A stretch of DNA of 64,000 bases, from contig JAFWNG010000025.1 in NCBI GenBank assembly GCA_017510405.1, positions 1 through 64,000 of the forward strand. Reading direction: 5' to 3'. Position 1 is the stretch's first letter, and every line of letters begins with the position of its first letter. Shown here piece by piece: positions 1-64,000 of the stretch. Under the pieces are notes generated by a model. It saw only the letters and a list, made by a program, of their open reading frames with translations, made no database searches and was not told the origin of the DNA. This DNA comes from Solobacterium sp. Its GTDB lineage: Bacteria; Bacillota_I; Bacilli_A; Erysipelotrichales; Erysipelotrichaceae. Both the position numbers and the translations under genes were made by a program.

Positions 1-4
1 CCAT
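1..4 (-). CDS. Start codon of a gene running off the left edge
   Basis: On the minus strand an ATG lies at 4-2 behind a strong GAGGAGG Shine-Dalgarno and a 7-nt spacer. Only the first base of the second codon is inside the window, so the product cannot be named. Its leader (about 5-100) is unusually structured: one 11-bp hairpin with a single bulge lies just upstream of the ribosome binding site. Confidence 0.55.
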
Positions 5-26
5 GATAAAAACCTCCTCTTATTCT

Positions 27-58
27 TTCGTTGTAGTTTCGCAGACCACACACGAAAT
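27..58 (-). promoter_or_regulatory. Leader hairpin of the left-edge gene
   Basis: Read on the minus strand this segment folds into an outer 5-bp stem (TTCGT side) and an inner 6-bp stem separated by one bulged G, closed by a 7-nt loop (CTGCGAA). It sits between a likely transcription start and the GAGGAGG site of the off-edge gene. No known riboswitch consensus was recognised. Confidence 0.35.
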
Positions 59-108
59 TATAAGCCAGGAGGCTTTTTTTCATCATCTCTCCGCTAAAGC
101 TTGGCTGG

Positions 109-132
109 ACCCCCGGACTATCCGGGGGTTTT
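109..132 (+). terminator. Hairpin with T-run
   Basis: A 9-bp GC-rich stem (ACCCCCGGA / TCCGGGGGT) with a 3-nt loop (CTA) runs into TTTT on the plus strand. No plus-strand gene upstream is visible, so it may instead be part of the structured leader of the minus-strand gene at the edge. Confidence 0.4.
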
Positions 133-142
133 AGTAGCCAAA

Positions 143-176
143 AAGCAGTACAGAATGACGTGATTCTGTACTGCTT
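143..176 (-). terminator. Terminator after aldo/keto reductase
   Basis: A perfect 14-bp inverted repeat (arms at 143-156 and 163-176) with a 6-nt loop is followed on the minus strand by a T-run. It lies just past the stop of the reductase that ends at 197. Confidence 0.85.
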
Positions 177-196
177 AATGCTTCGCGGAAAACGAA

Positions 197-1189
197 TTAC
201 TTCTTTGCGCCGTGTCCGCCGAATACGGCAAAGTCCATCGTATCCAGTCTGGCATCGATCCCGGCGATCTCTTCCGGTGTCAGGATAATATTGCCCGCTT
301 CGAAATTTGCCTTCAGGCGCTCGATCTTGCGGGAACCCGGGATCGGGACGATAAACGGCTTCTTGCAGATCATCCAGGCAAGTGACAGCTGTGCCTGTGT
401 GCAGTGCTTTTCCTCTGCCATTTGTGCCAGCAGGTCCAGCAGGTCTTTTGCTTTTGCATAGCCTTCTTCAGTGTACTGCGGCATGTTCGCACGATAGTCC
501 TGCTTACCCTCAAACTTTGTGTTCGGATTGTACGCACCTGTCAGGAATCCGTTTGCCATCGGGGAGAACGCAACATATGCAGTATTCAGTTCCTCACATA
601 CCGGAAAGATCGATTCATGCCAGCGCGCCATCATAGAATACCGGTTTTCGATCGCCGTGACCGGTGTTACAGCATGTGCCCTGCGCAGATATTCTTCCGT
701 CGTCTCGGAAATTCCCCAGTAACGGATCTTGCCTTCTCTGATCAGTTCACCCATCGTTTCCGCAACAACTTCCGGTTCCACGTTCGGATCGATCCGGTGC
801 TGGTAATACAGATCCACATAATCGGTGCCGAGGCGTTCCAGGGACTTTTCCAGCGAGCGTCGGATCGTTTCCGGGGAACTGTCCAGTTTCAGGGAACGGT
901 CTGCATTGTGGGATACACCCATCTTTGTGGCAATGACCACTTTGTTACGCACATCCTTCAGCGCTTTACCTACGAGCTCCTCATTGTAGGAGACCGAACC
1001 GTCCGGATATACACCGGTATACGCTTCCGCTGTATCGAAGAAATCATATCCGATCTCATATGCCTGCCGCAGTGTTCTGACAGATTCTTCTTCCGGTGTC
1101 GGATCTCCGGAGGCGTGGGAGAAACCCATACAGCCAAGGCCGACCGGGTTTACGTACAGTTCACTGTTTCCAAGTCTTCTTTTTTCCAT
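197..1189 (-). CDS. Aldo/keto reductase
   Basis: A 330-residue NADPH-dependent aldo/keto reductase, full length for the family. The N-terminus carries the LGxGCMG strand. The tetrad is visible as Asp in FDTAEAY, Tyr in the same segment, Lys in IATKMG and His in YYQHRID. The cofactor region near the C-terminus contains IPIPGSRK. It probably reduces small aldehydes or ketones in the cytosol. The start follows AGAGGA with a 6-nt spacer. It is monocistronic, ending in a strong terminator, and its promoter carries one copy of a 45-nt element shared with the flavodoxin operon. The substrate is unknown. Confidence 0.93.
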   Translation of the reverse strand: MEKRRLGNSELYVNPVGLGCMGFSHASGDPTPEEESVRTLRQAYEIGYDFFDTAEAYTGVYPDGSVSYNEELVGKALKDVRNKVVIATKMGVSHNADRSLKLDSSPETIRRSLEKSLERLGTDYVDLYYQHRIDPNVEPEVVAETMGELIREGKIRYWGISETTEEYLRRAHAVTPVTAIENRYSMMARWHESIFPVCEELNTAYVAFSPMANGFLTGAYNPNTKFEGKQDYRANMPQYTEEGYAKAKDLLDLLAQMAEEKHCTQAQLSLAWMICKKPFIVPIPGSRKIERLKANFEAGNIILTPEEIAGIDARLDTMDFAVFGGHGAKK

Positions 1190-1251
1190 GTCTTATCCTC
1201 TTTCTTCTGTTCTCTTCCTGTGTCTTTACATTTGTTTTTTTCTATATGTAT

Positions 1252-1316
1252 AGTTTAAAGAAGAAAAAGAACCGGAACAATTTCAGTTTCCGATTCTATC
1301 CATAAGTAATACTGAT
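1252..1316 (-). promoter_or_regulatory. Promoter with shared 45-nt element, copy 1
   Basis: Bases 1272-1316 align without gaps to 6522-6566 (34 of 45 identical). On the minus strand the element holds AGTATTACT, then CGGAA-N10-TTCCG. TTGTTC inside it (1275-1280) is a plausible -35 box, 17 bp from TAAACT (1252-1257). The same spacing recurs in copy 2. The neighbouring LysR gene is the likely regulator, by inference. The terminator of that LysR gene appears to overlap this site. Confidence 0.6.
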
Positions 1317-1323
1317 GCGGGTC

Positions 1324-2199
1324 TTACCGGAACTGCTTCTGCAGGATCTCCGCAAACTCCTCAACATAATATCCGGAGTTATCCAGTTTCCAGAACGCGC
1401 AGTACCGGCGGTATACCTGCTTTCCCATGCGGTACAGCGGCACACGTGTGATCATATCCGGAACCGGAGCGTTTCCTTCGATGGGCAGATATCCTTTGCC
1501 GGACAGCACCATCATGTGCGCTTCTTCCAGTCCGTACGCTGTCACAAAATGACTCCGGAACCCGAGTATATCTCGGTAGAACGCACGGTCTGTTTCTTCG
1601 GTATCCGGCGAAGTCACAAGAATGCATGTTTCATTATCCAGCTCTTCCACCGAGATCTTATCCAGCGAGGCAGGAAAACTTCCCTGCGGCACTTCGATAT
1701 AACCTTTCTGTTCCGTCAGGATCACATTGTTGTAATCCGGAGAAAATGCCCGCCACTGGTCATTCATCGCCAGATCCACTTCTTCGGAATGCAGACGCGT
1801 ATACAGCTCCTCATGTGTTCCTGCAAACACAGAAATATCCACTTTCGGATACCTGGCAGAGAACTCCGCCACTGCCCGGCGGAACTCCGTACCTCCGTAG
1901 TTCTTCAGATAGCCAAGCCGAAGCCGTGCGCTGTCACTGTCCGCAAGACGCCGTGTATCGGCACACACCTTATCCAGCTGACGGGTGACCAATAAGCTTT
2001 TCTCATAGAAATACCTGCCTGCAGGCGTCAGTTCAAAGGAACGGTTTTTCCGTACAAGAAGAGGATAGCCCAGTTCCTCCTCCAGTGCTTTGATCTGCTG
2101 GGAAATTGCGGACTGGGAAATGTGGCATTCATCTGCGGCTGTTGTAAACGAACCGCACTCCACAACTTTCTGATAATATCGAATCTGACGTAATAACAT
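1324..2199 (-). CDS. LysR-family regulator
   Basis: A 291-residue LysR-type regulator. The N-terminal winged helix begins MLLRQIRYYQKVVECGSF and contains the AISQQIKALEEELG recognition helix; the rest is an effector-binding domain. I chose the ATG at 2199, because AGGAG lies 8 nt upstream, rather than the longer frame opening at 2274. It is the last gene of the flavodoxin-ADH-MATE-reductase run. Its Shine-Dalgarno is buried in a perfect 12-bp hairpin. It probably controls the 45-nt elements at 1272 and 6522, sensing a redox or electrophile signal. That role is inference. Confidence 0.88.
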   Translation of the reverse strand: MLLRQIRYYQKVVECGSFTTAADECHISQSAISQQIKALEEELGYPLLVRKNRSFELTPAGRYFYEKSLLVTRQLDKVCADTRRLADSDSARLRLGYLKNYGGTEFRRAVAEFSARYPKVDISVFAGTHEELYTRLHSEEVDLAMNDQWRAFSPDYNNVILTEQKGYIEVPQGSFPASLDKISVEELDNETCILVTSPDTEETDRAFYRDILGFRSHFVTAYGLEEAHMMVLSGKGYLPIEGNAPVPDMITRVPLYRMGKQVYRRYCAFWKLDNSGYYVEEFAEILQKQFR

Positions 2200-2203
2200 A
2201 AAA

Positions 2204-2234
2204 CGATCTCCTGTATTCATTATACAGGAGATCG
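2204..2234 (-). promoter_or_regulatory. Hairpin covering the LysR ribosome binding site
   Basis: A perfect 12-bp inverted repeat (2204-2215 and 2223-2234) with a 7-nt loop lies between the stop of the 4Fe-4S reductase and the LysR start. The AGGAG of the LysR gene is inside the stem, so folding would hide it. On the minus strand there is no T-run after the stem, so it does not look like a normal terminator. Confidence 0.6.
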
Positions 2235-2242
2235 CAATCATA

Positions 2243-3364
2243 TCAGGAGTCAAACTCACCCGCGACTTTAACAAGCAGTTCGCGGATCGGCAGATGCTGC
2301 GGACAGACCTGCTCGCACTTTCCGCATTTGATGCAGTCGGAAGCCTTGCCGTTATTTGCCGTCACGACATCGTTGTAATAGAACGGTGCGTTCCAGTCAT
2401 TGAAGATGTGTTTTGTATTGTATGCCGAGAAGATATCCGGAATCAGAATTCTCTTCGGACAGGAGCTTTCCTCGATACAGTAGCGGCACGAGGTACACGG
2501 GATCATATTCATGGCATGGAATACACCGCAGACTTTCTTCACCGCTTCCATCTCCGTTTCACTCAGCGGCTGGAAGTCCTCCATGAACGACACATTGTCC
2601 ATCATCTGTTCCATATTGCTCATACCGGACAGAACAACGCGGATATTCGGGAACGATGCCGCAAAGCGGATCGCATAGCTTGCGTTGGAACCGCCGTGCA
2701 GTTCATCAAAGATCTTCTGCGCATCTTCCGGCAGACGGATGAGATTGCCGCCTTTCACCGGTTCCATGACCAGTACCGGCTTATCGTGTTTTTCGCATAC
2801 TTCGTATACTTTTCTCGATTCCACCGACGCGCTTTCATAGTCCATATAATTGAACTGGATCTGTACGATCTCGATCTCCGGATACTCTGTCAGGATCTGA
2901 TCCAGTACAGATGCCTTGTCATGGAACGAAATGCCGACATGCTTTACTTTGCCTTCCTTCTTCAGTTCAAAAGCTGTTTCATAGGCACGGCATTTCTTGA
3001 ACTTCTCGAATATTTTCGTATTCTGTGCATGCATCAGATAGAAGTCAAAATAGTCCACGCCGCACGCTTCCAGCTGCTGTTCAAACAGCGGACGGATCTC
3101 CTCTTCTTTCTTAAAGTAACTGGCTGTCAGTTTATCTGTGAGGATATACGCATCACGGGGATAGCGGGTCGTGAGGCATTCTTTCAGCGCCAGTTCGCTC
3201 TTTCCGCTTATGTATCCGTGAGCGGTATCAAAGTAATTGAAACCATGAGCAATGAAGTAATCCACCATGCGGGTCGTCTCTTCGAGATCGACTTCACCGT
3301 TCTTCATCGGCAGGCGCATACAGCCAAAGCCAAATTTTTTAAAGATCTGTTCAAACTGTTCCAT
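2243..3364 (-). CDS. Aldo/keto reductase with C-terminal 4Fe-4S domain
   Basis: A 373-residue two-domain oxidoreductase. Residues 1 to about 270 form an aldo/keto reductase barrel (FGCMRLP, FDTAHGY, a Lys in LTDKLT, LMHAQ). The C-terminus has cysteine clusters CTSCRYCIEESSCP and CIKCGKCEQVCPQ, typical of bacterial 4Fe-4S domains and suggesting ferredoxin-like electron input. The start follows GAGGAGG. It is followed at 20 nt by a MATE gene on its 5' side and by LysR on its 3' side, in one minus-strand run. A paralogue lies at 23260. The substrate is unknown. Confidence 0.92.
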   Translation of the reverse strand: MEQFEQIFKKFGFGCMRLPMKNGEVDLEETTRMVDYFIAHGFNYFDTAHGYISGKSELALKECLTTRYPRDAYILTDKLTASYFKKEEEIRPLFEQQLEACGVDYFDFYLMHAQNTKIFEKFKKCRAYETAFELKKEGKVKHVGISFHDKASVLDQILTEYPEIEIVQIQFNYMDYESASVESRKVYEVCEKHDKPVLVMEPVKGGNLIRLPEDAQKIFDELHGGSNASYAIRFAASFPNIRVVLSGMSNMEQMMDNVSFMEDFQPLSETEMEAVKKVCGVFHAMNMIPCTSCRYCIEESSCPKRILIPDIFSAYNTKHIFNDWNAPFYYNDVVTANNGKASDCIKCGKCEQVCPQHLPIRELLVKVAGEFDS

Positions 3365-3384
3365 GTTTTCCTCCTCAATATTTA

Positions 3385-4767
3385 CTAGATCAGTTCATGC
3401 TGATTCCATTTGCCGCTTCTGTACCGCATTGTCATCAGTACTGCTTTCAGTGCCCAGTCCATCACCATGGCACAGGCGATCCCGATCACACCCATGCGGA
3501 ATACCAGGCAGAGCAGGAATGACATTCCCGTACGGAATATAACTGTGCATAAGATCGACGCATACATCGTAAAGCGGACATCTCCCGCCGCCCGCAGTCC
3601 GGCCGACATCGGCCCGAAGAACGCGCCGATCGTACCGCAGAACGCATTATGGATAATAACGATGATGATCAGCAGACGTCTTGTTTCTTCCGAGATGCTG
3701 TACAGCGGCAGAATCAGCGGCAGACATGCAAGTATAAAGATATTCCAGATGAAACTGAGCATCGTGGTGATCCGCATCAGCTTCCACAGATAGTAATCCG
3801 CTGCTTCCTTATCCCCGCTTCCCATGCACTGACCGATGCACGTAATGAATACCGGCGTCATACAGCTGACGATCACTGCCGCAAGCGACCAGATCGTCTG
3901 TCCGATGCCGTTGGCCGCGATCTGTGCTGTACCGAATGTCGCAATCAGCGAACCAAGTACGACCTTCGCCGCCTGGAACAGTCCGCCTTCAATGGCATTG
4001 GGAACTGCCACATGCAGGATTCTTCCGGACATATTCCGGTTTCCTTTCAGGATATACGGGAGCCGGATACTGACGGCATTATCACTCTGAAAGCACAGAT
4101 ACGTCATGATCACTGCCGCAAAATACCATGAGATCGTCGTCGGCCACGCAACACCGGCTGCCCCGGCATGCAGGACGAAGATGCCAATGGCATTTCCAAC
4201 GACATTTACAACATTCATCATCATCGATACGCGCATCGTGACCGATGTTTTTCCCATCGCACGATACAGTGCCGTGCCGGCATTATACAGGGCATTCGCC
4301 GGGAAAGAAAGTACTACGATATGCAGATACGTACGGCACGCATCCATGACTGCCGGATCCACCGTGGGATACAGAAGGTGCAGAACTGCATTTCCTCCCG
4401 CCAGCATGACCAGCATCAATACAGCAGATACGATCGCCGCAATACGGAATGTCTGCGACGCCGAAAGATCCGCATTGTCCCGGTCTGCCCTGCCGATATA
4501 CTGTGCCGTGATCACACCGCCGCCGGCACCAAGAGATGAAAAGATCAGGATAAAGATCGTATAAATCATCGTATCGAGCGAAACACCCGAAACCGTCGCT
4601 TCCCCGGCATGCGATACCATCATCGTGTCCGCAAGGCCGACTACCATCAACAGCAGCTGTTCAATGAACAAAGGAACGATCATCCGTTTCAGATAATCGT
4701 TCGAGAAGCGTTTCCGGGATTCCTCGATCTGATGTTTGGGTTCGATCCAGCGAAGAATTATATCCAT
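3385..4767 (-). CDS. MATE-family efflux transporter
   Basis: A 460-residue multidrug and toxin extrusion protein with about 12 hydrophobic segments and two homologous halves (MIVPLFIEQLLLMVVGLADT and LHVAVPNAIEGGLFQAAK mark the half starts). It would export organic cations or toxic products by Na+ or H+ antiport. I placed the start at 4767 because it lies 10 nt after the stop of the alcohol dehydrogenase. The longer frame to 4809 would overlap that gene by 32 nt and lacks a better ribosome site. Its place between redox genes suggests export of a toxic substrate or product of the same pathway. Confidence 0.88.
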   Translation of the reverse strand: MDIILRWIEPKHQIEESRKRFSNDYLKRMIVPLFIEQLLLMVVGLADTMMVSHAGEATVSGVSLDTMIYTIFILIFSSLGAGGGVITAQYIGRADRDNADLSASQTFRIAAIVSAVLMLVMLAGGNAVLHLLYPTVDPAVMDACRTYLHIVVLSFPANALYNAGTALYRAMGKTSVTMRVSMMMNVVNVVGNAIGIFVLHAGAAGVAWPTTISWYFAAVIMTYLCFQSDNAVSIRLPYILKGNRNMSGRILHVAVPNAIEGGLFQAAKVVLGSLIATFGTAQIAANGIGQTIWSLAAVIVSCMTPVFITCIGQCMGSGDKEAADYYLWKLMRITTMLSFIWNIFILACLPLILPLYSISEETRRLLIIIVIIHNAFCGTIGAFFGPMSAGLRAAGDVRFTMYASILCTVIFRTGMSFLLCLVFRMGVIGIACAMVMDWALKAVLMTMRYRSGKWNQHELI

Positions 4768-4777
4768 ACAGGCTCTC

Positions 4778-5950
4778 TTACAGACACATTCTGTAGATAT
4801 TCTCAACATCTTCCGGCGTCAGATCCACATAACCGCGGATCACTCCGGACGCACCGCACGCATTCACTGCCATTTCTCTGAAGCGGGAATCATCGATACC
4901 CATTTCGGACAGATGACTCTTCAGACCGAGTGTCTCAAAAAACAGTTTCTCCGTACATTCGATCGTCTTTTCCGCCGCTTCCATTACCGGTGTATCTGCC
5001 GGGATGTCATATACATTATATGCCATGCGTGCAAGCTGCGGAGCTGTGTTTTCGTTCAGAATATAGCGCATCCACCTGGGTGTCAGGATGGCGATGCCGT
5101 GTCCGTGCACCAGGTCATAGACAGCCGAGAGCTCATGTTCCATGGCATGTACACTTGTAAACTGACGAACGCCGCAGGTCATGAAACTGTTCAGAGCCCA
5201 CGCAGCTGCCCATAAAAGATTTGCCCGCGCATCGTAGTTATCCGGTTCCGTGCAGGCAACCGGTGCCCATTTCACAACTGTCTTGAGATGTTCATCCATC
5301 ATCCGGTACAGCATGTCCATCTTGTCGTCCTTTGAGAAATACTTTGTATCCATCGTATGAGACATGATATCCACAGCACCGCAAGCTGTCTGGTATGCCG
5401 GTACTGTAAAGGTATTTGTCGGATCGTCAAACGTCACCGTCGGCCGCAGCGCCGGACCGTTATACCCTTTCTTTTCTTCCGTCTCCAGATTGGAAATGAC
5501 ACAGCTTGCGTCCATCTCAGAACCGGTAGAAGCCATCGTCGGCACTGTAAAGATGGGAAGTGCGTCCGTGATCGGCTTTTTGGCAATGACCAGATCCCAG
5601 CAGTTGTCCGTATCAGACTTTACCAGACCGGCAATCGCTTTGGCACTGTCTATGGCAGAGCCGCCGCCGATGGCAACGACCGCTTCGATTCCGTATTCAC
5701 GGCACATCCTGCCGCCCTCGTTGATATCGGTATGACGCGGATTCGGTTTCACCAGATCATAGTCATACAGTTCAAAATCTTTCAGTTCTTCCCGGACTTT
5801 GTCATACAGTCCGTATTTTTTGATGGAACGGCCGCCGTACACCAGCAGAATTTTCTTACCGTATCTGCCGATCTCCGCCGCCATCTTATCCAGAGCATTT
5901 CTGCCGAAGTGTACTTTTGTCGTATTCTGGAATGAAAAATCGTTCATCAT
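4778..5950 (-). CDS. Iron-containing alcohol dehydrogenase
   Basis: A 390-residue group III alcohol dehydrogenase of the BdhA/YqhD type. The NAD(P) site is AIGGGSAIDSAKAIA. The metal ligands lie in VDIMSHTMD, HAMEHELSA and VHGHGIAIL. These enzymes interconvert aldehydes and alcohols with NAD(P)H. The start at 5950 has GGAG at 7 nt; an in-frame ATG three bases further in is an alternative. It begins 11 nt after the flavodoxin stop and is followed at 10 nt by the MATE gene, so it is clearly in the flavodoxin operon. A second family member is at 52706. Confidence 0.92.
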   Translation of the reverse strand: MMNDFSFQNTTKVHFGRNALDKMAAEIGRYGKKILLVYGGRSIKKYGLYDKVREELKDFELYDYDLVKPNPRHTDINEGGRMCREYGIEAVVAIGGGSAIDSAKAIAGLVKSDTDNCWDLVIAKKPITDALPIFTVPTMASTGSEMDASCVISNLETEEKKGYNGPALRPTVTFDDPTNTFTVPAYQTACGAVDIMSHTMDTKYFSKDDKMDMLYRMMDEHLKTVVKWAPVACTEPDNYDARANLLWAAAWALNSFMTCGVRQFTSVHAMEHELSAVYDLVHGHGIAILTPRWMRYILNENTAPQLARMAYNVYDIPADTPVMEAAEKTIECTEKLFFETLGLKSHLSEMGIDDSRFREMAVNACGASGVIRGYVDLTPEDVENIYRMCL

Positions 5951-5961
5951 ATTCCTTCTCC

Positions 5962-6477
5962 TCAGATATTCTTCTTTGCCCATGCGGCAGTTTTTGCTTC
6001 ACTGTGTGCCGCGTCAGAACCGCGGATCGATAAGCCGGAGCGTACATCTGCCCCCGGGCATTCCTTCCGGATATCCCGCTCACTTGTGCCCATTCCGCTT
6101 CCCTCATTCGTGCAGAACGGAACGATCTTCTTCCCGGCAAAATCAAATGCGTCCAGGAATGTAAATACTGCCATCGGAGCAGTTCCCCACCAGTTCGGAT
6201 AACCGAGGAAGATCGTATCGTATTCGTCCAGGCTTTCCGGCAGCGCCTTCAATGCCGGACGGGCATTGATCCGTTTCTCAGCCATCGCTTCTTCCGTGCA
6301 CTTCTGGTAGTCTTTCGCATATTCTCTTACTGTCTGCAGTTCAAACAGATCGCCGCCGACTGCTTTCTGGATGTATTCAGCTACTCGTTCGGTATTTCCT
6401 TTGGCTATTGAACGGATCTCACCGCCGAAATAGTTTTCTCCGGTTCTGGAATAATATACTGTCAGGATCTTTGCCAT
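5962..6477 (-). CDS. Flavodoxin-family protein
   Basis: A 171-residue FMN protein. The phosphate loop is YYSRTGENYFGG, near the N-terminus. Later segments FLGYPNWWG and FCTNEGSGMG match the flavin-binding loops of flavodoxin-like reductases. It probably acts as a cytosolic electron carrier or quinone/azo reductase. An AAGGGG site fits the ATG at 6477 better than the in-frame ATG at 6483. It is the first gene of the minus-strand operon running to the LysR gene, and its promoter carries copy 2 of the 45-nt element. Confidence 0.88.
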   Translation of the reverse strand: MAKILTVYYSRTGENYFGGEIRSIAKGNTERVAEYIQKAVGGDLFELQTVREYAKDYQKCTEEAMAEKRINARPALKALPESLDEYDTIFLGYPNWWGTAPMAVFTFLDAFDFAGKKIVPFCTNEGSGMGTSERDIRKECPGADVRSGLSIRGSDAAHSEAKTAAWAKKNI

Positions 6478-6501
6478 ACTCATTTCCCCTTTTGCACTTA
6501 T

Positions 6502-6566
6502 AGTGTATCGGTCTCATAAATCCGGAACAATTCGCTTTTCCGCTTCCTCACATAAGTATTACTAAT
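6502..6566 (-). promoter_or_regulatory. Promoter with shared 45-nt element, copy 2
   Basis: Bases 6522-6566 match copy 1 at 1272-1316. The minus-strand layout is AGTAATACT, then CGGAA-N10-TTCCG. TTGTTC (6525-6530) as -35 is 17 bp from TACACT (6502-6507) as -10. Differences between copies fall almost only in the spacers, which is what a conserved protein-binding site looks like. Confidence 0.6.
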
Positions 6567-6569
6567 AAA

Positions 6570-6590
6570 AGAAGTCCTCACCAGACTTCT
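6570..6590 (-). terminator. Terminator after ferredoxin-reductase-like gene
   Basis: A 7-bp stem (AGAAGTC / GACTTCT) with a 7-nt loop, followed on the minus strand by TTTTA. It closes the two-gene unit at 6636-9375, immediately upstream of the flavodoxin regulatory element. Confidence 0.65.
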
Positions 6591-6635
6591 CTTAAATATA
6601 TCTCTCTTCTGCAGAGCGGTTCTGAATGATCCGTA

Positions 6636-7856
6636 TCACGGATGGAACGGCGGCACATCCAGAACAATATCACTCAGCGGGAATGTGCAGCACGGATGAA
6701 TGAACCCATACAGAAAATCTGCTTCCCTCCGTCCATCCATACGCTTCGGCACAAAGACTTCACCGCTGACCAGTTTACTGCGGCACCATCCGCATTCCCC
6801 GCTGCGGCAGTGCGACGGCGCTTTTACACCTGCCCGCTCCATTGCGGCAAGCAGGGATTCATCCGCACGGCATGTCATAACGGTATCTTTTCCCGATACA
6901 CGGACAGTCAGCTGATACGATGCCGCTTTGGAACCGGGATACCCTTCTTCCTTTGCCGGATCCCTGCACTCACCAAACAGTTCTCTCCGGATAAACTTAC
7001 GCCGCAGCCCCAGCTTCGGCAGTTCCTCATCCAGGAAGCGGTACATAGCAGAAGGTCCGCATACAAAGACAGAATACTCTCCTTCCGGCGCATATTTCCG
7101 GATAAGTTCCGCTGTCAGGAACCCATGTTCGCAGCCGTCTCGAGTCTCTTCACTCAGTACATTCACATACCGGAATGCCGGGCATTTCTCTGCCAGTGCC
7201 GTAAATTCTTCGTCGAACAGAGCATCGTTCTTTGTGCGGCTGCCGTACAGAAGCGTCATCTGTGCGTCTTCAATTCCCTCAGCGACGGCATATGCCAGTG
7301 AGCGGAACGGTGTAATACCGCTGCCTCCGGCCAGACCGATAATATGCTTCGCATCCCGCAGCGGCTCATACGTGAACTCACCCAGCGGCTGGGAGGCGGT
7401 AACCGGTGTTCCGATCTTCCATGTATCCAGAATATGCCCTGACACAAAACCGCCTGCTGTTCTGCGTACAGTGATCCGGTATTCCCCTTTCAATGCATCG
7501 TTCGGCGAAGAAGCAATCGAATACGGACGTGTCGCAAAACTTTCTCCGATCTCCATGGAAAGACTCAGATACTGCCCGGCACTGAACCAGGCCAGTGCAT
7601 CCGTGCCCTTCGCATGATCCGGCCCCAGAATATAACTCTTATTGTCACAATCATGTTCAATTATTTCTGTAACTTTCAGATACTGCACATCCGGATGAAG
7701 CGCATTGGCAATCCTGTTAGGCACATATGTATCTGCAGGACGAAGTTCCCGCGCCGGCGCCGCTTCTATGCGCGCCTTCCGGACCGGTGTCAGTTTCGTA
7801 AAATCCAGCGGATTGAGTCTGAGCAGATTTGGTTTCTTCTCTTTCTTCTCAGCCAT
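6636..7856 (-). CDS. NAD(P)H reductase with FAD and 2Fe-2S domains
   Basis: A 406-residue electron-transfer flavoprotein. In order it has an unusual N-terminal stretch of about 60 residues, an FAD-binding barrel (RPYSIASS), an NAD(P) domain (GLAGGSGITPFRSL, FVCGPSAM) and a C-terminal plant-type 2Fe-2S domain with C-x4-C-x2-C (CRSGECGWC) plus a distal Cys in HPCC. It should pass electrons from NAD(P)H through FAD to the cluster and then to a partner. The ATG at 7856 starts one base after the stop of the phytoene-desaturase-like gene, whose last codons supply its AGGAGG site. A GTG at 7865 has no spacer and was not used. Confidence 0.9.
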   Translation of the reverse strand: MAEKKEKKPNLLRLNPLDFTKLTPVRKARIEAAPARELRPADTYVPNRIANALHPDVQYLKVTEIIEHDCDNKSYILGPDHAKGTDALAWFSAGQYLSLSMEIGESFATRPYSIASSPNDALKGEYRITVRRTAGGFVSGHILDTWKIGTPVTASQPLGEFTYEPLRDAKHIIGLAGGSGITPFRSLAYAVAEGIEDAQMTLLYGSRTKNDALFDEEFTALAEKCPAFRYVNVLSEETRDGCEHGFLTAELIRKYAPEGEYSVFVCGPSAMYRFLDEELPKLGLRRKFIRRELFGECRDPAKEEGYPGSKAASYQLTVRVSGKDTVMTCRADESLLAAMERAGVKAPSHCRSGECGWCRSKLVSGEVFVPKRMDGRREADFLYGFIHPCCTFPLSDIVLDVPPFHP

Positions 7857-7857
7857 C

Positions 7858-9375
7858 TCAGACACCTCCTTTCAGACGTTTTGCGACCCTCTTGCCAATC
7901 ATTTCCCCCATGATATATGCACAGCTGTAGCCGTCACCGCGGATATAATGTCCGCCGCAGAAACTCAGCCCCGGTATCGCATAATCTTCTTTTTCACCTG
8001 CTGTACGTGCCATCAGGCTGTCCCAGCCGGATAGTTTGTATCCATAGATCGTACCTTCCGGTGTACCAAGATAACGGGCAAAAGTGACCGGTGTCGCAAT
8101 ACTGATCTCTTCAATATGCGGCACGATCGAAATGCCCAGCGTCTTTTCGGCATCCTCGATATACCGTTTTGCCAGATCGTTCTTGAATTTCTTATAGTCC
8201 TGCGGTCTCAGGTCACGCGGCATATCACAGCCGAACAGCGGCATGGTAAAGAACAGTGTGCAGGTGCCTTCCGGCGAACTGTCCGGAACGACCTTATTCA
8301 GGCAGTTGACGATATACAATCCATCCTCCAGACGGTTGTTATACTGATCTCTCGGATACGAATCCCCTTTAATGAAGACCGTATAATCGTTCATGCCGAG
8401 TTCTTCCGCCGTGCAGTCCAGTCCGAGATAAACCGTCGCAACAGAAATACCGAACTCACGCGCATTTGCCAGCTTCAGATTCTCTTCCGGAATAACCTTG
8501 GGATCGCTCATGTTAAAGACATTGTGCGGAATAACATTTGAAATCACTTCTTTCGCATACAGTTTCTCACCATTTGCGACAACCCCGCAGCAGCTGCCGT
8601 CTTCCCTGTACAGGAATTCCGTCACTTCACTGTTATAGCGTATCTCACCGCCATGTTTCTCAATGACATCCACCAGTGCCGAAGACAGCTCATGGCTGCG
8701 GTGATGCGCCATTGCCGCACCGTCGCTTACATATCCGTACAGCATATTCAGGAAATGCATTGCATTCAGTTCATCCGTCGGCACCCCAAGGTATCCCCAG
8801 TATGTATTGATCAGATCCTGCGCTTTCTGCGGCATTCCCAGCGCGGTCATGACTTCTTCCACGCTGTGTCCGGCAGTCCGCATGAAATCGGTATGCTTCA
8901 CCAGCATCACCACAGGATTCGGATTTCCCTTTGATGCATAGATATAATCGATCGCCGCATCGATCTTCGGCTTCAGATCCAGGAACGCACGCACACTTGC
9001 ATAGCAGCCCGGCACCGCCTCTTCCATTGAATCACAGAACGCATCCACACCAGATTTCAGAGTGATATCATAACCGTCCTGTCCTTTAACGATCGTACGG
9101 AACAGATCATGTTCATAACACCAGTCGATCTTTGCGCCAAGATCATCAAATACTTTGTATACGACATTCGGCCGGTCTTCCGTTCCGACACTGCAAAGTT
9201 CATGCAGTGACGGTTCAAATTCAAAACGTCCTCTGCGGAAACTTGTCGCACACCCGCCCGGCAGATTATGTTTTTCCAGTAAAAGTGTTGAACATCCTGC
9301 TTTCGCAGTATTTGCCGCAGCCGCAAGACCGCCGTTTCCTGCGCCGACAACGATCACGTCATACTGACGCTCCAT
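7858..9375 (-). CDS. Phytoene desaturase-like FAD oxidoreductase
   Basis: A 505-residue FAD enzyme of the phytoene desaturase/amine oxidase superfamily. The N-terminus has the Rossmann motif VVGAGNGGLAAAANTAKAG with an ExHxxPGGCA continuation. The C-terminus has the FAD-closing segment GLSFCGGHYIRGDGYS. Members desaturate or saturate isoprenoid-like substrates; the bacterial gut homologues mostly have no assigned substrate. The start follows AAAGGAGGG. It is the first gene of a two-gene operon with the 2Fe-2S reductase, the likely electron partner. No carotenoid synthesis genes (crtB, crtE) are nearby. Confidence 0.85.
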   Translation of the reverse strand: MERQYDVIVVGAGNGGLAAAANTAKAGCSTLLLEKHNLPGGCATSFRRGRFEFEPSLHELCSVGTEDRPNVVYKVFDDLGAKIDWCYEHDLFRTIVKGQDGYDITLKSGVDAFCDSMEEAVPGCYASVRAFLDLKPKIDAAIDYIYASKGNPNPVVMLVKHTDFMRTAGHSVEEVMTALGMPQKAQDLINTYWGYLGVPTDELNAMHFLNMLYGYVSDGAAMAHHRSHELSSALVDVIEKHGGEIRYNSEVTEFLYREDGSCCGVVANGEKLYAKEVISNVIPHNVFNMSDPKVIPEENLKLANAREFGISVATVYLGLDCTAEELGMNDYTVFIKGDSYPRDQYNNRLEDGLYIVNCLNKVVPDSSPEGTCTLFFTMPLFGCDMPRDLRPQDYKKFKNDLAKRYIEDAEKTLGISIVPHIEEISIATPVTFARYLGTPEGTIYGYKLSGWDSLMARTAGEKEDYAIPGLSFCGGHYIRGDGYSCAYIMGEMIGKRVAKRLKGGV

Positions 9376-9542
9376 AGTCCCTCCTTTCTTCGGGAATCAG
9401 CTTATTAAATGATGTTTTTGATTAACGATTTCATCCACAATATAGCACAGGATACTATTCTGCATGGAAATCGCAAATTGTTATGATTTTCGTTTTTATA
9501 TATAGGTTTATAATAGAGTTTGCTAATTCAGGGGAAGATTTT

Positions 9543-9815
9543 ATGAAAAAGTTATTCATTATCCTGCTGGTATGTCTGCTGGCTGCATGTGCCGGCACAC
9601 TGTTTCTGCAGAGTTCCATGACTGATATCAAAAAGCAGGAAGCAGCACTGGCCGCAGAACAGGAAAAACTGCAGGCAGAACTGGCAGATGCACAGCGTAT
9701 CGCACAGGAAAAAGAAGAAACGATCCGTCAAAAAGAAGAGACCGTTCAGCCAATGAAAGAGGAGTATGAGACATGGAAAGAAAGAACCGAAGAAATCCGT
9801 TCCTACCTGCCGTAA
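9543..9815 (+). CDS. Small coiled-coil lipoprotein
   Basis: A 90-residue protein with an N-terminal hydrophobic segment containing a lipobox (LLAAC, Cys16), then about 65 residues of charged heptad-like coiled coil rich in Glu, Lys and Gln. The ATG at 9543 has AGGGGAAG upstream; the frame extends back to 9483 without a good site. It overlaps the polysaccharide deacetylase by 43 nt in a different frame, so the two are translationally linked. No family was recognised. It probably sits on the outer face of the membrane, possibly pairing with the coiled coil of the deacetylase. Confidence 0.72.
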   Translation: MKKLFIILLVCLLAACAGTLFLQSSMTDIKKQEAALAAEQEKLQAELADAQRIAQEKEETIRQKEETVQPMKEEYETWKERTEEIRSYLP

Positions 9816-10690
9816 TGTCAATACTGCTTCTGGCAGGCTTCGGCGTCGTCGGCTTTAACGCATATCATCTTTATGCAGAAACAAGCACAGTGAAAGCACA
9901 TGTTAAGGAATTACAGACGGACACTGCAGAACTGCAGGAACAGCTGAAAAAAGCAGAAGAATTCTCTGCTGCACAGGACGCTCGAATCGCAGAACTTTCT
10001 GCCATGGAAAGAGATCTTCCGGCAATGCGTGATAACTATTACAAAGCATGCAAGGAACTGGAAGATGCCGTCCTTGCCGGTACAGCCGACTGCAAGATCG
10101 CCTATCTGACATTCGACGACGGTCCGTATGAAGCGACGACGGGACAGTATCTGGATATACTGGATCAATATGGTGTTCTGGCAACATTCTTCCAGCTTGC
10201 AAAAACCAGTGAAGCAGATGACCAGCTGTACCACCGTATCTATGAGACGGGTCATACGATTGCCAATCATACCTATTCTCATCAGATCAAACGGATCTAT
10301 AGCAGCGTAGACGCATTTATCAGCGATGTTGTGCGCAACCGGGAATTCATCCAGGAGAAACTCGGTATTACAACGAACATCCTGCGCTTCCCCGGCGGAT
10401 CCTCCACAGCAAGAGGTCTCAAAGATGATATCGTGGCACAGCTGCGTGAACTCGGCTACGGCTATGTTGACTGGAACTCCGCAACCGGTGACGGCGTATA
10501 CCATGCCACTCCGGAAGAATACCGCGACAATGTATTGACCGCTACCGGCGGACGCAGCATTCTCGTTGTTCTCATGCATGACTACAGCGGCACGACCTTA
10601 GCTGCCCTTCCGGAGATCATCGAAGGACTGCGAGCTCAGGGCTATGTACTTCTGCCGCTCTTCTATGAAAGCACTATGGTGAATAAGTAA
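9773..10690 (+). CDS. Membrane-anchored polysaccharide deacetylase
   Basis: A 305-residue NodB-family (CE4) deacetylase. Residues 1-30 give an uncleaved signal anchor, about 40-90 a coiled coil, and the rest the catalytic domain. Motifs are TFDDGP (metal and base Asp), HTYSH (metal His), RFPGGS, the DWNSATGD stretch and LMHD. It would remove acetyl groups from peptidoglycan or another wall polymer outside the cell. The start inside the preceding gene has GAGGAG at 8 nt. A strong terminator follows at 10699. Confidence 0.92.
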   Translation: MERKNRRNPFLPAVMSILLLAGFGVVGFNAYHLYAETSTVKAHVKELQTDTAELQEQLKKAEEFSAAQDARIAELSAMERDLPAMRDNYYKACKELEDAVLAGTADCKIAYLTFDDGPYEATTGQYLDILDQYGVLATFFQLAKTSEADDQLYHRIYETGHTIANHTYSHQIKRIYSSVDAFISDVVRNREFIQEKLGITTNILRFPGGSSTARGLKDDIVAQLRELGYGYVDWNSATGDGVYHATPEEYRDNVLTATGGRSILVVLMHDYSGTTLAALPEIIEGLRAQGYVLLPLFYESTMVNK

Positions 10691-10698
10691 CCATCCTG

Positions 10699-10726
10699 AC
10701 TGCCGATCAGCATCGGCAGTTTTTTT
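10699..10726 (+). terminator. Terminator after deacetylase
   Basis: A perfect 9-bp stem (ACTGCCGAT / ATCGGCAGT) with loop CAGC followed by six or more T. Confidence 0.92.
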
Positions 10727-10791
10727 CATGCCTCCGAGGGGGATTCCCCGATTTCGCTGTATATATAAATGAACCCCTGAGGAGGTATTTT

Positions 10792-11967
10792 ATGTCCCGT
10801 ATGCTCGGAAACCGTTTCCGCATCTATCCCAATACGTTCCAGATTTCTGCTGCTTTACAGATACTTGGTTCCTGCCGCTATGTCTATAACCTTTATCTCA
10901 ACGCCTGGTCGACCTGTATCAAATATACCGGGAAAAGTCTTTCCTATCTGGAATGCTGCAGAAGCATGTCCGATCTTATGAAAGTACTGCCCTGGCTTCG
11001 CAACATCGAAGTCTCTGCCCTGCAGTCTTCCCTTCGCAGCCTGGAGAGAGCTTTCCGTTTCGCTCCTAATCATCCGCCTGCTTATCACAAGCGCGGGCAC
11101 AATGATTCCTATACCTGCAAAAACACAAACTTCTGCATTCGAAAACTGGATAAGAATCATATTCTTCTTCCTCAACTTGGCAAAGTTCGTGTACGCGGCC
11201 TTCGTGATGTCAAAGGGAAGATCCTATCCGCTGCCGTCACATATGAATCGACAGGAAAATGGTTCTGTTCGTTTCTTTATCAGGCAGATGACGCTGTCCG
11301 GTTTTTCAAAACAGGAAAAACTGTTGGTATTGATCTCGGCATCCACGATTTTCTGATCCTGTCCGACGGCACAAAGATTCCAAATCCCCGTATTCTTTCC
11401 ACTTTGGAAAAGAAGCTTCGGAAAGCACAGCGCAGCCTGTCCCGTAAACGCAGTGCCAATATCAGTCATTTCATTACGGTAAATGCCTCTCAGGTTCCTG
11501 TTTTTAAGCGGCCTTTCCGTGAATGCAGAAACTACCAGAAGCAGAAAAGACGTGTAGCCCGCATCTATGAGAAAATACGCAATTGCAGACGTGATTTTGA
11601 ACACAAACTGAGTATAGAGTTGATCAAGAGCCACGATGTACTCTGTATGGAAGATCTGAATGTCAAAAGCATGCTTGGCAAAGACCGAAATCTCTCAAAG
11701 CAGATCAGCGATGTATCCTGGAGTGAGTTCAACGGAATGCTGGAATACAAGGCAAAGTGGTATGGCCGCAGGATCCTGCGCGTCAGCCGCTACTATCCAT
11801 CTTCCCAGATCTGCCACGTATGCGGCCGTCAGAATCCTGCCTTAAAGGATCTCACCATCCGGGAATGGGAATGTCCTGTCTGCCATACGATCCATGACCG
11901 CGATATCAACGCTGCCATGTGCATCAAAAAAGAAGCACTGCGTCGAAACACAATGCTCCTTTCGTGA
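10792..11967 (+). CDS. tnpB: TnpB-type RNA-guided nuclease (IS200/IS605 OrfB)
   Basis: A 391-residue TnpB. The RuvC residues are all present: Asp181 in GIDLGI, Glu287 in CMEDLN and Asp371 in HDRDINAA. Between the last two is a zinc ribbon (CHVCG and CPVC). The N-terminal part resembles the OrfB helix-turn-helix region. TnpB proteins cut DNA using a guide RNA made from the right end of the element. GAGGAGG lies 7 nt before the ATG. There is no TnpA gene next to it, so this is a solo element that cannot move by itself. The intact catalytic triad suggests it is not a pseudogene. Confidence 0.93.
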   Translation: MSRMLGNRFRIYPNTFQISAALQILGSCRYVYNLYLNAWSTCIKYTGKSLSYLECCRSMSDLMKVLPWLRNIEVSALQSSLRSLERAFRFAPNHPPAYHKRGHNDSYTCKNTNFCIRKLDKNHILLPQLGKVRVRGLRDVKGKILSAAVTYESTGKWFCSFLYQADDAVRFFKTGKTVGIDLGIHDFLILSDGTKIPNPRILSTLEKKLRKAQRSLSRKRSANISHFITVNASQVPVFKRPFRECRNYQKQKRRVARIYEKIRNCRRDFEHKLSIELIKSHDVLCMEDLNVKSMLGKDRNLSKQISDVSWSEFNGMLEYKAKWYGRRILRVSRYYPSSQICHVCGRQNPALKDLTIREWECPVCHTIHDRDINAAMCIKKEALRRNTMLLS

Positions 11968-12041
11968 TTTTCATGATCACACGGTACCTGGAGCCACCGG
12001 GAATCCTATAAGCCTGGGTTATCTGAATACACAGGTATTCT
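11964..12041 (+). ncRNA. Candidate omega RNA 3' region of tnpB
   Basis: From the tnpB stop onward there are successive hairpins: GTGAT/ATCAC (11964-11980, 7-nt loop) and GAATAC/GTATTC (12025-12040, 4-nt loop). TnpB guide RNAs usually overlap the 3' end of the gene and reach the right end of the element, so the guide would begin near 12041. Position and function are inferred from family knowledge. Confidence 0.35.
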
Positions 12042-12077
12042 TGACCAGGAAGATGAAAATCATCATGAAATGGTTAC

Positions 12078-13625
<1,548 letters not shown>

Positions 13626-13638
13626 TCAGTTTAGTAAA

Positions 13639-14958
13639 TTATGCTTCTTCAGCCTGAGCTGCAGCCTGCTTGTTGGAGATCAGAACGAACGGTGTGTAGA
13701 TTGCAAATGCAATCAGGATTACCAGGATCTGAGCAATAGCTGCACCGAAGTTACCACCGGACGCAAGGAATGCCATGAGTCCCGGAGGCGTGGTCCACGG
13801 AGCGTTAACGACCATCTTTGCACAGAATCCAATCTTTGTCAGGAAGTAACCTACACCTACAGATACGATTGGGGAAAGAATGAACGGAATACCAAGGATC
13901 GGGTTCATAACGATCGGGAGACCGAATGTTACCGGTTCGTTGATGTTGAAGAGTGCGCACGGAATAGCCAGCTTAGCGATGGACTTGTAATCTTCACGCT
14001 TGGAGAAGAGCAGGATCGCAATCAGCAGACCACCAGTGATACCTGCACCGGTAACTGTACCGAATACAGACATGAACGGTGTGTTGATAATGTTCGGCGG
14101 AACTTCGTTAGCCATATATGCAGCTTCGTTCTCTGCGAATGCCTGGAGCAGGATTGCTTCGTAGACACCCTTCAGAGTCTGTGTTCCGTGAATACCGAAC
14201 CACCACAGAATAACTGTGCAGCCCATCAGGAACATGAATCCCGGCAGACCTGTCAGAACGTTCTTCAGCGGAGCCTGGATGAATGTTGTGATTGCAGCGA
14301 ACAGTGTCATACCTGTGATCGTATGGAACAGGAGACCGAAACCGGAAACGATCAGGACAGCCAGTGTAGCCGGGAACAGAACTTCGAACGAACGAGCAAT
14401 GTTCGGCGGAACGGAGTCAGGCATACCGATGCGGAGTTTTCCGGACTGAACCATCTTGACATACAGTAAGGAAGCAATGATACCGACGAGCATTGCGACG
14501 AACAGACCCTGAGCGTTTGTATATTCACGTCCGAGTGCGTTTGCGATCGTAACAGCTTCACCGCTTTCAGCAGCTTTTCCGGTTACAGATGTCGTGCAGA
14601 GAGAAATGTAGGAAGCAAGGCCGACCAGCATGACAACTCTGTCGTGGTTGTCATAGCTTTCTGCTACTTTCATGGAGAGCAGAATAACGATGCCGATAGC
14701 CATGAAGTTCATGGTACCATAGTTGGCAGCGTCAAACAGCGGCTTCAGTGCTCCGAGCCAGGCCATTCCCGGCAGGTTTGCCAGGGAAACATATCCCGGT
14801 GTCGTGTTGCAGATAACGTTCGAGAAGAGAGTACAGAACGAACCCGCAATGATCAGCGGCATCAGATCCGTGAAGGCGTCTCTGATGCATGTCATGATAC
14901 GGTTACTGCCGATTTTACTGGCAACAACCAACATGGCATTCATAAACTTTTCACCCAT
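13639..14958 (-). CDS. PTS cellobiose/lactose-type EIIC permease
   Basis: A 439-residue membrane permease of the Lac/Cel PTS family, with about ten hydrophobic segments. It has the family's GIHGTQTLKG motif and a conserved NEPVTFGLPIVMNP sugar-site segment. It imports and phosphorylates beta-glucosides with EIIB and EIIA proteins, neither of which is encoded nearby. AGGAGG precedes the ATG. It leads an operon with the GH1 gene and is divergent from a LysR gene. The promoter region has a cre-like site and a palindrome next to the -35 position. Confidence 0.92.
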   Translation of the reverse strand: MGEKFMNAMLVVASKIGSNRIMTCIRDAFTDLMPLIIAGSFCTLFSNVICNTTPGYVSLANLPGMAWLGALKPLFDAANYGTMNFMAIGIVILLSMKVAESYDNHDRVVMLVGLASYISLCTTSVTGKAAESGEAVTIANALGREYTNAQGLFVAMLVGIIASLLYVKMVQSGKLRIGMPDSVPPNIARSFEVLFPATLAVLIVSGFGLLFHTITGMTLFAAITTFIQAPLKNVLTGLPGFMFLMGCTVILWWFGIHGTQTLKGVYEAILLQAFAENEAAYMANEVPPNIINTPFMSVFGTVTGAGITGGLLIAILLFSKREDYKSIAKLAIPCALFNINEPVTFGLPIVMNPILGIPFILSPIVSVGVGYFLTKIGFCAKMVVNAPWTTPPGLMAFLASGGNFGAAIAQILVILIAFAIYTPFVLISNKQAAAQAEEA

Positions 14959-14994
14959 TATTATTCCTCCTATTATTCATGGGTAATTCCCCTT

Positions 14995-15008
14995 TGGAAG
15001 CACTTTCA
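14995..15008 (-). promoter_or_regulatory. Candidate cre (CcpA) site
   Basis: On the minus strand TGAAAGTGCTTCCA differs from the cre consensus at two positions. It lies about 20-35 nt downstream of the likely EIIC transcription start, a normal place for catabolite repression of a PTS operon. Confidence 0.5.
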
Positions 15009-15035
15009 TGCTCCCGGTATAAACATTTTAGCAGT

Positions 15036-15064
15036 ATTATATGAACCGTAATATGCATATAACG
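15036..15064 (-). promoter_or_regulatory. EIIC promoter with LysR-type palindrome
   Basis: A minus-strand TATAAT (15036-15041) is a good -10 box. There is no good -35 box; instead an 18-bp palindrome with one mismatched pair, centred on ATATGCATAT (15047-15064), covers that position. A weak -35 plus an upstream palindrome fits activation by the divergent LysR protein. Confidence 0.5.
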
Positions 15065-15115
15065 GCGTATAAATATGCGTTTATAGTATATTATTGAATA
15101 TAGATGGAGGGCATT

Positions 15116-16000
15116 ATGGATTTTGAATCGATCCGTGCATTTCTCGCTGTCGTAGACACCGGCAGTATCAGCGCAGCAGCCAACGTATTGTTTACATCTC
15201 AGAGCAGCGTTTCACGTAAGATTGCGTCTATCGAGCGCGAACTCGGCATTACACTCCTGAACCGCAGCAAAGGACAGTCCAGCATTACACTAACCGCCGC
15301 TGGTGAGGCTTTTATGTACAATGCAAGACAGATGGATGTCGTATATAAAGATATGGAAAGTCTCTCTCATAACCCAGTTCGCCAGTTTCTTTCCATTGGT
15401 GCAAATGAAATGTCACAGGTATTATTTCTTAATGCGTTCTGTCCGTCATTTATTGACCGTCATCCGGAGATCTGCCTTTCGATCCATTCCTATCATTCCT
15501 CTACGATCCACCAGAGACTCCGCTCACATCTGATCGATATCGGATATGTCAGTGTTCTGCAGGAAAAGGAAAACGAAAAAACCACCCTTATGCTGAATCT
15601 TCCGCTTGTCCTTGTAACAAACAGGGAAAGTCCATACTATGCCGGAATGAATATCACTGAACTTCCCGCTGATAAAGAAGTCTATCTTCGCTACAGTGCC
15701 CAGTATGAGTACTGGCACAACCATATTTTCCCCGGCAAACAGTACGCTGTACGTGTCAGCCGGGAACTGATGATGGTATCTTATCTTCAAAAAGAAAAAA
15801 GATGGGGTTTAGCCACCAGGGCTTCTGCAAATGTAATGTCAAAAATGTCAGATAACATTGTCATCTATCCTGTGGAAGGTATTCCGAATACTGTCAAAAT
15901 ATATGAAGTTATTCAGAATGATATCCGTCCGGGACGTTTACAGGCATCGGAAATCTTCCGTAAAGAACTGGATGAATACATCAAAAATGCCGGTTTATGA
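15116..16000 (+). CDS. LysR-family regulator of the adjacent PTS operon
   Basis: A 294-residue LysR-type regulator. The helix-turn-helix spans about residues 1-60 (FLAVVDTGSISAAANVLF and SSVSRKIASIERELG). The remainder is a substrate-binding-like effector domain. The ATG at 15116 follows GGAGGG; the ATG at 15104 has no such site. It is divergent from the EIIC gene across 157 bp that contain a palindrome overlapping the EIIC -35 position. It most likely activates the beta-glucoside operon, which is inferred from position. Confidence 0.88.
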   Translation: MDFESIRAFLAVVDTGSISAAANVLFTSQSSVSRKIASIERELGITLLNRSKGQSSITLTAAGEAFMYNARQMDVVYKDMESLSHNPVRQFLSIGANEMSQVLFLNAFCPSFIDRHPEICLSIHSYHSSTIHQRLRSHLIDIGYVSVLQEKENEKTTLMLNLPLVLVTNRESPYYAGMNITELPADKEVYLRYSAQYEYWHNHIFPGKQYAVRVSRELMMVSYLQKEKRWGLATRASANVMSKMSDNIVIYPVEGIPNTVKIYEVIQNDIRPGRLQASEIFRKELDEYIKNAGL

Positions 16001-16020
16001 TTTCTGCCTGCCGGCAAACA

Positions 16021-16055
16021 AAACAGAAGCAATTCAAACTGCTTCTGTTTTTCGT
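16021..16055 (+). terminator. Terminator after LysR
   Basis: A perfect 11-bp stem (AAACAGAAGCA / TGCTTCTGTTT) with an 8-nt loop and a T-run. It may also serve the convergent CorA gene. Confidence 0.88.
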
Positions 16056-16116
16056 TCTGTTCGTGATCGTCTTTTCCTGATCAGTTCTTGATGTGGACAC
16101 TCTCTTCCATCTTCTG

Positions 16117-17037
16117 TCACAGCCACTTATTCTTACGGAACCAGACCAGCTGCACAATAACGACTACTATACTTGCCCCGATCGTTAACGGATAGCCTAC
16201 CGTGGAATTAATCGACGGCATATTGGTGAAGTTCATACCGAACCAGCCTGCGATCAGTGTCAGCGGCATGAATATGGACGTAATGACGGTAAGGAACGTA
16301 ATGATCTTATTCTGCCGGATCGTAAGCTGTTCCGAAACAAGATCACGCAGCTGGCTGATGTATTCACGCAGCGTCATGACATGATCCTGCAGGCGCTGAA
16401 CCCGCTCGGCAAACAGATGGAAATATCTCAGGTTATCTTCAATGAAAAAACCATTTTCATTCTCCTCCAGCTCCTTTGCCAGATCGATCAGATGTTCATA
16501 ATGCCGGTACATATCCAGAAGATCAGAACGAATATCATTCAGCTGGATCGGATATTCTTCAATATCACCTTTCATGATCGACCGTTCGATCGAATCCAGA
16601 TTCGCATGAATGCGTTCCAGAAACGGAATATCATGTTTGATCGTTTCTTCCAGAAAATCATAAAAGAAGCGTTCGAGAGAAGGCAGTTTCCAGCGGCGGG
16701 TATTTCGAATCTCTTCAACCTGCCGGTGCGTATAATCATCTGCGTCAATAAGAACAATGCCCTTTCCATCCAGAATAAACGCCAGTTTAAACTTATCTTC
16801 CCTAAAGCATTCATGATCCGGAACATTGAGCGTTCCCGTGAGACAGTCATGGTTGACAACAGCCTTCGTATCATGAACATGACTCAGATCCATTTCCATA
16901 TCGATACGCGTTTCAAACTTATCTCTGTGCTCAAGGTATTCCTGCGGACTCATCACCGCAACAAACGGTACACTGCAGGAAAATATATCCTCCTGTTCAC
17001 ATGGTATCAGTGTTTCTTCAATCCGATAAAAATTCAT
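16117..17037 (-). CDS. corA: CorA-family divalent cation transporter
   Basis: A 306-residue CorA-type channel for Mg2+ or Co2+. The large N-terminal cytosolic domain is acidic and helical. The C-terminus has two membrane helices with the signature GMN in the loop (GWFGMNFTNMP). The start at 17037 has TTGGAG 7 nt upstream; the longer frame to 17085 does not. It is a single gene, convergent with the LysR gene. A second magnesium system, MgtE, is at 38905 under riboswitch control. No riboswitch was seen here. Confidence 0.92.
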   Translation of the reverse strand: MNFYRIEETLIPCEQEDIFSCSVPFVAVMSPQEYLEHRDKFETRIDMEMDLSHVHDTKAVVNHDCLTGTLNVPDHECFREDKFKLAFILDGKGIVLIDADDYTHRQVEEIRNTRRWKLPSLERFFYDFLEETIKHDIPFLERIHANLDSIERSIMKGDIEEYPIQLNDIRSDLLDMYRHYEHLIDLAKELEENENGFFIEDNLRYFHLFAERVQRLQDHVMTLREYISQLRDLVSEQLTIRQNKIITFLTVITSIFMPLTLIAGWFGMNFTNMPSINSTVGYPLTIGASIVVVIVQLVWFRKNKWL

Positions 17038-17104
17038 ATTGGCACTCCAATCATACCTATCTATTATAACGAAAAAACGAAGCATTCTGCCTCGTTTCTC
17101 CTTC

Positions 17105-17974
17105 TCAGCGGTAAGTTCTTGTCAGTTTCGATACGCTGCCCGCAGGATCTGTTGTCGTTTCCGAGATGCACTGTCCGTGCTCGTTATACTGATACTCCGT
17201 CACCGTCCGCGTTCCTTCCGGATCCGATATATCAAACTGGACCCGCTTTGTCATGTTCCGATTGCTGTCAAACTCGTATTCATAATGCACTTCATGAACG
17301 ATCTCGCCGATCTCCAGACCTGCATTCGATACGGTCTTTGTCAGGACGACCTCCCCATTCTCACCGTACTCATAGAATACTTCATTCATGACTTCGCCGT
17401 TTGCCATACTGGACACATGCAGCGGCTGACCGTTGCTGTTGACCTCGGTGACATTTTCCTGTACATATTCCCCTCCGTCATAAGCACTGACGAGCTTCAG
17501 CATATTTCCATACGCATCATATGTATAGATCTCCTTCACCGATCCGTTCTCATATGTATTCGTCATCACATAACTTCCGTCTTCGCTGTATTCATAATCC
17601 GTCGTATAATTGCCTTCAATGAATCCGCCGGAAGACTGTACGTCACTGTGTGTCAGCTTTCCATTCACATATGTGTTCTCAATTCGTGTGTGTTCCTTCG
17701 CACTGCTGTTATATTCTTCCGTCATGACATTTCCCTCGGAATCATACGTAAACTCTCTCGTATAATTCATTGACGGATCACTGTATTCTTCTTTTGCAAG
17801 AAGCGGCATGCCCTCATCCGGATCTTCCGGGACAAGTTCACTTCCCTGTTCTTCCGGTGTCAGCTCACTTCTCTGTTCTTTCTGTCCTTCAGAAGAAGCT
17901 GCAGACGGCGTGTCTGCTTTTGAACAGCCTGCCAGCAGGAACATTGCTGTGATCACTAAGAATCCTTTTTTCAT
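17105..17974 (-). CDS. Lipoprotein with YD-like repeats
   Basis: A 289-residue lipoprotein. The signal ends in the lipobox LLAGC. A low-complexity Glu/Ser/Pro linker of about 50 residues follows. Then come repeated two-strand units of roughly 20-25 residues with Tyr/Asp/Gly/Asn patterns (YDSEGN, YDAYGN, YGENGE, YNEHGQ). These resemble the YD repeats of RHS/wall-associated proteins. The role is unknown, probably a surface binding or structural protein. AGGAGG lies 6 nt before the ATG at 17974. Confidence 0.8.
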   Translation of the reverse strand: MKKGFLVITAMFLLAGCSKADTPSAASSEGQKEQRSELTPEEQGSELVPEDPDEGMPLLAKEEYSDPSMNYTREFTYDSEGNVMTEEYNSSAKEHTRIENTYVNGKLTHSDVQSSGGFIEGNYTTDYEYSEDGSYVMTNTYENGSVKEIYTYDAYGNMLKLVSAYDGGEYVQENVTEVNSNGQPLHVSSMANGEVMNEVFYEYGENGEVVLTKTVSNAGLEIGEIVHEVHYEYEFDSNRNMTKRVQFDISDPEGTRTVTEYQYNEHGQCISETTTDPAGSVSKLTRTYR

Positions 17975-18088
17975 AATGAACCTCCTGTTCAACACAGTGT
18001 TTTAGCACTCTTCCGCAAGAAAAGCAACAAGACTTACTTCATCCGCTAAAACATATACGATTATAATATGTCTATACGGGAGGATCAT

Positions 18089-19441
18089 ATGACCCAGAAG
18101 AAAACAACCACCCGCGATCTGACACAGGGCAATATTGCCAGACAGATCCTGCTGTTCTCCCTGCCCCTGATGCTCGGCAACGTATTCCAGATGCTGTACA
18201 ACACCGTGGACTCCATCGTTGTCGGAAACTTCGTCGGCACCCAGGCACTCGCAGCCGTCGGTTCCACAACCATGATCGTGAACCTGTTCGTATTTTTCTT
18301 TAACGGCTTTTCCGTCGGTGCCGGCGTCGTCATCGGAAACCTCTTCGGCGGAAAACGCTACAAAGAACTGCACGACGCCATCGAGACCGTCATGACTGCT
18401 ACACTCATCCTGTGCGTACTCTTTACCGGCATCAGTATTGTACTGGTAAAACCGATGCTGCACCTTATGGCAACACCGGACGATGTTTTCGCAAGCGCCG
18501 TCACCTACCTGACCATCTACTTTGCCGGTATCTCCGGACTGCTGATCTACAACATCGGCAGCGGGATCCTGCGTGCCGTCGGTGATACGACGCGGCCCCT
18601 GTATTACCTGATCCTGACCAGCGTCCTGAATATCATTCTTGACCTGCTGTTTGTCATTGTCTTCCACCTCGGCATTGCCGGCGTTGCCCTTGCGACGATC
18701 CTGTCGCAGTTCATATCCGCATTCCTGATCCTGTATCTTCTCACTGCCACCAAAGATATCTACCGTCTGTCCTGGCATGACCTGCATCTGGATGCGGACA
18801 TCCTGCGCAGAGTATTCTCCGTCGGCCTTCCCGCCGGGATCCAGTCCATCATCACCGCATTCTCCAATATCTTCGTACAATCCTACATCAACTACTTCGG
18901 TTCCGGCGTCATGGCCGGCTGGAGCTGCTACAACAAAATCGATATGTTCATCATGCTGCCGATGAACAGCCTCGCCCTTGCCGCAACCACCTTCGTATCC
19001 CAGAACATCGGTGCCGGCCAGGAAAAACGGGCAAACGAAGGCACGAAGACCACGATTCTGCTCACCCTCGGCATCACCGGCGTCATAGCCGTTGCCATCT
19101 ATGCTTTTGCACCGTTCGCGGTAGAACTGTTTACACAGGACAGCGAAGTCGTTAAATTCGGTTCCATGTTCCTGCGTCTGAACGTATTCTTCATGCTGTT
19201 CAACTGCATCAACCATGTTCTTGCCGGAGCACTGCGCGGACGCGGTGATTCCCGTGCTCCGATGGTCATCATGCTGACCGGATTTGTTGCCATCCGGCAG
19301 ACCTACCTGTTCATAATGACCCGCTTCATTGCCAACACACCCGCACTGGTCGGCTTCGGCTATCCCGTCGGCTGGATGGCGACCTGTGTCATGGAACTCC
19401 TGTACTGGTACTCCACCCGTTCCCGCCGCTCATACAATTAA
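18089..19441 (+). CDS. MATE-family efflux transporter
   Basis: A 450-residue MATE transporter with about 12 membrane segments; typical pieces are FSLPLMLGNVFQMLYNTVDS in the first half and VGLPAGIQSIITAFSN in the second. The ATG at 18089 follows GGGAGG at 5 nt; an upstream in-frame ATG at 18068 lacks a site. It is divergent from the lipoprotein gene and ends in its own terminator. It is more like the DinF/NorM Firmicutes group than the MATE at 3385. The substrate is unknown. Confidence 0.92.
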   Translation: MTQKKTTTRDLTQGNIARQILLFSLPLMLGNVFQMLYNTVDSIVVGNFVGTQALAAVGSTTMIVNLFVFFFNGFSVGAGVVIGNLFGGKRYKELHDAIETVMTATLILCVLFTGISIVLVKPMLHLMATPDDVFASAVTYLTIYFAGISGLLIYNIGSGILRAVGDTTRPLYYLILTSVLNIILDLLFVIVFHLGIAGVALATILSQFISAFLILYLLTATKDIYRLSWHDLHLDADILRRVFSVGLPAGIQSIITAFSNIFVQSYINYFGSGVMAGWSCYNKIDMFIMLPMNSLALAATTFVSQNIGAGQEKRANEGTKTTILLTLGITGVIAVAIYAFAPFAVELFTQDSEVVKFGSMFLRLNVFFMLFNCINHVLAGALRGRGDSRAPMVIMLTGFVAIRQTYLFIMTRFIANTPALVGFGYPVGWMATCVMELLYWYSTRSRRSYN

Positions 19442-19457
19442 CAGATCCTAATTCATC

Positions 19458-19503
19458 AAAAACAGGTTCCGGTCACGTCCCGACACAGACAGGACCTGTT
19501 TTT
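19458..19503 (+). terminator. Terminator after MATE
   Basis: A 10-bp stem (AAAAACAGGT / ACCTGTTTTT) with a 26-nt loop, followed by further T. Confidence 0.7.
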
Positions 19504-19578
19504 TCGTTTAAGCATTTATGTTTCCACGACGTATCCGGAATACTACAATAGAAGCAGATACATGGAGGTTTACCTATA

Positions 19579-20088
19579 ATGAAAAAGATTTTGACACTCG
19601 TTGATGAGAGTTTTGAAGATCTCGAACTCTGGTACCCTGTCTACCGTCTGCGGGAAGAAGGATGCCAGGTAGATCTTGCCGCAAAGAAACCCGGTCTCTA
19701 CCACGGAAAATACGGTGTCCCGTGTCAGGTCGATCTGACCTTCGCGGATGTCGATCCCGCCAACTACGACGGACTGCTTGTCCCGGGCGGATGGGCTCCG
19801 GACAAACTGCGCCGCTTCCCGGAAGTTCTTGACATTGTTCGCCGCATGAACGCGGACGGCAAAGTGATTGGTGAGATCTGCCACGCCGGATGGGTGCTGA
19901 TCTCAGCCGGCATCCTGAAAGGAAAGAAGGTCACCAGCACCGTAGGCATCCGCGACGATATGACAAACGCCGGTGCTGAATGGCTTGACGTACCTTCTGT
20001 CATCGACGGCAACATCGTCTCCGCCCAGGTTCCATCCAGTCTTCCTGCTTATATGAAGGATTACATCAAAGTACTCAATCAGCAGTAA
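19579..20088 (+). CDS. DJ-1/PfpI-family protein
   Basis: A 169-residue protein of the DJ-1/PfpI superfamily. The nucleophile elbow is GEICHAGWVL, with the catalytic Cys followed by His. The acidic partner is probably the Glu near residue 16 (DESFEDLE). The segment YDGLLVPGGWAPDKLR is typical. Members act as deglycases, chaperones or proteases; the exact activity cannot be told. A single gene with GGAGG upstream and a bidirectional terminator at its stop. Confidence 0.9.
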   Translation: MKKILTLVDESFEDLELWYPVYRLREEGCQVDLAAKKPGLYHGKYGVPCQVDLTFADVDPANYDGLLVPGGWAPDKLRRFPEVLDIVRRMNADGKVIGEICHAGWVLISAGILKGKKVTSTVGIRDDMTNAGAEWLDVPSVIDGNIVSAQVPSSLPAYMKDYIKVLNQQ

Positions 20089-20113
20089 AGCACAGCCGCA
20101 GCTGTGCTTTTTC
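20087..20113. terminator. Bidirectional terminator
   Basis: A perfect 10-bp stem (AAAGCACAGC / GCTGTGCTTT) with loop CGCA lies between the convergent PfpI and ThpR genes and overlaps both stops. Confidence 0.85.
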
Positions 20114-20627
20114 ATTCATACAGCGATACTTCGCCAAGAACGGTATACACCATCCCGTTCTTTCCCTGCCGGGAGCGGTACAGAGTCATCGCACGCACTG
20201 TCATCGACGCTGACAGTTCCTGTTCGGGAAGCCGCACGGTATTGTGCGGAAAATGTGCCCTGCGCACCAGTGTACAGTGGGCTTTGAACGCTTTTCGGTC
20301 ATACGGAATATCATGTTCCGCCAGTGCATGGCGCAGACGCTTTGCCAGCTTCTCCAATGCTTCGCTTTCGTCAAAACCTGCCCACCAGAGATCGCCGAAG
20401 CTGCCGGTCCCTTTCAGCGAAAGCGTGAATACTTCATCCGCCGCTTCCTCCATCGCTTCCAGCACAGTCTGCGGATCTCCGTATTCCCCGATAAATGCCA
20501 TTGTCAGGTGCAGGTTCTCCTCTTTTGTATACACCCCCTGCATTCCACACGCGCGCAGATCATTCATATACCGGATCAGTTCTCTGCGCATTCCCTCGTC
20601 CGGATCGACTGCTATAAACAGACGCAT
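20112..20627 (-). CDS. thpR: RNA 2',3'-cyclic phosphodiesterase (2H family)
   Basis: A 171-residue 2H phosphoesterase. Two HxTx motifs are clear: HLTM (in NLHLTMAFIGE) and HCTL (in KAHCTLVRR). The family opens 2',3'-cyclic phosphates on RNA ends. The ATG at 20627 shares one base with the stop of the VOC gene (TGATG), so translation is coupled; a GTG just upstream at 20630 is the alternative. Confidence 0.9.
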   Translation of the reverse strand: MRLFIAVDPDEGMRRELIRYMNDLRACGMQGVYTKEENLHLTMAFIGEYGDPQTVLEAMEEAADEVFTLSLKGTGSFGDLWWAGFDESEALEKLAKRLRHALAEHDIPYDRKAFKAHCTLVRRAHFPHNTVRLPEQELSASMTVRAMTLYRSRQGKNGMVYTVLGEVSLYE

Positions 20628-21037
20628 CACTGTTTCTGATCGAACAGTTCGATCTCTTCGTTCAGTTCTCCCCGGCAGAACGCGATCCGCGCACGTACTT
20701 CCGGCACAGAAGACAGCACGATATCCTTCGGACCGATGAATACTTCATAGCCCTCTGCCTGAATTCTTCCGGCAAGTTCATCCACATTTACCGCTGCCAG
20801 TGCGAAATGCCGCACTGCCCCGATTTCTTCCGTTCCTTCATTGTTATTGAAAATCTCGATCAATCCGTTCCCGGTATCCAGCAGGATGCCGTTTCCCCAT
20901 TGACGGTATACCGGCAGTTTCAGTATGTCCGTATAGAAACGGACTGCCCTTTCAAACTTTGCAGGATCCTTGCAGCGCATGGATACGTGGTGAATACCTG
21001 TGATCTTTCCGATCTCTTCTCTGTTTCTTTCTTCCAT
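20627..21037 (-). CDS. VOC-family (glyoxalase/dioxygenase-like) protein
   Basis: A 136-residue vicinal oxygen chelate protein. It starts with the usual pattern ITGIHHVSMRCKDPAKFERAV and FYTDIL, and ends with the second beta-alpha-beta-beta-beta unit (HFALAAVNVDELAGRI). His in IHHVS, and Glu in LIEIF, match metal-ligand positions of glyoxalase I-like members. The function is unknown, possibly detoxification. It is the first gene of a pair with ThpR. Confidence 0.85.
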   Translation of the reverse strand: MEERNREEIGKITGIHHVSMRCKDPAKFERAVRFYTDILKLPVYRQWGNGILLDTGNGLIEIFNNNEGTEEIGAVRHFALAAVNVDELAGRIQAEGYEVFIGPKDIVLSSVPEVRARIAFCRGELNEEIELFDQKQ

Positions 21038-21078
21038 ATCTTTATACTATCGTTTTTGCCGTCCAGTGTCGCGCAAAA

Positions 21079-21101
21079 AAGCCCGGCATCATACCGGGCT
21101 T
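21079..21101 (-). terminator. Terminator after NADH:flavin oxidoreductase
   Basis: An 8-bp stem (AAGCCCGG / CCGGGCTT) with a 7-nt loop and a T-run on the minus strand, just past the stop at 21110. Confidence 0.88.
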
Positions 21102-21109
21102 CGGGTAGA

Positions 21110-23131
21110 TCAGATGATACGGGCTGCGTGATAGCCTTCTTCGGTAGAGTTCATGATCTTGCGGGAACCATTGGTATCACCGGCTGTGAGAACACGGATC
21201 TGCGGAGCGATGCGGCGCAGTTCATTTGCCAGTTTATGATTCGGCGTAAGACCGAGCGCGAGAACGACAGCGTCGCCCTTGAACGTCACTTCATTGCCGT
21301 CCTTATCGCAGGCGACGACCTCACCCGGATGCAGTTCTTTGATCGTATGATTCGTGCAGATCTTTACATGGGTCTCAGCCAGTCTTGCATTCAGCACCCA
21401 TTTTGCATAGATCGGCATATTCGGTGCGTGTTCCGGCAGCTGGTCGATCATTGTGACCTTCTTGCCCTTCTCTGCCAGCACCAGAGCAGCTTCGCAGCCG
21501 ACCAGTCCGGCACCGCACACCAGCACTTCCTCGCCTTCCGGCAGCCCGCCGTCAATGACCAGGATCGGATCCAGAACACCGCTTGTTTCAATGCCCGGGA
21601 TCGGCGGACAGGATACATGCGAGCCTTCTGCCACGATCACTGCGTCATAGCCGATCGCAGCCAGTTCTTCGGCAGTCGCCTCATGGCCGGTAATGATCTT
21701 CGCACCGCACTTCTTCACCGCATTTTTGATGTACGCGGCGTAGTTGCGGAAGTCCTGCTTGAAGTCCGGATTGCCGATATGATTCAGTTCGCCGCCGATC
21801 TCTGCCTCTTTTTCATACAGCGTGACATCGAGACCGCGCTTTCTTGCCGTCAGCGCTGCCTGCATGCCGGCCGGACCGGAACCGACGATCGCCACACGCT
21901 TGTCGCCGCATGCCGGATATACCTGTCCGAACAGTTCTGCTTCACGTCCCGCCTCCGGGTTGACCTGGCAGGAGATCTGGCAGTTCGCTTCTACTTTTCC
22001 AAGGCACTCATTGCAGCGGAGACATCTGCGGATCTCTTCCGGATGACCGGCATAGATCTTATTCGGCCAGTCCGGATCCGCGATCGTCTGACGTCCGACA
22101 CAGATGAAGTCTGCCTCATTGGCTTCCAGGATCTCTTCACCCATTTCCGGGGAAATAGAACCGACCGCATCGACCGGAATACTGACGCTCTTCTTGATCG
22201 CCGCAGCGAGATGCTTCAGACTGCCGCGCGGCGTGAAGTACGGCTGTACCCATACCGATGTACCGACACCAAGTCCGAGGTCCAGTCCTGCCGGATCCTT
22301 CTCACCGGCCAGCACCGCACCATAGTCGGCAGCGCGGGAATCCCATGTACCGGCAGATACGTTGATCGCATCCGCACCGGCTTCTTCCGCCATTTTCGCA
22401 AATGCGCATGCTTCTTCGATCGTCACGCCGTTCGGCACATATTCCGAAGCAGACAGACGGATAATGACCGGATAATCCTTACCGCAGAGTTCCTTTGTCT
22501 TGCGGATGATCTCCAGCGCAAATTTCGCACGGTTCTCCAGTGAGCCGCCGAATTCATCGGTACGGCGGTTCGTATAGCCGGACAGGAACTGCAGCGGCAT
22601 ATAGCCGTGTGCGCAGTGGATCTCGACCGCGTCGAATCCGCACTTCTTACCGCGCAGCGCTGCTTCGGCATACTTGCTCGTCAGTTCATGGATCTCATCG
22701 ATCTCCATCGGACGCGGCGTATCTTCCGGTCTCTGGAAGTTGCCTACGGATGACGGTGTCTTCGGACGTACACCGGTGATACGGGCTGAAGCGTAGCAGC
22801 CGCCGTGTGCCAGCTGCAGACATGCTTTAGCGCCGCCTGCGTGGATCGCATGAGGAAGTCTGCTCATTGAGTTCATGTACTTGTCCGAATCCAGTACAAG
22901 CTCGCCGGTGATAACGCGTCCTTCCGCTTCCGGGGCGACAACTTCGGTAACGATCATACCGACGCCGCCTTCCGCTCTTCTCAGGCAGTATGCCACGAAA
23001 GCATCGGAAACTGTGCAGTCGGAATTATTCAGGTTCGTACCCATCGCAGGCATGATAATGCGGTTGCGAAGTTCCATCGTACCGATCTTTCCGGGCTGCA
23101 GAAGATGGCTGTAACTTTCTTTGAATTCCAT
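21110..23131 (-). CDS. Old Yellow Enzyme-type NADH:flavin/4Fe-4S oxidoreductase
   Basis: A 673-residue enzyme of the 2,4-dienoyl-CoA reductase type. Residues 1 to about 340 are the FMN barrel (LQPGKIGTMELRNRIIMPAM, HCAHGYMPLQFLSGYTNRR). Next is a 4Fe-4S cluster (CLRCNECLGKVEANCQISC), then FAD and NAD(P) Rossmann domains (VAIVGSGPAGMQAALTA, VLVCGAGLVGCEAAL). Such enzymes reduce activated C=C bonds of enoates, bile acids or xenobiotics. It is monocistronic, divergent from the 4Fe-4S aldo/keto reductase at 23260, and paralogous to the gene at 41468. Confidence 0.93.
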   Translation of the reverse strand: MEFKESYSHLLQPGKIGTMELRNRIIMPAMGTNLNNSDCTVSDAFVAYCLRRAEGGVGMIVTEVVAPEAEGRVITGELVLDSDKYMNSMSRLPHAIHAGGAKACLQLAHGGCYASARITGVRPKTPSSVGNFQRPEDTPRPMEIDEIHELTSKYAEAALRGKKCGFDAVEIHCAHGYMPLQFLSGYTNRRTDEFGGSLENRAKFALEIIRKTKELCGKDYPVIIRLSASEYVPNGVTIEEACAFAKMAEEAGADAINVSAGTWDSRAADYGAVLAGEKDPAGLDLGLGVGTSVWVQPYFTPRGSLKHLAAAIKKSVSIPVDAVGSISPEMGEEILEANEADFICVGRQTIADPDWPNKIYAGHPEEIRRCLRCNECLGKVEANCQISCQVNPEAGREAELFGQVYPACGDKRVAIVGSGPAGMQAALTARKRGLDVTLYEKEAEIGGELNHIGNPDFKQDFRNYAAYIKNAVKKCGAKIITGHEATAEELAAIGYDAVIVAEGSHVSCPPIPGIETSGVLDPILVIDGGLPEGEEVLVCGAGLVGCEAALVLAEKGKKVTMIDQLPEHAPNMPIYAKWVLNARLAETHVKICTNHTIKELHPGEVVACDKDGNEVTFKGDAVVLALGLTPNHKLANELRRIAPQIRVLTAGDTNGSRKIMNSTEEGYHAARII

Positions 23132-23259
23132 AATTATGATTTCCTCCTCTTGTTACCCTCACTATAGCACGGCATCTGATAACATTCCTGCATACTGCCC
23201 ATGTATACGGTTATCCTGAAACCGAATATCCGTTATACTGAAAGAAAGAGGAGGCCCAT

Positions 23260-24447
23260 ATGTTAACAAGTGTTTTTCACGGAATGAAACTGTCCCGTCT
23301 GGGATTCGGCTGTATGCGTTTTGCGGCGGATCCCGCGACCGGTGAGATCGACCAGAATCTGGTAAACTCCATGTTTGACCATGCCATTGCCCGCGGCATG
23401 AACTACTTCGATACCGCTTACCCGTACCTCGGCGGAAAATCCGAAGGCGCAATGGCCGAAGCACTCCGGAAATACCCGCGCGACAGCTATTACATCGCTG
23501 ACAAATTCCCCGGACATTCCCTGCCCGGTCCGATCGATAATATCGCTTTATTCCACCTGTCCCTCGAACGCTGCAATACCGATTATTTTGACTTTTATCT
23601 GCTGCACAATATCACGGAATGGTCGGTAAAAATCTATGAGAGTCCCGAATATCACATCATTCCCGATATCCGGAAGATGAAGGAAGAAGGAAAGATCCGC
23701 CATCTCGGCTTCTCATTCCACGGCGGACCGCAGCTCCTGGAAGATTTCCTCACCCGTTATGAAGGCGTATTCGAGTTCGTCCAGATCCAGTGCAATTACC
23801 TGGACTGGACCCTGCAGGATGCGAAGCAGAAATACGACATCATCACAAAACACGGTCTCGGCGTATGGGTCATGGAACCGTTAAGAGGCGGAAAACTTGC
23901 GTCTCTTCCGGAAGAACAGTCTGCCCGTCTCAAAGCTCTGGATCCGTCCATGAGCGACGCCGAATGGTCATTCCGCTTTCTGCAGTCCCTTCCCAATATC
24001 AAAGTCATCCTGTCCGGCATGAACGCAATGGACCAGGTCATCGAAAATGTCCGAACATTCGAACAGGAACATCCGCTGAGCGATGCGGAGAAAGATACTC
24101 TGCTGGACATCGCCGAAAGCATGAAAAAAGGCGTACCGTGTACGGCATGCCGGTACTGCTGCGAAGGCTGTCCGATGGAACTGGATATCCCGTATCTGCT
24201 TTCCTGCTACAACGATTACAAATTTGCGTCTTCAATGTCCAGTTCCATGCGTCTGGACGCACTCGAGCCGGAAAAACTGCCTTCCGCATGTATTGGCTGC
24301 GGTCAGTGCACCCACGCCTGTCCGCAGGGCATCGACGTCCCAGCCGCTCTTGCGGAACTGACCGAGATGTACGCACACGGTCCCAACTGGGCGAAACAGT
24401 CCCAGGGACGCCATGAAGCCATCCGCAAAGACCTTCACATGGATTAA
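23260..24447 (+). CDS. Aldo/keto reductase with two C-terminal 4Fe-4S motifs
   Basis: A 395-residue reductase, paralogue of the gene at 2243. The barrel has LSRLGFGCMRF, FDTAYPYLGG, Lys in IADKF and LLHN. The C-terminus has CTACRYCCEGCP and CIGCGQCTHACPQG, two ferredoxin-like clusters. GAGGAGG is upstream of the ATG. It diverges from an Old Yellow Enzyme gene across 128 bp, so both may respond to the same signal. The substrate is unknown. Confidence 0.92.
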   Translation: MLTSVFHGMKLSRLGFGCMRFAADPATGEIDQNLVNSMFDHAIARGMNYFDTAYPYLGGKSEGAMAEALRKYPRDSYYIADKFPGHSLPGPIDNIALFHLSLERCNTDYFDFYLLHNITEWSVKIYESPEYHIIPDIRKMKEEGKIRHLGFSFHGGPQLLEDFLTRYEGVFEFVQIQCNYLDWTLQDAKQKYDIITKHGLGVWVMEPLRGGKLASLPEEQSARLKALDPSMSDAEWSFRFLQSLPNIKVILSGMNAMDQVIENVRTFEQEHPLSDAEKDTLLDIAESMKKGVPCTACRYCCEGCPMELDIPYLLSCYNDYKFASSMSSSMRLDALEPEKLPSACIGCGQCTHACPQGIDVPAALAELTEMYAHGPNWAKQSQGRHEAIRKDLHMD

Positions 24448-24452
24448 CAGAA

Positions 24453-24479
24453 ACAGCCGTCGGATCCTCCGGCGGCTGT
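24453..24479. terminator. Terminator between convergent genes
   Basis: A 12-bp GC-rich stem with one G-U pair and a 3-nt loop lies between the reductase stop (24447) and the HAD stop (24486). A T-rich tail follows on the plus strand. Confidence 0.75.
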
Positions 24480-24485
24480 ACTGTT

Positions 24486-25256
24486 TTACCGATCGATTTT
24501 TCCCAGCAGCTCCGCTACCGTCGCGCAGACCGCTTTGGCATGTTTCCGCACATCCTCCGGCGACGCCGCCATGCATGTCCCGTGCACCCCGTAGTGAAGA
24601 AGCGGTATATCATTATCCGCATCCCCTGCCGTATACACATCTTCCGCCGGTACTCCCAGTTTCTCACACAGGAACTCCAGACCGGTGGCTTTTGACATTC
24701 CGTACGGAACGATATCCACGACATAGCGGTTGGCATAAGCCGCCACTTTGTCCGGGAAATGCGCATTGATGCGTTCCGCCAGCGCGCGTGCTTCCTCCAT
24801 GGACGTCATGGAGATCACGATCTGGGCATGCCGGGGAAGATCCATGACTTCCTCTTCTTTCATATCCGGTTCCAGATTCGGATAGCGTGTATCTACAGCG
24901 TCTTTATCCACAATGATCCGGTGGCGCCAGATCCCGTCATTGACCACGTAAGACACGACATGTCCCACGGCATGCGCGATATACATGATATCCACGCTCA
25001 TGACCGGATCGATGCTGGACGAAAACAGCTCCGTGCTGTCCCCCGCGAACACCATCCCGCCGTTATTCGTAATGTAGTAATCCGGAGACAGTCCCCATGT
25101 ATGTGTTTCCTGACGGATCGATTCCAGAGACCGCCCGGTATCGATCACAAAGATATTCCCTTCCGCCTGCCATCTCTGCACGGCCTCCCGGTCCGCGTCA
25201 CTGACAGCGCCGTCTACCTTCAGTGTCCCGTCATAATCCGATGCGAACAGCTTCAT
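24486..25256 (-). CDS. HAD-family Cof-type phosphatase
   Basis: A 256-residue HAD hydrolase with a type IIB cap. Motif I is SDYDGTL (nucleophile Asp), motif II is in FVIDTGR, the Lys motif in SKATGLEF, and motif IV in AGDADNDIPLL. It removes phosphate from sugar phosphates or flavin precursors. The ATG at 25256 has GGGAG at 7 nt. It overlaps the 3' end of the ABC permease by 26 nt, so it is probably in that operon. Confidence 0.92.
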   Translation of the reverse strand: MKLFASDYDGTLKVDGAVSDADREAVQRWQAEGNIFVIDTGRSLESIRQETHTWGLSPDYYITNNGGMVFAGDSTELFSSSIDPVMSVDIMYIAHAVGHVVSYVVNDGIWRHRIIVDKDAVDTRYPNLEPDMKEEEVMDLPRHAQIVISMTSMEEARALAERINAHFPDKVAAYANRYVVDIVPYGMSKATGLEFLCEKLGVPAEDVYTAGDADNDIPLLHYGVHGTCMAASPEDVRKHAKAVCATVAELLGKIDR

Positions 25257-26535
25257 TTCCTGTCTCCCTTCGATTGTACACACACAGTATAGCAAGACAG
25301 AGCATTGCCGGCACCACCGCCGTCACTGCGGAAAAGATAATATCCTTCACCTGCAGAGATCCTGCCTGAAGAATGAATACGGAAGCGACACCGCCGTAGA
25401 ACAGCACGACAAGCAGAAGAAACAGTCCGTACAGAACGGTCTCCTGCACCGGTACCGCTTTCCGGATCGTTTCATCAGTGCCGATCCGGTCCAGGATCCG
25501 GTACTGCGTATGACGCGTGGAAATATCCGTTGCCAGACGGAACAGGATCGTCATGGCCTGCAGGATGCAGATACAGACGTAAGAGATCCGCACGAGCGAA
25601 GCTTCCAGCGGAGAATTATCCCGCGTCATCATCGCCAGCAGAACCAGTATATCCGTCAGGAACAGATACACAGTAAACTTCGAGAACAGGATATCCCGGC
25701 GCAGAAACCCGCTGCGCAGTACCGACGCCGTGCTTCGCGTCCCGCGCTTCCGGTTATGCCTCGTCAACAGCGGCACCACGATATGCACAAGCACCCGGTC
25801 CAGGCCGACACACCCGATGACCATTCCCACCGCAAGACCGATCCCGCCGTAATAAAACTGCACAAGCGGAAACAGCGCCGCGATTACGCCGACCACATCA
25901 TAGACTGCCTCCATGAAGCGTGTCTTCCGCAGTCCGTACGGCTTTTCCTTGCGCATAAGCGCGTTCATATTACCGCCTGCCAGCAGAACCGCGCCGCTTT
26001 TATACGCGAAGCTGCAGTTCAGCGCCGTCGTCCAGAATACGATCATGACCATAACAGAAATGAACTCCATCCAGGCATAACCGTCCAGCGGGATCGTGAT
26101 ATCCAGAAGACTCCGCATCCATACCACCAGGCTATACCCCGCCGCAATGCCGAGCGGGATCGTCACTGCCATCAATACCGCGGTCTGGATGAGCAGATAC
26201 GCCGCAAGCTGGATATACGTCGCTCCGCACATCAGCCGCACACCGATCTCCCTGGCTTTGTTTTTGACAAAGAAATCATTGGCGAAGACCAGGTCTACCG
26301 CGCACATGATCACAATAAATACCATCATGAGATTCCCGGCATTTCCCTTTTCCAGCATCTGGAAGAGATCTGCCAGATGGTTCATATCATAGTAGACCTC
26401 CGGCATACCGTCGCTGACAGCCGCAGCCATGTGAAAGTACGAAAACAGCAGCGCCGTCGTCAGGAAGAACGTCATGGCAAAGAACAGCGCATTCGCCGGG
26501 CTGTTCCTCAGTGAGCGCAGTGCCTCCTTCATCAT
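25231..26535 (-). CDS. ABC transporter permease (FtsX-like)
   Basis: A 434-residue membrane protein. The N-terminus (ALRSLRNSPANALFFAMTFFL) and the following NDFFVKNKAREIGVRLMCGA stretch match an FtsX/BceB permease domain. A second set of membrane helices follows. It is shorter than classical BceB permeases (around 650 residues), and the large extracellular domain seems to be missing. The start overlaps the ATPase stop by 4 nt (ATGA). Likely an exporter or resistance pump. Confidence 0.85.
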   Translation of the reverse strand: MMKEALRSLRNSPANALFFAMTFFLTTALLFSYFHMAAAVSDGMPEVYYDMNHLADLFQMLEKGNAGNLMMVFIVIMCAVDLVFANDFFVKNKAREIGVRLMCGATYIQLAAYLLIQTAVLMAVTIPLGIAAGYSLVVWMRSLLDITIPLDGYAWMEFISVMVMIVFWTTALNCSFAYKSGAVLLAGGNMNALMRKEKPYGLRKTRFMEAVYDVVGVIAALFPLVQFYYGGIGLAVGMVIGCVGLDRVLVHIVVPLLTRHNRKRGTRSTASVLRSGFLRRDILFSKFTVYLFLTDILVLLAMMTRDNSPLEASLVRISYVCICILQAMTILFRLATDISTRHTQYRILDRIGTDETIRKAVPVQETVLYGLFLLLVVLFYGGVASVFILQAGSLQVKDIIFSAVTAVVPAMLCLAILCVYNRRETGNEAVRIGL

Positions 26536-27305
26536 GGTTCTTCACGCTTTCTGCGGCGGCTCGATGAACTGACAGAAACGATCTCGCTGAAGTATTCATC
26601 CTGCGTTCTGTCTCCGCGTGAGATCTCTTTATACAGCGTCCCGTCTTTTATAAAGATCAGCCGGGACGTAAAGGACGCCACATAGGAATCGTGCGTGACC
26701 ATGACGATCGTTGTTCCGTTCTTTCGGTTCATCTCTTCAAACAGCTCCATCAGCTCCTCGGAGTTCTCGGAATCCAGATTCCCGGTCGGCTCATCCGCCA
26801 CGATAATACCCGGACGGTTGATCAGCGCGCGTGCGATCGCCGCTCTCTGCCGCTGTCCTCCCGAGCATTCCGGAGGCAGTTTATTCAGCAGATCGCCGAT
26901 GCCGAGCTGTTCCGCCGCGGACACCACGCGCTTTTCGATCTCCTTCGGATCTTCCTTTGCCAGAGTCATCGGCAGAGCAATGTTTTCAAAGATCGTATGC
27001 GTATCCAGCAGGTTGAATTCCTGAAAGATAAATCCCAGATTCTCATACCGGAAATGTCCGATCTCATTCGCGGACATATTCAGCACATTCTTTCCGTTGA
27101 TAAACACCAGTCCGTCCGTGGGATAGTCCATGGTGGAGATCATATTGATAAAGGTCGATTTTCCCGATCCGGACGGTCCCATGACGCCCAGAAATTCCCC
27201 TTTATGCACTTCGACATTGACATCGTGCAGCGCTGTAACGGCATGCAGCGTATCCGCGTTGTAGACTTTCTTTACATTCTTTGTTTTCAGTATGACATGA
27301 TCCAT
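26532..27305 (-). CDS. ABC transporter ATP-binding protein
   Basis: A 257-residue ATPase of the LolD/MacB/BceA type. Walker A is GPSGSGKST, the signature CSGGQRQR and Walker B IIVADEPTGNLDSE; the H-loop is in VMVTHDS. It powers the permease at 25231, with which it shares a 4-nt overlap. It lies downstream of the PadR/DUF4097 pair, separated by a terminator at 27357. Confidence 0.95.
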   Translation of the reverse strand: MDHVILKTKNVKKVYNADTLHAVTALHDVNVEVHKGEFLGVMGPSGSGKSTFINMISTMDYPTDGLVFINGKNVLNMSANEIGHFRYENLGFIFQEFNLLDTHTIFENIALPMTLAKEDPKEIEKRVVSAAEQLGIGDLLNKLPPECSGGQRQRAAIARALINRPGIIVADEPTGNLDSENSEELMELFEEMNRKNGTTIVMVTHDSYVASFTSRLIFIKDGTLYKEISRGDRTQDEYFSEIVSVSSSSRRRKREEP

Positions 27306-27351
27306 AAGTACTGCCTCTCTGTCCGTATTATACCGTTACCCTGCATGAATG

Positions 27352-27374
27352 AAAAAGCCCGGCTTTCACCGGGC
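27352..27374 (-). terminator. Terminator after DUF4097 gene
   Basis: A 6-bp GC stem (GCCCGG / CCGGGC) with a 6-nt loop and TTTTT on the minus strand. Confidence 0.8.
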
Positions 27375-27384
27375 CCTGTCCTGC

Positions 27385-28470
27385 TTATACGATCGTTACG
27401 TCACCGGACGTCGTCTGCACACGGATGCGCTTCGTGCCGCCGCTGATGAAATAGATGCCTTTTTCGATCCGCGTCATTGTCTCACCGGTATAGTTGACCA
27501 CGTCACCGGAACGCGTCGTAATATCGACCGAGTATTCGGAATCCGGGCGGTCGCACTGGATATCACCGCTGCCCGCCGACAGACTGATGTGCTCGCCTCT
27601 TGCCTGTACATCAATATCACCGGATGTCGTACTGATCATGATCGTTTCACCGGCATGTGCGAACATACTGATGTCGCCGGACGTTGCTTTCAGATAGACG
27701 TCTCCCGTGCAGTCACGGCAGGAGATATCACCGCTGGTCACGCTGACACGAAGAGTGCCGATCGCACAGCTGCGCAGGGACAGATCACCGGACGTCGTAC
27801 GCATATCCATTTCATCCAGATGCAGACCGATCACTTCGGTATCACCGGACGTCAGATCCATCTGCAGGATCCGGAACGCATCCGGTACTTTGACGATCAG
27901 CTTGCCTCTGCCCAGTTCACCGACGAAATCCACTTTGCGGTCTGTGACATCCACATTCAGAGAAGCCGGCTTCTTGCTGAAAAGACTGTTTACCGGACGG
28001 AACGTATATTCCAGTTTCTCCCCCCGGCTGATGTATACATCCAGATCACAGTTCCACGAACGAATGCGCAGCGTATCGCAGCCCACACAGTCCACTGCTG
28101 TAGCTTCCGAACGCATCTGAGAAGCATTTTCCTGCTCTTTGTAGCTCTGAACAGCACTGTCCACAGTAATCGATACGATCTCACCGATCGTATTGAATGC
28201 ACCTTTCAGTACAGAAGAGAACTGATCGATGTCAAACGGGAACGCATCCGATGAAGATGTACGCGGTGCCGGGTCGCCGTAGATCGTACGGATATTATCA
28301 TACAGTTCATCCGGTGAACCGAGGTCTGCCAGTACTTCTTCCTCACTCTTGCCGTTCTGTACCGCTTCATTGAAGTGTGCATGGAATTCCTCCAGGATCT
28401 CCTGCTGCATCTCAACGTCATATCCTGTCAGTTTCTTTTCCAGTTCTGCAAAGTATTCTTCTTTTCTCAT
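27385..28470 (-). CDS. HAAS-domain plus DUF4097 beta-repeat protein
   Basis: A 361-residue protein. Residues 1-75 form a HAAS/DUF1700-like helical domain (MRKEEYFAELEKKLTGYDVE with GSPDELYDNIRTIYG). The C-terminal half is a DUF4097 beta-helix built from repeated TSGDI-type units (at least nine TSGD or related copies). No membrane segment is obvious. Such proteins sit beside PadR regulators and often a membrane or ABC system. It overlaps the PadR stop by 4 nt (ATGA). The role is probably regulatory or envelope sensing. Confidence 0.85.
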   Translation of the reverse strand: MRKEEYFAELEKKLTGYDVEMQQEILEEFHAHFNEAVQNGKSEEEVLADLGSPDELYDNIRTIYGDPAPRTSSSDAFPFDIDQFSSVLKGAFNTIGEIVSITVDSAVQSYKEQENASQMRSEATAVDCVGCDTLRIRSWNCDLDVYISRGEKLEYTFRPVNSLFSKKPASLNVDVTDRKVDFVGELGRGKLIVKVPDAFRILQMDLTSGDTEVIGLHLDEMDMRTTSGDLSLRSCAIGTLRVSVTSGDISCRDCTGDVYLKATSGDISMFAHAGETIMISTTSGDIDVQARGEHISLSAGSGDIQCDRPDSEYSVDITTRSGDVVNYTGETMTRIEKGIYFISGGTKRIRVQTTSGDVTIV

Positions 28471-28769
28471 ATCAGTTTTTCCACCTTTCGCAAAAAGCTC
28501 TCCCATTCGCTTTTCTGTTCTTTATGATACTGTTTTCCTTCTTCGGTAATGTGATAGTACTTGCGTGCCGGTCCGCCGCTGCTTTCCACGAGATACGTCG
28601 TCAGGTAGCCGTTGTCTTTCAGACGTTTCAGGACCAGGTACAGTGTGCCTGCTGTAACAGATATGGCAGAAGAGATCGTTTCCGCCAGTTCATATCCGTA
28701 TTCATCTTTATCCCTGAGCTGTGACAGCACGCACAGTTCCAGTACACCTTTTTTATACTGTGCTTCCAT
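28467..28769 (-). CDS. PadR-family regulator
   Basis: A 100-residue PadR-like winged helix protein (MEAQYKKGVLELCVLSQL, YGYELAETI, TLYLVLKRLKDNGYL). Short members like this pair with HAAS/DUF4097 proteins. The start at 28769 has AAGGAGA upstream. A palindrome at 28804-28828 overlaps its promoter and is the likely autoregulatory site. Confidence 0.92.
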   Translation of the reverse strand: MEAQYKKGVLELCVLSQLRDKDEYGYELAETISSAISVTAGTLYLVLKRLKDNGYLTTYLVESSGGPARKYYHITEEGKQYHKEQKSEWESFLRKVEKLI

Positions 28770-28803
28770 ACTCTCTCCTTCCTTGCAAATACAGAGTATC
28801 ACA

Positions 28804-28828
28804 TACTATTATGTATTGCAATATAGTA
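28804..28828. promoter_or_regulatory. Candidate PadR operator
   Basis: An inverted repeat TACTAT-N13-ATAGTA lies 35 nt upstream of the PadR start. On the minus strand a TTGCAA / TACTCT promoter with 17-bp spacing overlaps it. Confidence 0.5.
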
Positions 28829-28838
28829 ATCAATTAAA

Positions 28839-28859
28839 AATACCGGATATTCCGGTATT
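28839..28859 (-). terminator. Terminator after zinc-ribbon membrane protein
   Basis: A 9-bp stem (AATACCGGA / TCCGGTATT) with a 3-nt loop, followed on the minus strand by TTTTTAATT. Confidence 0.8.
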
Positions 28860-28863
28860 GTAT

Positions 28864-29580
28864 TCAGAATCCTGTTCCTGCAGCCGCAGTAAACGACCAG
28901 TATTTCTCCATCAGCCGGTCCAGTTCCTCCGCAAACAGCACGTCCATCGACTTCATGCCGGTGATTGCTTCCTTGTCGTTGCCCGCCAGGAAGACCGTCC
29001 GGTTCACACTGTATGCGTGCAGTTTTTCCGCACCGACGTTGTTATACAGGTAAGCCGCGTATACCGTCTGGTCTTCTGTACCGTTTGAGAAGACCGCTTC
29101 GAAGACATCGTAGAGACGGTTGTTCTTTCCTTCGAGATCTGTCAGGAAGAAGAAATTCTTCGGACGCCATTCTTCCTTCAGACTGTAGTCCGTCAGGATG
29201 TAGTACTCATCCGCGATCGCCTGTTCCGTGACCATGTGGATCTGCTTCAGCAGGGCTTCCGGGATTTCTTCAAAATCCGTATAGATTCCTTCCTCGCGCA
29301 CTTCCTCCGTCTGCGGAACGAATTCTGTTCCGGTCGGCGCATAGTAGCCGCGTTCCGGCTTCGTCATGTTTGAAGAGATATACCAGATGAGTCCGACGCT
29401 GGCCAGAATGACGGTACATACGATTGCAAAGATCGCATATACGTTGATCTCAAACCCGTGTTTTTCTTCCGGAGCGATCGTGAATGTTTTGCCGCAGTGC
29501 GCGCATTTCACCTGTGCAGAACCTTCCGCATACTCCGCGGACGCACCGCACTCCGGGCATTTGTATTGTTTCAGAGACAT
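28864..29580 (-). CDS. Zinc-ribbon, single-pass membrane protein
   Basis: A 238-residue protein. The N-terminal zinc ribbon has CPECG and CAHCG (residues about 8-32). One membrane helix follows (about 45-68), then a soluble domain of about 165 residues that would be outside. I did not recognise that domain. AAGGAA precedes the ATG at 29580. It lies downstream of the small membrane protein at 29607 with a 26-nt gap. The function is unknown. Confidence 0.75.
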   Translation of the reverse strand: MSLKQYKCPECGASAEYAEGSAQVKCAHCGKTFTIAPEEKHGFEINVYAIFAIVCTVILASVGLIWYISSNMTKPERGYYAPTGTEFVPQTEEVREEGIYTDFEEIPEALLKQIHMVTEQAIADEYYILTDYSLKEEWRPKNFFFLTDLEGKNNRLYDVFEAVFSNGTEDQTVYAAYLYNNVGAEKLHAYSVNRTVFLAGNDKEAITGMKSMDVLFAEELDRLMEKYWSFTAAAGTGF

Positions 29581-29606
29581 ATGTGTTCCTTCCAAAAGAA
29601 ATCCGG

Positions 29607-29849
29607 TCAGCCGGATTTCTTTTCAAACAGTACTGCACGGACACCGACATAGCACGCCACGGCAGCGATCGCCGCTGCGTTGACGCCTACAGCAGGGCTG
29701 ACTTTGAACCATGTGACCACAGCGATCACAGCAAACAGCGCTGCCAGGCCAAATGCCAGAGTGATCAGCTGTTTCATGGTCAGAGTAATGCCCTTCGGTT
29801 CCTTTTTCGGCTTCTTTTCTGTTTCTTTTTCGTTTGTTTTTTCTGCCAT
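29607..29849 (-). CDS. Small two-helix membrane protein
   Basis: An 80-residue protein with a highly charged Lys/Glu N-terminus of about 22 residues and two hydrophobic helices (about 28-47 and 52-72). No family was recognised. It has no visible terminator before the zinc-ribbon gene, suggesting co-transcription. Confidence 0.65.
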   Translation of the reverse strand: MAEKTNEKETEKKPKKEPKGITLTMKQLITLAFGLAALFAVIAVVTWFKVSPAVGVNAAAIAAVACYVGVRAVLFEKKSG

Positions 29850-29872
29850 AGCACGATTATAGCACGTTTATA

Positions 29873-31357
29873 TTATTCCAAATACATTTCCTGCAGTCTC
29901 TGAATGGCAAGATCGTCCAGTCCGAACTCTCCCTCCAGATAAGACCCGATACTGTCATAACGGCTGTAGATCGTTTTCAGTACGATGTCCACCGCTTCTT
30001 CCCGTACGCCTTCAAACGCGATCATGGCATCCCGCATCTCCATATTGTCGCCATAATCCTTCTTATGCGCTTTCAGGAAGCGCTGGACGTCATCCCACCG
30101 GTAGGCATTGGTCATCATGTAGTCCTTGCGCAGGACCCGCTCGTCCGCTCCCAGCGCCATCAGGATCAGCATCGATCCGACACCGGTGCGGTCCTTGCCG
30201 GCCGTGCAGTGGATCAGCATCGGCACGCGTTCTTCCAGCATGGCGTCAAACATCTCTTTGTATGCTTTCGAACCGAATACAAGAGAGCTGTACATATAGT
30301 GCAGGAATGCGTTCATGCTCTGTTCTCCCGGAACCGACACATCGATACCGGTCGCCTTCTCGATCCCCTCCGGCGAGAAATCCAGTTCCGTACCGTCTTC
30401 GCCCATGAAAGCAGACATATGGTAATACTGCGCGTCCGGCATGACGGGATCCGGTTTGCGGCTTCGTTCATATTCACTGCGCAGATCGATGATCGTGCGG
30501 ATGCCCTGCTGGTGCACCAGTTCGCGTTCCCGCTCATTCAGATCTGCCAGCGCACCGGAACGGAAGAAGATACCGGAAATGATCTTGCGGTCTTCGATCG
30601 GATAGCCGCCCAGTTCCCGGAAGTTGATACTGTGGTTGATGGATTCGATCGTGCTGTCTTCTTCGTACAGCGTCTTCAGGATCGCGCGGATCATTAACAT
30701 CCGTTCCACGATCTCCGCCCGGCTGTCCGTTCCCTTCGGCGTTACGACATATTCCGCATGCGCCATACCGTCCGCTTCGCACAGCCATGTCAGGATATAG
30801 AAATCCCGGTAGCCCACCGCAGTCGGCTTATGCCGTGAGATCCAGCGGCGCACGATCCGGTTCACATTGACCGGCAGGATCGCCAGGCGTGACTCCGGCG
30901 CCACTTTTTCCGGCTTCATGAAGTGCATGAACATATCATGACAGCTGATATAGAACCGCAGCATCTCCAGTTCCTGCGTATATCCCAGCTTCCGCAGGAT
31001 CGCATCGCTGATATCTCGTGATTCCCGCGGATGTCCGGCAAAGCTCCGCTTCAGCACATTACCGTTTTCATCGAGCACTTCCGTCATGGTATTGGGCTTG
31101 CCGATATCGTGGAAAAACGCCGCGATCTTCAGCATGCGGTATTCTTCCTCCGTCAGTCCTTCCCGTTTCACATAATCCACGGTATACACGGTATGCATGC
31201 GCAGATCGTAGCAGTGATACGCATTATGCTGGTCATAGTCTTTCATGACCGCAACGTCATCTGACAGTGTGCATAATTCATCCCATACGTCGTCGATCCT
31301 GTCTGCCAGGGGTTCTTCCGAACATATGATTTCTTCAAAACGTTTCTTTGTGATCAT
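29873..31357 (-). CDS. HD-domain and tyrosine-phosphatase fusion
   Basis: A 494-residue two-domain protein. The N-terminal half carries an HD phosphohydrolase site (His83-Asp84 in FHDIGKP and a second CHD motif). The C-terminal half (about 230-494) is a tyrosine phosphatase-like domain with the P-loop HCTAGKDRTG (Cys384) and an IIDLRSEYER segment typical of LipA/PTP3-like enzymes. The HD half might act on nucleotides or cyclic nucleotides, the other half on phosphoproteins or phosphoinositides. GAGG lies 7 nt before the ATG. It starts 9 nt after the CoA transferase stop, so they share an operon. Confidence 0.88.
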   Translation of the reverse strand: MITKKRFEEIICSEEPLADRIDDVWDELCTLSDDVAVMKDYDQHNAYHCYDLRMHTVYTVDYVKREGLTEEEYRMLKIAAFFHDIGKPNTMTEVLDENGNVLKRSFAGHPRESRDISDAILRKLGYTQELEMLRFYISCHDMFMHFMKPEKVAPESRLAILPVNVNRIVRRWISRHKPTAVGYRDFYILTWLCEADGMAHAEYVVTPKGTDSRAEIVERMLMIRAILKTLYEEDSTIESINHSINFRELGGYPIEDRKIISGIFFRSGALADLNERERELVHQQGIRTIIDLRSEYERSRKPDPVMPDAQYYHMSAFMGEDGTELDFSPEGIEKATGIDVSVPGEQSMNAFLHYMYSSLVFGSKAYKEMFDAMLEERVPMLIHCTAGKDRTGVGSMLILMALGADERVLRKDYMMTNAYRWDDVQRFLKAHKKDYGDNMEMRDAMIAFEGVREEAVDIVLKTIYSRYDSIGSYLEGEFGLDDLAIQRLQEMYLE

Positions 31358-31366
31358 ACAGGTACC

Positions 31367-32716
31367 TCAGTTCTTATGTCCGTATACGGCAGGATCCCGC
31401 CATATTCTCTGTTTCTCCGCCGCCCGGATCAGCTCTTCCCGGAAGTCCGGGTGAGCAATGGAAATAAGCATTTCCGCTCTTTCCCACGTCGAGCGTCCAG
31501 CCAGGTTCACCGCTCCGTATTCCGTGACGATGAAATGGGCCTGACTGCGCGGGATCGTAACGATATCCCCGTCAAAGTTGGGAACGATGCGTGAATGCAC
31601 TTTTCCTTCTTTATCAGTAAACGTGGAAGTCATACACGCGAAGGCCTTGCCGCCCTTGCTCATGGCTGCCCCGGTCAGATAATCCAGCTGTCCGCCGGTG
31701 CCGCTGATATGCCGGAAGCCTGCGCTTTCCGCGCTGGTCTGCCCGTACAGATCCACGGCTATGCAGTTATTGATGGCGACCATGTTCTCCTGCAGGGCGA
31801 TCACTTCCGCCGCATTGACGAATTCCAGCGGTTCCACAATAACGCCGGGATTCTCATCCACCCAGTCATACAGCGGCTGGGATCCGAACACCATGCCGGT
31901 CACGCCTTTCCCGGGCTGATACGTCTTCCTCCGGTTGGTCAGCTTGCCTGCCTTGAACAGCTCATAGTAGGCATCTCCGCACAGCTCCGTATGCATGCCG
32001 AGGTCTTTCAGATCCGACTGTGCCAGCATCTTTCCCACCACATTGGGCAGACTGCCGATGCCAAGCTGGATCGTCGCTCCGTCCACGATAAACGGCAGGA
32101 CGTTCTCCGCGATCTTAATGTCCTGCGGAGACGGCTTCGGGATCGGGAATTCCGGCAGAGGTCCGTGTTCCCCTTCCACCACATAATCGACTTCGGAGAT
32201 ATGTATGCTTTCGTCAAATCCCCCGTAGATCTTCGGCAGCCGCTCATTTACTTCCAGGATCACGATATCTGCCTTATCCAGGATCCCCTTGGCAATGCCG
32301 GAAGCGCAGGACAGATTGAAATACCCGTGCTTATCCATCGGCGTCACGCACATCATCGCCACATTCACCGTCAGGAAATGCCGGTAATACGCCACGACGT
32401 TACGGAAGATCATCGGAATATAATTGCACAGCCCGCGGTCGCACAGTTTCCGCTCATACGCGGAACAGTGCCAGCTGTTGTAATAGAAATGCGTACGTGA
32501 CGGATCGCACTCCGCTGCCATCACCGGTCCGAAGGAAAGATTCCCGCGGATCTTGACGTCCAGCAGTTCATCCCGCCGCTTCGCCAGCGCTGCGTCCAGC
32601 AGGACCGGGAAGCATACATTCGTGCTGTAGTCCACCCAGTCCCCGCTTTTTACAATTTTAACGGCTTCTTCCGGTGTACGCAGTTTTCTCTGGTATTCCT
32701 GCAGATATGTACTCAT
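31367..32716 (-). CDS. CoA transferase (acetyl-CoA hydrolase/4-hydroxybutyrate type)
   Basis: A 449-residue class I CoA transferase. It contains the family segment GTGGQLDYLTGAAMSKGGKA and the N-terminal SGDWVDY region. The catalytic Glu is probably in the VVEGE segment or a nearby position, but I could not assign it with certainty. It moves CoA between acyl groups such as acetate, butyrate or 4-hydroxybutyrate, consistent with fermentation. AGGAGG lies upstream of the ATG at 32716. It is followed by the HD/phosphatase fusion. Confidence 0.88.
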   Translation of the reverse strand: MSTYLQEYQRKLRTPEEAVKIVKSGDWVDYSTNVCFPVLLDAALAKRRDELLDVKIRGNLSFGPVMAAECDPSRTHFYYNSWHCSAYERKLCDRGLCNYIPMIFRNVVAYYRHFLTVNVAMMCVTPMDKHGYFNLSCASGIAKGILDKADIVILEVNERLPKIYGGFDESIHISEVDYVVEGEHGPLPEFPIPKPSPQDIKIAENVLPFIVDGATIQLGIGSLPNVVGKMLAQSDLKDLGMHTELCGDAYYELFKAGKLTNRRKTYQPGKGVTGMVFGSQPLYDWVDENPGVIVEPLEFVNAAEVIALQENMVAINNCIAVDLYGQTSAESAGFRHISGTGGQLDYLTGAAMSKGGKAFACMTSTFTDKEGKVHSRIVPNFDGDIVTIPRSQAHFIVTEYGAVNLAGRSTWERAEMLISIAHPDFREELIRAAEKQRIWRDPAVYGHKN

Positions 32717-32790
32717 ACTGCCTCCTGCCATCTATTATCAGATTCCATACAAGCTCTGTATTTATTATACAGACTCCCGGCAATGAAAAA

Positions 32791-32812
32791 ACAGAGGCCA
32801 AATGACCTCTGT
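32791..32812 (-). terminator. Terminator after GH1 cluster
   Basis: A 7-bp stem (ACAGAGG / CCTCTGT) with an 8-nt loop and TTTTTT on the minus strand, downstream of the GH1 gene ending at 32868. Confidence 0.8.
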
Positions 32813-32867
32813 CCCGGGAATCTTCCTTCTATATCGATTTCGGATGCCTGTTCCGGTTCTTATCCTC

Positions 32868-34118
32868 TCAGCGGATCTGCTGTTTTCCCAGGAAATACAG
32901 GCTTTCCCGCGGATGCCGTTCCATTGTCTCACGATCCACGCCGATCAGTCCGAAGTGCATGGAATAGGCGGACTGCCACTCATAGTTGTCCATCAGAGTC
33001 CAGTAACAGTAACCGATGACCGGGATGCCGTCTCTGCGGCAGCTGCGTACACCGTCCACTGCTGTCCGTATGAATTCCACACGCCGGCTGTCATCCAGCG
33101 TTCCGATCCCGTTCTCCGTGATCAGGATATCGCCCTTATAGTCTTTATGAACCGTACGGAGTACATGTTCCAGACCTTCCGGATAGTATTCATATCCCAT
33201 CTCGGTCACTTCCCTGCCTTCTTCCGGCGGAAGTTCTCCGTTTTCTCCGATCACACAGCGTGTGTAATTCTGGATCCCGACGAAGTCACCGGCCTGTACT
33301 GCCGGCATGAACTGCAGGAATTCCGCTTCCCATGCCTTCCGTGCTTTTTCCTCACAGCCGTCTGCCCACTGAATGTCGCGTACACTCAGGGTAATGCCGG
33401 CTTTCGCATCCGGAATGATCTCATGGATCATCTTCACAGCGGCGATATGCGCGTTCATGATCACCTGGTTGCCATGGTCTGTGCGCGGCGATACAAAGAC
33501 AGCCGGTTCTTCACAGCCGAACACCTGGATATTTTCTGCCTTCCGCTCCTCTTCTTCCCTGGCCATGGCTTCAATATCCATGCCGATCTGCAGGGCGCCG
33601 CCTGCCTGCTGCTTTGCCATTGCCATATACAGGTTGATCAGATAGCCCATATTTGCTTCATTCAGCGTGCAGATGTAATGAAGCAGGTCTTTGTACTGTG
33701 TGCAGACATATTCCGCATAGCGGCGGAAGTATTCCACCGTCGTATCCGCTTCCCAACCGCCTTTTTTGATCAGCCATACCGGGCAGCTGAAATGCACCAG
33801 CGTCAGGACCGGTTCAATACCATTGTCCCGGCAGTACTGCAGGACTTCGCGGTAGTGCTCTGTTGCCTCTTTGTCGAATACGCCTTCTTCTGGTTCAATA
33901 CGCGCCCATTCCAGAGAGAAGCGGTACGCGTTCAGTCCCGCGCCTTTCAGCAGATCGATATCTTCTTTCCATCTCCGGTAATGATCGCAGGCAATGCCGG
34001 ACTTCACCGGATAGCCTCCATGCTTCATCTGTTCCTGTGCCCAGATGTCACTGTTTGTGTTGTATCCTTCTACCTGATGGCCGGCGCTGGCTGCCCCGAG
34101 CAGGAATTTTTCTTCCAT
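32868..34118 (-). CDS. Divergent GH1 beta-glucosidase-like enzyme
   Basis: A 416-residue family 1 hydrolase, shorter than its neighbours. The acid/base Glu154 is in TLNEAN (usual TxNEP) and the nucleophile Glu335 is in ITENGIG. Unlike the three other GH1 proteins in the window, its C-terminus (RHPRESLYFLGK) lacks the K-x-SF-x-WY segment linked to 6-phosphate binding. It may act on unphosphorylated glucosides or another substrate. It starts 10 nt after the stop of the GH1 at 34129, with AGGAG upstream, and ends the operon. Confidence 0.88.
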   Translation of the reverse strand: MEEKFLLGAASAGHQVEGYNTNSDIWAQEQMKHGGYPVKSGIACDHYRRWKEDIDLLKGAGLNAYRFSLEWARIEPEEGVFDKEATEHYREVLQYCRDNGIEPVLTLVHFSCPVWLIKKGGWEADTTVEYFRRYAEYVCTQYKDLLHYICTLNEANMGYLINLYMAMAKQQAGGALQIGMDIEAMAREEEERKAENIQVFGCEEPAVFVSPRTDHGNQVIMNAHIAAVKMIHEIIPDAKAGITLSVRDIQWADGCEEKARKAWEAEFLQFMPAVQAGDFVGIQNYTRCVIGENGELPPEEGREVTEMGYEYYPEGLEHVLRTVHKDYKGDILITENGIGTLDDSRRVEFIRTAVDGVRSCRRDGIPVIGYCYWTLMDNYEWQSAYSMHFGLIGVDRETMERHPRESLYFLGKQQIR

Positions 34119-34128
34119 ATCTGTTCTC

Positions 34129-35514
34129 CTACAGTGTTTCCCCATTGGTCCGGATCACTTCCCGGTACCAGTCAAAACTGTCTTTCTTATATCTGCGGCA
34201 TTCCTTCACGTCTGTATCGGTACGGTCAATGAATACCAGCCCGTAGCGCTTGGCAAATCCCTGATGGGATGACAGCACGTCCATGAAACTCCACGGACAG
34301 TAGCCGAAGACCGGATAGTCTTCTTCGCAGAGACGCTTTACCTGCGCAATGTGTTCGGAAAGGTAGGCAATGCGGTAGTCATCGTGGATCTTTCCGTCTT
34401 GGCCCAGCTTTTCACTGACCGCCAGTCCGTTCTCGGTGACGATCATCGGCAGACGATAGCGGTCATAGATCTTGCGCATGCCGTTGTACAGACCGACCGG
34501 ATCTGTGCCGAGTTCCATCCACTCGGTCGGCTTCATATACGGATTCTGTACGATCCTGCAGTCATCCGATGCCCAGAAGAATGACGTTTTGAAGTCAAAC
34601 GGCTTTTCTTCGTACTTCGCGCACTGGCTGAAATAGTAGTTGATCCCGATGAAGTCCGGTTTTGAACCATGCAGGATCTCTGCATCTTCCGGTGCTGTGG
34701 CCGGCAGTAGATTCCGTTTCGTCAGCCATGTATGCGCAGCCGGAGAATATTCACCATATACGCTCATGTCGAGCATATAGAATTCTTCCATTTCTTCCGC
34801 TTCCTGGGCAGCCAGGATATCCTTCGGATCACTGGTGAGCGGATAAACGACCTGGATCGAGCATACCGGTCCAATCAGTGCGTCCGAATCGATCTCCCGC
34901 AGCAGCGCAAATGCCTTATGTTCCGCCAGCGATACATGGTAGCTGATCTGGTAGATCCACTTAGATCGTTCATACGGATCTTCCATATACTCCATGGCGA
35001 GACCAGGTGCCGCCGTCGCGATAAACTGTTCGTTCACCGTGACCCACTTAGTAACTCTGCCTTTGAAATGCCGGAAGCAGACTTCCGCGTATGCCGCATA
35101 GGCATCGATCATCTTACGGCTCTTCCAGCCGCCGAATGCCTCGACAAGTGCCTGCGGACATTCAAAGTGATACAGCGTCACCAGCGGTTCGATTCCCTTT
35201 TCCAGCAGAGTATCGATCAGCTGGTCATAGAACGCCAGTCCCTTTTCGTTCGGAACCAGTGTTTCATCCGGCATGATGCGGCTCCAGGAGAAACCCATGC
35301 GGTATGTTTTCAGGCCGAGTTCCGCCATCAGATCGACGTCTTCCCGCCAGTGGTGGTAGTGATCGCACGCTACTTTCGTATCAGCGATACCTTCCGGTAC
35401 ATGGCGTACATCCGTTGTGGCAAGTCCCTTGCCGTCTTCATTGTACGCGCCTTCGATCTGGAACGCGCTTGTGGAAGCGCCCCACATGAAGTGATTCGGG
35501 AAACGGTATGTCAT
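34129..35514 (-). CDS. 6-phospho-beta-glucosidase (GH1)
   Basis: A 461-residue GH1 enzyme (FMWGASTSAFQIEGAYNEDGKG). The acid/base Glu is in VTVNEQF, the nucleophile in IVTENGLAV, and the phosphate-site segment is KKDSFDWYREVI. It should cleave PTS-imported phosphorylated glucosides. The ATG at 35514 overlaps the YdjC stop by 4 nt (ATGA) and has AGGAG at 8 nt; a GTG at 35523 was rejected because it has no spacer. Third gene of the EIIC-YdjC-GH1-GH1 unit. Confidence 0.92.
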   Translation of the reverse strand: MTYRFPNHFMWGASTSAFQIEGAYNEDGKGLATTDVRHVPEGIADTKVACDHYHHWREDVDLMAELGLKTYRMGFSWSRIMPDETLVPNEKGLAFYDQLIDTLLEKGIEPLVTLYHFECPQALVEAFGGWKSRKMIDAYAAYAEVCFRHFKGRVTKWVTVNEQFIATAAPGLAMEYMEDPYERSKWIYQISYHVSLAEHKAFALLREIDSDALIGPVCSIQVVYPLTSDPKDILAAQEAEEMEEFYMLDMSVYGEYSPAAHTWLTKRNLLPATAPEDAEILHGSKPDFIGINYYFSQCAKYEEKPFDFKTSFFWASDDCRIVQNPYMKPTEWMELGTDPVGLYNGMRKIYDRYRLPMIVTENGLAVSEKLGQDGKIHDDYRIAYLSEHIAQVKRLCEEDYPVFGYCPWSFMDVLSSHQGFAKRYGLVFIDRTDTDVKECRRYKKDSFDWYREVIRTNGETL

Positions 35515-36305
35515 CCAATCCACTCCTGCGGCAGGTCTTTGAACGATGCCAGTTCAATATCATTGTCTCTGACCCAGTTTTTCACTGCATCACTTGTCAT
35601 GCAGGCGAGATCCATCGGACGGCACAGTGTGAAGCTTGTCAGTTTGAACAGTTCCGCATCCGCATAACCGCAGTGGGAAACGATATAGCCGTATTCCTGG
35701 TCCAGAATACCACCCTTGTCTTCGGTAATATAGGTGACCGGGTCTTCGTTCAGCTGCGCTTCCGGTCCGCCCCATACATACCAGCCCATGCCGGCTTCCT
35801 TGACTTCCGGACGGTCCATGAACGCAACGGAGCACAGAATACCGTATTCCTTTGCCAGTGTACGCGTGACTTCGTCTGTTGTCTTTGTACCATACGCATG
35901 GTTGTGGATGTAGTCCGGCTTATGGCCGACCAGCTCGATATACCGTTCGATCTGTGCCTTGAATTCAGCATACAGCTCATCTCTGTGCGCTGCCAGGTGA
36001 TCGTGGTCATTCTCATCGGTGTCCAAGGCGCGGTTCTCTTTCGATCCCAGGAACATGCCGTCTTCGTGCGTCAGTGTCGGCAGCTTCTCATGTCCGAGGA
36101 TCGACGGTCCTGTGGACGCATTCAGATCGATACCGAACGCGATCTCATCCAGATACGGGCGGATCCATTCCACACACTCTTCGATCCACGGCATATTGGC
36201 AAACATGCCGGTATTGCGAACGATACCGTTTTTAATCCCATGAATACACCCAAGGGAAACTGCTCTGGTAATTCCGTAGTCATCACTCTGAACCAATAAT
36301 TTCAT
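35511..36305 (-). CDS. YdjC/ChbG-like carbohydrate deacetylase homologue
   Basis: A 264-residue YdjC-fold protein. The N-terminal SDDYG motif holds the metal Asp. The His expected in the next metal motif (usual GxHLxLT) is replaced by Asp, as GIDLNAST. The later His motif is kept (IHNHAYGTKT). ChbG-type enzymes deacetylate chito-oligosaccharides before hydrolysis. The changed ligand leaves activity and substrate uncertain. AGGAG precedes the ATG. It lies between the EIIC gene and two GH1 genes, which suggests trimming of an acetylated disaccharide phosphate. Confidence 0.82.
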   Translation of the reverse strand: MKLLVQSDDYGITRAVSLGCIHGIKNGIVRNTGMFANMPWIEECVEWIRPYLDEIAFGIDLNASTGPSILGHEKLPTLTHEDGMFLGSKENRALDTDENDHDHLAAHRDELYAEFKAQIERYIELVGHKPDYIHNHAYGTKTTDEVTRTLAKEYGILCSVAFMDRPEVKEAGMGWYVWGGPEAQLNEDPVTYITEDKGGILDQEYGYIVSHCGYADAELFKLTSFTLCRPMDLACMTSDAVKNWVRDNDIELASFKDLPQEWIG

Positions 36306-36335
36306 ATTTTATCTCCTGTTCTTTTTATGAAAAAC

Positions 36336-36359
36336 GGAGGAAGGCGTCCCCCTTCCTCC
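36336..36359 (-). terminator. Terminator-like hairpin inside PTS operon
   Basis: A perfect 9-bp stem (GGAGGAAGG / CCTTCCTCC) with a 6-nt loop and a T-rich tail on the minus strand. It lies between the EIIC stop and the YdjC start and would lower expression of the downstream genes. Confidence 0.7.
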
Positions 36360-36373
36360 TCCAGTTTACACGA

Positions 36374-37642
36374 TTATTCAGCTGCGTTCTGCTGTTCCTG
36401 TTTGAACATCTGGTTGTCATATGCCTTGACGAACGGGATGTACATCAGAACGATGAGGGCGAAGAATACACAGCCCCAGATCAGACCGGCAACACCGTAG
36501 TTCATCATATTGCCTACGAAGAACGGCAGGTTTGCGGCGTTCTGTCCGCCGGTGCAGTTGGAGTAGCCCAGCAGTCCGATCATTTTGAGCAGATGTGTTC
36601 CGAATACGGAGATCGTCGGAGCACCGATGACCCACGGAATGAAGAAGATCGGGTTCATGATCATCGGCATACCGAAGTAGACCGGCTCATCGACACCGAA
36701 GAATGCCGGGATGAAACCGAAGCGGGAGATCGATTTGCAGGATTCGGACTTGCATACGATCAGTGCCGCGATGATCAGCGGAATGGAACCTGTACCGAAT
36801 GTCAGTGCGTCGCCGGCAAGCATATTCGGCAGCGGAGCACCTGTCTGGTAAGCTGTCATGTTTTCCATCTGAAGCTGCATGAAGAGCATCATGATGATCG
36901 GTCCGACTGTCATACCGCCGTGGATGCCGCAGAACCAGAGACCATACAGGACGACCTGCAGGATCCAGAGACCGAAGACGTTGGAACCGACTGCATTCAG
37001 CGGCTTGGAAATAATGGAGTAGATCATCTGGTGGAAGCATCCGAAGGATGTCTTAGCGAACAGTACGCTTACGATTCCGAACAGGATCATGGAGAGGGCT
37101 GCCGGAATAATTGCAGTGAACTGCGCGGAGATCATCGGCGGAACCTGTTCCGGAAGTTTGATGGCAATATTGTACTTATTGCAGAGTTTGAAGATATTGC
37201 CGACAACGAACGCAATGATGATAGCGCTGAACATACCGCTGGCACCCAGCCAGGAGCTCGGCAGCATCGTCGGAGCGAACGGTTCTTCTGGTGTAATGAA
37301 CGGCGTAACGATCAGGAAGCTGACCAGAGATGTGATGCCGACAGCGATATCGGATTTTGCATATCTGTATGTCTGTGCGTGACGGTATGCGATCAGGAAT
37401 GACAGATAGATCGCGATCATTCCGATCGTCCACTGGTAGATCACGCTGAGAACCGTTTTGATTCCCGCGGATGTGATGAATGCCTGATACGCTTCAACGC
37501 TGATACCGTTGAACAGTGCTGCGAAACCGCCGATCATGGAGACCGGCATCATCAGCATGAATGCGGACTGAATGATATTTAATACGTTGTTCTGTGCCAG
37601 TTTGGAAGAGATTCCAACCAGCTTCTCCATAAACTTATCCAT
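36374..37642 (-). CDS. PTS cellobiose-type EIIC permease
   Basis: A 422-residue Lac/Cel-family permease with about ten membrane helices. It has the GIHGGMTVGP motif and the VDEPVYFGMPMIMNP sugar-site segment. No EIIA or EIIB gene is adjacent. AAAGGAG precedes the ATG. It leads the YdjC-GH1-GH1 operon and is divergent from an RpiR gene. Its promoter (TTGACA, 17 bp, TATAGT) lies at 37719-37747, followed by a cre site. Confidence 0.92.
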   Translation of the reverse strand: MDKFMEKLVGISSKLAQNNVLNIIQSAFMLMMPVSMIGGFAALFNGISVEAYQAFITSAGIKTVLSVIYQWTIGMIAIYLSFLIAYRHAQTYRYAKSDIAVGITSLVSFLIVTPFITPEEPFAPTMLPSSWLGASGMFSAIIIAFVVGNIFKLCNKYNIAIKLPEQVPPMISAQFTAIIPAALSMILFGIVSVLFAKTSFGCFHQMIYSIISKPLNAVGSNVFGLWILQVVLYGLWFCGIHGGMTVGPIIMMLFMQLQMENMTAYQTGAPLPNMLAGDALTFGTGSIPLIIAALIVCKSESCKSISRFGFIPAFFGVDEPVYFGMPMIMNPIFFIPWVIGAPTISVFGTHLLKMIGLLGYSNCTGGQNAANLPFFVGNMMNYGVAGLIWGCVFFALIVLMYIPFVKAYDNQMFKQEQQNAAE

Positions 37643-37692
37643 GTTTAGACTCCTTTGTTTTCCCTTTCCCGCTGCTGATCGGGCAGCTTTCG

Positions 37693-37706
37693 CGAGAGCG
37701 CTTTCA
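37693..37706 (-). promoter_or_regulatory. Candidate cre (CcpA) site
   Basis: Minus-strand TGAAAGCGCTCTCG matches the cre consensus except at the last base. It lies about 5-20 nt downstream of the predicted EIIC start, where CcpA would block transcription. Confidence 0.6.
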
Positions 37707-37718
37707 CCTCACGCCCAT

Positions 37719-37747
37719 ACTATAGCCTGTTTCAAAATATGTGTCAA
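37719..37747 (-). promoter_or_regulatory. EIIC operon promoter
   Basis: TTGACA (37742-37747) and TATAGT (37719-37724) are 17 bp apart on the minus strand. The left half of an inverted repeat, GTTTCAAAA (37729-37737), lies in the spacer. Confidence 0.75.
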
Positions 37748-37786
37748 TATTAATTTAGCGTTTTTGAAACACATTTCGTTTTTGAA
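37729..37786. promoter_or_regulatory. Candidate RpiR operators
   Basis: A perfect 9-bp inverted repeat, GTTTCAAAA (37729-37737) and TTTTGAAAC (37762-37770), covers the EIIC promoter. CGTTTTTGAA also occurs twice as a direct repeat 18 bp apart (37759 and 37777). The two patterns share the TTTTTGAA core. Confidence 0.5.
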
Positions 37787-37821
37787 TTGTGTATAATACT
37801 CATAGGAAAGGATCCACCTGT

Positions 37822-38571
37822 ATGAATATCTTCGAATTAATGGACACAAAAGTTTCCTCTTTCTCCAAAACCGACCGACGGATCTACGAACATATTAAGA
37901 AGTTTCCTGAGCAGTTCGCTTATCTGAGCATTTCCGAGATCTCTGAAAACGCAGATGTTTCAAAGCCTGCTCTGTCCCGCTTTGCCCAGAAACTGGGCTT
38001 TGGCGGCTATCTGGAATTCCAGTACCAGTTCAGCCAGGAACTGAAAGACCGCAAGGCAAAGCCGCAGAGCACTTCCAACGCGGCTGTCTACGGCCGGCTG
38101 CTGAAGGAAGTCGAAGAAACTGTCACCGAGGAAGACCTGGCATCTCTTACCGCCCGGATCCGGAACAGCAGGCAGGTATGCATCTTCGGCACGAACCTTT
38201 CCCGTGTGCCCGCAGAACTGCTGGACATGACGCTGCGTTTTGAAAAGGACGTCGTCGTATCCTTCACACAGAACGACGTACAGCCGGTCAACCACGATCC
38301 CCGGGACGTCTATATCGTATATTCCGCGATCACCGGCACTTCCCATCAGAACCTGATGAAAGAACTTCGCAAGTGCGGCGATGAGAGACCGTATCTGATC
38401 CTTCTGACGACGAATTCCAAGCACCCGCTCCGGCATAATTTCGATCATACGATCGTTCTTCCCTCCGTCTCGCTGGCAGACGGCAATCACATTGTCTTTT
38501 CCGACACATTTGCCTTTATGATGTTTAACGATATGCTGGCGGTGTACCTTCAGAATACACGCAGTAAATAA
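37822..38571 (+). CDS. RpiR/MurR-family regulator
   Basis: A 249-residue sugar-responsive regulator. Residues 1-75 are the RpiR helix-turn-helix (IFELMDTKVSSFSKTDRRI, SISEISENADVSKPALSRF, LGFGGYLEF). The C-terminus is a SIS domain that binds a phosphosugar. The ATG at 37822 has GGAAAGGA upstream; a -10 box TATAAT lies at 37792. It is divergent from the EIIC operon and probably represses it until a glucoside phosphate is present. A terminator follows. Confidence 0.9.
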   Translation: MNIFELMDTKVSSFSKTDRRIYEHIKKFPEQFAYLSISEISENADVSKPALSRFAQKLGFGGYLEFQYQFSQELKDRKAKPQSTSNAAVYGRLLKEVEETVTEEDLASLTARIRNSRQVCIFGTNLSRVPAELLDMTLRFEKDVVVSFTQNDVQPVNHDPRDVYIVYSAITGTSHQNLMKELRKCGDERPYLILLTTNSKHPLRHNFDHTIVLPSVSLADGNHIVFSDTFAFMMFNDMLAVYLQNTRSK

Positions 38572-38577
38572 TCGGTC

Positions 38578-38604
38578 ATGCCGCAGTCCTCTGCGGTATT
38601 TTTC
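38578..38604 (+). terminator. Terminator after RpiR
   Basis: A 9-bp stem with one G-U pair (ATGCCGCAG / CTGCGGTAT), loop TCCT, and a T-run. Confidence 0.85.
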
Positions 38605-38659
38605 TTTGCGAAAACAGCGCGGAATGCGTACGAAAGCATTGACCGCATACAAGAAAAAA

Positions 38660-38840
38660 AATAAACTTAGTTTAGCAGAGTTGTACGGTAGGTAAGGCTA
38701 CCACAGGGATATGGGATGCTGCCGCAAAGTGATGGAGACATCATGCGCTGGTCGAACAGATGATATCGAAAACAAGGTATCATCCAACGCATTTTCACCG
38801 CCCTGTGAAGCTAAAGCTTGTGACGGACAGACGTATTGCC
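38660..38840 (+). ncRNA. M-box (ykoK) Mg2+ riboswitch
   Basis: The core reads ACGGTAGGTAAGGCTACCAC, then GGGATATGGGATGCTGCCGC, and closes with GAAGCTAAAGCTTG. These are the conserved blocks of the M-box. It fills most of the 333 bp between the RpiR stop and mgtE. When Mg2+ is high the RNA should fold so that the terminator at 38846 forms. Confidence 0.93.
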
Positions 38841-38845
38841 ATACC

Positions 38846-38880
38846 ATGCCGGGATTCTGAGAAGTCCGGCATTTTGTTTT
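38846..38880 (+). terminator. Riboswitch expression-platform terminator
   Basis: A 7-bp stem (ATGCCGG / CCGGCAT) with a 13-nt loop and TTTGTTTT lies between the M-box and the mgtE Shine-Dalgarno. Confidence 0.85.
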
Positions 38881-38904
38881 CTCAGGGAAAAGGAGGTATG
38901 TGAC

Positions 38905-40287
38905 ATGGATTATGAACAGATGACAATCGACCAGCTGATCGATATGTGCGTAGAAGGACTTGAAAAGAAACAGTATATAAAAGTTCGTGACAGTATCCGG
39001 GATCTGCAGCCGATGGATATCGCCTACATCATGGAAGAAATGCCGGAAGATACGATGCCTGTCATGTTCCGGCTGCTTCCCAAGGAACTTGCAGCGGAAG
39101 TATTTGTCGAACTGGATCCGGATTCCCAGGAGAATCTGATCACGGGTTTCTCGAAGACCGAGCTGAAAGAAGTCATTGATGAACTGTATCTGGATGACGC
39201 CGTTGACATCGTCGAGGAAATGCCTGCCAATGTAGTCACCCGCATCCTGTCCGCTTCCGATCCGGAAGTGCGCCAGAGCATCAATGAGATCCTGCAGTAT
39301 CCGGATGATTCCACCGGATCGATCATGACCACCGAGTTCATTGACATGAAGCGGAATATGACCGTGGAAGATGCATTGAAGCGCATCCGCCGTGTCGGTC
39401 AGGATATGGAAACCATCTCCGTCATGTATGTCATTGACAAAGACCGCCACCTGCTTGGCTACGCTTCCATCCGCACGCTGCTCTTAGCCGACGAAGACGC
39501 GACCATGGGTGAGATCATGGACCGCAATGTCGTCTCTGCTCAGACACTGGACGACCAGGAAGAAACTGCCCGTAAGTTTGAGAAGTACGACTTCCTCGCC
39601 ATGCCGGTCGTGGACAAGGAAAACCGTCTGGTCGGTATCGTTACCATCGACGACGCCATCGACGTCCTGACCGAAGAGACGACCGAAGATATCGAACGTA
39701 TGGCAGCTATCTCGCCGTCCTACAAACCGTATCTCAAAACAGGTATTCTCGAGACGGTCAAATCCCGTGTGCCGTGGCTTCTCTTACTGATGGTGTCCGC
39801 AACGTTTACCGGACAGATCATCTCTTCCTTCGAAGATGCTCTGTCTGCCGTAACGATCCTCACAGCATACATCCCGATGTTAATGGACACCGGCGGTAAT
39901 GCCGGTTCCCAGGCAAGTGTAACGATCATCCGTGGTATCTCTCTGGATGAGATCTCCATCAAGGATATCTTCAAAGTTATCTGGAAAGAGATCCGTGTCG
40001 CCGTATGCATCGGTGCCATCCTTGCCGCAGCGAACTTTGCCAAGCTTATGCTTGTGGATAAGATGATCTTCCACAATCCGATCACAGTACAGGTAGCTCT
40101 GGTGATCTGCCTGACACTGATCTTTACCGTATTTGCCGCAAAGCTGGTCGGCTGTTCCCTGCCGCTGATCGCCAAGCGCATCGGCTTCGACCCGGCAGTC
40201 ATGGCTTCTCCGTTCATCACAACGATCGTTGACGCCATTTCGCTGATCATCTATTTCCGCTTCGCGACCTTCCTTCTGCATCTCTGA
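38905..40287 (+). CDS. mgtE: MgtE magnesium transporter
   Basis: A 460-residue MgtE. In order: N-domain (IMEEMPEDTMPVMFRLL), two CBS domains (around residues 130-250; NVVSAQTLDDQEETARKFEKY), the plug helix, and five membrane helices (MDTGGNAGSQASVTIIRG is the pore segment). The CBS domains gate the channel by Mg2+. The ATG at 38905 follows AAGGAGG. The gene is controlled by the M-box and terminator upstream. Confidence 0.96.
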   Translation: MDYEQMTIDQLIDMCVEGLEKKQYIKVRDSIRDLQPMDIAYIMEEMPEDTMPVMFRLLPKELAAEVFVELDPDSQENLITGFSKTELKEVIDELYLDDAVDIVEEMPANVVTRILSASDPEVRQSINEILQYPDDSTGSIMTTEFIDMKRNMTVEDALKRIRRVGQDMETISVMYVIDKDRHLLGYASIRTLLLADEDATMGEIMDRNVVSAQTLDDQEETARKFEKYDFLAMPVVDKENRLVGIVTIDDAIDVLTEETTEDIERMAAISPSYKPYLKTGILETVKSRVPWLLLLMVSATFTGQIISSFEDALSAVTILTAYIPMLMDTGGNAGSQASVTIIRGISLDEISIKDIFKVIWKEIRVAVCIGAILAAANFAKLMLVDKMIFHNPITVQVALVICLTLIFTVFAAKLVGCSLPLIAKRIGFDPAVMASPFITTIVDAISLIIYFRFATFLLHL

Positions 40288-40298
40288 TGATTCTTACT

Positions 40299-40323
40299 GG
40301 CCGGTGATTACCGGCCTTTTTTT
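40299..40323 (+). terminator. Terminator after mgtE
   Basis: A 6-bp GC stem (GGCCGG / CCGGCC) with a 6-nt loop and seven T. Confidence 0.9.
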
Positions 40324-40349
40324 CGGTATAATGGATTTCGGAGGAATCC

Positions 40350-41432
40350 ATGAAACAGAAAGAAACAAAGTTTCTCATTGCCCTGGTGATCATCCTGTTG
40401 GTAATAACCGGCGCTGTCGTGTGGCATGAGAATGAAATATATAAGAAGGAACAGGCGCACAAAGCTGCTCTGGAAAAACTGGCAGCAGAACTTCAGGAAG
40501 ACCGTGCCCTTGTATCCGAAATAAATGAGACAAGTTTATCCGCCCTCGAGAAGAAAGCAGAACAGCAGAAAGATCCGGCATACCATGAACAGGTCGTCCG
40601 CACCACGCAGCTTCCGGTAAATGCCGTCGGTGATTCCGTCATGCTCGATGCCGTGCCTCTGCTGCAGAGCACTTTCCCGAACGGTTACTTTGACGCGGAA
40701 GTCAGCCGTTCCCACTATCCGCTTCTCGACATCCTGTCCAGCCGTTCCTATGCGGGGATACTCGGCGATCCGGTCGTGATCGCGATCGGTACAAACAACC
40801 CGCTTCCTCTGCAGGCGGCGCAGCAGGCAGTGGAACTGTGCGGTGACCGCCAGGTCTTCTGGCTGACCACAACTAATAACTGGCAGTTCAACAATACGGA
40901 TACGATACTTTCTCTGGCAGAGACCTATGACAATGTGACAGTCATCGACTGGGATAAAGCGTCTGATGATCATCCGGAATACTTTGTATGGGACGGCATC
41001 CATCTGACAGAAGAAGGCTCTGCTGCGTATGTGCAGCTGATCAGAGATGCGGTCACTGAGCGTCTGTTTGCACTCCGTCCCGAAGAAAAAGCGGGCACCC
41101 TGCTGATCGGGGACGACCGCCTTGTACAGACTGCAAAATACCTGCGGGACGCCGGAGAGATCTGTTATCTTGCCGGTGACGACCTGAGTCCGGAAACCGT
41201 CCGCAGTTATCTGGAAGACCTTCAGAACAGGGATATCCATCTGCGGAATGTCCTTCTGGCTTCTGACAACACGGATCTGCGAAACTGTGTAGCTGAAGTA
41301 TTCCCGGAATACCATGAGATCACAATTGACGCAAAGCCGGAAGACCTTGCGGCAGACGGTATTCATCTGACCGATATCGCGGCCGAAAAACTTGCCGGAC
41401 AGATCCGCACCATGATAGATACAGCAGAATGA
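40350..41432 (+). CDS. Membrane-anchored SGNH protein with a degenerate second copy
   Basis: A 360-residue protein with an N-terminal signal anchor (about 8-25), a coiled-coil linker (about 30-75), then two SGNH-like units. Unit one has GDSVM (Ser96), the IGTNN block and Asp215-x-x-His218 in DGIHLTEEG. This resembles the C-terminal domain of OatA/acyltransferase-3 proteins that modify peptidoglycan. Unit two is shorter, has GDDRL with Asp256 where Ser should be, and keeps Asp336-x-x-His339 in DGIHLTDIA. A TATAAT box at 40327 sits right after the mgtE terminator, so it has its own promoter. Confidence 0.85.
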   Translation: MKQKETKFLIALVIILLVITGAVVWHENEIYKKEQAHKAALEKLAAELQEDRALVSEINETSLSALEKKAEQQKDPAYHEQVVRTTQLPVNAVGDSVMLDAVPLLQSTFPNGYFDAEVSRSHYPLLDILSSRSYAGILGDPVVIAIGTNNPLPLQAAQQAVELCGDRQVFWLTTTNNWQFNNTDTILSLAETYDNVTVIDWDKASDDHPEYFVWDGIHLTEEGSAAYVQLIRDAVTERLFALRPEEKAGTLLIGDDRLVQTAKYLRDAGEICYLAGDDLSPETVRSYLEDLQNRDIHLRNVLLASDNTDLRNCVAEVFPEYHEITIDAKPEDLAADGIHLTDIAAEKLAGQIRTMIDTAE

Positions 41433-41463
41433 GCACGGTATGATCCGTGCTCATTCTTTTTTT
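41431..41463. terminator. Terminator between convergent genes
   Basis: A perfect 8-bp stem (GAGCACGG / CCGTGCTC) with a 6-nt loop and a T-run on the plus strand, between the SGNH gene and the Old Yellow Enzyme stop. Confidence 0.85.
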
Positions 41464-41467
41464 ATAC

Positions 41468-43402
41468 TCAGATGTCCAGCGCTGCGTGGTAGCCCTGGTA
41501 TACGGCATTGGTAATGGTGGATACTTTTGCTGCATCGCCGATCACGCGTACAAACGGTGCGCCGGCATAGAGAGCAGAGAAATCATTAGAACGCTGGCCG
41601 AGAGCACAGATTACGCTCGTTCCCGGCACAAGCACTTCTTTTCCTTCTTTGTCTTCGCAGTATACGCCTTCCTCAGTGATGCGCAGTCCTTTAAGACCGG
41701 TGTGTACCGTAACATACCTGTCGATTTCTTTTAGGAGCAGCGGACGGTGGCGAACATTGGCATCCGGTGCCAGCATATCGCGCATTTCCACAAGATGTAC
41801 ATGCTTTCCTTCCATGCCGAGGTGGATCGCGCATTCGCAGCCGGCCAGTCCGCCGCCGAGTACGACAACATCCTCTGTAACTTTGTCTGCTTCTTTGTAG
41901 TAATTATTCACGATGACGCAGCGTTCAATGCCGGGAAGCGGCGGTACGATCGGCTTTGAACCGACCGCGATGATCAGCGCATCCGGTTTTTCCTGTTCGC
42001 ACAGTTCCTTCGTTACTTCCGTGCCGGTCACGATGCGTACGCCTGCCTGATCGCAGAATCTGCGGTATGTCAGTGACAGTTCATACATCTCATGCTTGAA
42101 CGGGAGTGCCTGTTCGGATTTCAGAATACCGCCGGTCTCCTGTTCTTTTTCATACAGAGTGACGGCATGACCGCGTCTTGCGGCAGTATATGCCGCAAAC
42201 AGTCCGCCCGGACCGCCGCCTGCCACCATAACTTTCTTCTTCACCGGTGCCGGTGTAACTTCGTCCCCTTCAAACTCTCTGCCGATCAGCGGATTGACCG
42301 TACAGCGGCGTGTCGACGTAGATGCACGTTCTGCCATGCATGTGAAACAGCGCAGACATTTAACGATATCTTCCGGCCGGTTCTCTTCCACTTTGCGCGG
42401 AAGGAACGGATCCGCCAACAGTGCCCGTCCCATATAGACGATATCCGCCTTGCCGGAAGAAATGATCTCTTCCAGCTGTGCCGGATCATTCAGACCGCCG
42501 ATCGTCGCGACCGGTTTGGATACATGTTTGCGGATCTCGGCAGCGAGATATACATTGCGTCCGTGATCGGTAAACATGGACGGATGCGTAATACCAAAGG
42601 TCTTCTGATATGTTCCGGCAGATACATGAATGATATCGCAGTACGGTTCGATCATCTGTGCGATCCGCACGCCTTCATCCAGGTGATATCCTTCTTCCAC
42701 GAACTCATCGCCGGACATGCGGAATTCGATCGGGAAGAACGGGCCGACCGCTTCCCGGACGCTCTTCAGCACTTCCACGGCAAGACGGCAGCGGTTCTCC
42801 AGAGATCCGCCGTATTCGTCTGTACGGTGGTTGAACATCGGTGACAGGAACTGGTTGATCAGCCAGCCGTGTCCGCCGTGGATCATTAACATCTCAAATC
42901 CTGCGCGTTTGGCAAGCCCTGCCACATGACCGTACGATGCCACGATCTCTTTGATCATTTCTTTTGTCAGCGCACGCACCTCGACGCCGTCCGCACGCAC
43001 TCCGTCGCTTGCACTCCACTGGTGCAGGGATTTCTGCTTGCTCTTATCCGTCATATACGTTCCGGCAAACATGCCGGAGTGAGAAAGCTCCAGCGACGGG
43101 ATCGCACCGTGACGGCGGATCGCATCAGCGCAATAGGTTGCCTGGGCAAGGGAATTCAGGATGCTCTCATCCAGGTGGTACGCATGGGAACCGTCCGTTG
43201 CCGGATGCACCATGCATTCCGAAACCGTTACCGCTGCAGCGCCGCCTTTGGCACGCAGCTCATAGAAGGATTTGGATTTATCTCCGATACAGCCGTCATT
43301 GGCGATATCGGTGCCGCCCATCGGTGCGGAAAAGATACGGTTGCGGAATGTTGTTCTTCCGACCGTAAGAGGTGTACAGAGATGCGGGAATTGTTTTTCC
43401 AT
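41468..43402 (-). CDS. Old Yellow Enzyme-type NADH:flavin/4Fe-4S oxidoreductase
   Basis: A 644-residue paralogue of the gene at 21110. It has the FMN barrel (LTVGRTTFRNRIFSAPMGG, HGGHGWLINQFLSPMFNHR), a 4Fe-4S segment (CLRCFTCMAERASTSTRRC) and FAD/NAD(P) domains (VMVAGGGPGGLFAAYTA, VVVLGGGLAGCECAI). Its cluster spacing differs from the first copy. Expected to reduce activated alkenes with NAD(P)H. AGGAG lies 8 nt before the ATG at 43402. It is monocistronic. Confidence 0.93.
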   Translation of the reverse strand: MEKQFPHLCTPLTVGRTTFRNRIFSAPMGGTDIANDGCIGDKSKSFYELRAKGGAAAVTVSECMVHPATDGSHAYHLDESILNSLAQATYCADAIRRHGAIPSLELSHSGMFAGTYMTDKSKQKSLHQWSASDGVRADGVEVRALTKEMIKEIVASYGHVAGLAKRAGFEMLMIHGGHGWLINQFLSPMFNHRTDEYGGSLENRCRLAVEVLKSVREAVGPFFPIEFRMSGDEFVEEGYHLDEGVRIAQMIEPYCDIIHVSAGTYQKTFGITHPSMFTDHGRNVYLAAEIRKHVSKPVATIGGLNDPAQLEEIISSGKADIVYMGRALLADPFLPRKVEENRPEDIVKCLRCFTCMAERASTSTRRCTVNPLIGREFEGDEVTPAPVKKKVMVAGGGPGGLFAAYTAARRGHAVTLYEKEQETGGILKSEQALPFKHEMYELSLTYRRFCDQAGVRIVTGTEVTKELCEQEKPDALIIAVGSKPIVPPLPGIERCVIVNNYYKEADKVTEDVVVLGGGLAGCECAIHLGMEGKHVHLVEMRDMLAPDANVRHRPLLLKEIDRYVTVHTGLKGLRITEEGVYCEDKEGKEVLVPGTSVICALGQRSNDFSALYAGAPFVRVIGDAAKVSTITNAVYQGYHAALDI

Positions 43403-43462
43403 GATTATGCGCTCCTTTTTATGCATCGTAACATATTGCGGTGAAGTTGTGCGTACAAAAAA

Positions 43463-43483
43463 GCACCGGCTGTTTGCCGATGC
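43463..43483 (-). terminator. Terminator after E2-like gene
   Basis: An 8-bp stem with one G-U pair and a 5-nt loop, followed on the minus strand by TTTTTT. Confidence 0.8.
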
Positions 43484-43490
43484 GGATGAT

Positions 43491-44360
43491 TTACAGGCTC
43501 TTGAATACTTCGTCGCTCATTTTTTCGTTGAACGGATGTTCCAGAAGTTCCGGGTGCTGCAGGAAGTACTGCATCATCTTCATGGACTTCGAGAAATAAT
43601 AGCCATCTGCGATCCGTTCGTCCATTGTGATATTCAGTTCCACGCCTTCTTTGAACACAGTCTCATCGTTCTCATAGAACGGCATTCTGCCTTTTTCACC
43701 GATGACGATGAACATGGAAGTCGTTCCCCAGTTCGTCAGGTGGTGGTAGCCGCTCGGCAGACCGATGGAGCCGAGGTTGGCAAAGTTGACTGTGGAATGG
43801 TACGGATCGGTCTCGACCAGTGCCGGAAGGATCAGTCCCTTCTTCTCCAGACGGCAGATACCGCCGATGATCGGACGGGAAATGAACTTCGGCAGCGCAT
43901 TGAACTTGTCAATGATGCCGGTGGATTCATCCACATAGCTCTTGTTCTTCAGCTTGAGCAGCTGGCGGTGGATCTCGTTGTGCAGATCATCGATCGTCCA
44001 GTCCGGTTTGCTGTGAATGAACGCAAGCACTTCGCCGCCGTCATCCGTGAATTCCTGCTTTACCGTGAATGCCGCACTGACTTCGTTGCGCTTGTACATC
44101 TTCCGGTTGTGAATGAAGATGGAAAGCTTGGAACGCAGCGTGATCGTCTTCAGCGCAGCTGCGATGATGCACTGGAACAGGTTGTACTTATACTCCGGGT
44201 TCTCAGCGTTTCTCTTTTCAATATATTTGTTAACTTCTGTCAGATCGATCTTAAAACTGAAGAATGCTTCGTTGTCACACCGGTTCGGATACATGAACGG
44301 CATGATAAAGTGCATTGAATCTACATCTTTCAGATATTTTCCATCAAATCTGTCTCCCAT
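43491..44360 (-). CDS. Lone E2-like (CAT-fold) acyltransferase
   Basis: A 289-residue protein with the chloramphenicol acetyltransferase/2-oxoacid dehydrogenase E2 fold. The C-terminal DERIADGYYFSKSMKMMQYF corresponds to the E2 motif DHRxxDG, but the catalytic His is replaced by Glu. There is no lipoyl domain and no E1 or E3 gene nearby. It is therefore not a normal dehydrogenase subunit; the activity is unknown. AAGGAG precedes the ATG. It is monocistronic, with a terminator at 43463. Confidence 0.78.
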   Translation of the reverse strand: MGDRFDGKYLKDVDSMHFIMPFMYPNRCDNEAFFSFKIDLTEVNKYIEKRNAENPEYKYNLFQCIIAAALKTITLRSKLSIFIHNRKMYKRNEVSAAFTVKQEFTDDGGEVLAFIHSKPDWTIDDLHNEIHRQLLKLKNKSYVDESTGIIDKFNALPKFISRPIIGGICRLEKKGLILPALVETDPYHSTVNFANLGSIGLPSGYHHLTNWGTTSMFIVIGEKGRMPFYENDETVFKEGVELNITMDERIADGYYFSKSMKMMQYFLQHPELLEHPFNEKMSDEVFKSL

Positions 44361-44474
44361 AACTGTTTGATCTCCTTTTCAAATACCGCACTATTTTACT
44401 ATATCCTGCCGCTTTTCTCTATATGATATAGGAAATCTGAGCAATTCACTGTCTATACTGCAGGCAAAGAAAAA

Positions 44475-44493
44475 GCGCCGCATACAGCAGCGC
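44475..44493 (-). terminator. Terminator after small membrane protein
   Basis: A 7-bp stem with one G-U pair (GCGCTGC / GCGGCGC on the minus strand), a 5-nt loop and TTTTTC. Confidence 0.75.
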
Positions 44494-44499
44494 CCTGTC

Positions 44500-44808
44500 T
44501 TACAGAAGCAGGAGGAACGGAAGAAACACACCTGCAATTACGATCACCGGCAGGAACCACGCAGCGAATACCGCCGCCGTGATGCCGAGCGACATGCGCA
44601 CAAACGGAGATGCCAGCAGAAGCAGTCCGAATACGATCTTCAGAAGACCTCTTCCCATGCCTTCCTCATCCCATGCGATCTGACGCATTCCGCTGATGAT
44701 CCATCCTGCGGCCAGGATATACGGCAGAAGCGTTAATCCGGAACACAGCAGGCATATGCCAAGCAGCGTAAACATGCCCGGCAGTATAAACAATGTATTT
44801 CTTCTCAT
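44500..44808 (-). CDS. Small membrane protein
   Basis: A 102-residue protein with about three or four hydrophobic segments (one around residues 5-35, then about 55-100). The ATG at 44808 has AAGGAAG upstream; the frame to 44862 runs through the hsp20 terminator and was not used. No family was recognised. It follows hsp20 and could be reached by read-through of the hairpin at 44831. Confidence 0.65.
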   Translation of the reverse strand: MRRNTLFILPGMFTLLGICLLCSGLTLLPYILAAGWIISGMRQIAWDEEGMGRGLLKIVFGLLLLASPFVRMSLGITAAVFAAWFLPVIVIAGVFLPFLLLL

Positions 44809-44830
44809 ACGTTCACTTCCTTTCAGGAAA

Positions 44831-44853
44831 GACCCCGCATCGGCTGCGGGGTC
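44831..44853 (-). terminator. Terminator after hsp20
   Basis: A perfect 9-bp stem (GACCCCGCA / TGCGGGGTC) with a 5-nt loop; the minus-strand tail is short (TTTCC). Confidence 0.75.
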
Positions 44854-44884
44854 TCTTGTCACTTCACAATTCTGAGTCAGGCAT

Positions 44885-45340
44885 TCAGCCTTCGATCATG
44901 ATCGTGTGTTTTTCCGGAATCTGTTTTACAGGTTCCTTCTTTGGAACAGTCAGTTTCAGGACACCGTCCTCAAACTTTGCCTTAATGTCTTCTTCTGTGA
45001 TCTGATCACCGACATAGAAGCTTCTCTGCATGACACCGGCGTAGCGCTCCTGGCGCACATATGTGCCCTTCTCATCTTTTTCATCGTTGTCCAGCCCTTT
45101 CGCAGCTGTCACTGTCAGGCTGCCTTCATGCAGTTCCACTGTGATCTGGTCCTTCTTGAAGCCAGGCAGGTCGATCTCTACTTCGTAGTGATCTTCATGT
45201 TCCTTGACATCCGTCAACATCTCTCTTCCGGCACGCTTGCCGTAGAGCTTTCTGTCAATATTGCCGAAGTCTCTCGGGAAAACAAAATCATCCATCCAGT
45301 CATCGAATAAATTCTCTGTAAATACTTTTGGAAACAACAT
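44885..45340 (-). CDS. hsp20: Hsp20/alpha-crystallin small heat-shock protein
   Basis: A 151-residue small heat-shock chaperone. The alpha-crystallin domain spans about residues 40-140 (DHYEVEIDLPGFKKDQITVE ... GVLKLTVPKKE), and the IPEKHTIMIEG tail carries an IxI-like motif. It binds unfolded proteins without ATP. AGGAGG lies 9 nt before the ATG at 45340; an ATG two codons upstream is closer to the site and less likely. The promoter is overlapped by a CIRCE operator, so HrcA control is expected. Confidence 0.95.
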   Translation of the reverse strand: MLFPKVFTENLFDDWMDDFVFPRDFGNIDRKLYGKRAGREMLTDVKEHEDHYEVEIDLPGFKKDQITVELHEGSLTVTAAKGLDNDEKDEKGTYVRQERYAGVMQRSFYVGDQITEEDIKAKFEDGVLKLTVPKKEPVKQIPEKHTIMIEG

Positions 45341-45454
45341 AGTCATTCACCTCCTACTCTTCATTCATTGTTCATCGAAATAAACTATGTTTCAGAGCAA
45401 GGGAATGGAGCGTTTGGATTCTTTTCAGGATCTTCTCTTTTCCTTTGCAACCAT

Positions 45455-45483
45455 GTTATAGCACCACGTTTTAGCACTGTCAA
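45455..45483 (-). promoter_or_regulatory. hsp20 promoter
   Basis: Minus-strand TTGACA (45478-45483) and TATAAC (45455-45460) are exactly 17 bp apart. The -35 box lies inside the CIRCE element. Confidence 0.85.
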
Positions 45484-45497
45484 TAGTAGAGTGCTAA
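45471..45497. promoter_or_regulatory. CIRCE operator (HrcA site)
   Basis: TTAGCACTG-N9-GAGTGCTAA matches the CIRCE consensus with one mismatch (last base of the left arm). It overlaps the hsp20 -35 box, as expected for HrcA repression. Confidence 0.92.
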
Positions 45498-45513
45498 ATT
45501 CTTTTCGAGAGAA

Positions 45514-45535
45514 AACCGGCTTCTTAGAACCGGTT
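45514..45535 (-). terminator. Terminator after LppM-like lipoprotein
   Basis: A 6-bp stem (AACCGG / CCGGTT) with a 10-nt loop and a short T-rich tail on the minus strand. Confidence 0.6.
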
Positions 45536-45539
45536 CTGT

Positions 45540-46226
45540 CTACTCTTTCTTTACTGCCAGCCGCAGGATCATCATCACCAGTGCCAGTGTCTGCACGGCG
45601 ATAATAACGCGCCGGACCAGGGAAACGCGTTCTTCCGGAGGCTGCGGAGATACGGTGCCGCACGTGATCACCGCGTCGTTAATATCGTCCGGGATATTCA
45701 GCAGATCGATCGTGACGGTATTTCCGGATACCGTGCCTACATTGGTCTGCGGAGGCGACGGCATATTGATGATCAGTACTGCTTTTGAGCCGTACTGCTT
45801 TAATGTGGAGATACTGACATTGGCCGACCTCTGCACTTCATCCAGAATACTGCGGATCGGGAATTCCACGGTCATACCGGTCTCTGTCACTTCCGCATGA
45901 ATATCTTCCCGGCGGATCGTATGGATGGCAACGCCTTCCATGACTGTACCGTCTTCCGTTTTCGAGATCCGTTCAATCACTGCTTCGGGATACTGTTCGC
46001 GGTAATCCTCCTCCAGCTGGCGGACTGCCTCATCGATATCCATTCCTGCCATTTTGAGCGCAGCCGGATGGACCAGCAGATGCATATCTCCTGTGACTTC
46101 CCCTTTTTCCGTAACGTCCGCTGTGATCCGCAGCCGTATACAGCCGCTCAGCATCAGTAACGCGCATAGTGCCAGAGCCAGAAGACCGCCCTTCTTATAT
46201 CTGTGTTTTCCTGTCATTTCTGTCAT
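45540..46226 (-). CDS. LppM-like lipoprotein
   Basis: A lipoprotein of about 228 residues. The signal ends in LMLSGC, followed by IRLRITADVTEKGEVTGD, which is typical of the LppM/DUF3153 domain. A C-terminal hydrophobic segment (VIIAVQTLALVMMILRL) could be a second anchor. The start is unsure: in-frame ATGs at 46226 and 46217 lack a clear site, and one at 46247 has GGGAG 11 nt upstream. The role is unknown, probably envelope-related. Confidence 0.78.
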   Translation of the reverse strand: MTEMTGKHRYKKGGLLALALCALLMLSGCIRLRITADVTEKGEVTGDMHLLVHPAALKMAGMDIDEAVRQLEEDYREQYPEAVIERISKTEDGTVMEGVAIHTIRREDIHAEVTETGMTVEFPIRSILDEVQRSANVSISTLKQYGSKAVLIINMPSPPQTNVGTVSGNTVTIDLLNIPDDINDAVITCGTVSPQPPEERVSLVRRVIIAVQTLALVMMILRLAVKKE

Positions 46227-46377
46227 ACTGCAATTATTATACGCCATTCCCGGTGTTTCTCCCTGCAGAAGATGCACAGTTTCCTGCGTCCACCGGATTT
46301 TGTGGCGGAAAAAGGTGCAAATGCACGTACAGGACTGGTAGAATAGAAGAAGAATAAGTATTTGGAGGACATAATTT

Positions 46378-47289
46378 ATGCTTCAGGAAAGACTGGAAAC
46401 TATTCTGAATGGTCTTGATTCATGGCAGTTCCCCGCACCGGTCGAGGATATGCCTCACGGTGATATGCCGGGAGACAAAGTCATCATTTCCGATGCGCTG
46501 ATCCCGCACGCACAGACGCTGTTCCGTCTGCTCATCAACGCAATGAAAAACAAAGGGGATGAGAAATACGTTATTTCCATCTTCGGCGGCTCCGGCTCCG
46601 GTAAGAGTGTAACGACATCCCTTCTGACCTACTATCTGAACAGTGCCGGCATCCGCGCCTACGCGCTGTCCGGCGACAACTATCCGCGCCGTATCCCGGA
46701 ATACAACGACGCTGAGCGTGTATCCATCTTCCGTTCCGAAGGCCTGAAAGGTCTCGTCAGAGAAAATGCCTACAGCAAAGACGTACAGGAAGTACTGTCG
46801 GATCTCTGGAAGAAAGAAACAGACTCCGATCCGAAGGAAGCCGAAGCGTATCCGTGGCTCAGCATCTACCAGCGCTATGGCAGAGAAGGACTCAAGGGCT
46901 ACCTCGGCGAAGCGAAGGAACAGGACTATGACCAGATCAACGAAGTACTCGCAGCCTTCAAGCGCGGCGATGAAAAGATCTGGATGAAGCGCATGGGAAG
47001 AACCGAAGACGCCAGATGGTACGATCAGATCGACTTCAGCGATACCGACGTTCTTCTGCTGGAATGGACACACAGCGGCTCCGACCAGGTCAAAGGCGTG
47101 GATATCTCCATCTGCCTGCGTTCCACACCGGAAGAAACAAAAGCATACCGCCTGTTCCGGGCAAGAGACGGCAAAGCCGACTCCGCATTCGTAACGATGG
47201 TACTGGAGATCGAACAGGAGAAGCTTGACCGCAGAATGGAAAATGCCGATATCATTCTGTCCAAAGAAGGAGAGGTTCTGAGACCGTAA
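46378..47289 (+). CDS. P-loop kinase of the uridine kinase/phosphoribulokinase type
   Basis: A 303-residue P-loop protein. Walker A is GGSGSGKS (residues 70-77), near a conserved LSGDNYPRRIPEYNDAERV segment in which Asp and Arg could hold a substrate. VLLLEWTHSGSD is a Walker B-like strand. The order of motifs resembles uridine kinase, phosphoribulokinase and plant-type glycerate kinase, but the substrate is not known. GGAGG precedes the ATG. It ends one base before the GH13 gene, so the two are coupled, which suggests it phosphorylates a product or substrate of the phosphorylase. Confidence 0.8.
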   Translation: MLQERLETILNGLDSWQFPAPVEDMPHGDMPGDKVIISDALIPHAQTLFRLLINAMKNKGDEKYVISIFGGSGSGKSVTTSLLTYYLNSAGIRAYALSGDNYPRRIPEYNDAERVSIFRSEGLKGLVRENAYSKDVQEVLSDLWKKETDSDPKEAEAYPWLSIYQRYGREGLKGYLGEAKEQDYDQINEVLAAFKRGDEKIWMKRMGRTEDARWYDQIDFSDTDVLLLEWTHSGSDQVKGVDISICLRSTPEETKAYRLFRARDGKADSAFVTMVLEIEQEKLDRRMENADIILSKEGEVLRP

Positions 47290-47290
47290 T

Positions 47291-48946
47291 ATGGAAACTG
47301 CAAAAACAAAAAACGGACCGCTGCTGAATGCGTACTGCGACAGCATGGGCGGACAGCTTTCCGATATCGTAGCTGTCCTGAAAAAAGAAGACTTCAAAGA
47401 TACATTTGACTGTTTCTACATTCTTCCGAGTGTATTCAACTGCGACCTTGACCGCGGCTTCTCCCTGATCAACTACGATCTGAACGAAGCGCTGGCATCC
47501 GCGGAAGACATCGAAGAACTGCGCAAACTGCATATCAGCCTGTTGATGGACTTTGTCCTCAATCATATCTCTGTGCTTTCCCCGCAGTTCCAGGACATCC
47601 TGAAGAACGGCGACGCATCAAAGTACCGCGACTTCTTCATTGACTGGAACCGGTTCTGGGAAGGCTGCGGCGAAATGACGGAAAACGGATATATCCAGCC
47701 GAAGGAAGAATACCTCAGCAAGATGTTCTTCCGTAAGGCAGGTCTGCCGATCCTCATGGTGCGCTTCCCGGACGGACGCGAAGTCCCCTACTGGAATACG
47801 TTCTATCAGGCAGTCAATTATCCGGATCTGGATGCCTATGCGCTGGTGCATGACCTGGGTCTGCAGTACACCGCAGCTTCCGAGATCGCCGAGATCTTCA
47901 ACAATTCCGATAAGAATATCAAAACGATCTCATTCGGCAGATGGGATAAGTACAAAGATATGCTCATCGACTACATCCAGAGCAAACGTACCTATCTCGG
48001 ACAGATGGACCTGAATATCAAGTCGCCGCTTGTATGGGACTACTACCGGGATACACTGGCAAAACTGGCGGGCTACGGTGCTTCCATCGTGCGCCTGGAC
48101 GCATTTGCCTATGCGCCGAAGGAACCGGGTGAGCGCAACTTCCTGAATGACCCGGGCACATGGGATCTGCTGGAACAGATCCACGATATTGCAAAGCAGT
48201 ATGATCTGACGCTTCTGCCGGAGATCCACGCTTCTTATGAAGAAAAGATCTACCAGACACTGGCAGACAAGGGATACATGGTATATGACTTCTTCCTGCC
48301 GGGACTGATCATCGACGCATTCGAGCGGAAGAACGGAACGATCCTGAAACAGTGGATGGATGAGGTCATCGAAAAGAAGATCTCCACCGTGAACATGCTT
48401 GGCTGCCACGACGGCATTCCGCTTCTCGATCTGAAGGGATTACTGCCGGAAGAAAGCATCCGCAATCTGATCGATGTCACCGTCGCAAGAGGCGGCTATG
48501 TCAAAGACCTGCACGGTGCCAAGAACGTCTACTACCAGGTCAACGCGACATATTACAGCGCTCTGGGAGAGAGCGACCAGAGAATGTTAATGGCGCGTGC
48601 CCTGCAGCTGTTCATGCCGGGCAAACCGCAGATCTGGTATCTTGACCTGTTTGCCGGAAAGAACGACTACGAAGGCATGCGCAGGGCCGGTGAAGGCGGA
48701 CACAAGGAGATCAACCGTACAAATCTGACCATGGAACAGATCGAAGAGTGCCTGCAGAAGCCGGTCGTTCAGAAACAGCTGGAAATGCTGCGTTTCCGCA
48801 ACACCTGCGCTATCTTCTCCGAAGATGCAGAGATCTCCTCTGAGCTGAACGGTCCGGAAATGACCATCACCTGGAAGAATGCCTGCGGAAAAGCTCAGCT
48901 GAAGCTCAACTTCGAGACAGAAGACTTCCAGATCACCACAGAATAA
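47291..48946 (+). CDS. GH13_18 glycoside phosphorylase
   Basis: A 551-residue sucrose phosphorylase-like enzyme. The triad is Asp270 (VRLDAFAYA), Glu311 (LPEIHA) and Asp374 (GCHDGIP). Residues YAPKEPGERNF after the nucleophile match the GH13_18 group. It is longer than sucrose phosphorylases (about 490-505 residues) and nearer the size I recall for glucosylglycerate phosphorylases. It should release glucose 1-phosphate from a glucoside, with the acceptor undecided. It follows the P-loop kinase by one base, and a terminator lies after it. Confidence 0.88.
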   Translation: METAKTKNGPLLNAYCDSMGGQLSDIVAVLKKEDFKDTFDCFYILPSVFNCDLDRGFSLINYDLNEALASAEDIEELRKLHISLLMDFVLNHISVLSPQFQDILKNGDASKYRDFFIDWNRFWEGCGEMTENGYIQPKEEYLSKMFFRKAGLPILMVRFPDGREVPYWNTFYQAVNYPDLDAYALVHDLGLQYTAASEIAEIFNNSDKNIKTISFGRWDKYKDMLIDYIQSKRTYLGQMDLNIKSPLVWDYYRDTLAKLAGYGASIVRLDAFAYAPKEPGERNFLNDPGTWDLLEQIHDIAKQYDLTLLPEIHASYEEKIYQTLADKGYMVYDFFLPGLIIDAFERKNGTILKQWMDEVIEKKISTVNMLGCHDGIPLLDLKGLLPEESIRNLIDVTVARGGYVKDLHGAKNVYYQVNATYYSALGESDQRMLMARALQLFMPGKPQIWYLDLFAGKNDYEGMRRAGEGGHKEINRTNLTMEQIEECLQKPVVQKQLEMLRFRNTCAIFSEDAEISSELNGPEMTITWKNACGKAQLKLNFETEDFQITTE

Positions 48947-48955
48947 CCTGTACCA

Positions 48956-48981
48956 AGCATCCGGATCGCCGGATGCTTTTT
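48956..48981 (+). terminator. Terminator after GH13_18 gene
   Basis: A perfect 9-bp stem (AGCATCCGG / CCGGATGCT) with loop ATCG and a T-run. Expression of the sugar kinase downstream must come from read-through or its own promoter. Confidence 0.88.
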
Positions 48982-49041
48982 CTCTGCCTGTATGATCCTG
49001 CCAAATTCGTATATAGTAGAGACAGAAAAGAGGTAACACCT

Positions 49042-49941
49042 ATGATCTATACCGTTACACTGAATCCTGCTCTGGATTATGTCATACAGGTCGACCATTT
49101 CCGTCCCGGTCAGATCAACCGCAATAAATCAGAGAATATATACTTCGGCGGAAAAGGCATCAACGTCTCCTGCATCCTGCGGGAACTTGGTCTGGAAAGC
49201 ACTGCCCTCGGCTTTATTGCCGGATTCACCGGCCGGGCGCTGAGTGACGGACTGAACAATATGGGGATCGTTTCAGACTTCATTACGGCAGAAGAAGGCA
49301 TGACGCGGATCAACGTCAAAATGAAATCGGATGAGGAAACGGAGATCAACGGCACCGGGCCTCTGATCACAGAAGAAAACTTCGAAGCGCTGAAACAGAA
49401 GATTCGCGCACTGAAAGCCGGCGATATGCTTGTACTTTCCGGCAGTATTCCCTCATGCATGCAGAGCGATACGTATGAGAAGATCATCGAATGCCTGTCC
49501 CCGGACGTACGCCTGGTCGTGGACGCTGAAAAAGATCTGCTTCTGAAGATTCTGAAGTACAGACCGTTCCTGATCAAACCGAATAATCTTGAACTTGGCG
49601 CAATGTTCGACACGGTTCTCGCTTCGGAAGAAGAGATCGTACACTGCGCAAGAAAGCTGCAGGAACGCGGTGCGCGCAATGTACTTGTTTCCATGGCGAA
49701 AGACGGTGCGCTTCTGCTGGATGAAGAAGGAAATGTCAGCCGGATCGGCGTTGCGAAAGGAACCGTGGTCAATTCCGTAGGCGCCGGCGATTCCATGGTG
49801 GCAGGCTTCCTTGCCGGTTACCTGAAGACCGGTGATTATGCCTATGCGCTGAAACTGGGTACTGCCTGCGGCGGTGCGACTGCCTTCCATTCCGGACTTG
49901 CGACAAAAGAACAGATCGAGGAAGTCCTCAGCACACTGTAA
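49042..49941 (+). CDS. 1-phosphofructokinase/tagatose-6-phosphate kinase family
   Basis: A 299-residue PfkB-family kinase. It starts with MIYTVTLNPALDYVI, contains GGKGINVSCILRELG, and ends with the ATP/catalytic motif GAGDSMVAGFLAGYL. The sequence fits FruK or LacC; which sugar phosphate it uses cannot be told. AAAGAGG lies before the ATG at 49042. It sits 95 nt after the GH13_18 gene, past a terminator, so co-function is suggested by position only. Confidence 0.9.
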   Translation: MIYTVTLNPALDYVIQVDHFRPGQINRNKSENIYFGGKGINVSCILRELGLESTALGFIAGFTGRALSDGLNNMGIVSDFITAEEGMTRINVKMKSDEETEINGTGPLITEENFEALKQKIRALKAGDMLVLSGSIPSCMQSDTYEKIIECLSPDVRLVVDAEKDLLLKILKYRPFLIKPNNLELGAMFDTVLASEEEIVHCARKLQERGARNVLVSMAKDGALLLDEEGNVSRIGVAKGTVVNSVGAGDSMVAGFLAGYLKTGDYAYALKLGTACGGATAFHSGLATKEQIEEVLSTL

Positions 49942-49952
49942 GTTTGTTTATT

Positions 49953-49986
49953 AAAACGACGGAGTACTCTGACCCCGTCGTTTTTT
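49953..49986. terminator. Terminator after PfkB-type kinase
   Basis: A 10-bp stem (AAAACGACGG / CCGTCGTTTT) with a 12-nt loop and a T-run. The A-rich side may also stop minus-strand transcription from 49994. Confidence 0.88.
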
Positions 49987-49993
49987 CTTTGGA

Positions 49994-50308
49994 TCACTCA
50001 AACGTATCCATTTCTTCCAGTTTTCGGACGAACTCTTTCATTGTACGGATCTCCGGAAAACTGATGTAGTATTCTTTCTGATAGGAATCGATCAGATCAT
50101 TCAAATCCTGTGCGGCATACTCCCACGAATCGGATCGAAGCAGTCCCCGCCGGTGATAATGTCGCTTCAGATACTCAAAATCGAACGGTTCTTTGCCATT
50201 TTGTTCTGCTTCGGCGATCTTCTTCTGCAGATACGCTTTGTCTGATTCTTCGATCTTTTCCAGTTCAGCAAGAATATCGAAGGCAAAATCTTTACTGTCT
50301 GTTTCCAT
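49994..50308 (-). CDS. Small hypothetical protein after GH1
   Basis: A 104-residue acidic, mostly helical protein (DFAFDILAELEKIEESDKAY, FRKLEEMDTFE-like end). No family, signal or membrane segment was recognised. The ATG at 50308 lies 3 nt after the GH1 stop (a GTG directly between is the alternative), so it is probably co-translated with GH1. The function is unknown. Confidence 0.6.
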   Translation of the reverse strand: METDSKDFAFDILAELEKIEESDKAYLQKKIAEAEQNGKEPFDFEYLKRHYHRRGLLRSDSWEYAAQDLNDLIDSYQKEYYISFPEIRTMKEFVRKLEEMDTFE

Positions 50309-50311
50309 CAC

Positions 50312-51805
<1,494 letters not shown>

Positions 51806-51879
51806 TCATGTCCTTTCTCTGTTAATAGAATTATAGCAAGAATTCCCCTCTGTCATATGTATTGCCGCAGATAAAAAAA

Positions 51880-51908
51880 CTTACAGCAGATCGTACCTGC
51901 TGTAAGTC
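51880..51908 (-). terminator. Terminator after EFR1 ferredoxin gene
   Basis: A perfect 11-bp stem (ACTTACAGCAG / CTGCTGTAAGT) with a 7-nt loop and TTTTTTT on the minus strand. Confidence 0.92.
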
Positions 51909-51916
51909 TTATCAGC

Positions 51917-52690
51917 TCAGTTCTGGCTATTGGAACGTATGATCTCTGCCAGCTGTATATTCGGATTGCGGTAACGCGCATTCGGATTCTTTTCCTTCAG
52001 CACAGCGTACCCGATCGCTTTCTGCGGGCAGGCATGGATACAGGACATACAGCCGATGCAGTCTGCATAATCATATACTGCTCTGCCTTCGGATACCCGG
52101 ATACATCCCTTCGGACATACGCGTGTGCAGATTCCGCAGCCGATACATTTATCCGACACCCTGTATCTCGGTTTCTCAATGGAGGCGCTGTAGTCGATCG
52201 CATTGGCTTTGTAGCCAAGATAGAAGTCGACCTCTTCCTGTGCCGCAGGCTGAATGTATTTTTTTCTTTCTTCCAGGTCTTTCCGGATCACAGCAAGATG
52301 CTCATCCACGTTCTTTTCCGGATCAATGCGTCTCTGTTCTTCCATATCGAAGACCGGCAGAGCGTTGTCCAGCATCTTGATCGTGTTGAAATAGTCGATA
52401 TGTCTGCCGTTCGTTTCGAAATACTCCGCATTTCGCGCGGCACATCCACCCTCGTGCATACCGTAAGTCATTACGATATAGAAATACTCTGTTTCGAACC
52501 GGGAACTCAGAATGAAGTCCTTCACGATCACAGGAACATCGAACTCATACAGCGGACATACGATTCCGATTCTGTCAGCTTTATACTGTCTGTTTTCTTT
52601 TTTCAGTTCCTGGGGAATACTGTACAGATCGTTGTCAAACTGTTTTGCGGCATAAAGACTGTTACCGGTACCTGTAAAATAGAACAGCAT
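51917..52690 (-). CDS. EFR1-type flavodoxin-like/2x[4Fe-4S] ferredoxin
   Basis: A 257-residue electron-transfer protein. The N-terminal half is flavodoxin-like (LFYFTGTGNSLYAAK). The C-terminal half has two 4Fe-4S clusters, CIGCGICTRVCP and CIGCMSCIHACP. It would pass electrons inside the cell. AAGGAG lies upstream of the ATG and it starts 15 nt after the alcohol dehydrogenase stop. The pairing suggests it serves that dehydrogenase or another redox enzyme. Confidence 0.92.
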   Translation of the reverse strand: MLFYFTGTGNSLYAAKQFDNDLYSIPQELKKENRQYKADRIGIVCPLYEFDVPVIVKDFILSSRFETEYFYIVMTYGMHEGGCAARNAEYFETNGRHIDYFNTIKMLDNALPVFDMEEQRRIDPEKNVDEHLAVIRKDLEERKKYIQPAAQEEVDFYLGYKANAIDYSASIEKPRYRVSDKCIGCGICTRVCPKGCIRVSEGRAVYDYADCIGCMSCIHACPQKAIGYAVLKEKNPNARYRNPNIQLAEIIRSNSQN

Positions 52691-52705
52691 TTCAGTTTTC
52701 TCCTT

Positions 52706-53863
52706 TTATCTGCAGGAGAGGATGATCTCACAAATCTCTTCTCTGGAAAGCTGTCGGACATTGGTCGTTGAAACATTGCATGTCTCCGCAACAGCAGAAG
52801 CAGTCTCCTCTGTCACTTCGATGCCGGCTTCTGAGAACGTCTCCGGCAGTTTCAGACAGCGGATAAATTCCCGCAGTTCCGCAATTCCCTCTTTTGCTGT
52901 TTCGATGTCTGTTTTTCCGTCCGGATCAACACCCATGACATTCACTGCGAAGCGCGCAAACAGCGCCGGATCGTCCTCCACGATATGGTCGTAATAGACC
53001 GGCTGGAGGATGGCAAGCTGCAGACCGTGTGTCGCGTGCGTATAAGCCGCAAGCATATTTTCAATGCCGTGTGCCTGGAAGTCGCCAGGAACGCCGGTAT
53101 AGAAGCTGAAGGACTGGATCAGGGAAGAATCCCACATCAGATTTGAGCGGATCTCCTTACTGTCCGGATCGTTCATCAGTGCTCTGCCGTTGCGGATAAT
53201 ATTCCGCATAAGCGCTTCGTTGATCTCATCCCACACATTGGTGCCTCGGCCGAAGTAGGTTTCCATGCAGTGGCTCAGGGAATCGTACACACCCGGCGTA
53301 AATACACGCAGCGGGATCGTCATCAGGTATGCCGGATCCTCGATCACGAAATCGGCATACGGACCGACAAATGTTTTCTTCTCGTGGGTCTTCTCATTGG
53401 TGCATGCCCCGAGATGATCCATCTCAGCGCCGGCACCGGAGATCGTCAGGATAACCGCAAACTTTCCCATCTTTTCCGGAATATGGTGCCTGACCATCTC
53501 TTCTTCCCAGATATCTCCCTCGATCTCTGCGCCGGCCGCCATGATCTTGGTGCTGTCGACGACTGAGCCTCCTCCCAGAGCGATCATGAGATCAATGTTT
53601 TCTTTTTTATACAATGCGATGCCTTCCTGGATCTTTGCATACGACGGACTGGATGCGACACCGCCGAATTCGAAGACGTTCTTTCCGCATTCTTCCAGCG
53701 TTTTCTTTACTTCATCCAGTACTCCGCTGCGCTTTACAGATCCGCCGCCGTAGACGATCATGATGTTCTTCCCGTACTTTTTCATTTCCTGCGGCAGATA
53801 TTTCCGGACACCGTTTTCTTCAAAATATACCTTTACCGGCATATGGTAGATAAAGCTCTGCAT
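52706..53863 (-). CDS. Iron-containing alcohol dehydrogenase
   Basis: A 385-residue group III alcohol dehydrogenase of the butanol dehydrogenase type. The nucleotide motif is ALGGGSVVDSTKIM; metal ligands fall in YDSLSHCME, HGIENMLAAYTHATHGLQ. It interconverts aldehydes and alcohols. The Glu/Asp patterns differ from the copy at 4778, so substrates may differ. GGAGGTGA precedes the ATG. It leads the operon with the EFR1 protein. Confidence 0.92.
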   Translation of the reverse strand: MQSFIYHMPVKVYFEENGVRKYLPQEMKKYGKNIMIVYGGGSVKRSGVLDEVKKTLEECGKNVFEFGGVASSPSYAKIQEGIALYKKENIDLMIALGGGSVVDSTKIMAAGAEIEGDIWEEEMVRHHIPEKMGKFAVILTISGAGAEMDHLGACTNEKTHEKKTFVGPYADFVIEDPAYLMTIPLRVFTPGVYDSLSHCMETYFGRGTNVWDEINEALMRNIIRNGRALMNDPDSKEIRSNLMWDSSLIQSFSFYTGVPGDFQAHGIENMLAAYTHATHGLQLAILQPVYYDHIVEDDPALFARFAVNVMGVDPDGKTDIETAKEGIAELREFIRCLKLPETFSEAGIEVTEETASAVAETCNVSTTNVRQLSREEICEIILSCR

Positions 53864-53932
53864 ACGTTCACCTCCGTTGTTACAGTCACAGTATGCATCT
53901 GTTTTAACGAAATGTGAAATGCCTATATCAAA

Positions 53933-54802
53933 TCATTTGCCATGTACATTCTGAATGCCAAACAGAGAGAGGAATTCCTGCATCACAGGACTGTACGCGG
54001 GAGAAGACCTCCAGATCAGGGAAGCAGAAGCTGTTCTCTTCGGATGAAGCGGTATAAATACCAGATCATCTCCGACATACTTCTTTGTTTCCAGACAGAT
54101 CGCTACCCAGTCGCTGTTCGCTGTCAGGATCATCGCATTCCGGAACAGTGTATATGCTGCGGCAATATGCAGCCCGGAACCGAGCCACTCACGGATATCG
54201 TTGCGCAGCCGGCTGTTCTCCGGCACGATCAGCTGTTCATCCATCAGATCACTGCCGGTAACGTATTCTCTGCCCGCAAGCCGGTGATTCCGGCTGACGA
54301 GGATCCCCCATGGTTCTTCTGTATTCAGATTGAATACTTCATATTTCATCGTATTCGCCGACTGTACAATAAATCCAATATCCGCTGTTCCCTTATCAAT
54401 GGCACTGCAGATCTCTTCTGCATTTCCGGAATGAATATGAAACAGAACCTTCGGATGTTTCTGATGGAACTCCCGGATCTTATCACCGATGATATCAAAA
54501 GATTCGATCTCACCTGCCGCAAGATACAAATCTCCTTCCAGTTCATTTGTTTCGAAATGATCTGCTTTGGCTTTCGAATAGAGCCGCAGGATATCCTGAG
54601 CGGTCTGACGGAACAGTACGCCTTCTTCCGTCAGGATCACCTTCTTGTTTGTGCGTATAAACAGCTGTCTGCCGATCTCTTCTTCGAGATCCATCAGCTG
54701 CCGGGATATTGTCGGCTGTGATACATGAAGTATTTCTGCCGCGTGGGATATGTTTTCTTCTTCTGCGACGGTAAGATAGTATTCCAGTACTCTGAGATCC
54801 AT
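53933..54802 (-). CDS. LysR-family regulator
   Basis: A 289-residue LysR-type regulator (MDLRVLEYYLTVAEEENISH, QPTISRQLMDLEEEIG). The effector domain follows. The ATG at 54802 has AAAGGA 8 nt upstream; the frame extends to 54877 through a hairpin. A TATAAT box lies at about 54830, beside a 41-bp inverted repeat. It may control the downstream alcohol dehydrogenase/EFR1 pair or the upstream cupin unit. Confidence 0.88.
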   Translation of the reverse strand: MDLRVLEYYLTVAEEENISHAAEILHVSQPTISRQLMDLEEEIGRQLFIRTNKKVILTEEGVLFRQTAQDILRLYSKAKADHFETNELEGDLYLAAGEIESFDIIGDKIREFHQKHPKVLFHIHSGNAEEICSAIDKGTADIGFIVQSANTMKYEVFNLNTEEPWGILVSRNHRLAGREYVTGSDLMDEQLIVPENSRLRNDIREWLGSGLHIAAAYTLFRNAMILTANSDWVAICLETKKYVGDDLVFIPLHPKRTASASLIWRSSPAYSPVMQEFLSLFGIQNVHGK

Positions 54803-54833
54803 ATACGTATTCCTTTGCTTACGGACATTATAA

Positions 54834-54874
54834 ACCCCTGCACTGCCATACATATGTATGAACTGTGCAGGGGT
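54834..54874 (-). terminator. Long inverted repeat between cupin and LysR
   Basis: Perfect 10-bp arms (ACCCCTGCAC / GTGCAGGGGT) enclose a 21-nt loop that holds a 14-bp palindrome, CATACATATGTATG (54847-54860). On the minus strand it ends in TTTATAAT. It could terminate the cupin unit or act as an operator for LysR. Confidence 0.55.
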
Positions 54875-54897
54875 CATATCAATCAGCTTTTAATGTT

Positions 54898-55311
54898 TCA
54901 GCCTTCCAGGGCATTATACTGTTCGTCACTCACCGGTTCCAGCCATTCGTGGCTGCCTTCCACGGTTCTGGACATCACGGAAAGATGGGAGAACCAGGAA
55001 TCTTTCGCCGCACCGTGCCAGTGCTTGACGCCGAGCGGTATTTCCACGACGGACCCGGGAACCATTTTCACCGGTTCCTTTCCCCATTCCTGATACCAGC
55101 CTTCGCCGCCGACACAGACAAGGATCTGCTGACAGCCGTTATGGATGTGCCAGTTATTGCGGCATCCCGGTTCAAATGTCACGTTGGCGATATCTGTCTG
55201 TGCGTCCGGCCCGGTCAGGGAAGCCAGGAATGTCCTGCCGGTAAAATACTGACTTACCGGATTCTTTCCGCCGATCGGGAAAGGGGATAATTCTTTCATT
55301 ACGTCTGTCAT
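54898..55311 (-). CDS. Cupin-domain protein
   Basis: A 137-residue single-domain cupin. Motif 1 is NWHIHNGCQQILVCVGGEGW (His, His, Gln for metal) and motif 2 PLGVKHWHGA. It resembles cupins next to carboxymuconolactone decarboxylase-like and aldo/keto reductase genes. The activity is unknown. A GGAAAAG-like site precedes the ATG. It follows the DUF3737 gene by 30 nt. Confidence 0.88.
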   Translation of the reverse strand: MTDVMKELSPFPIGGKNPVSQYFTGRTFLASLTGPDAQTDIANVTFEPGCRNNWHIHNGCQQILVCVGGEGWYQEWGKEPVKMVPGSVVEIPLGVKHWHGAAKDSWFSHLSVMSRTVEGSHEWLEPVSDEQYNALEG

Positions 55312-55341
55312 TGTCTTTTCCTTTCTTCTTTTTCTGTCTGA

Positions 55342-56175
55342 TTAACGGATCACGATGTTTCCTTTCGCATCCGGGTCATCCATAATAATCTCTTTGACGC
55401 CTGCTGTTGTAATCGTACCGCATTTCGGATTCTTGATGCTTTCAACGACATTGGTGATCTCTGCTTCGACTTCGGATTTTTCAAAGGCCAGATCGGCATC
55501 GATCATCTGACAGTTGATCATACGGAGCCCTTTGCAGTAGCACAGCGGCTGTGTACCGATGATCGTGCAGTTTTCAAATGTTACATTCTCACAGTACCAT
55601 GCCAGGTATTCGCCTTTGATCACACTGTTTCTTACAACTACATTTTTTGCATGCCAGAACGCATCTTTGGTATCAAAATTACAGTTGTTGAACTCGGAAT
55701 CTTCAATATACTGGAACGAATACTTTCCCTTCAGCGTCACATTGTCAAACTTGAGATGATCAGAACGCATCATGAAGTATTCCCCTTCAGCGTGACTGTC
55801 TTTCATCCGGATCGTACGAACCGACCAGCCGAATTCTGTAGAAACAATATCGCTGTCTTCGATCGTCACGTCAGCGCATTCCCGCAGCGCTTTGATCCCA
55901 TGCATTTTTGTTCCGCTGATTCGGATATCTTCGGAATACCAGAGCGCTGCCCGGCACAGTTCCGTCATTTCACTGTTTTCAATACGCAGATGCGCATCGT
56001 GCCAGAACGGATACCGGAGATTGAAATAACTGTCCTTTACTGTGATGTTTCTTCCCTCTTTCAGAGCGCTTTCCCCGTCTGCCGGACCGTCGAAACGGCA
56101 GTTGCTTACTTCTATATCATCGCTTCCGTATAAAGCACGTTCTTCATCAAACTGCATGTCCGAATACTTCTTCAT
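55342..56175 (-). CDS. DUF3737 parallel beta-helix protein
   Basis: A 277-residue DUF3737 protein, made of about a dozen repeats of 20-odd residues (xVxxSxx-type strands such as NITVKDSYF, NVVVRNSVI, NVTFENCTI), with conserved Phe-Trp and Trp-Tyr pairs. No signal peptide was seen, so it may be cytosolic. The function is unknown. The ATG at 56175 follows AGGAGG at 8 nt. It leads a unit with the cupin and diverges from the amidohydrolase. Confidence 0.88.
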   Translation of the reverse strand: MKKYSDMQFDEERALYGSDDIEVSNCRFDGPADGESALKEGRNITVKDSYFNLRYPFWHDAHLRIENSEMTELCRAALWYSEDIRISGTKMHGIKALRECADVTIEDSDIVSTEFGWSVRTIRMKDSHAEGEYFMMRSDHLKFDNVTLKGKYSFQYIEDSEFNNCNFDTKDAFWHAKNVVVRNSVIKGEYLAWYCENVTFENCTIIGTQPLCYCKGLRMINCQMIDADLAFEKSEVEAEITNVVESIKNPKCGTITTAGVKEIIMDDPDAKGNIVIR

Positions 56176-56329
56176 ATCCAATACCTCCTGTATGCTGCAC
56201 CTATATTCAAATACATTTTTCAGATATACACAAATGCTTATAATTCATATCATACTATGCGTAATATGAATAGCAGTTACCGGTAAGAACATGCCGCGTA
56301 TGATACCATGAAAGCAGGGAGTTAATTAT

Positions 56330-57610
56330 ATGAAATACGCAATCATAAATGGAATCATTCTGGATGGTACCGTCGAAATGGTGCCGGTAAAAGGAAAGAC
56401 GATCCTCATCGACGGAAAAACGATCACAGATATCATTGACAGATCCGTCACGCCTGCCGGTTATAAGACGATCGATCTGAACGGCCGGTACATCATGCCC
56501 GGTCTCATCAATATGCATGTTCATCTTGCGGGAAACGGCAAGCCCCAGAAAAAGCAGCGGGATAATACAAAGCTCGTGAACCTGATCTTCAGCAACCCTC
56601 TTTCTGCCAGAGCAGCGTACTTCCTTGTGCGGAACTACGCAAAGATCGCGTTAATGAGCGGGCAGACGACGATCCGCACGGTCGGAGGTCTGAAAGATCT
56701 TGACACCACTGTCCGGGATGAGATCAATGCCGGGAAATATACCGGACCGCGTATTCTTGCGGCCAATGAGGGCATCTCCGTACCGCACGGTCATATGGCC
56801 GGATCCGTAGCGATCACGGCCGGAAGTATCGAAGAAGCCCTGAAGCATATCGATCACCTGAAAGAAACCAAAGCGGACTTTGTCAAACTGATGATCACCG
56901 GCGGTGTCATGGATGCGAAGGAAAAAGGCGTTCCCGGTGAAATGAAGATGGACCCCGGGATGATCAAAGCCGCCTGTGATCACGCTCACGCCCTTGGCTT
57001 TATCGTCGCTGCCCATACCGAAAGCAGCGAAGGCGTAAAGGCAGCGCTGGCAAACGGCGTCGATTCCATTGAACACGGTGCCGCTCCGGACGACGAAATG
57101 ATCCGGCTGTTCAAACAACGTAATGCCTTTGTAACGACAACGATCTCCCCGGCTCTGCCGTACGCTCTGTTTGACCGCAGTGTATCCAATGCGACGGAAG
57201 TGGAACAGTATAATGGGAAAGTCGTCTTCGACGGGATCGTTGAATGCGCGAAAGCAGCGCTGGCGAACGGTATCCCGGTCGCGCTGGGAAACGATGTCGG
57301 CTGTCCGTGGATCACCCAGTATGACTTCTGGCGTGAACTGGTATACTTCCATCAATACACCGGCGTTTCCAACCGCTTTGCCCTGCATACCGCCACTGAA
57401 GTCAACGCGAAGCTTGCCGGGATCGGCGATATCACCGGCACGATCGAAAAAGGAAAGTGCGCGGACCTCATCGTGACCAGAGAAAATCCTCTGGATGACC
57501 TCAAAGCTCTGCGCAATGTACAGATGGTCATGGCCAGAGGAACGCTGATCGCGCATCCGAAAGTTCACCGGAAGAAAATCGTCGACCGGGAACTGGACCG
57601 GTTTATCTGA
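56330..57610 (+). CDS. Metal-dependent amidohydrolase
   Basis: A 426-residue amidohydrolase of the imidazolonepropionase/Xaa-Pro dipeptidase-like group. The metal motif is HVH (His63, His65), the bridging Lys is Lys186 (VKLMITGG), later His in HTES, and Asp in LGNDVGCP. It would hydrolyse an amide or dipeptide-like substrate in the cytosol. CAGGGAG lies 8 nt before the ATG. It diverges from the DUF3737 gene. The substrate is unknown. Confidence 0.9.
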   Translation: MKYAIINGIILDGTVEMVPVKGKTILIDGKTITDIIDRSVTPAGYKTIDLNGRYIMPGLINMHVHLAGNGKPQKKQRDNTKLVNLIFSNPLSARAAYFLVRNYAKIALMSGQTTIRTVGGLKDLDTTVRDEINAGKYTGPRILAANEGISVPHGHMAGSVAITAGSIEEALKHIDHLKETKADFVKLMITGGVMDAKEKGVPGEMKMDPGMIKAACDHAHALGFIVAAHTESSEGVKAALANGVDSIEHGAAPDDEMIRLFKQRNAFVTTTISPALPYALFDRSVSNATEVEQYNGKVVFDGIVECAKAALANGIPVALGNDVGCPWITQYDFWRELVYFHQYTGVSNRFALHTATEVNAKLAGIGDITGTIEKGKCADLIVTRENPLDDLKALRNVQMVMARGTLIAHPKVHRKKIVDRELDRFI

Positions 57611-57633
57611 ATCGGATATTCTCCCGAAAAAAA

Positions 57634-57660
57634 GGGGCGGCAGATCACATCTGCTTGCCC
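57634..57660 (-). terminator. Terminator after lipoprotein PLP enzyme
   Basis: An imperfect 11-bp stem with one bulged T and a 3-nt loop, with a T-run on the minus strand. It lies between two convergent genes. Confidence 0.75.
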
Positions 57661-57678
57661 TGATTTTGTAAGAATCGA

Positions 57679-59151
57679 TCAATATCCCGGAACTGCGTCC
57701 GCCGTCAGTTTGGTCGTTTCTCTTGATTCGTCAATCAGATTGCCGAGAACTTTGAGGAACTCATCCACTTCTTCCTCGGTATTGTAGATACCGAAGCTCA
57801 CGCGGATCATACCCGGCGTCTTCATATCAATGCAGTTCTCAAATGTTTTCGCCTCTTCATTGGAGATACCCATAAGCCTCCATACATACGGATGCGCACA
57901 GAACGCACCGCGTCTTGTGGCAATACCGCCGGACTGTGCCAGCTTGGCAGCCATAATGTAGGAGTTGATATCTTCAAAGTTGAAGGAAACGACACCGACA
58001 CGGTCATCGATATTTTCGCTGTCACCGTAAATAATCACGCCGTCCAGTTTCTTCAGTCCTTCGATCAGTTTCTTATTCAGTCTCTTTTCATGTTCTTCGA
58101 TGGCGTCAAATCCGACTTCTTTCAGGACTTCCATTGCCTTGACCATACCGACAACGCCGGCATAGTTCGGAGAACCTGCTTCATAAGATTCCGGAGAACT
58201 CTTGTAGTATACATCATCATCCGTAACGATCTTGACGATACCGCCGCCGTAGAAGGTCGGCATATGCTGATCCAGGATCTCCCATGGTCCAATGACCGCG
58301 CCGCCGCCGTACGGCGAATACATCTTGTGAGCGGAGAAGACGAAGAAGTCAATGTCTTCTTCCGGTGTTTCCCCCTTCATGGAGAACTTTCTGTGGGCAA
58401 CGATCTGTGCGCCGTCAACGATGATCTTCGCACCGTGCGCGTGTGCCATCTTTGCCACTCTGTGCACGTCGGTGATATAACCGGTCACGTTCGAAGCTGC
58501 TGTAACGCAGACATATTTGACTTTGCCTTCGTTTTCCGCAAGAAGTCTTTCGATATCATCGTAAATGATGCGTCCCTGGTCATCCACTTCGGCATAGATG
58601 ACATTGCAGCGTTCACGCCACGGCAGGTCGTCCGCATGGTGTTCCATACGTGTCGTCAGGATCAGATCATCCTTGCTTTCCACCAGAGCAGAAGCCAGTT
58701 TGTTCAGTCCGTCTGTCGTACTGTTGACATAAAAACATGTATAGGTACTCGGGTTCGCGCCGACAAATTCCATGACCGCATCCCTGCTCTCCACGTAAAC
58801 GTCTGTGGAATGGTTGGATTTTCCGGAGAAACCGCGGCCGATCGAACCATACATTTTCATTTCTTTCTCGATCGCATCCTGTGCCGGTTTCAGCGGCGGT
58901 GTCGTGGCAGCGTTGTCAAAGTTGATCAGAGGACGCTTTGTTCCGTCATCCAGTTCTACCGGTTCATCAACGCCGACAACATAATCACGGATGTTGTCGA
59001 TCGTATATTTGATCTCCGGCTCCGCCGACTCTTCCGGTGCGGTATCCTGTTTCGATGACGACGAAGCAGCGGATGTACAGCCGACCGTCAGTGAACAGCA
59101 CAGGAACAGTGCGGGCAGTCCGCGCAGAAAGTTTTTCGTTGCTTTGCTCAT
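57679..59151 (-). CDS. Aminotransferase class V/cysteine desulfurase-like lipoprotein
   Basis: A 490-residue PLP enzyme. Residues 1-25 form a lipoprotein signal with the lipobox LTVGC (Cys25). A Ser/Glu-rich linker of about 30 residues leads to a full fold type I domain. The PLP Lys is Lys276 (FSAHKMYSPYGGG). RRGAFCAHPY (Cys418) lies where SufS-type desulfurases have their catalytic Cys. The start follows GGGAGG. If exported, it would act outside the cell on cysteine or a related amino acid. The neighbours are unrelated. The call of the fold is firm, while the reaction is not. Confidence 0.88.
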   Translation of the reverse strand: MSKATKNFLRGLPALFLCCSLTVGCTSAASSSSKQDTAPEESAEPEIKYTIDNIRDYVVGVDEPVELDDGTKRPLINFDNAATTPPLKPAQDAIEKEMKMYGSIGRGFSGKSNHSTDVYVESRDAVMEFVGANPSTYTCFYVNSTTDGLNKLASALVESKDDLILTTRMEHHADDLPWRERCNVIYAEVDDQGRIIYDDIERLLAENEGKVKYVCVTAASNVTGYITDVHRVAKMAHAHGAKIIVDGAQIVAHRKFSMKGETPEEDIDFFVFSAHKMYSPYGGGAVIGPWEILDQHMPTFYGGGIVKIVTDDDVYYKSSPESYEAGSPNYAGVVGMVKAMEVLKEVGFDAIEEHEKRLNKKLIEGLKKLDGVIIYGDSENIDDRVGVVSFNFEDINSYIMAAKLAQSGGIATRRGAFCAHPYVWRLMGISNEEAKTFENCIDMKTPGMIRVSFGIYNTEEEVDEFLKVLGNLIDESRETTKLTADAVPGY

Positions 59152-59321
59152 ATCATTCCTCCCTTATTGACCTGTTTATCCAGAATATATGGTTTTCTTT
59201 ATCAAAAATATACAACAACATCGACCGAAAAAGTATGCTCGGAAACGAAGTTAAGATTCATTTTCATGCATGGATGTTTCCGCGGCGTATTTTTCAGCCT
59301 GGCTGATCAGTGTATCCCGAA

Positions 59322-59376
59322 AAAAAACACTGTCCTGTACGATTCTGTGTGATCTCGCAATAAGACAGTGTTTTTT
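59322..59376 (-). terminator. Terminator after membrane protein
   Basis: A 13-bp inverted repeat (arms 59322-59334 and 59364-59376) with a 29-nt loop; A/T-rich ends give T-runs on both strands. Confidence 0.8.
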
Positions 59377-59383
59377 CAAATAT

Positions 59384-60256
59384 TTATTTTTTCGTAAGCC
59401 TGTAAGTATCTCTTTCAATGGTCAGATCATATTCTGTCTTCGCTCCGGAAGGATCGACCATCGTCAGAACGGTTTTACCGGCCTTTCTGAAATCCGCATG
59501 CAACATATAATCCTCAACACCGGCAACGTAACGGATGTCTACATTTCCGTACTTACTGTCATCCAGATAGACCGAATAGGTATCATCAAACGGGTGTTCC
59601 TCATTATTTCCCATGATCTCGGTGCTGTATACCGGCGGATTGAGCAGAGTGATGATGACCGCAGCCGCCGCAGCTGCAGCACCAATCGCAGCACCAGCCT
59701 TCTGGATCTTTTTATCGTCAAATACCGCGATCGGATAAAGGATCATCATGCAGATACAGAACAGTGTGATCAGAATGTACCGCGGACTGGAGAAAAGGAA
59801 CATGGAGAAGTATCCTAACAGCGAACCGGCTGTAATTGCGATCATCGGCAGAAGGATCAGCAGTCCCCACCATTTGTTCTGCTTCATGTAATATCCGATA
59901 TATCCCATCGGCAGACACAGGATCGTCCACATAAACCAGTATTTGTAATAGCCGAACAGCTGCCATCCCAAAGTGCTGAACGGCACCTGGATCAGATACA
60001 CAAGCGGCTGACTGATCAGGAAGAATACGAAACATTTCAGAGCAGAGTCCAGATTGGACTTGCTGTTCATGATAATGAGAATACCGAAGAGGATCCATAC
60101 TTCAAACGTTACCGTAATGGCGTTGAAAGATGTGTAATGAAGTCCCGGTATGATTGCCATTGCCGCAGTGAACGCACCGGCAATTACGGCTGCTATGATC
60201 AGCTTCGGCCAGGTCAGATCGATCCCGCCGAATGCTTTTTTAATCAGATCTTTCAT
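59384..60256 (-). CDS. Multi-pass membrane protein with C-terminal domain
   Basis: A 290-residue protein with about seven hydrophobic segments in the first 215 residues, including an Ala-rich helix (AAIGAAAAAAAVIITLL). A soluble C-terminal domain of about 75 residues follows (YSVYLDDSKYGNVDIRYVAG ... TYRLTKK). No family was recognised. AAAGGA lies 12 nt before the ATG, an unusually long spacer. A terminator separates it from the PLP lipoprotein. Confidence 0.7.
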   Translation of the reverse strand: MKDLIKKAFGGIDLTWPKLIIAAVIAGAFTAAMAIIPGLHYTSFNAITVTFEVWILFGILIIMNSKSNLDSALKCFVFFLISQPLVYLIQVPFSTLGWQLFGYYKYWFMWTILCLPMGYIGYYMKQNKWWGLLILLPMIAITAGSLLGYFSMFLFSSPRYILITLFCICMMILYPIAVFDDKKIQKAGAAIGAAAAAAAVIITLLNPPVYSTEIMGNNEEHPFDDTYSVYLDDSKYGNVDIRYVAGVEDYMLHADFRKAGKTVLTMVDPSGAKTEYDLTIERDTYRLTKK

Positions 60257-60380
60257 CTAGTTAACCTATCCTTTCGCAACGTACAGCAGTAATCCATACG
60301 CTGTATCAGCAGATATTATAAGACGGCGGATGCATTCTTTCAATGTACGTACTCAGACATAAAACAGAATCATCATCCGG

Positions 60381-60441
60381 TATTGACCGGCGAGTCAATA
60401 TCCGCTATGCTGTGCCTGTATATAGTTGACTGACCAGTCAA
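60381..60441 (+). promoter_or_regulatory. TetR promoter with two operators
   Basis: Operator 1 is TATTGAC-N6-GTCAATA (60381-60400). Operator 2 is TTGACTG-AC-CAGTCAA (60426-60441). Between them TTGACC (60383-60388) and TATGCT (60406-60411) form a promoter with 17-bp spacing. Operator 1 covers the -35 box and operator 2 follows the start, so autorepression is likely. Confidence 0.65.
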
Positions 60442-60466
60442 TTTCATTGAAAGCATGGAGGAAACT

Positions 60467-61111
60467 ATGCCGCTGGAAACATTTGAAAAACTGCCTGCAG
60501 AAAGACAGGAAACGATCCTGGCAGCGGGCATCCGGGAATTCTCCCGGAAGTCCTACACAGACGCCAGTACCGACAGCATCACAAAAGAATGTAATATCTC
60601 AAAGGGAATCCTCTTTCATTACTTCGGTTCCAAGAAAGCCTTCTACCTGTACTGTCTGGAACGATCCATGGAACGGCTGACACAGCCGACAGAAGAAGTC
60701 GCCGGGAATGATTTCTATGAAATACTTTTTGACAGTATGACCCGGAAGATGAACTTGTGCCTGCAGTTCAGCGATGAAATGCATATGGTGAACATGGCAT
60801 CCCGGGAAGCGGCAGCTGATGTCGCACTGCAGAAATCCGAAGTACTGCAGAAATACATGTCTGCTGTACAGAACGAATCCGGAAAGATCCTGAACAGAGC
60901 ACTGGAAACACTGCCGATGAGGACAGAGGAAAACAGACAGCTTACAGCAGAAGGTCTGCATATGTATATCAATGCGGTGCTGAACCATTATCTGGCACGT
61001 TACCAGCAGACCCCGGATCTGTTCTTTGCGCACAGCGAAGAGATCAAACAGGAAATGAAAGAATATCTGGATCTGATGCTGTACGGCATCTGCGGAGAGA
61101 AAGCACAATGA
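60467..61111 (+). CDS. TetR/AcrR-family regulator
   Basis: A 214-residue TetR regulator. The helix-turn-helix is in residues about 10-55 (RQETILAAGIREFSRKSYTD, ASTDSITKECNISKGILFHYF). The ligand domain follows. The ATG at 60467 has GGAGGAA upstream; an in-frame ATG at 60455 lacks a site. It overlaps the PaaK-like gene by 4 nt and probably represses both genes from the two operators upstream. Confidence 0.9.
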   Translation: MPLETFEKLPAERQETILAAGIREFSRKSYTDASTDSITKECNISKGILFHYFGSKKAFYLYCLERSMERLTQPTEEVAGNDFYEILFDSMTRKMNLCLQFSDEMHMVNMASREAAADVALQKSEVLQKYMSAVQNESGKILNRALETLPMRTEENRQLTAEGLHMYINAVLNHYLARYQQTPDLFFAHSEEIKQEMKEYLDLMLYGICGEKAQ

Positions 61112-62481
61112 AAAGAACCGGTATCCTGAAGGCAATGAAACTGTGCCGGGACTATGAAAAGCTGAGCGACGCGGAAAGAACGAAGCTGCGGCAGAAACGA
61201 CTGCGGGAGATCGTGGAATATGCCCGGCAGAACAGTCCCTATTATCAAAAACTGTATGCGGATGTCCCGGCAGATTTCTCGTTGCGTGATCTTCCGCCGA
61301 CCGACAAGAAAACACTGATGGCGAACTGGAATGACTGGGTCACAGACAAAGAACTTACGTTGGAACAGGTTGAACGGTTCATGGAGAACAAAGACAACAT
61401 CGGCCGGAAACTGAACAATAAATATCTTGTGTTTACCACATCCGGATCTACCGGCAATCCCCTTGTTGAAGTATGTGATCCGACCGCGAACAGTATCATG
61501 GGCGCCATCAGCGCAGTCCGCAGTTTTGCGAGAAAAGAAGACCTGGCCGCCTTCATGAAAAGAGGCGGTAAGAGCATCGGCGTCTTCGCGGACGAAGGAT
61601 TCTATCTCGGCAACAGCAGTATCCGCTCCCGGCTGCTGTCCATGCCGTGGAAAAAGAAACAGATGGCTGTTTCCAGCGCTTTATACCCGATTCCGAAAAT
61701 CGTTCAGCAGCTTAATGACTTCCAGCCGGCCATGGTAGGCGGCTATCCATCCAATCTGGAGCTTCTCATCGATGAAGCAGAACAGGGACGGCTGCGAATC
61801 TCGCCTGTGCTGATCATGACCGGCGGTGAATACTTGTCCGACCGTCTGCGCAAACGGCTCGCTGAAACTTTTCACTGTTATGTACAGACCTCCTATTCCT
61901 GCACGGAAGGCGGCACGGTCGCCTGTGAGTGCACACAGCGTCATTTCCATATCAATGAGGACTGGCTGATCGTGGAACCGGTGGACAGTGAAGGAAATCC
62001 TGTGCCGGACGGCGTGCAGTCCGATCATATCCTTCTGACAAATCTATACAACTATACGCAGCCATTCATCCGCTACGAAGTAACAGACCGGGTGATCATG
62101 CATCATGAACCATGTGTGTGCGGGAATCCTTCCCCATGGATCGAACTGGAAGGCAGGACGGATGATGTAACATCCTTTACCGAAGGCGGCAGAGAAATTA
62201 AAATAGCACCGCTGTCCATCTATGCGGTGCTGAAGGAAGTGCATGGTCTGCGCCGTTTCCAGGTACTCGTATATGACGGCAATGTGATCGAACTGCGCAT
62301 TGAACCGACGGACGGCATGAACCGGCAGGATGCTTTTGAACAGGCATCGGAAAAACTCCGGGATTATCTGGCTTCACAGGATGTCATCCATGTGACGATC
62401 CGGTTGTCAGAAGAACTGCCATGCCAGCAGGTCGGCAGCGGCAAGTTCAAACATATCATCCGCATGCAGGACATCTCCTGA
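61108..62481 (+). CDS. PaaK-like adenylate-forming enzyme
   Basis: A 457-residue phenylacetate-CoA ligase/CapK-type enzyme. It has the phosphate loop TTSGSTGNP, YSCTEGG in the substrate/adenylate region, the QPFIRYEVTDRV segment and the hinge DDVTSF. It should activate an aryl or acyl acid as the adenylate and probably form a thioester. The ATG overlaps the TetR stop (ATGA). No thioesterase or other pathway gene is adjacent. A terminator follows at 62513. Confidence 0.87.
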   Translation: MKRTGILKAMKLCRDYEKLSDAERTKLRQKRLREIVEYARQNSPYYQKLYADVPADFSLRDLPPTDKKTLMANWNDWVTDKELTLEQVERFMENKDNIGRKLNNKYLVFTTSGSTGNPLVEVCDPTANSIMGAISAVRSFARKEDLAAFMKRGGKSIGVFADEGFYLGNSSIRSRLLSMPWKKKQMAVSSALYPIPKIVQQLNDFQPAMVGGYPSNLELLIDEAEQGRLRISPVLIMTGGEYLSDRLRKRLAETFHCYVQTSYSCTEGGTVACECTQRHFHINEDWLIVEPVDSEGNPVPDGVQSDHILLTNLYNYTQPFIRYEVTDRVIMHHEPCVCGNPSPWIELEGRTDDVTSFTEGGREIKIAPLSIYAVLKEVHGLRRFQVLVYDGNVIELRIEPTDGMNRQDAFEQASEKLRDYLASQDVIHVTIRLSEELPCQQVGSGKFKHIIRMQDIS

Positions 62482-62512
62482 TCCATTTTCGAAACACTGC
62501 CGGCAGAGAACA

Positions 62513-62537
62513 GCCCGGAACATTTCCCGGGTCTTTT
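62513..62537 (+). terminator. Terminator after PaaK-like gene
   Basis: A 5-bp CCCGG/CCGGG stem with a G-U extension, an 8-nt loop and TTTT. Weak but well placed. Confidence 0.55.
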
Positions 62538-62681
62538 CGATTTTCTGCGGCATGATCAAAAGAACTCCAATTGCTGTATTATTCTCTTCCGGTCATTGTT
62601 CTGAAGAAATATGAACCGGCTAATTGTTAGTAGTGACGAAAACACGTATTCTGATACTATTGAATTAAATGAGGCATAGAA

Positions 62682-62880
62682 ATGAATAAGAATAATATGC
62701 AGATGATCACAAAACTGATGTTCCGCCTTCTGCCGGTACAGGTGCTTCTGGCAGCGGTCGGTTCTGTAAACGGTATCGTTTCCGGTTACTTTGCGGCGAA
62801 TTACGTCGGAATCGATGCCATGAGTGCGGTCAGTCTGTACGGACCGCTGTCGATGTTTCTGGGTGCTCTGGGAACTGAAA
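62682..62880 (+). pseudogene. Truncated MATE transporter (5' fragment)
   Basis: About 67 residues of a MATE N-terminus are intact (MFRLLPVQVLLAAVGSVNG, YFAANYVGIDAMSAVSLYGP, FLGALGTE). The homology stops abruptly at about 62880, where a strong terminator begins. The open frame continues only through the hairpin to 62978. A full MATE would be about 450 residues, so about 85% is missing. The start has GAGG upstream and a promoter-like region. It looks like an internal deletion that joined the 5' end to the gene's own terminator, or to another one. Confidence 0.75.
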
Positions 62881-62882
62881 TG

Positions 62883-62919
62883 CTCCCCAAAAGTTTTGTT
62901 CAACTTTTGGGGAGTTTTT
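62883..62919 (+). terminator. Terminator at the MATE breakpoint
   Basis: A perfect 13-bp stem (CTCCCCAAAAGTT / AACTTTTGGGGAG) with a 6-nt loop and TTTTT on the plus strand. Confidence 0.93.
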
Positions 62920-62955
62920 CATTTTTTAACATCCATGTTTTTTGCTGTATTCATT

Positions 62956-64000
62956 TCAGTTTTCCGTATCCATCTTGAAGATGAACTTCACGGATGTCCG
63001 TGTACCTTCGGCAGCTCCGCCGTAATTTGTATATGCCGTATCACCGCTGAATACTTTCTTCAGTACTGCCAGTGCATCATCCAGCTCATCACCGAGGACG
63101 TTTGTCAGCCGGTCAATGCCTTCCCGTTTGAACTGTTCCATACCACTTAACAGCGTGCTCATGCCTTCGTCCAGTGTCGAAGCGCCATCTGCCAGCTTCT
63201 TTGCGCCATCCTGCAGTGATTTTGTACCGCCCGCAAGTTCCCTCGATCCGTTTGCCGCACTGCCGATGCCCATTGCCAGTTCGGCAACTCCGTCATTCAG
63301 TTTTGAAGCGCCTGCCGCAAGTGCTGCGGCACCGCTGTCAAGAGCACTTACACCATTCTGCAGTGTACCGGTCTTGCTGTTGAGTTCGTTCATCCCCTGC
63401 TGCAGCGCTGCAGCACCGTCATTGACTTCCTTTGCACCATCGGCCAGTGAATCAGCACCGCTCTTCAGTGTGCCGGTGCCTTCTTTCAGCTGCTTTGCGC
63501 CGTCATCCAGTGTCGAAGCACCTGCAGCGAGCTGTTTTGTTCCGTCTGCGACCTGCTGCGCTCCGCTCTGAAGCGCTGCTGCACCGTTCTGAAGGGCACC
63601 AATGCCGGTGTTTTCATCTGCCAGCCGAGATGTGCCGTTTTTGAGCTGATCAAGTCCGGAGGACAGCTGTCCGATACCGTTCTGTGCGGATTCTTTCATC
63701 TGTCCGGCTCCGGCAGAGAGACTGTCGATTCCGACATTTACCTGTGTCATTGCGCCTTCCAGAGCCGCAAGATTCTGTGCCAGTACGTCACTGCCTTCGC
63801 TCTTAAGAGCGCCGGCTCCGGCAGCGATCACTGCCGCACCCTGTTCGGCATCTGCTGTTAATGCGCTGTTGATCGCCTGGGATGCGCCGGCTTCTGCTGT
63901 CTTCGCACCTTCGAGATTTCCCTGTGCCTGCTGCAAGGCCGCAAGGATCGCTGCCTTATCGTCTTCACTGATGCCTTCCAGGGAAGAGACTGTGCTGACG
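62956..64000 (-). CDS. Heptad-repeat protein, 3' part
   Basis: The open frame runs off the right edge; at least 347 residues are visible. It is built of many Leu/Ala-x-x-Gly heptads (such as LADGAKEVNDGAAAL, LQDGAKKLADGAST), as found in YhgE/Pip-type and MmpL-associated proteins. The C-terminus (TSVKFIFKMDTEN) has no membrane segment, so any membrane part must lie upstream, outside the window. The visible frame has no stop to the edge. The role is unknown, probably an envelope coiled-coil protein. Confidence 0.78.
   Translation of the reverse strand, partial: VSTVSSLEGISEDDKAAILAALQQAQGNLEGAKTAEAGASQAINSALTADAEQGAAVIAAGAGALKSEGSDVLAQNLAALEGAMTQVNVGIDSLSAGAGQMKESAQNGIGQLSSGLDQLKNGTSRLADENTGIGALQNGAAALQSGAQQVADGTKQLAAGASTLDDGAKQLKEGTGTLKSGADSLADGAKEVNDGAAALQQGMNELNSKTGTLQNGVSALDSGAAALAAGASKLNDGVAELAMGIGSAANGSRELAGGTKSLQDGAKKLADGASTLDEGMSTLLSGMEQFKREGIDRLTNVLGDELDDALAVLKKVFSGDTAYTNYGGAAEGTRTSVKFIFKMDTEN

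Follow-up and report, generated by a model that had tools for sequence, protein, structure and literature searches.

Cysteine desulfurases are textbook cytosolic enzymes, whose reactive persulfide is handled beside protein acceptors. A gene on the minus strand of the window, as we call the whole 64,000-nucleotide stretch of Solobacterium sp. DNA analysed here, raises the question of whether one such enzyme could work outside the cell. With a probability of roughly 0.6, our best reading is that of a SufS-type enzyme exported by Sec and lipid-anchored through Cys25, which would desulfurate cysteine at the cell surface.

The gene is intact and opens with ATG (Table 1). Between residues 2 and 97 the frame holds no ATG, GTG or TTG, so a cytosolic start shortly past residue 25 is unavailable and a wrong start codon could be ruled out. 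The next in-frame start lies at residue 98, and its use would delete the invariant FDNAATTP strand. With a GGGAGG placed ahead of the only start before residue 98, the view of the initial annotation that the protein is exported, and not cytosolic from a later start, is upheld. A fusion or assembly artefact was likewise discarded, the same architecture being found in about 20 other genomes.

The gene stands alone, flanked by amidohydrolase and membrane-protein genes. Downstream, the amidohydrolase gene (56330-57610) is convergent and a hairpin sits between both stops; upstream, the membrane-protein gene (59384-60256) has a strong hairpin at its end. A generic promoter and terminator scan of the locus gave no signal above chance, and Rfam revealed no riboswitch or other RNA element in the leader. 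Neither SufBCD, SufU nor another dedicated acceptor was found near the gene, and the identified neighbours are unrelated. Since the window genome also has a SufS-like enzyme of the ordinary kind (L002) and a NifS-like one (L003), Fe-S assembly need not rely on the lipoprotein.

Table 1. Features of the desulfurase-like gene and its surroundings, with positions in the window
Feature	Position	Strand	Basis
Gene for exported cysteine-desulfurase-like lipoprotein, 490 aa	57679..59151	-	Full-length relatives with 81% identity in other genomes
Shine-Dalgarno sequence GGGAGG, 6 nt upstream of ATG1	59158..59163	-	Read from sequence
Predicted Sec signal peptide, residues 1-24 (n-region KATKNFLR, hydrophobic core, lipobox LTVG)	59080..59151	-	Alignment and lipobox test
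Codon of Cys25, predicted lipidated mature N-terminus	59077..59079	-	C25 in 16/17 exported rows, 0/22 cytosolic rows
Ser/Glu/Pro low-complexity linker, residues 26-48	59008..59076	-	Length differs among relatives; pLDDT <50 at residues 24-35
Catalytic domain, residues 49-480, SufS-type fold-type I PLP enzyme	57712..59007	-	AlphaFold2 pLDDT about 90-98 over most of domain; VIA-align Z 44-46, rmsd 1.8-2.4 to SufS structures
Cys182, candidate disulfide partner of Cys440, invariant only in core exported clade	58606..58608	-	Alignment
Lys276, PLP Schiff-base lysine (SAHKM)	58324..58326	-	Aligns with B. subtilis SufS K224
Cys418, catalytic persulfide cysteine (RRGAFCAHP)	57898..57900	-	Aligns with B. 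subtilis SufS C361
Cys440, invariant only in core exported clade, absent from all cytosolic sisters	57832..57834	-	Alignment
Hairpin between desulfurase gene and convergent amidohydrolase gene, probable two-way terminator	57634..57662	.	RNA fold

A SufS-type domain behind a lipoprotein signal

The complete desulfurase-fold domain proposed by the initial annotation was confirmed. Pfam Aminotran_5 spans residues 76-465 (E 5.7e-82), and in the AlphaFold2 model from window and locus proteins (mean pLDDT 89.7) the SufS-type fold covers the full length, SufS being the best VIA-align match (Z 46.1, rmsd 1.8, 394 residues). Foldseek and VIA-align both rank SufS/CsdB first, all of the closest solved structures are SufS or selenocysteine lyase, and the best sequence matches to solved structures are SufS enzymes. 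The PLP lysine, the ring-stacking histidine, the catalytic cysteine and the substrate-binding arginines are all present. Alignment to B. subtilis SufS pairs H171 with H121, K276 with K224, R413 with R356, C418 with C361 and R450 with R376, and the roles given earlier to Lys276 and Cys418 are therefore correct. These five residues, along with D246 and Q249, are invariant wherever covered across 51 aligned rows, which take in five SufS outgroup sequences and one fragment (L103) ending before K276.

The window protein represents a known enzyme kind in exported form. With SufS/CsdB, the group II cysteine desulfurase and selenocysteine lyase (TIGR01979), it shares the fold (Z about 45), all catalytic residues and a short active-site Cys loop. 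It differs by its sequence (about 30% identity), its export and predicted lipid anchor, and a stretch from the catalytic Cys to the substrate Arg that is 17 residues longer. TIGR01979 is the best NCBIfam model, at 293.5 bits and below a cut-off (475.1) that the cytosolic sisters miss too. The encapsulin cargo cysteine desulfurase (NF041166) also combines a SufS-type domain with an extra N-terminal region, but that region is a cargo domain for a cytosolic nanocompartment and the window protein scores 249 against a cut-off of 800. It shows no close match to the phosphorothioation desulfurases DndA (84.8 bits, cut-off 480) and SspA (118.5 bits with PADLOC), and no dnd or ssp genes occur among its identified neighbours.

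SufS/CsdB enzymes double as selenocysteine lyases, and the close structural matches include selenocysteine lyase of E. coli. On these grounds the protein could be a selenocysteine lyase or a general sulfur/selenium scavenger, acting mainly on selenocysteine or cystine from digested protein. We hold this to be improbable: the NCBIfam SclA model (NF040779) yields 130.6 bits against a cut-off of 525, and no selenium gene lies among the examined neighbours, few of which were identified.

Ahead of the domain, the N-terminus MSKATKNFLRGLPALFLCCSLTVGC displays what is expected of a bacterial lipoprotein, namely a basic n-region, a hydrophobic core and a lipobox with Cys25 at +1; the signal sequence itself reads MSKATKNFLRGLPALFLCCSLTVG up to C25. 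The lipobox has Leu at -4 and a less usual Thr at -3, and we take it, Thr included, to fit the PROSITE PS51257 pattern. A strict lipobox pattern is passed by 15/18 relatives, versus 18/390 neighbouring background ORFs and 0/26 cytosolic sisters, and the position of the lipobox Cys had been correctly annotated. The linker that follows is disordered in the AlphaFold2 model.

Given the Thr at -3, one might suppose that the hydrophobic N-terminus merely anchors an enzyme remaining on the cytosolic side. This is the least credible of the readings weighed here, since the lipobox Cys is conserved, and neither the twin-arginine signals of relatives in TatC-bearing hosts nor the cleavable SPase I-type signals of two others would make sense on a cytosolic enzyme. 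From these sequence comparisons, export of this SufS-like subfamily is close to certain to be real and conserved.

Relatives and the origin of export

Conservation of the signal, on which the initial annotation had made its reading depend, extends to 23 relatives. Close relatives (59-81% identity) occur in Erysipelotrichaceae, Oscillospiraceae, Lachnospiraceae, Eubacteriaceae and Coriobacteriales, chiefly in rumen or ruminant-gut MAGs, and also in the isolate NK3D112. The exported gene is carried by 10 of 70 genomes of the window's genus and by one of 392 phylum-wide genomes, namely the window's own. Counting the window's own, 19 distinct Bacillota copies have their N-terminus intact. Of these, 17 have a lipobox or come close to it; the other two have an SPase I-type signal (L020) and a probable one whose start is uncertain (L019). 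The five Coriobacteriia copies (L098-L101, L103) all bear twin-arginine motifs (DRRTALK, DRRSAVK, SRREFL, TRRDAL, TRRSFL), and four of them a lipobox. One further copy (L024:5920-7312) is broken by frameshifts or sequencing errors, with a lipobox-like VTAC in another frame.

The catalytic core is under purifying selection (dN/dS about 0.07, within 0.06-0.09). Signal and linker diverge fast, with a dN about 4-8 times that of the core, yet they retain their type, so that the predicted signal type is kept although its letters change. No neighbouring gene is shared across 20 exported loci, and no pathway is indicated; the adjoining genes are hydrogenase-like, M20 peptidase, CstA, MatE, DUF218, glycosyltransferase and others. 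Within the plasmid collection a single cousin was found, in Methylobacterium (38% identity), and phage records contained only SufS-like matches of up to 33% identity. The cousin (L104:8055-9383, Methylobacterium aquaticum plasmid pMaqPC1), for which no function was recognised, is flanked by a DUF4395 gene and a heavy-metal P-type ATPase within a region for copper handling.

In a tree of 51 proteins, the 23 exported rows form one clade (support 100/99) nested within a cytosolic clostridial family, in agreement with an earlier tree. On this tree, a single change from a cytosolic to a predicted exported enzyme is needed. Three Coriobacteriia Tat copies branch first in the exported clade, with moderate inner supports of 81-87. 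This branching suggests Tat as the first export route, and a later switch to Sec signals when the gene entered Bacillota devoid of Tat.

The cytosolic sisters, marked by the motif RxGCFCA[HQ]PY, were found in roughly one of every eight Clostridia genomes sampled (48 matches in 391, two of the 48 being exported copies). They resemble the exported enzymes by 38-49% identity, the same active site and a shared N-terminal element before FDNAATTP. They differ in having no signal peptide, often a DsrE_2 partner, mostly a second Cys (416) adjacent to the catalytic one, and no Cys440. DsrE_2 proteins are a family of sulfur carriers, and in 11 of 26 sister loci the desulfurase gene is immediately followed, on its own strand, by a DsrE_2 gene. 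This proximity makes it very likely that the sister family passes its persulfide to a DsrE-type carrier. In these 11 loci (L042, L043, L047, L050, L053-L058, L060) the two genes make up a conserved unit; the DsrE_2 protein carries a CC motif, and with the sister desulfurase it is likely to form a persulfide donor and acceptor pair. No DsrE_2 gene was seen near any of the exported genes examined.

Export route and cofactor supply

The predicted type of export signal matches the translocase of the host, for relatives in two phyla. TatC was detected in 5/5 genomes with Tat-type copies (Coriobacteriia) versus 0/19 distinct genomes with Sec-type copies (Bacillota), the window genome being among those where it was not found. 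Twenty Sec-copy genomes were searched, two of them (G060 and G833) apparently being one genome, and Tat-positive and Tat-negative control species gave sensible results. Most genomes are drafts, in which single absences of TatC could be gaps; 19 out of 19 are not explained so. The match rests on few independent contrasts, since the Tat copies are all from Coriobacteriia and occupy two places in the tree.

Sec translocates unfolded chains. As TatC was not found, the cofactor should then bind outside, and the Bacillota enzyme probably leaves the cell unfolded and picks up PLP there. The initial annotation had left two options, PLP available outside or export in folded form. The first is the likelier for the Bacillota, as no TatC was detected in any Bacillota host tested and folded export by Tat is apparently unavailable to them. 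The second was not to be set aside altogether: the Coriobacteriia hosts use Tat-type signals. That the same enzyme should travel via Tat in some hosts and Sec in others offers a clean natural experiment on PLP acquisition by exported enzymes, in which at least one host has no detected B6 synthesis pathway.

This host is of interest for the supply of the cofactor. Neither PdxS nor PdxJ was found in the window genome (G000, 96.6% complete), from which we infer that the organism is probably a vitamin B6 auxotroph living on external B6. Its habitat must then offer B6 vitamers. These absences could also fit a surface protein that binds PLP or pyridoxal and aids vitamin uptake, with little catalysis. 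Such a role is very unlikely, because a mere binder needs no invariant C418, R413 or R450, and no B6 transporter was recognised adjoining the gene.

Probable chemistry at the cell surface

According to our preferred reading, a surface-anchored cysteine desulfurase, the chain would be exported by Sec, cross the membrane unfolded and be tethered by a lipid at Cys25 on the outside of the cytoplasmic membrane, with the flexible linker spacing the domain from it. It would fold outside, where it would bind PLP or the pyridoxal vitamers that the gut contains, an extracellular PLP supply being assumed. Judging from the residues of the active site, cysteine from the surroundings would be bound as an external aldimine and Cys418 would attack its sulfur, leaving alanine and a Cys418 persulfide. 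The sulfur would then be freed as sulfide by surrounding thiols or handed to a putative surface acceptor. It is probable that these cells carry out sulfur chemistry with a vitamin B6 cofactor on their outside. If this desulfurase branch does act outside, rumen and gut bacteria would produce sulfane sulfur or sulfide at their surface, and the gut would have a source of sulfide beyond the usual pathways.

Cys182 and Cys440 are both present in 20/20 rows of the core exported clade; L100 and L101 have neither, and L103 lacks Cys182 and is truncated before 440. In the cytosolic sisters Cys440 occurs in 0/23 and Cys182 in 3/23. Their joint gain suggests a Cys182-Cys440 disulfide. Loss of Cys416 as an adaptation to export was ruled out: the cytosolic sisters nearest to the exported clade are also devoid of it, and a loss that predates export is no evidence of adaptation.

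The changes at R414, W424 and Cys182/Cys440 could indicate an altered substrate. The protein might be exported and no longer be a cysteine desulfurase, acting instead as a beta-lyase, epimerase or aminotransferase on a peptide, a cell-wall amino acid, a cysteine S-conjugate or another outside substrate. Invariant clade-specific changes close to the active site (R414, A416, W424, C440) and the loss of the DsrE_2 partner speak in its favour, and so does the precedent of PvdN, which has the same fold and acts on pyoverdine (PMC6411801). We nevertheless regard this alternative as unlikely, although it deserves more weight than the others, because the hallmark residues of desulfurases are all invariant, C418 above all, and the PvdN family model (NF051467) gives 24.8 bits against a cut-off of 650.

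PvdN of Pseudomonas is, as the window protein would be, a fold-type I PLP enzyme active outside the cytoplasm, in its case in the periplasm (PMC6411801, PMC7497351). It differs in being soluble, exported by Tat (PMC6085387) and devoted to an oxidative decarboxylation on pyoverdine; none of the best 50 structural matches listed is PvdN, which has no bearing on fold kinship. The initial annotation knew of no lipoprotein member of this family. Within the literature searched, mostly outside subscription journals, we found no cysteine desulfurase described as periplasmic, secreted, exported, extracellular or a lipoprotein. Exported PLP enzymes as such already had a precedent in the periplasmic PvdN (PMC6411801, PMC6085387).

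Taken jointly, the pieces would describe a surface-anchored desulfurase exported unfolded by Sec, which gains PLP outside in B6-dependent gut bacteria, produces extracellular persulfide or sulfide in an extracytoplasmic sulfur mobilisation not described before, had its Tat and Sec routes swapped between phyla and is stabilised by a new Cys182-Cys440 disulfide. We advance this full combination only tentatively, as the chances are somewhat against all of its parts holding together.

Two other genes of the window deserve mention. A small cupin (54898-55311, minus strand) comes near the (R)-mandelonitrile lyase model, with 114 bits for a cut-off of 140. Cut by the window end, a gene on the minus strand (62956-63999) encodes a long protein with G-A-x-x-L-x-x-G-type repeats and adjoins a TetR regulator and an F390-synthetase-like AMP ligase gene (60455-62481).
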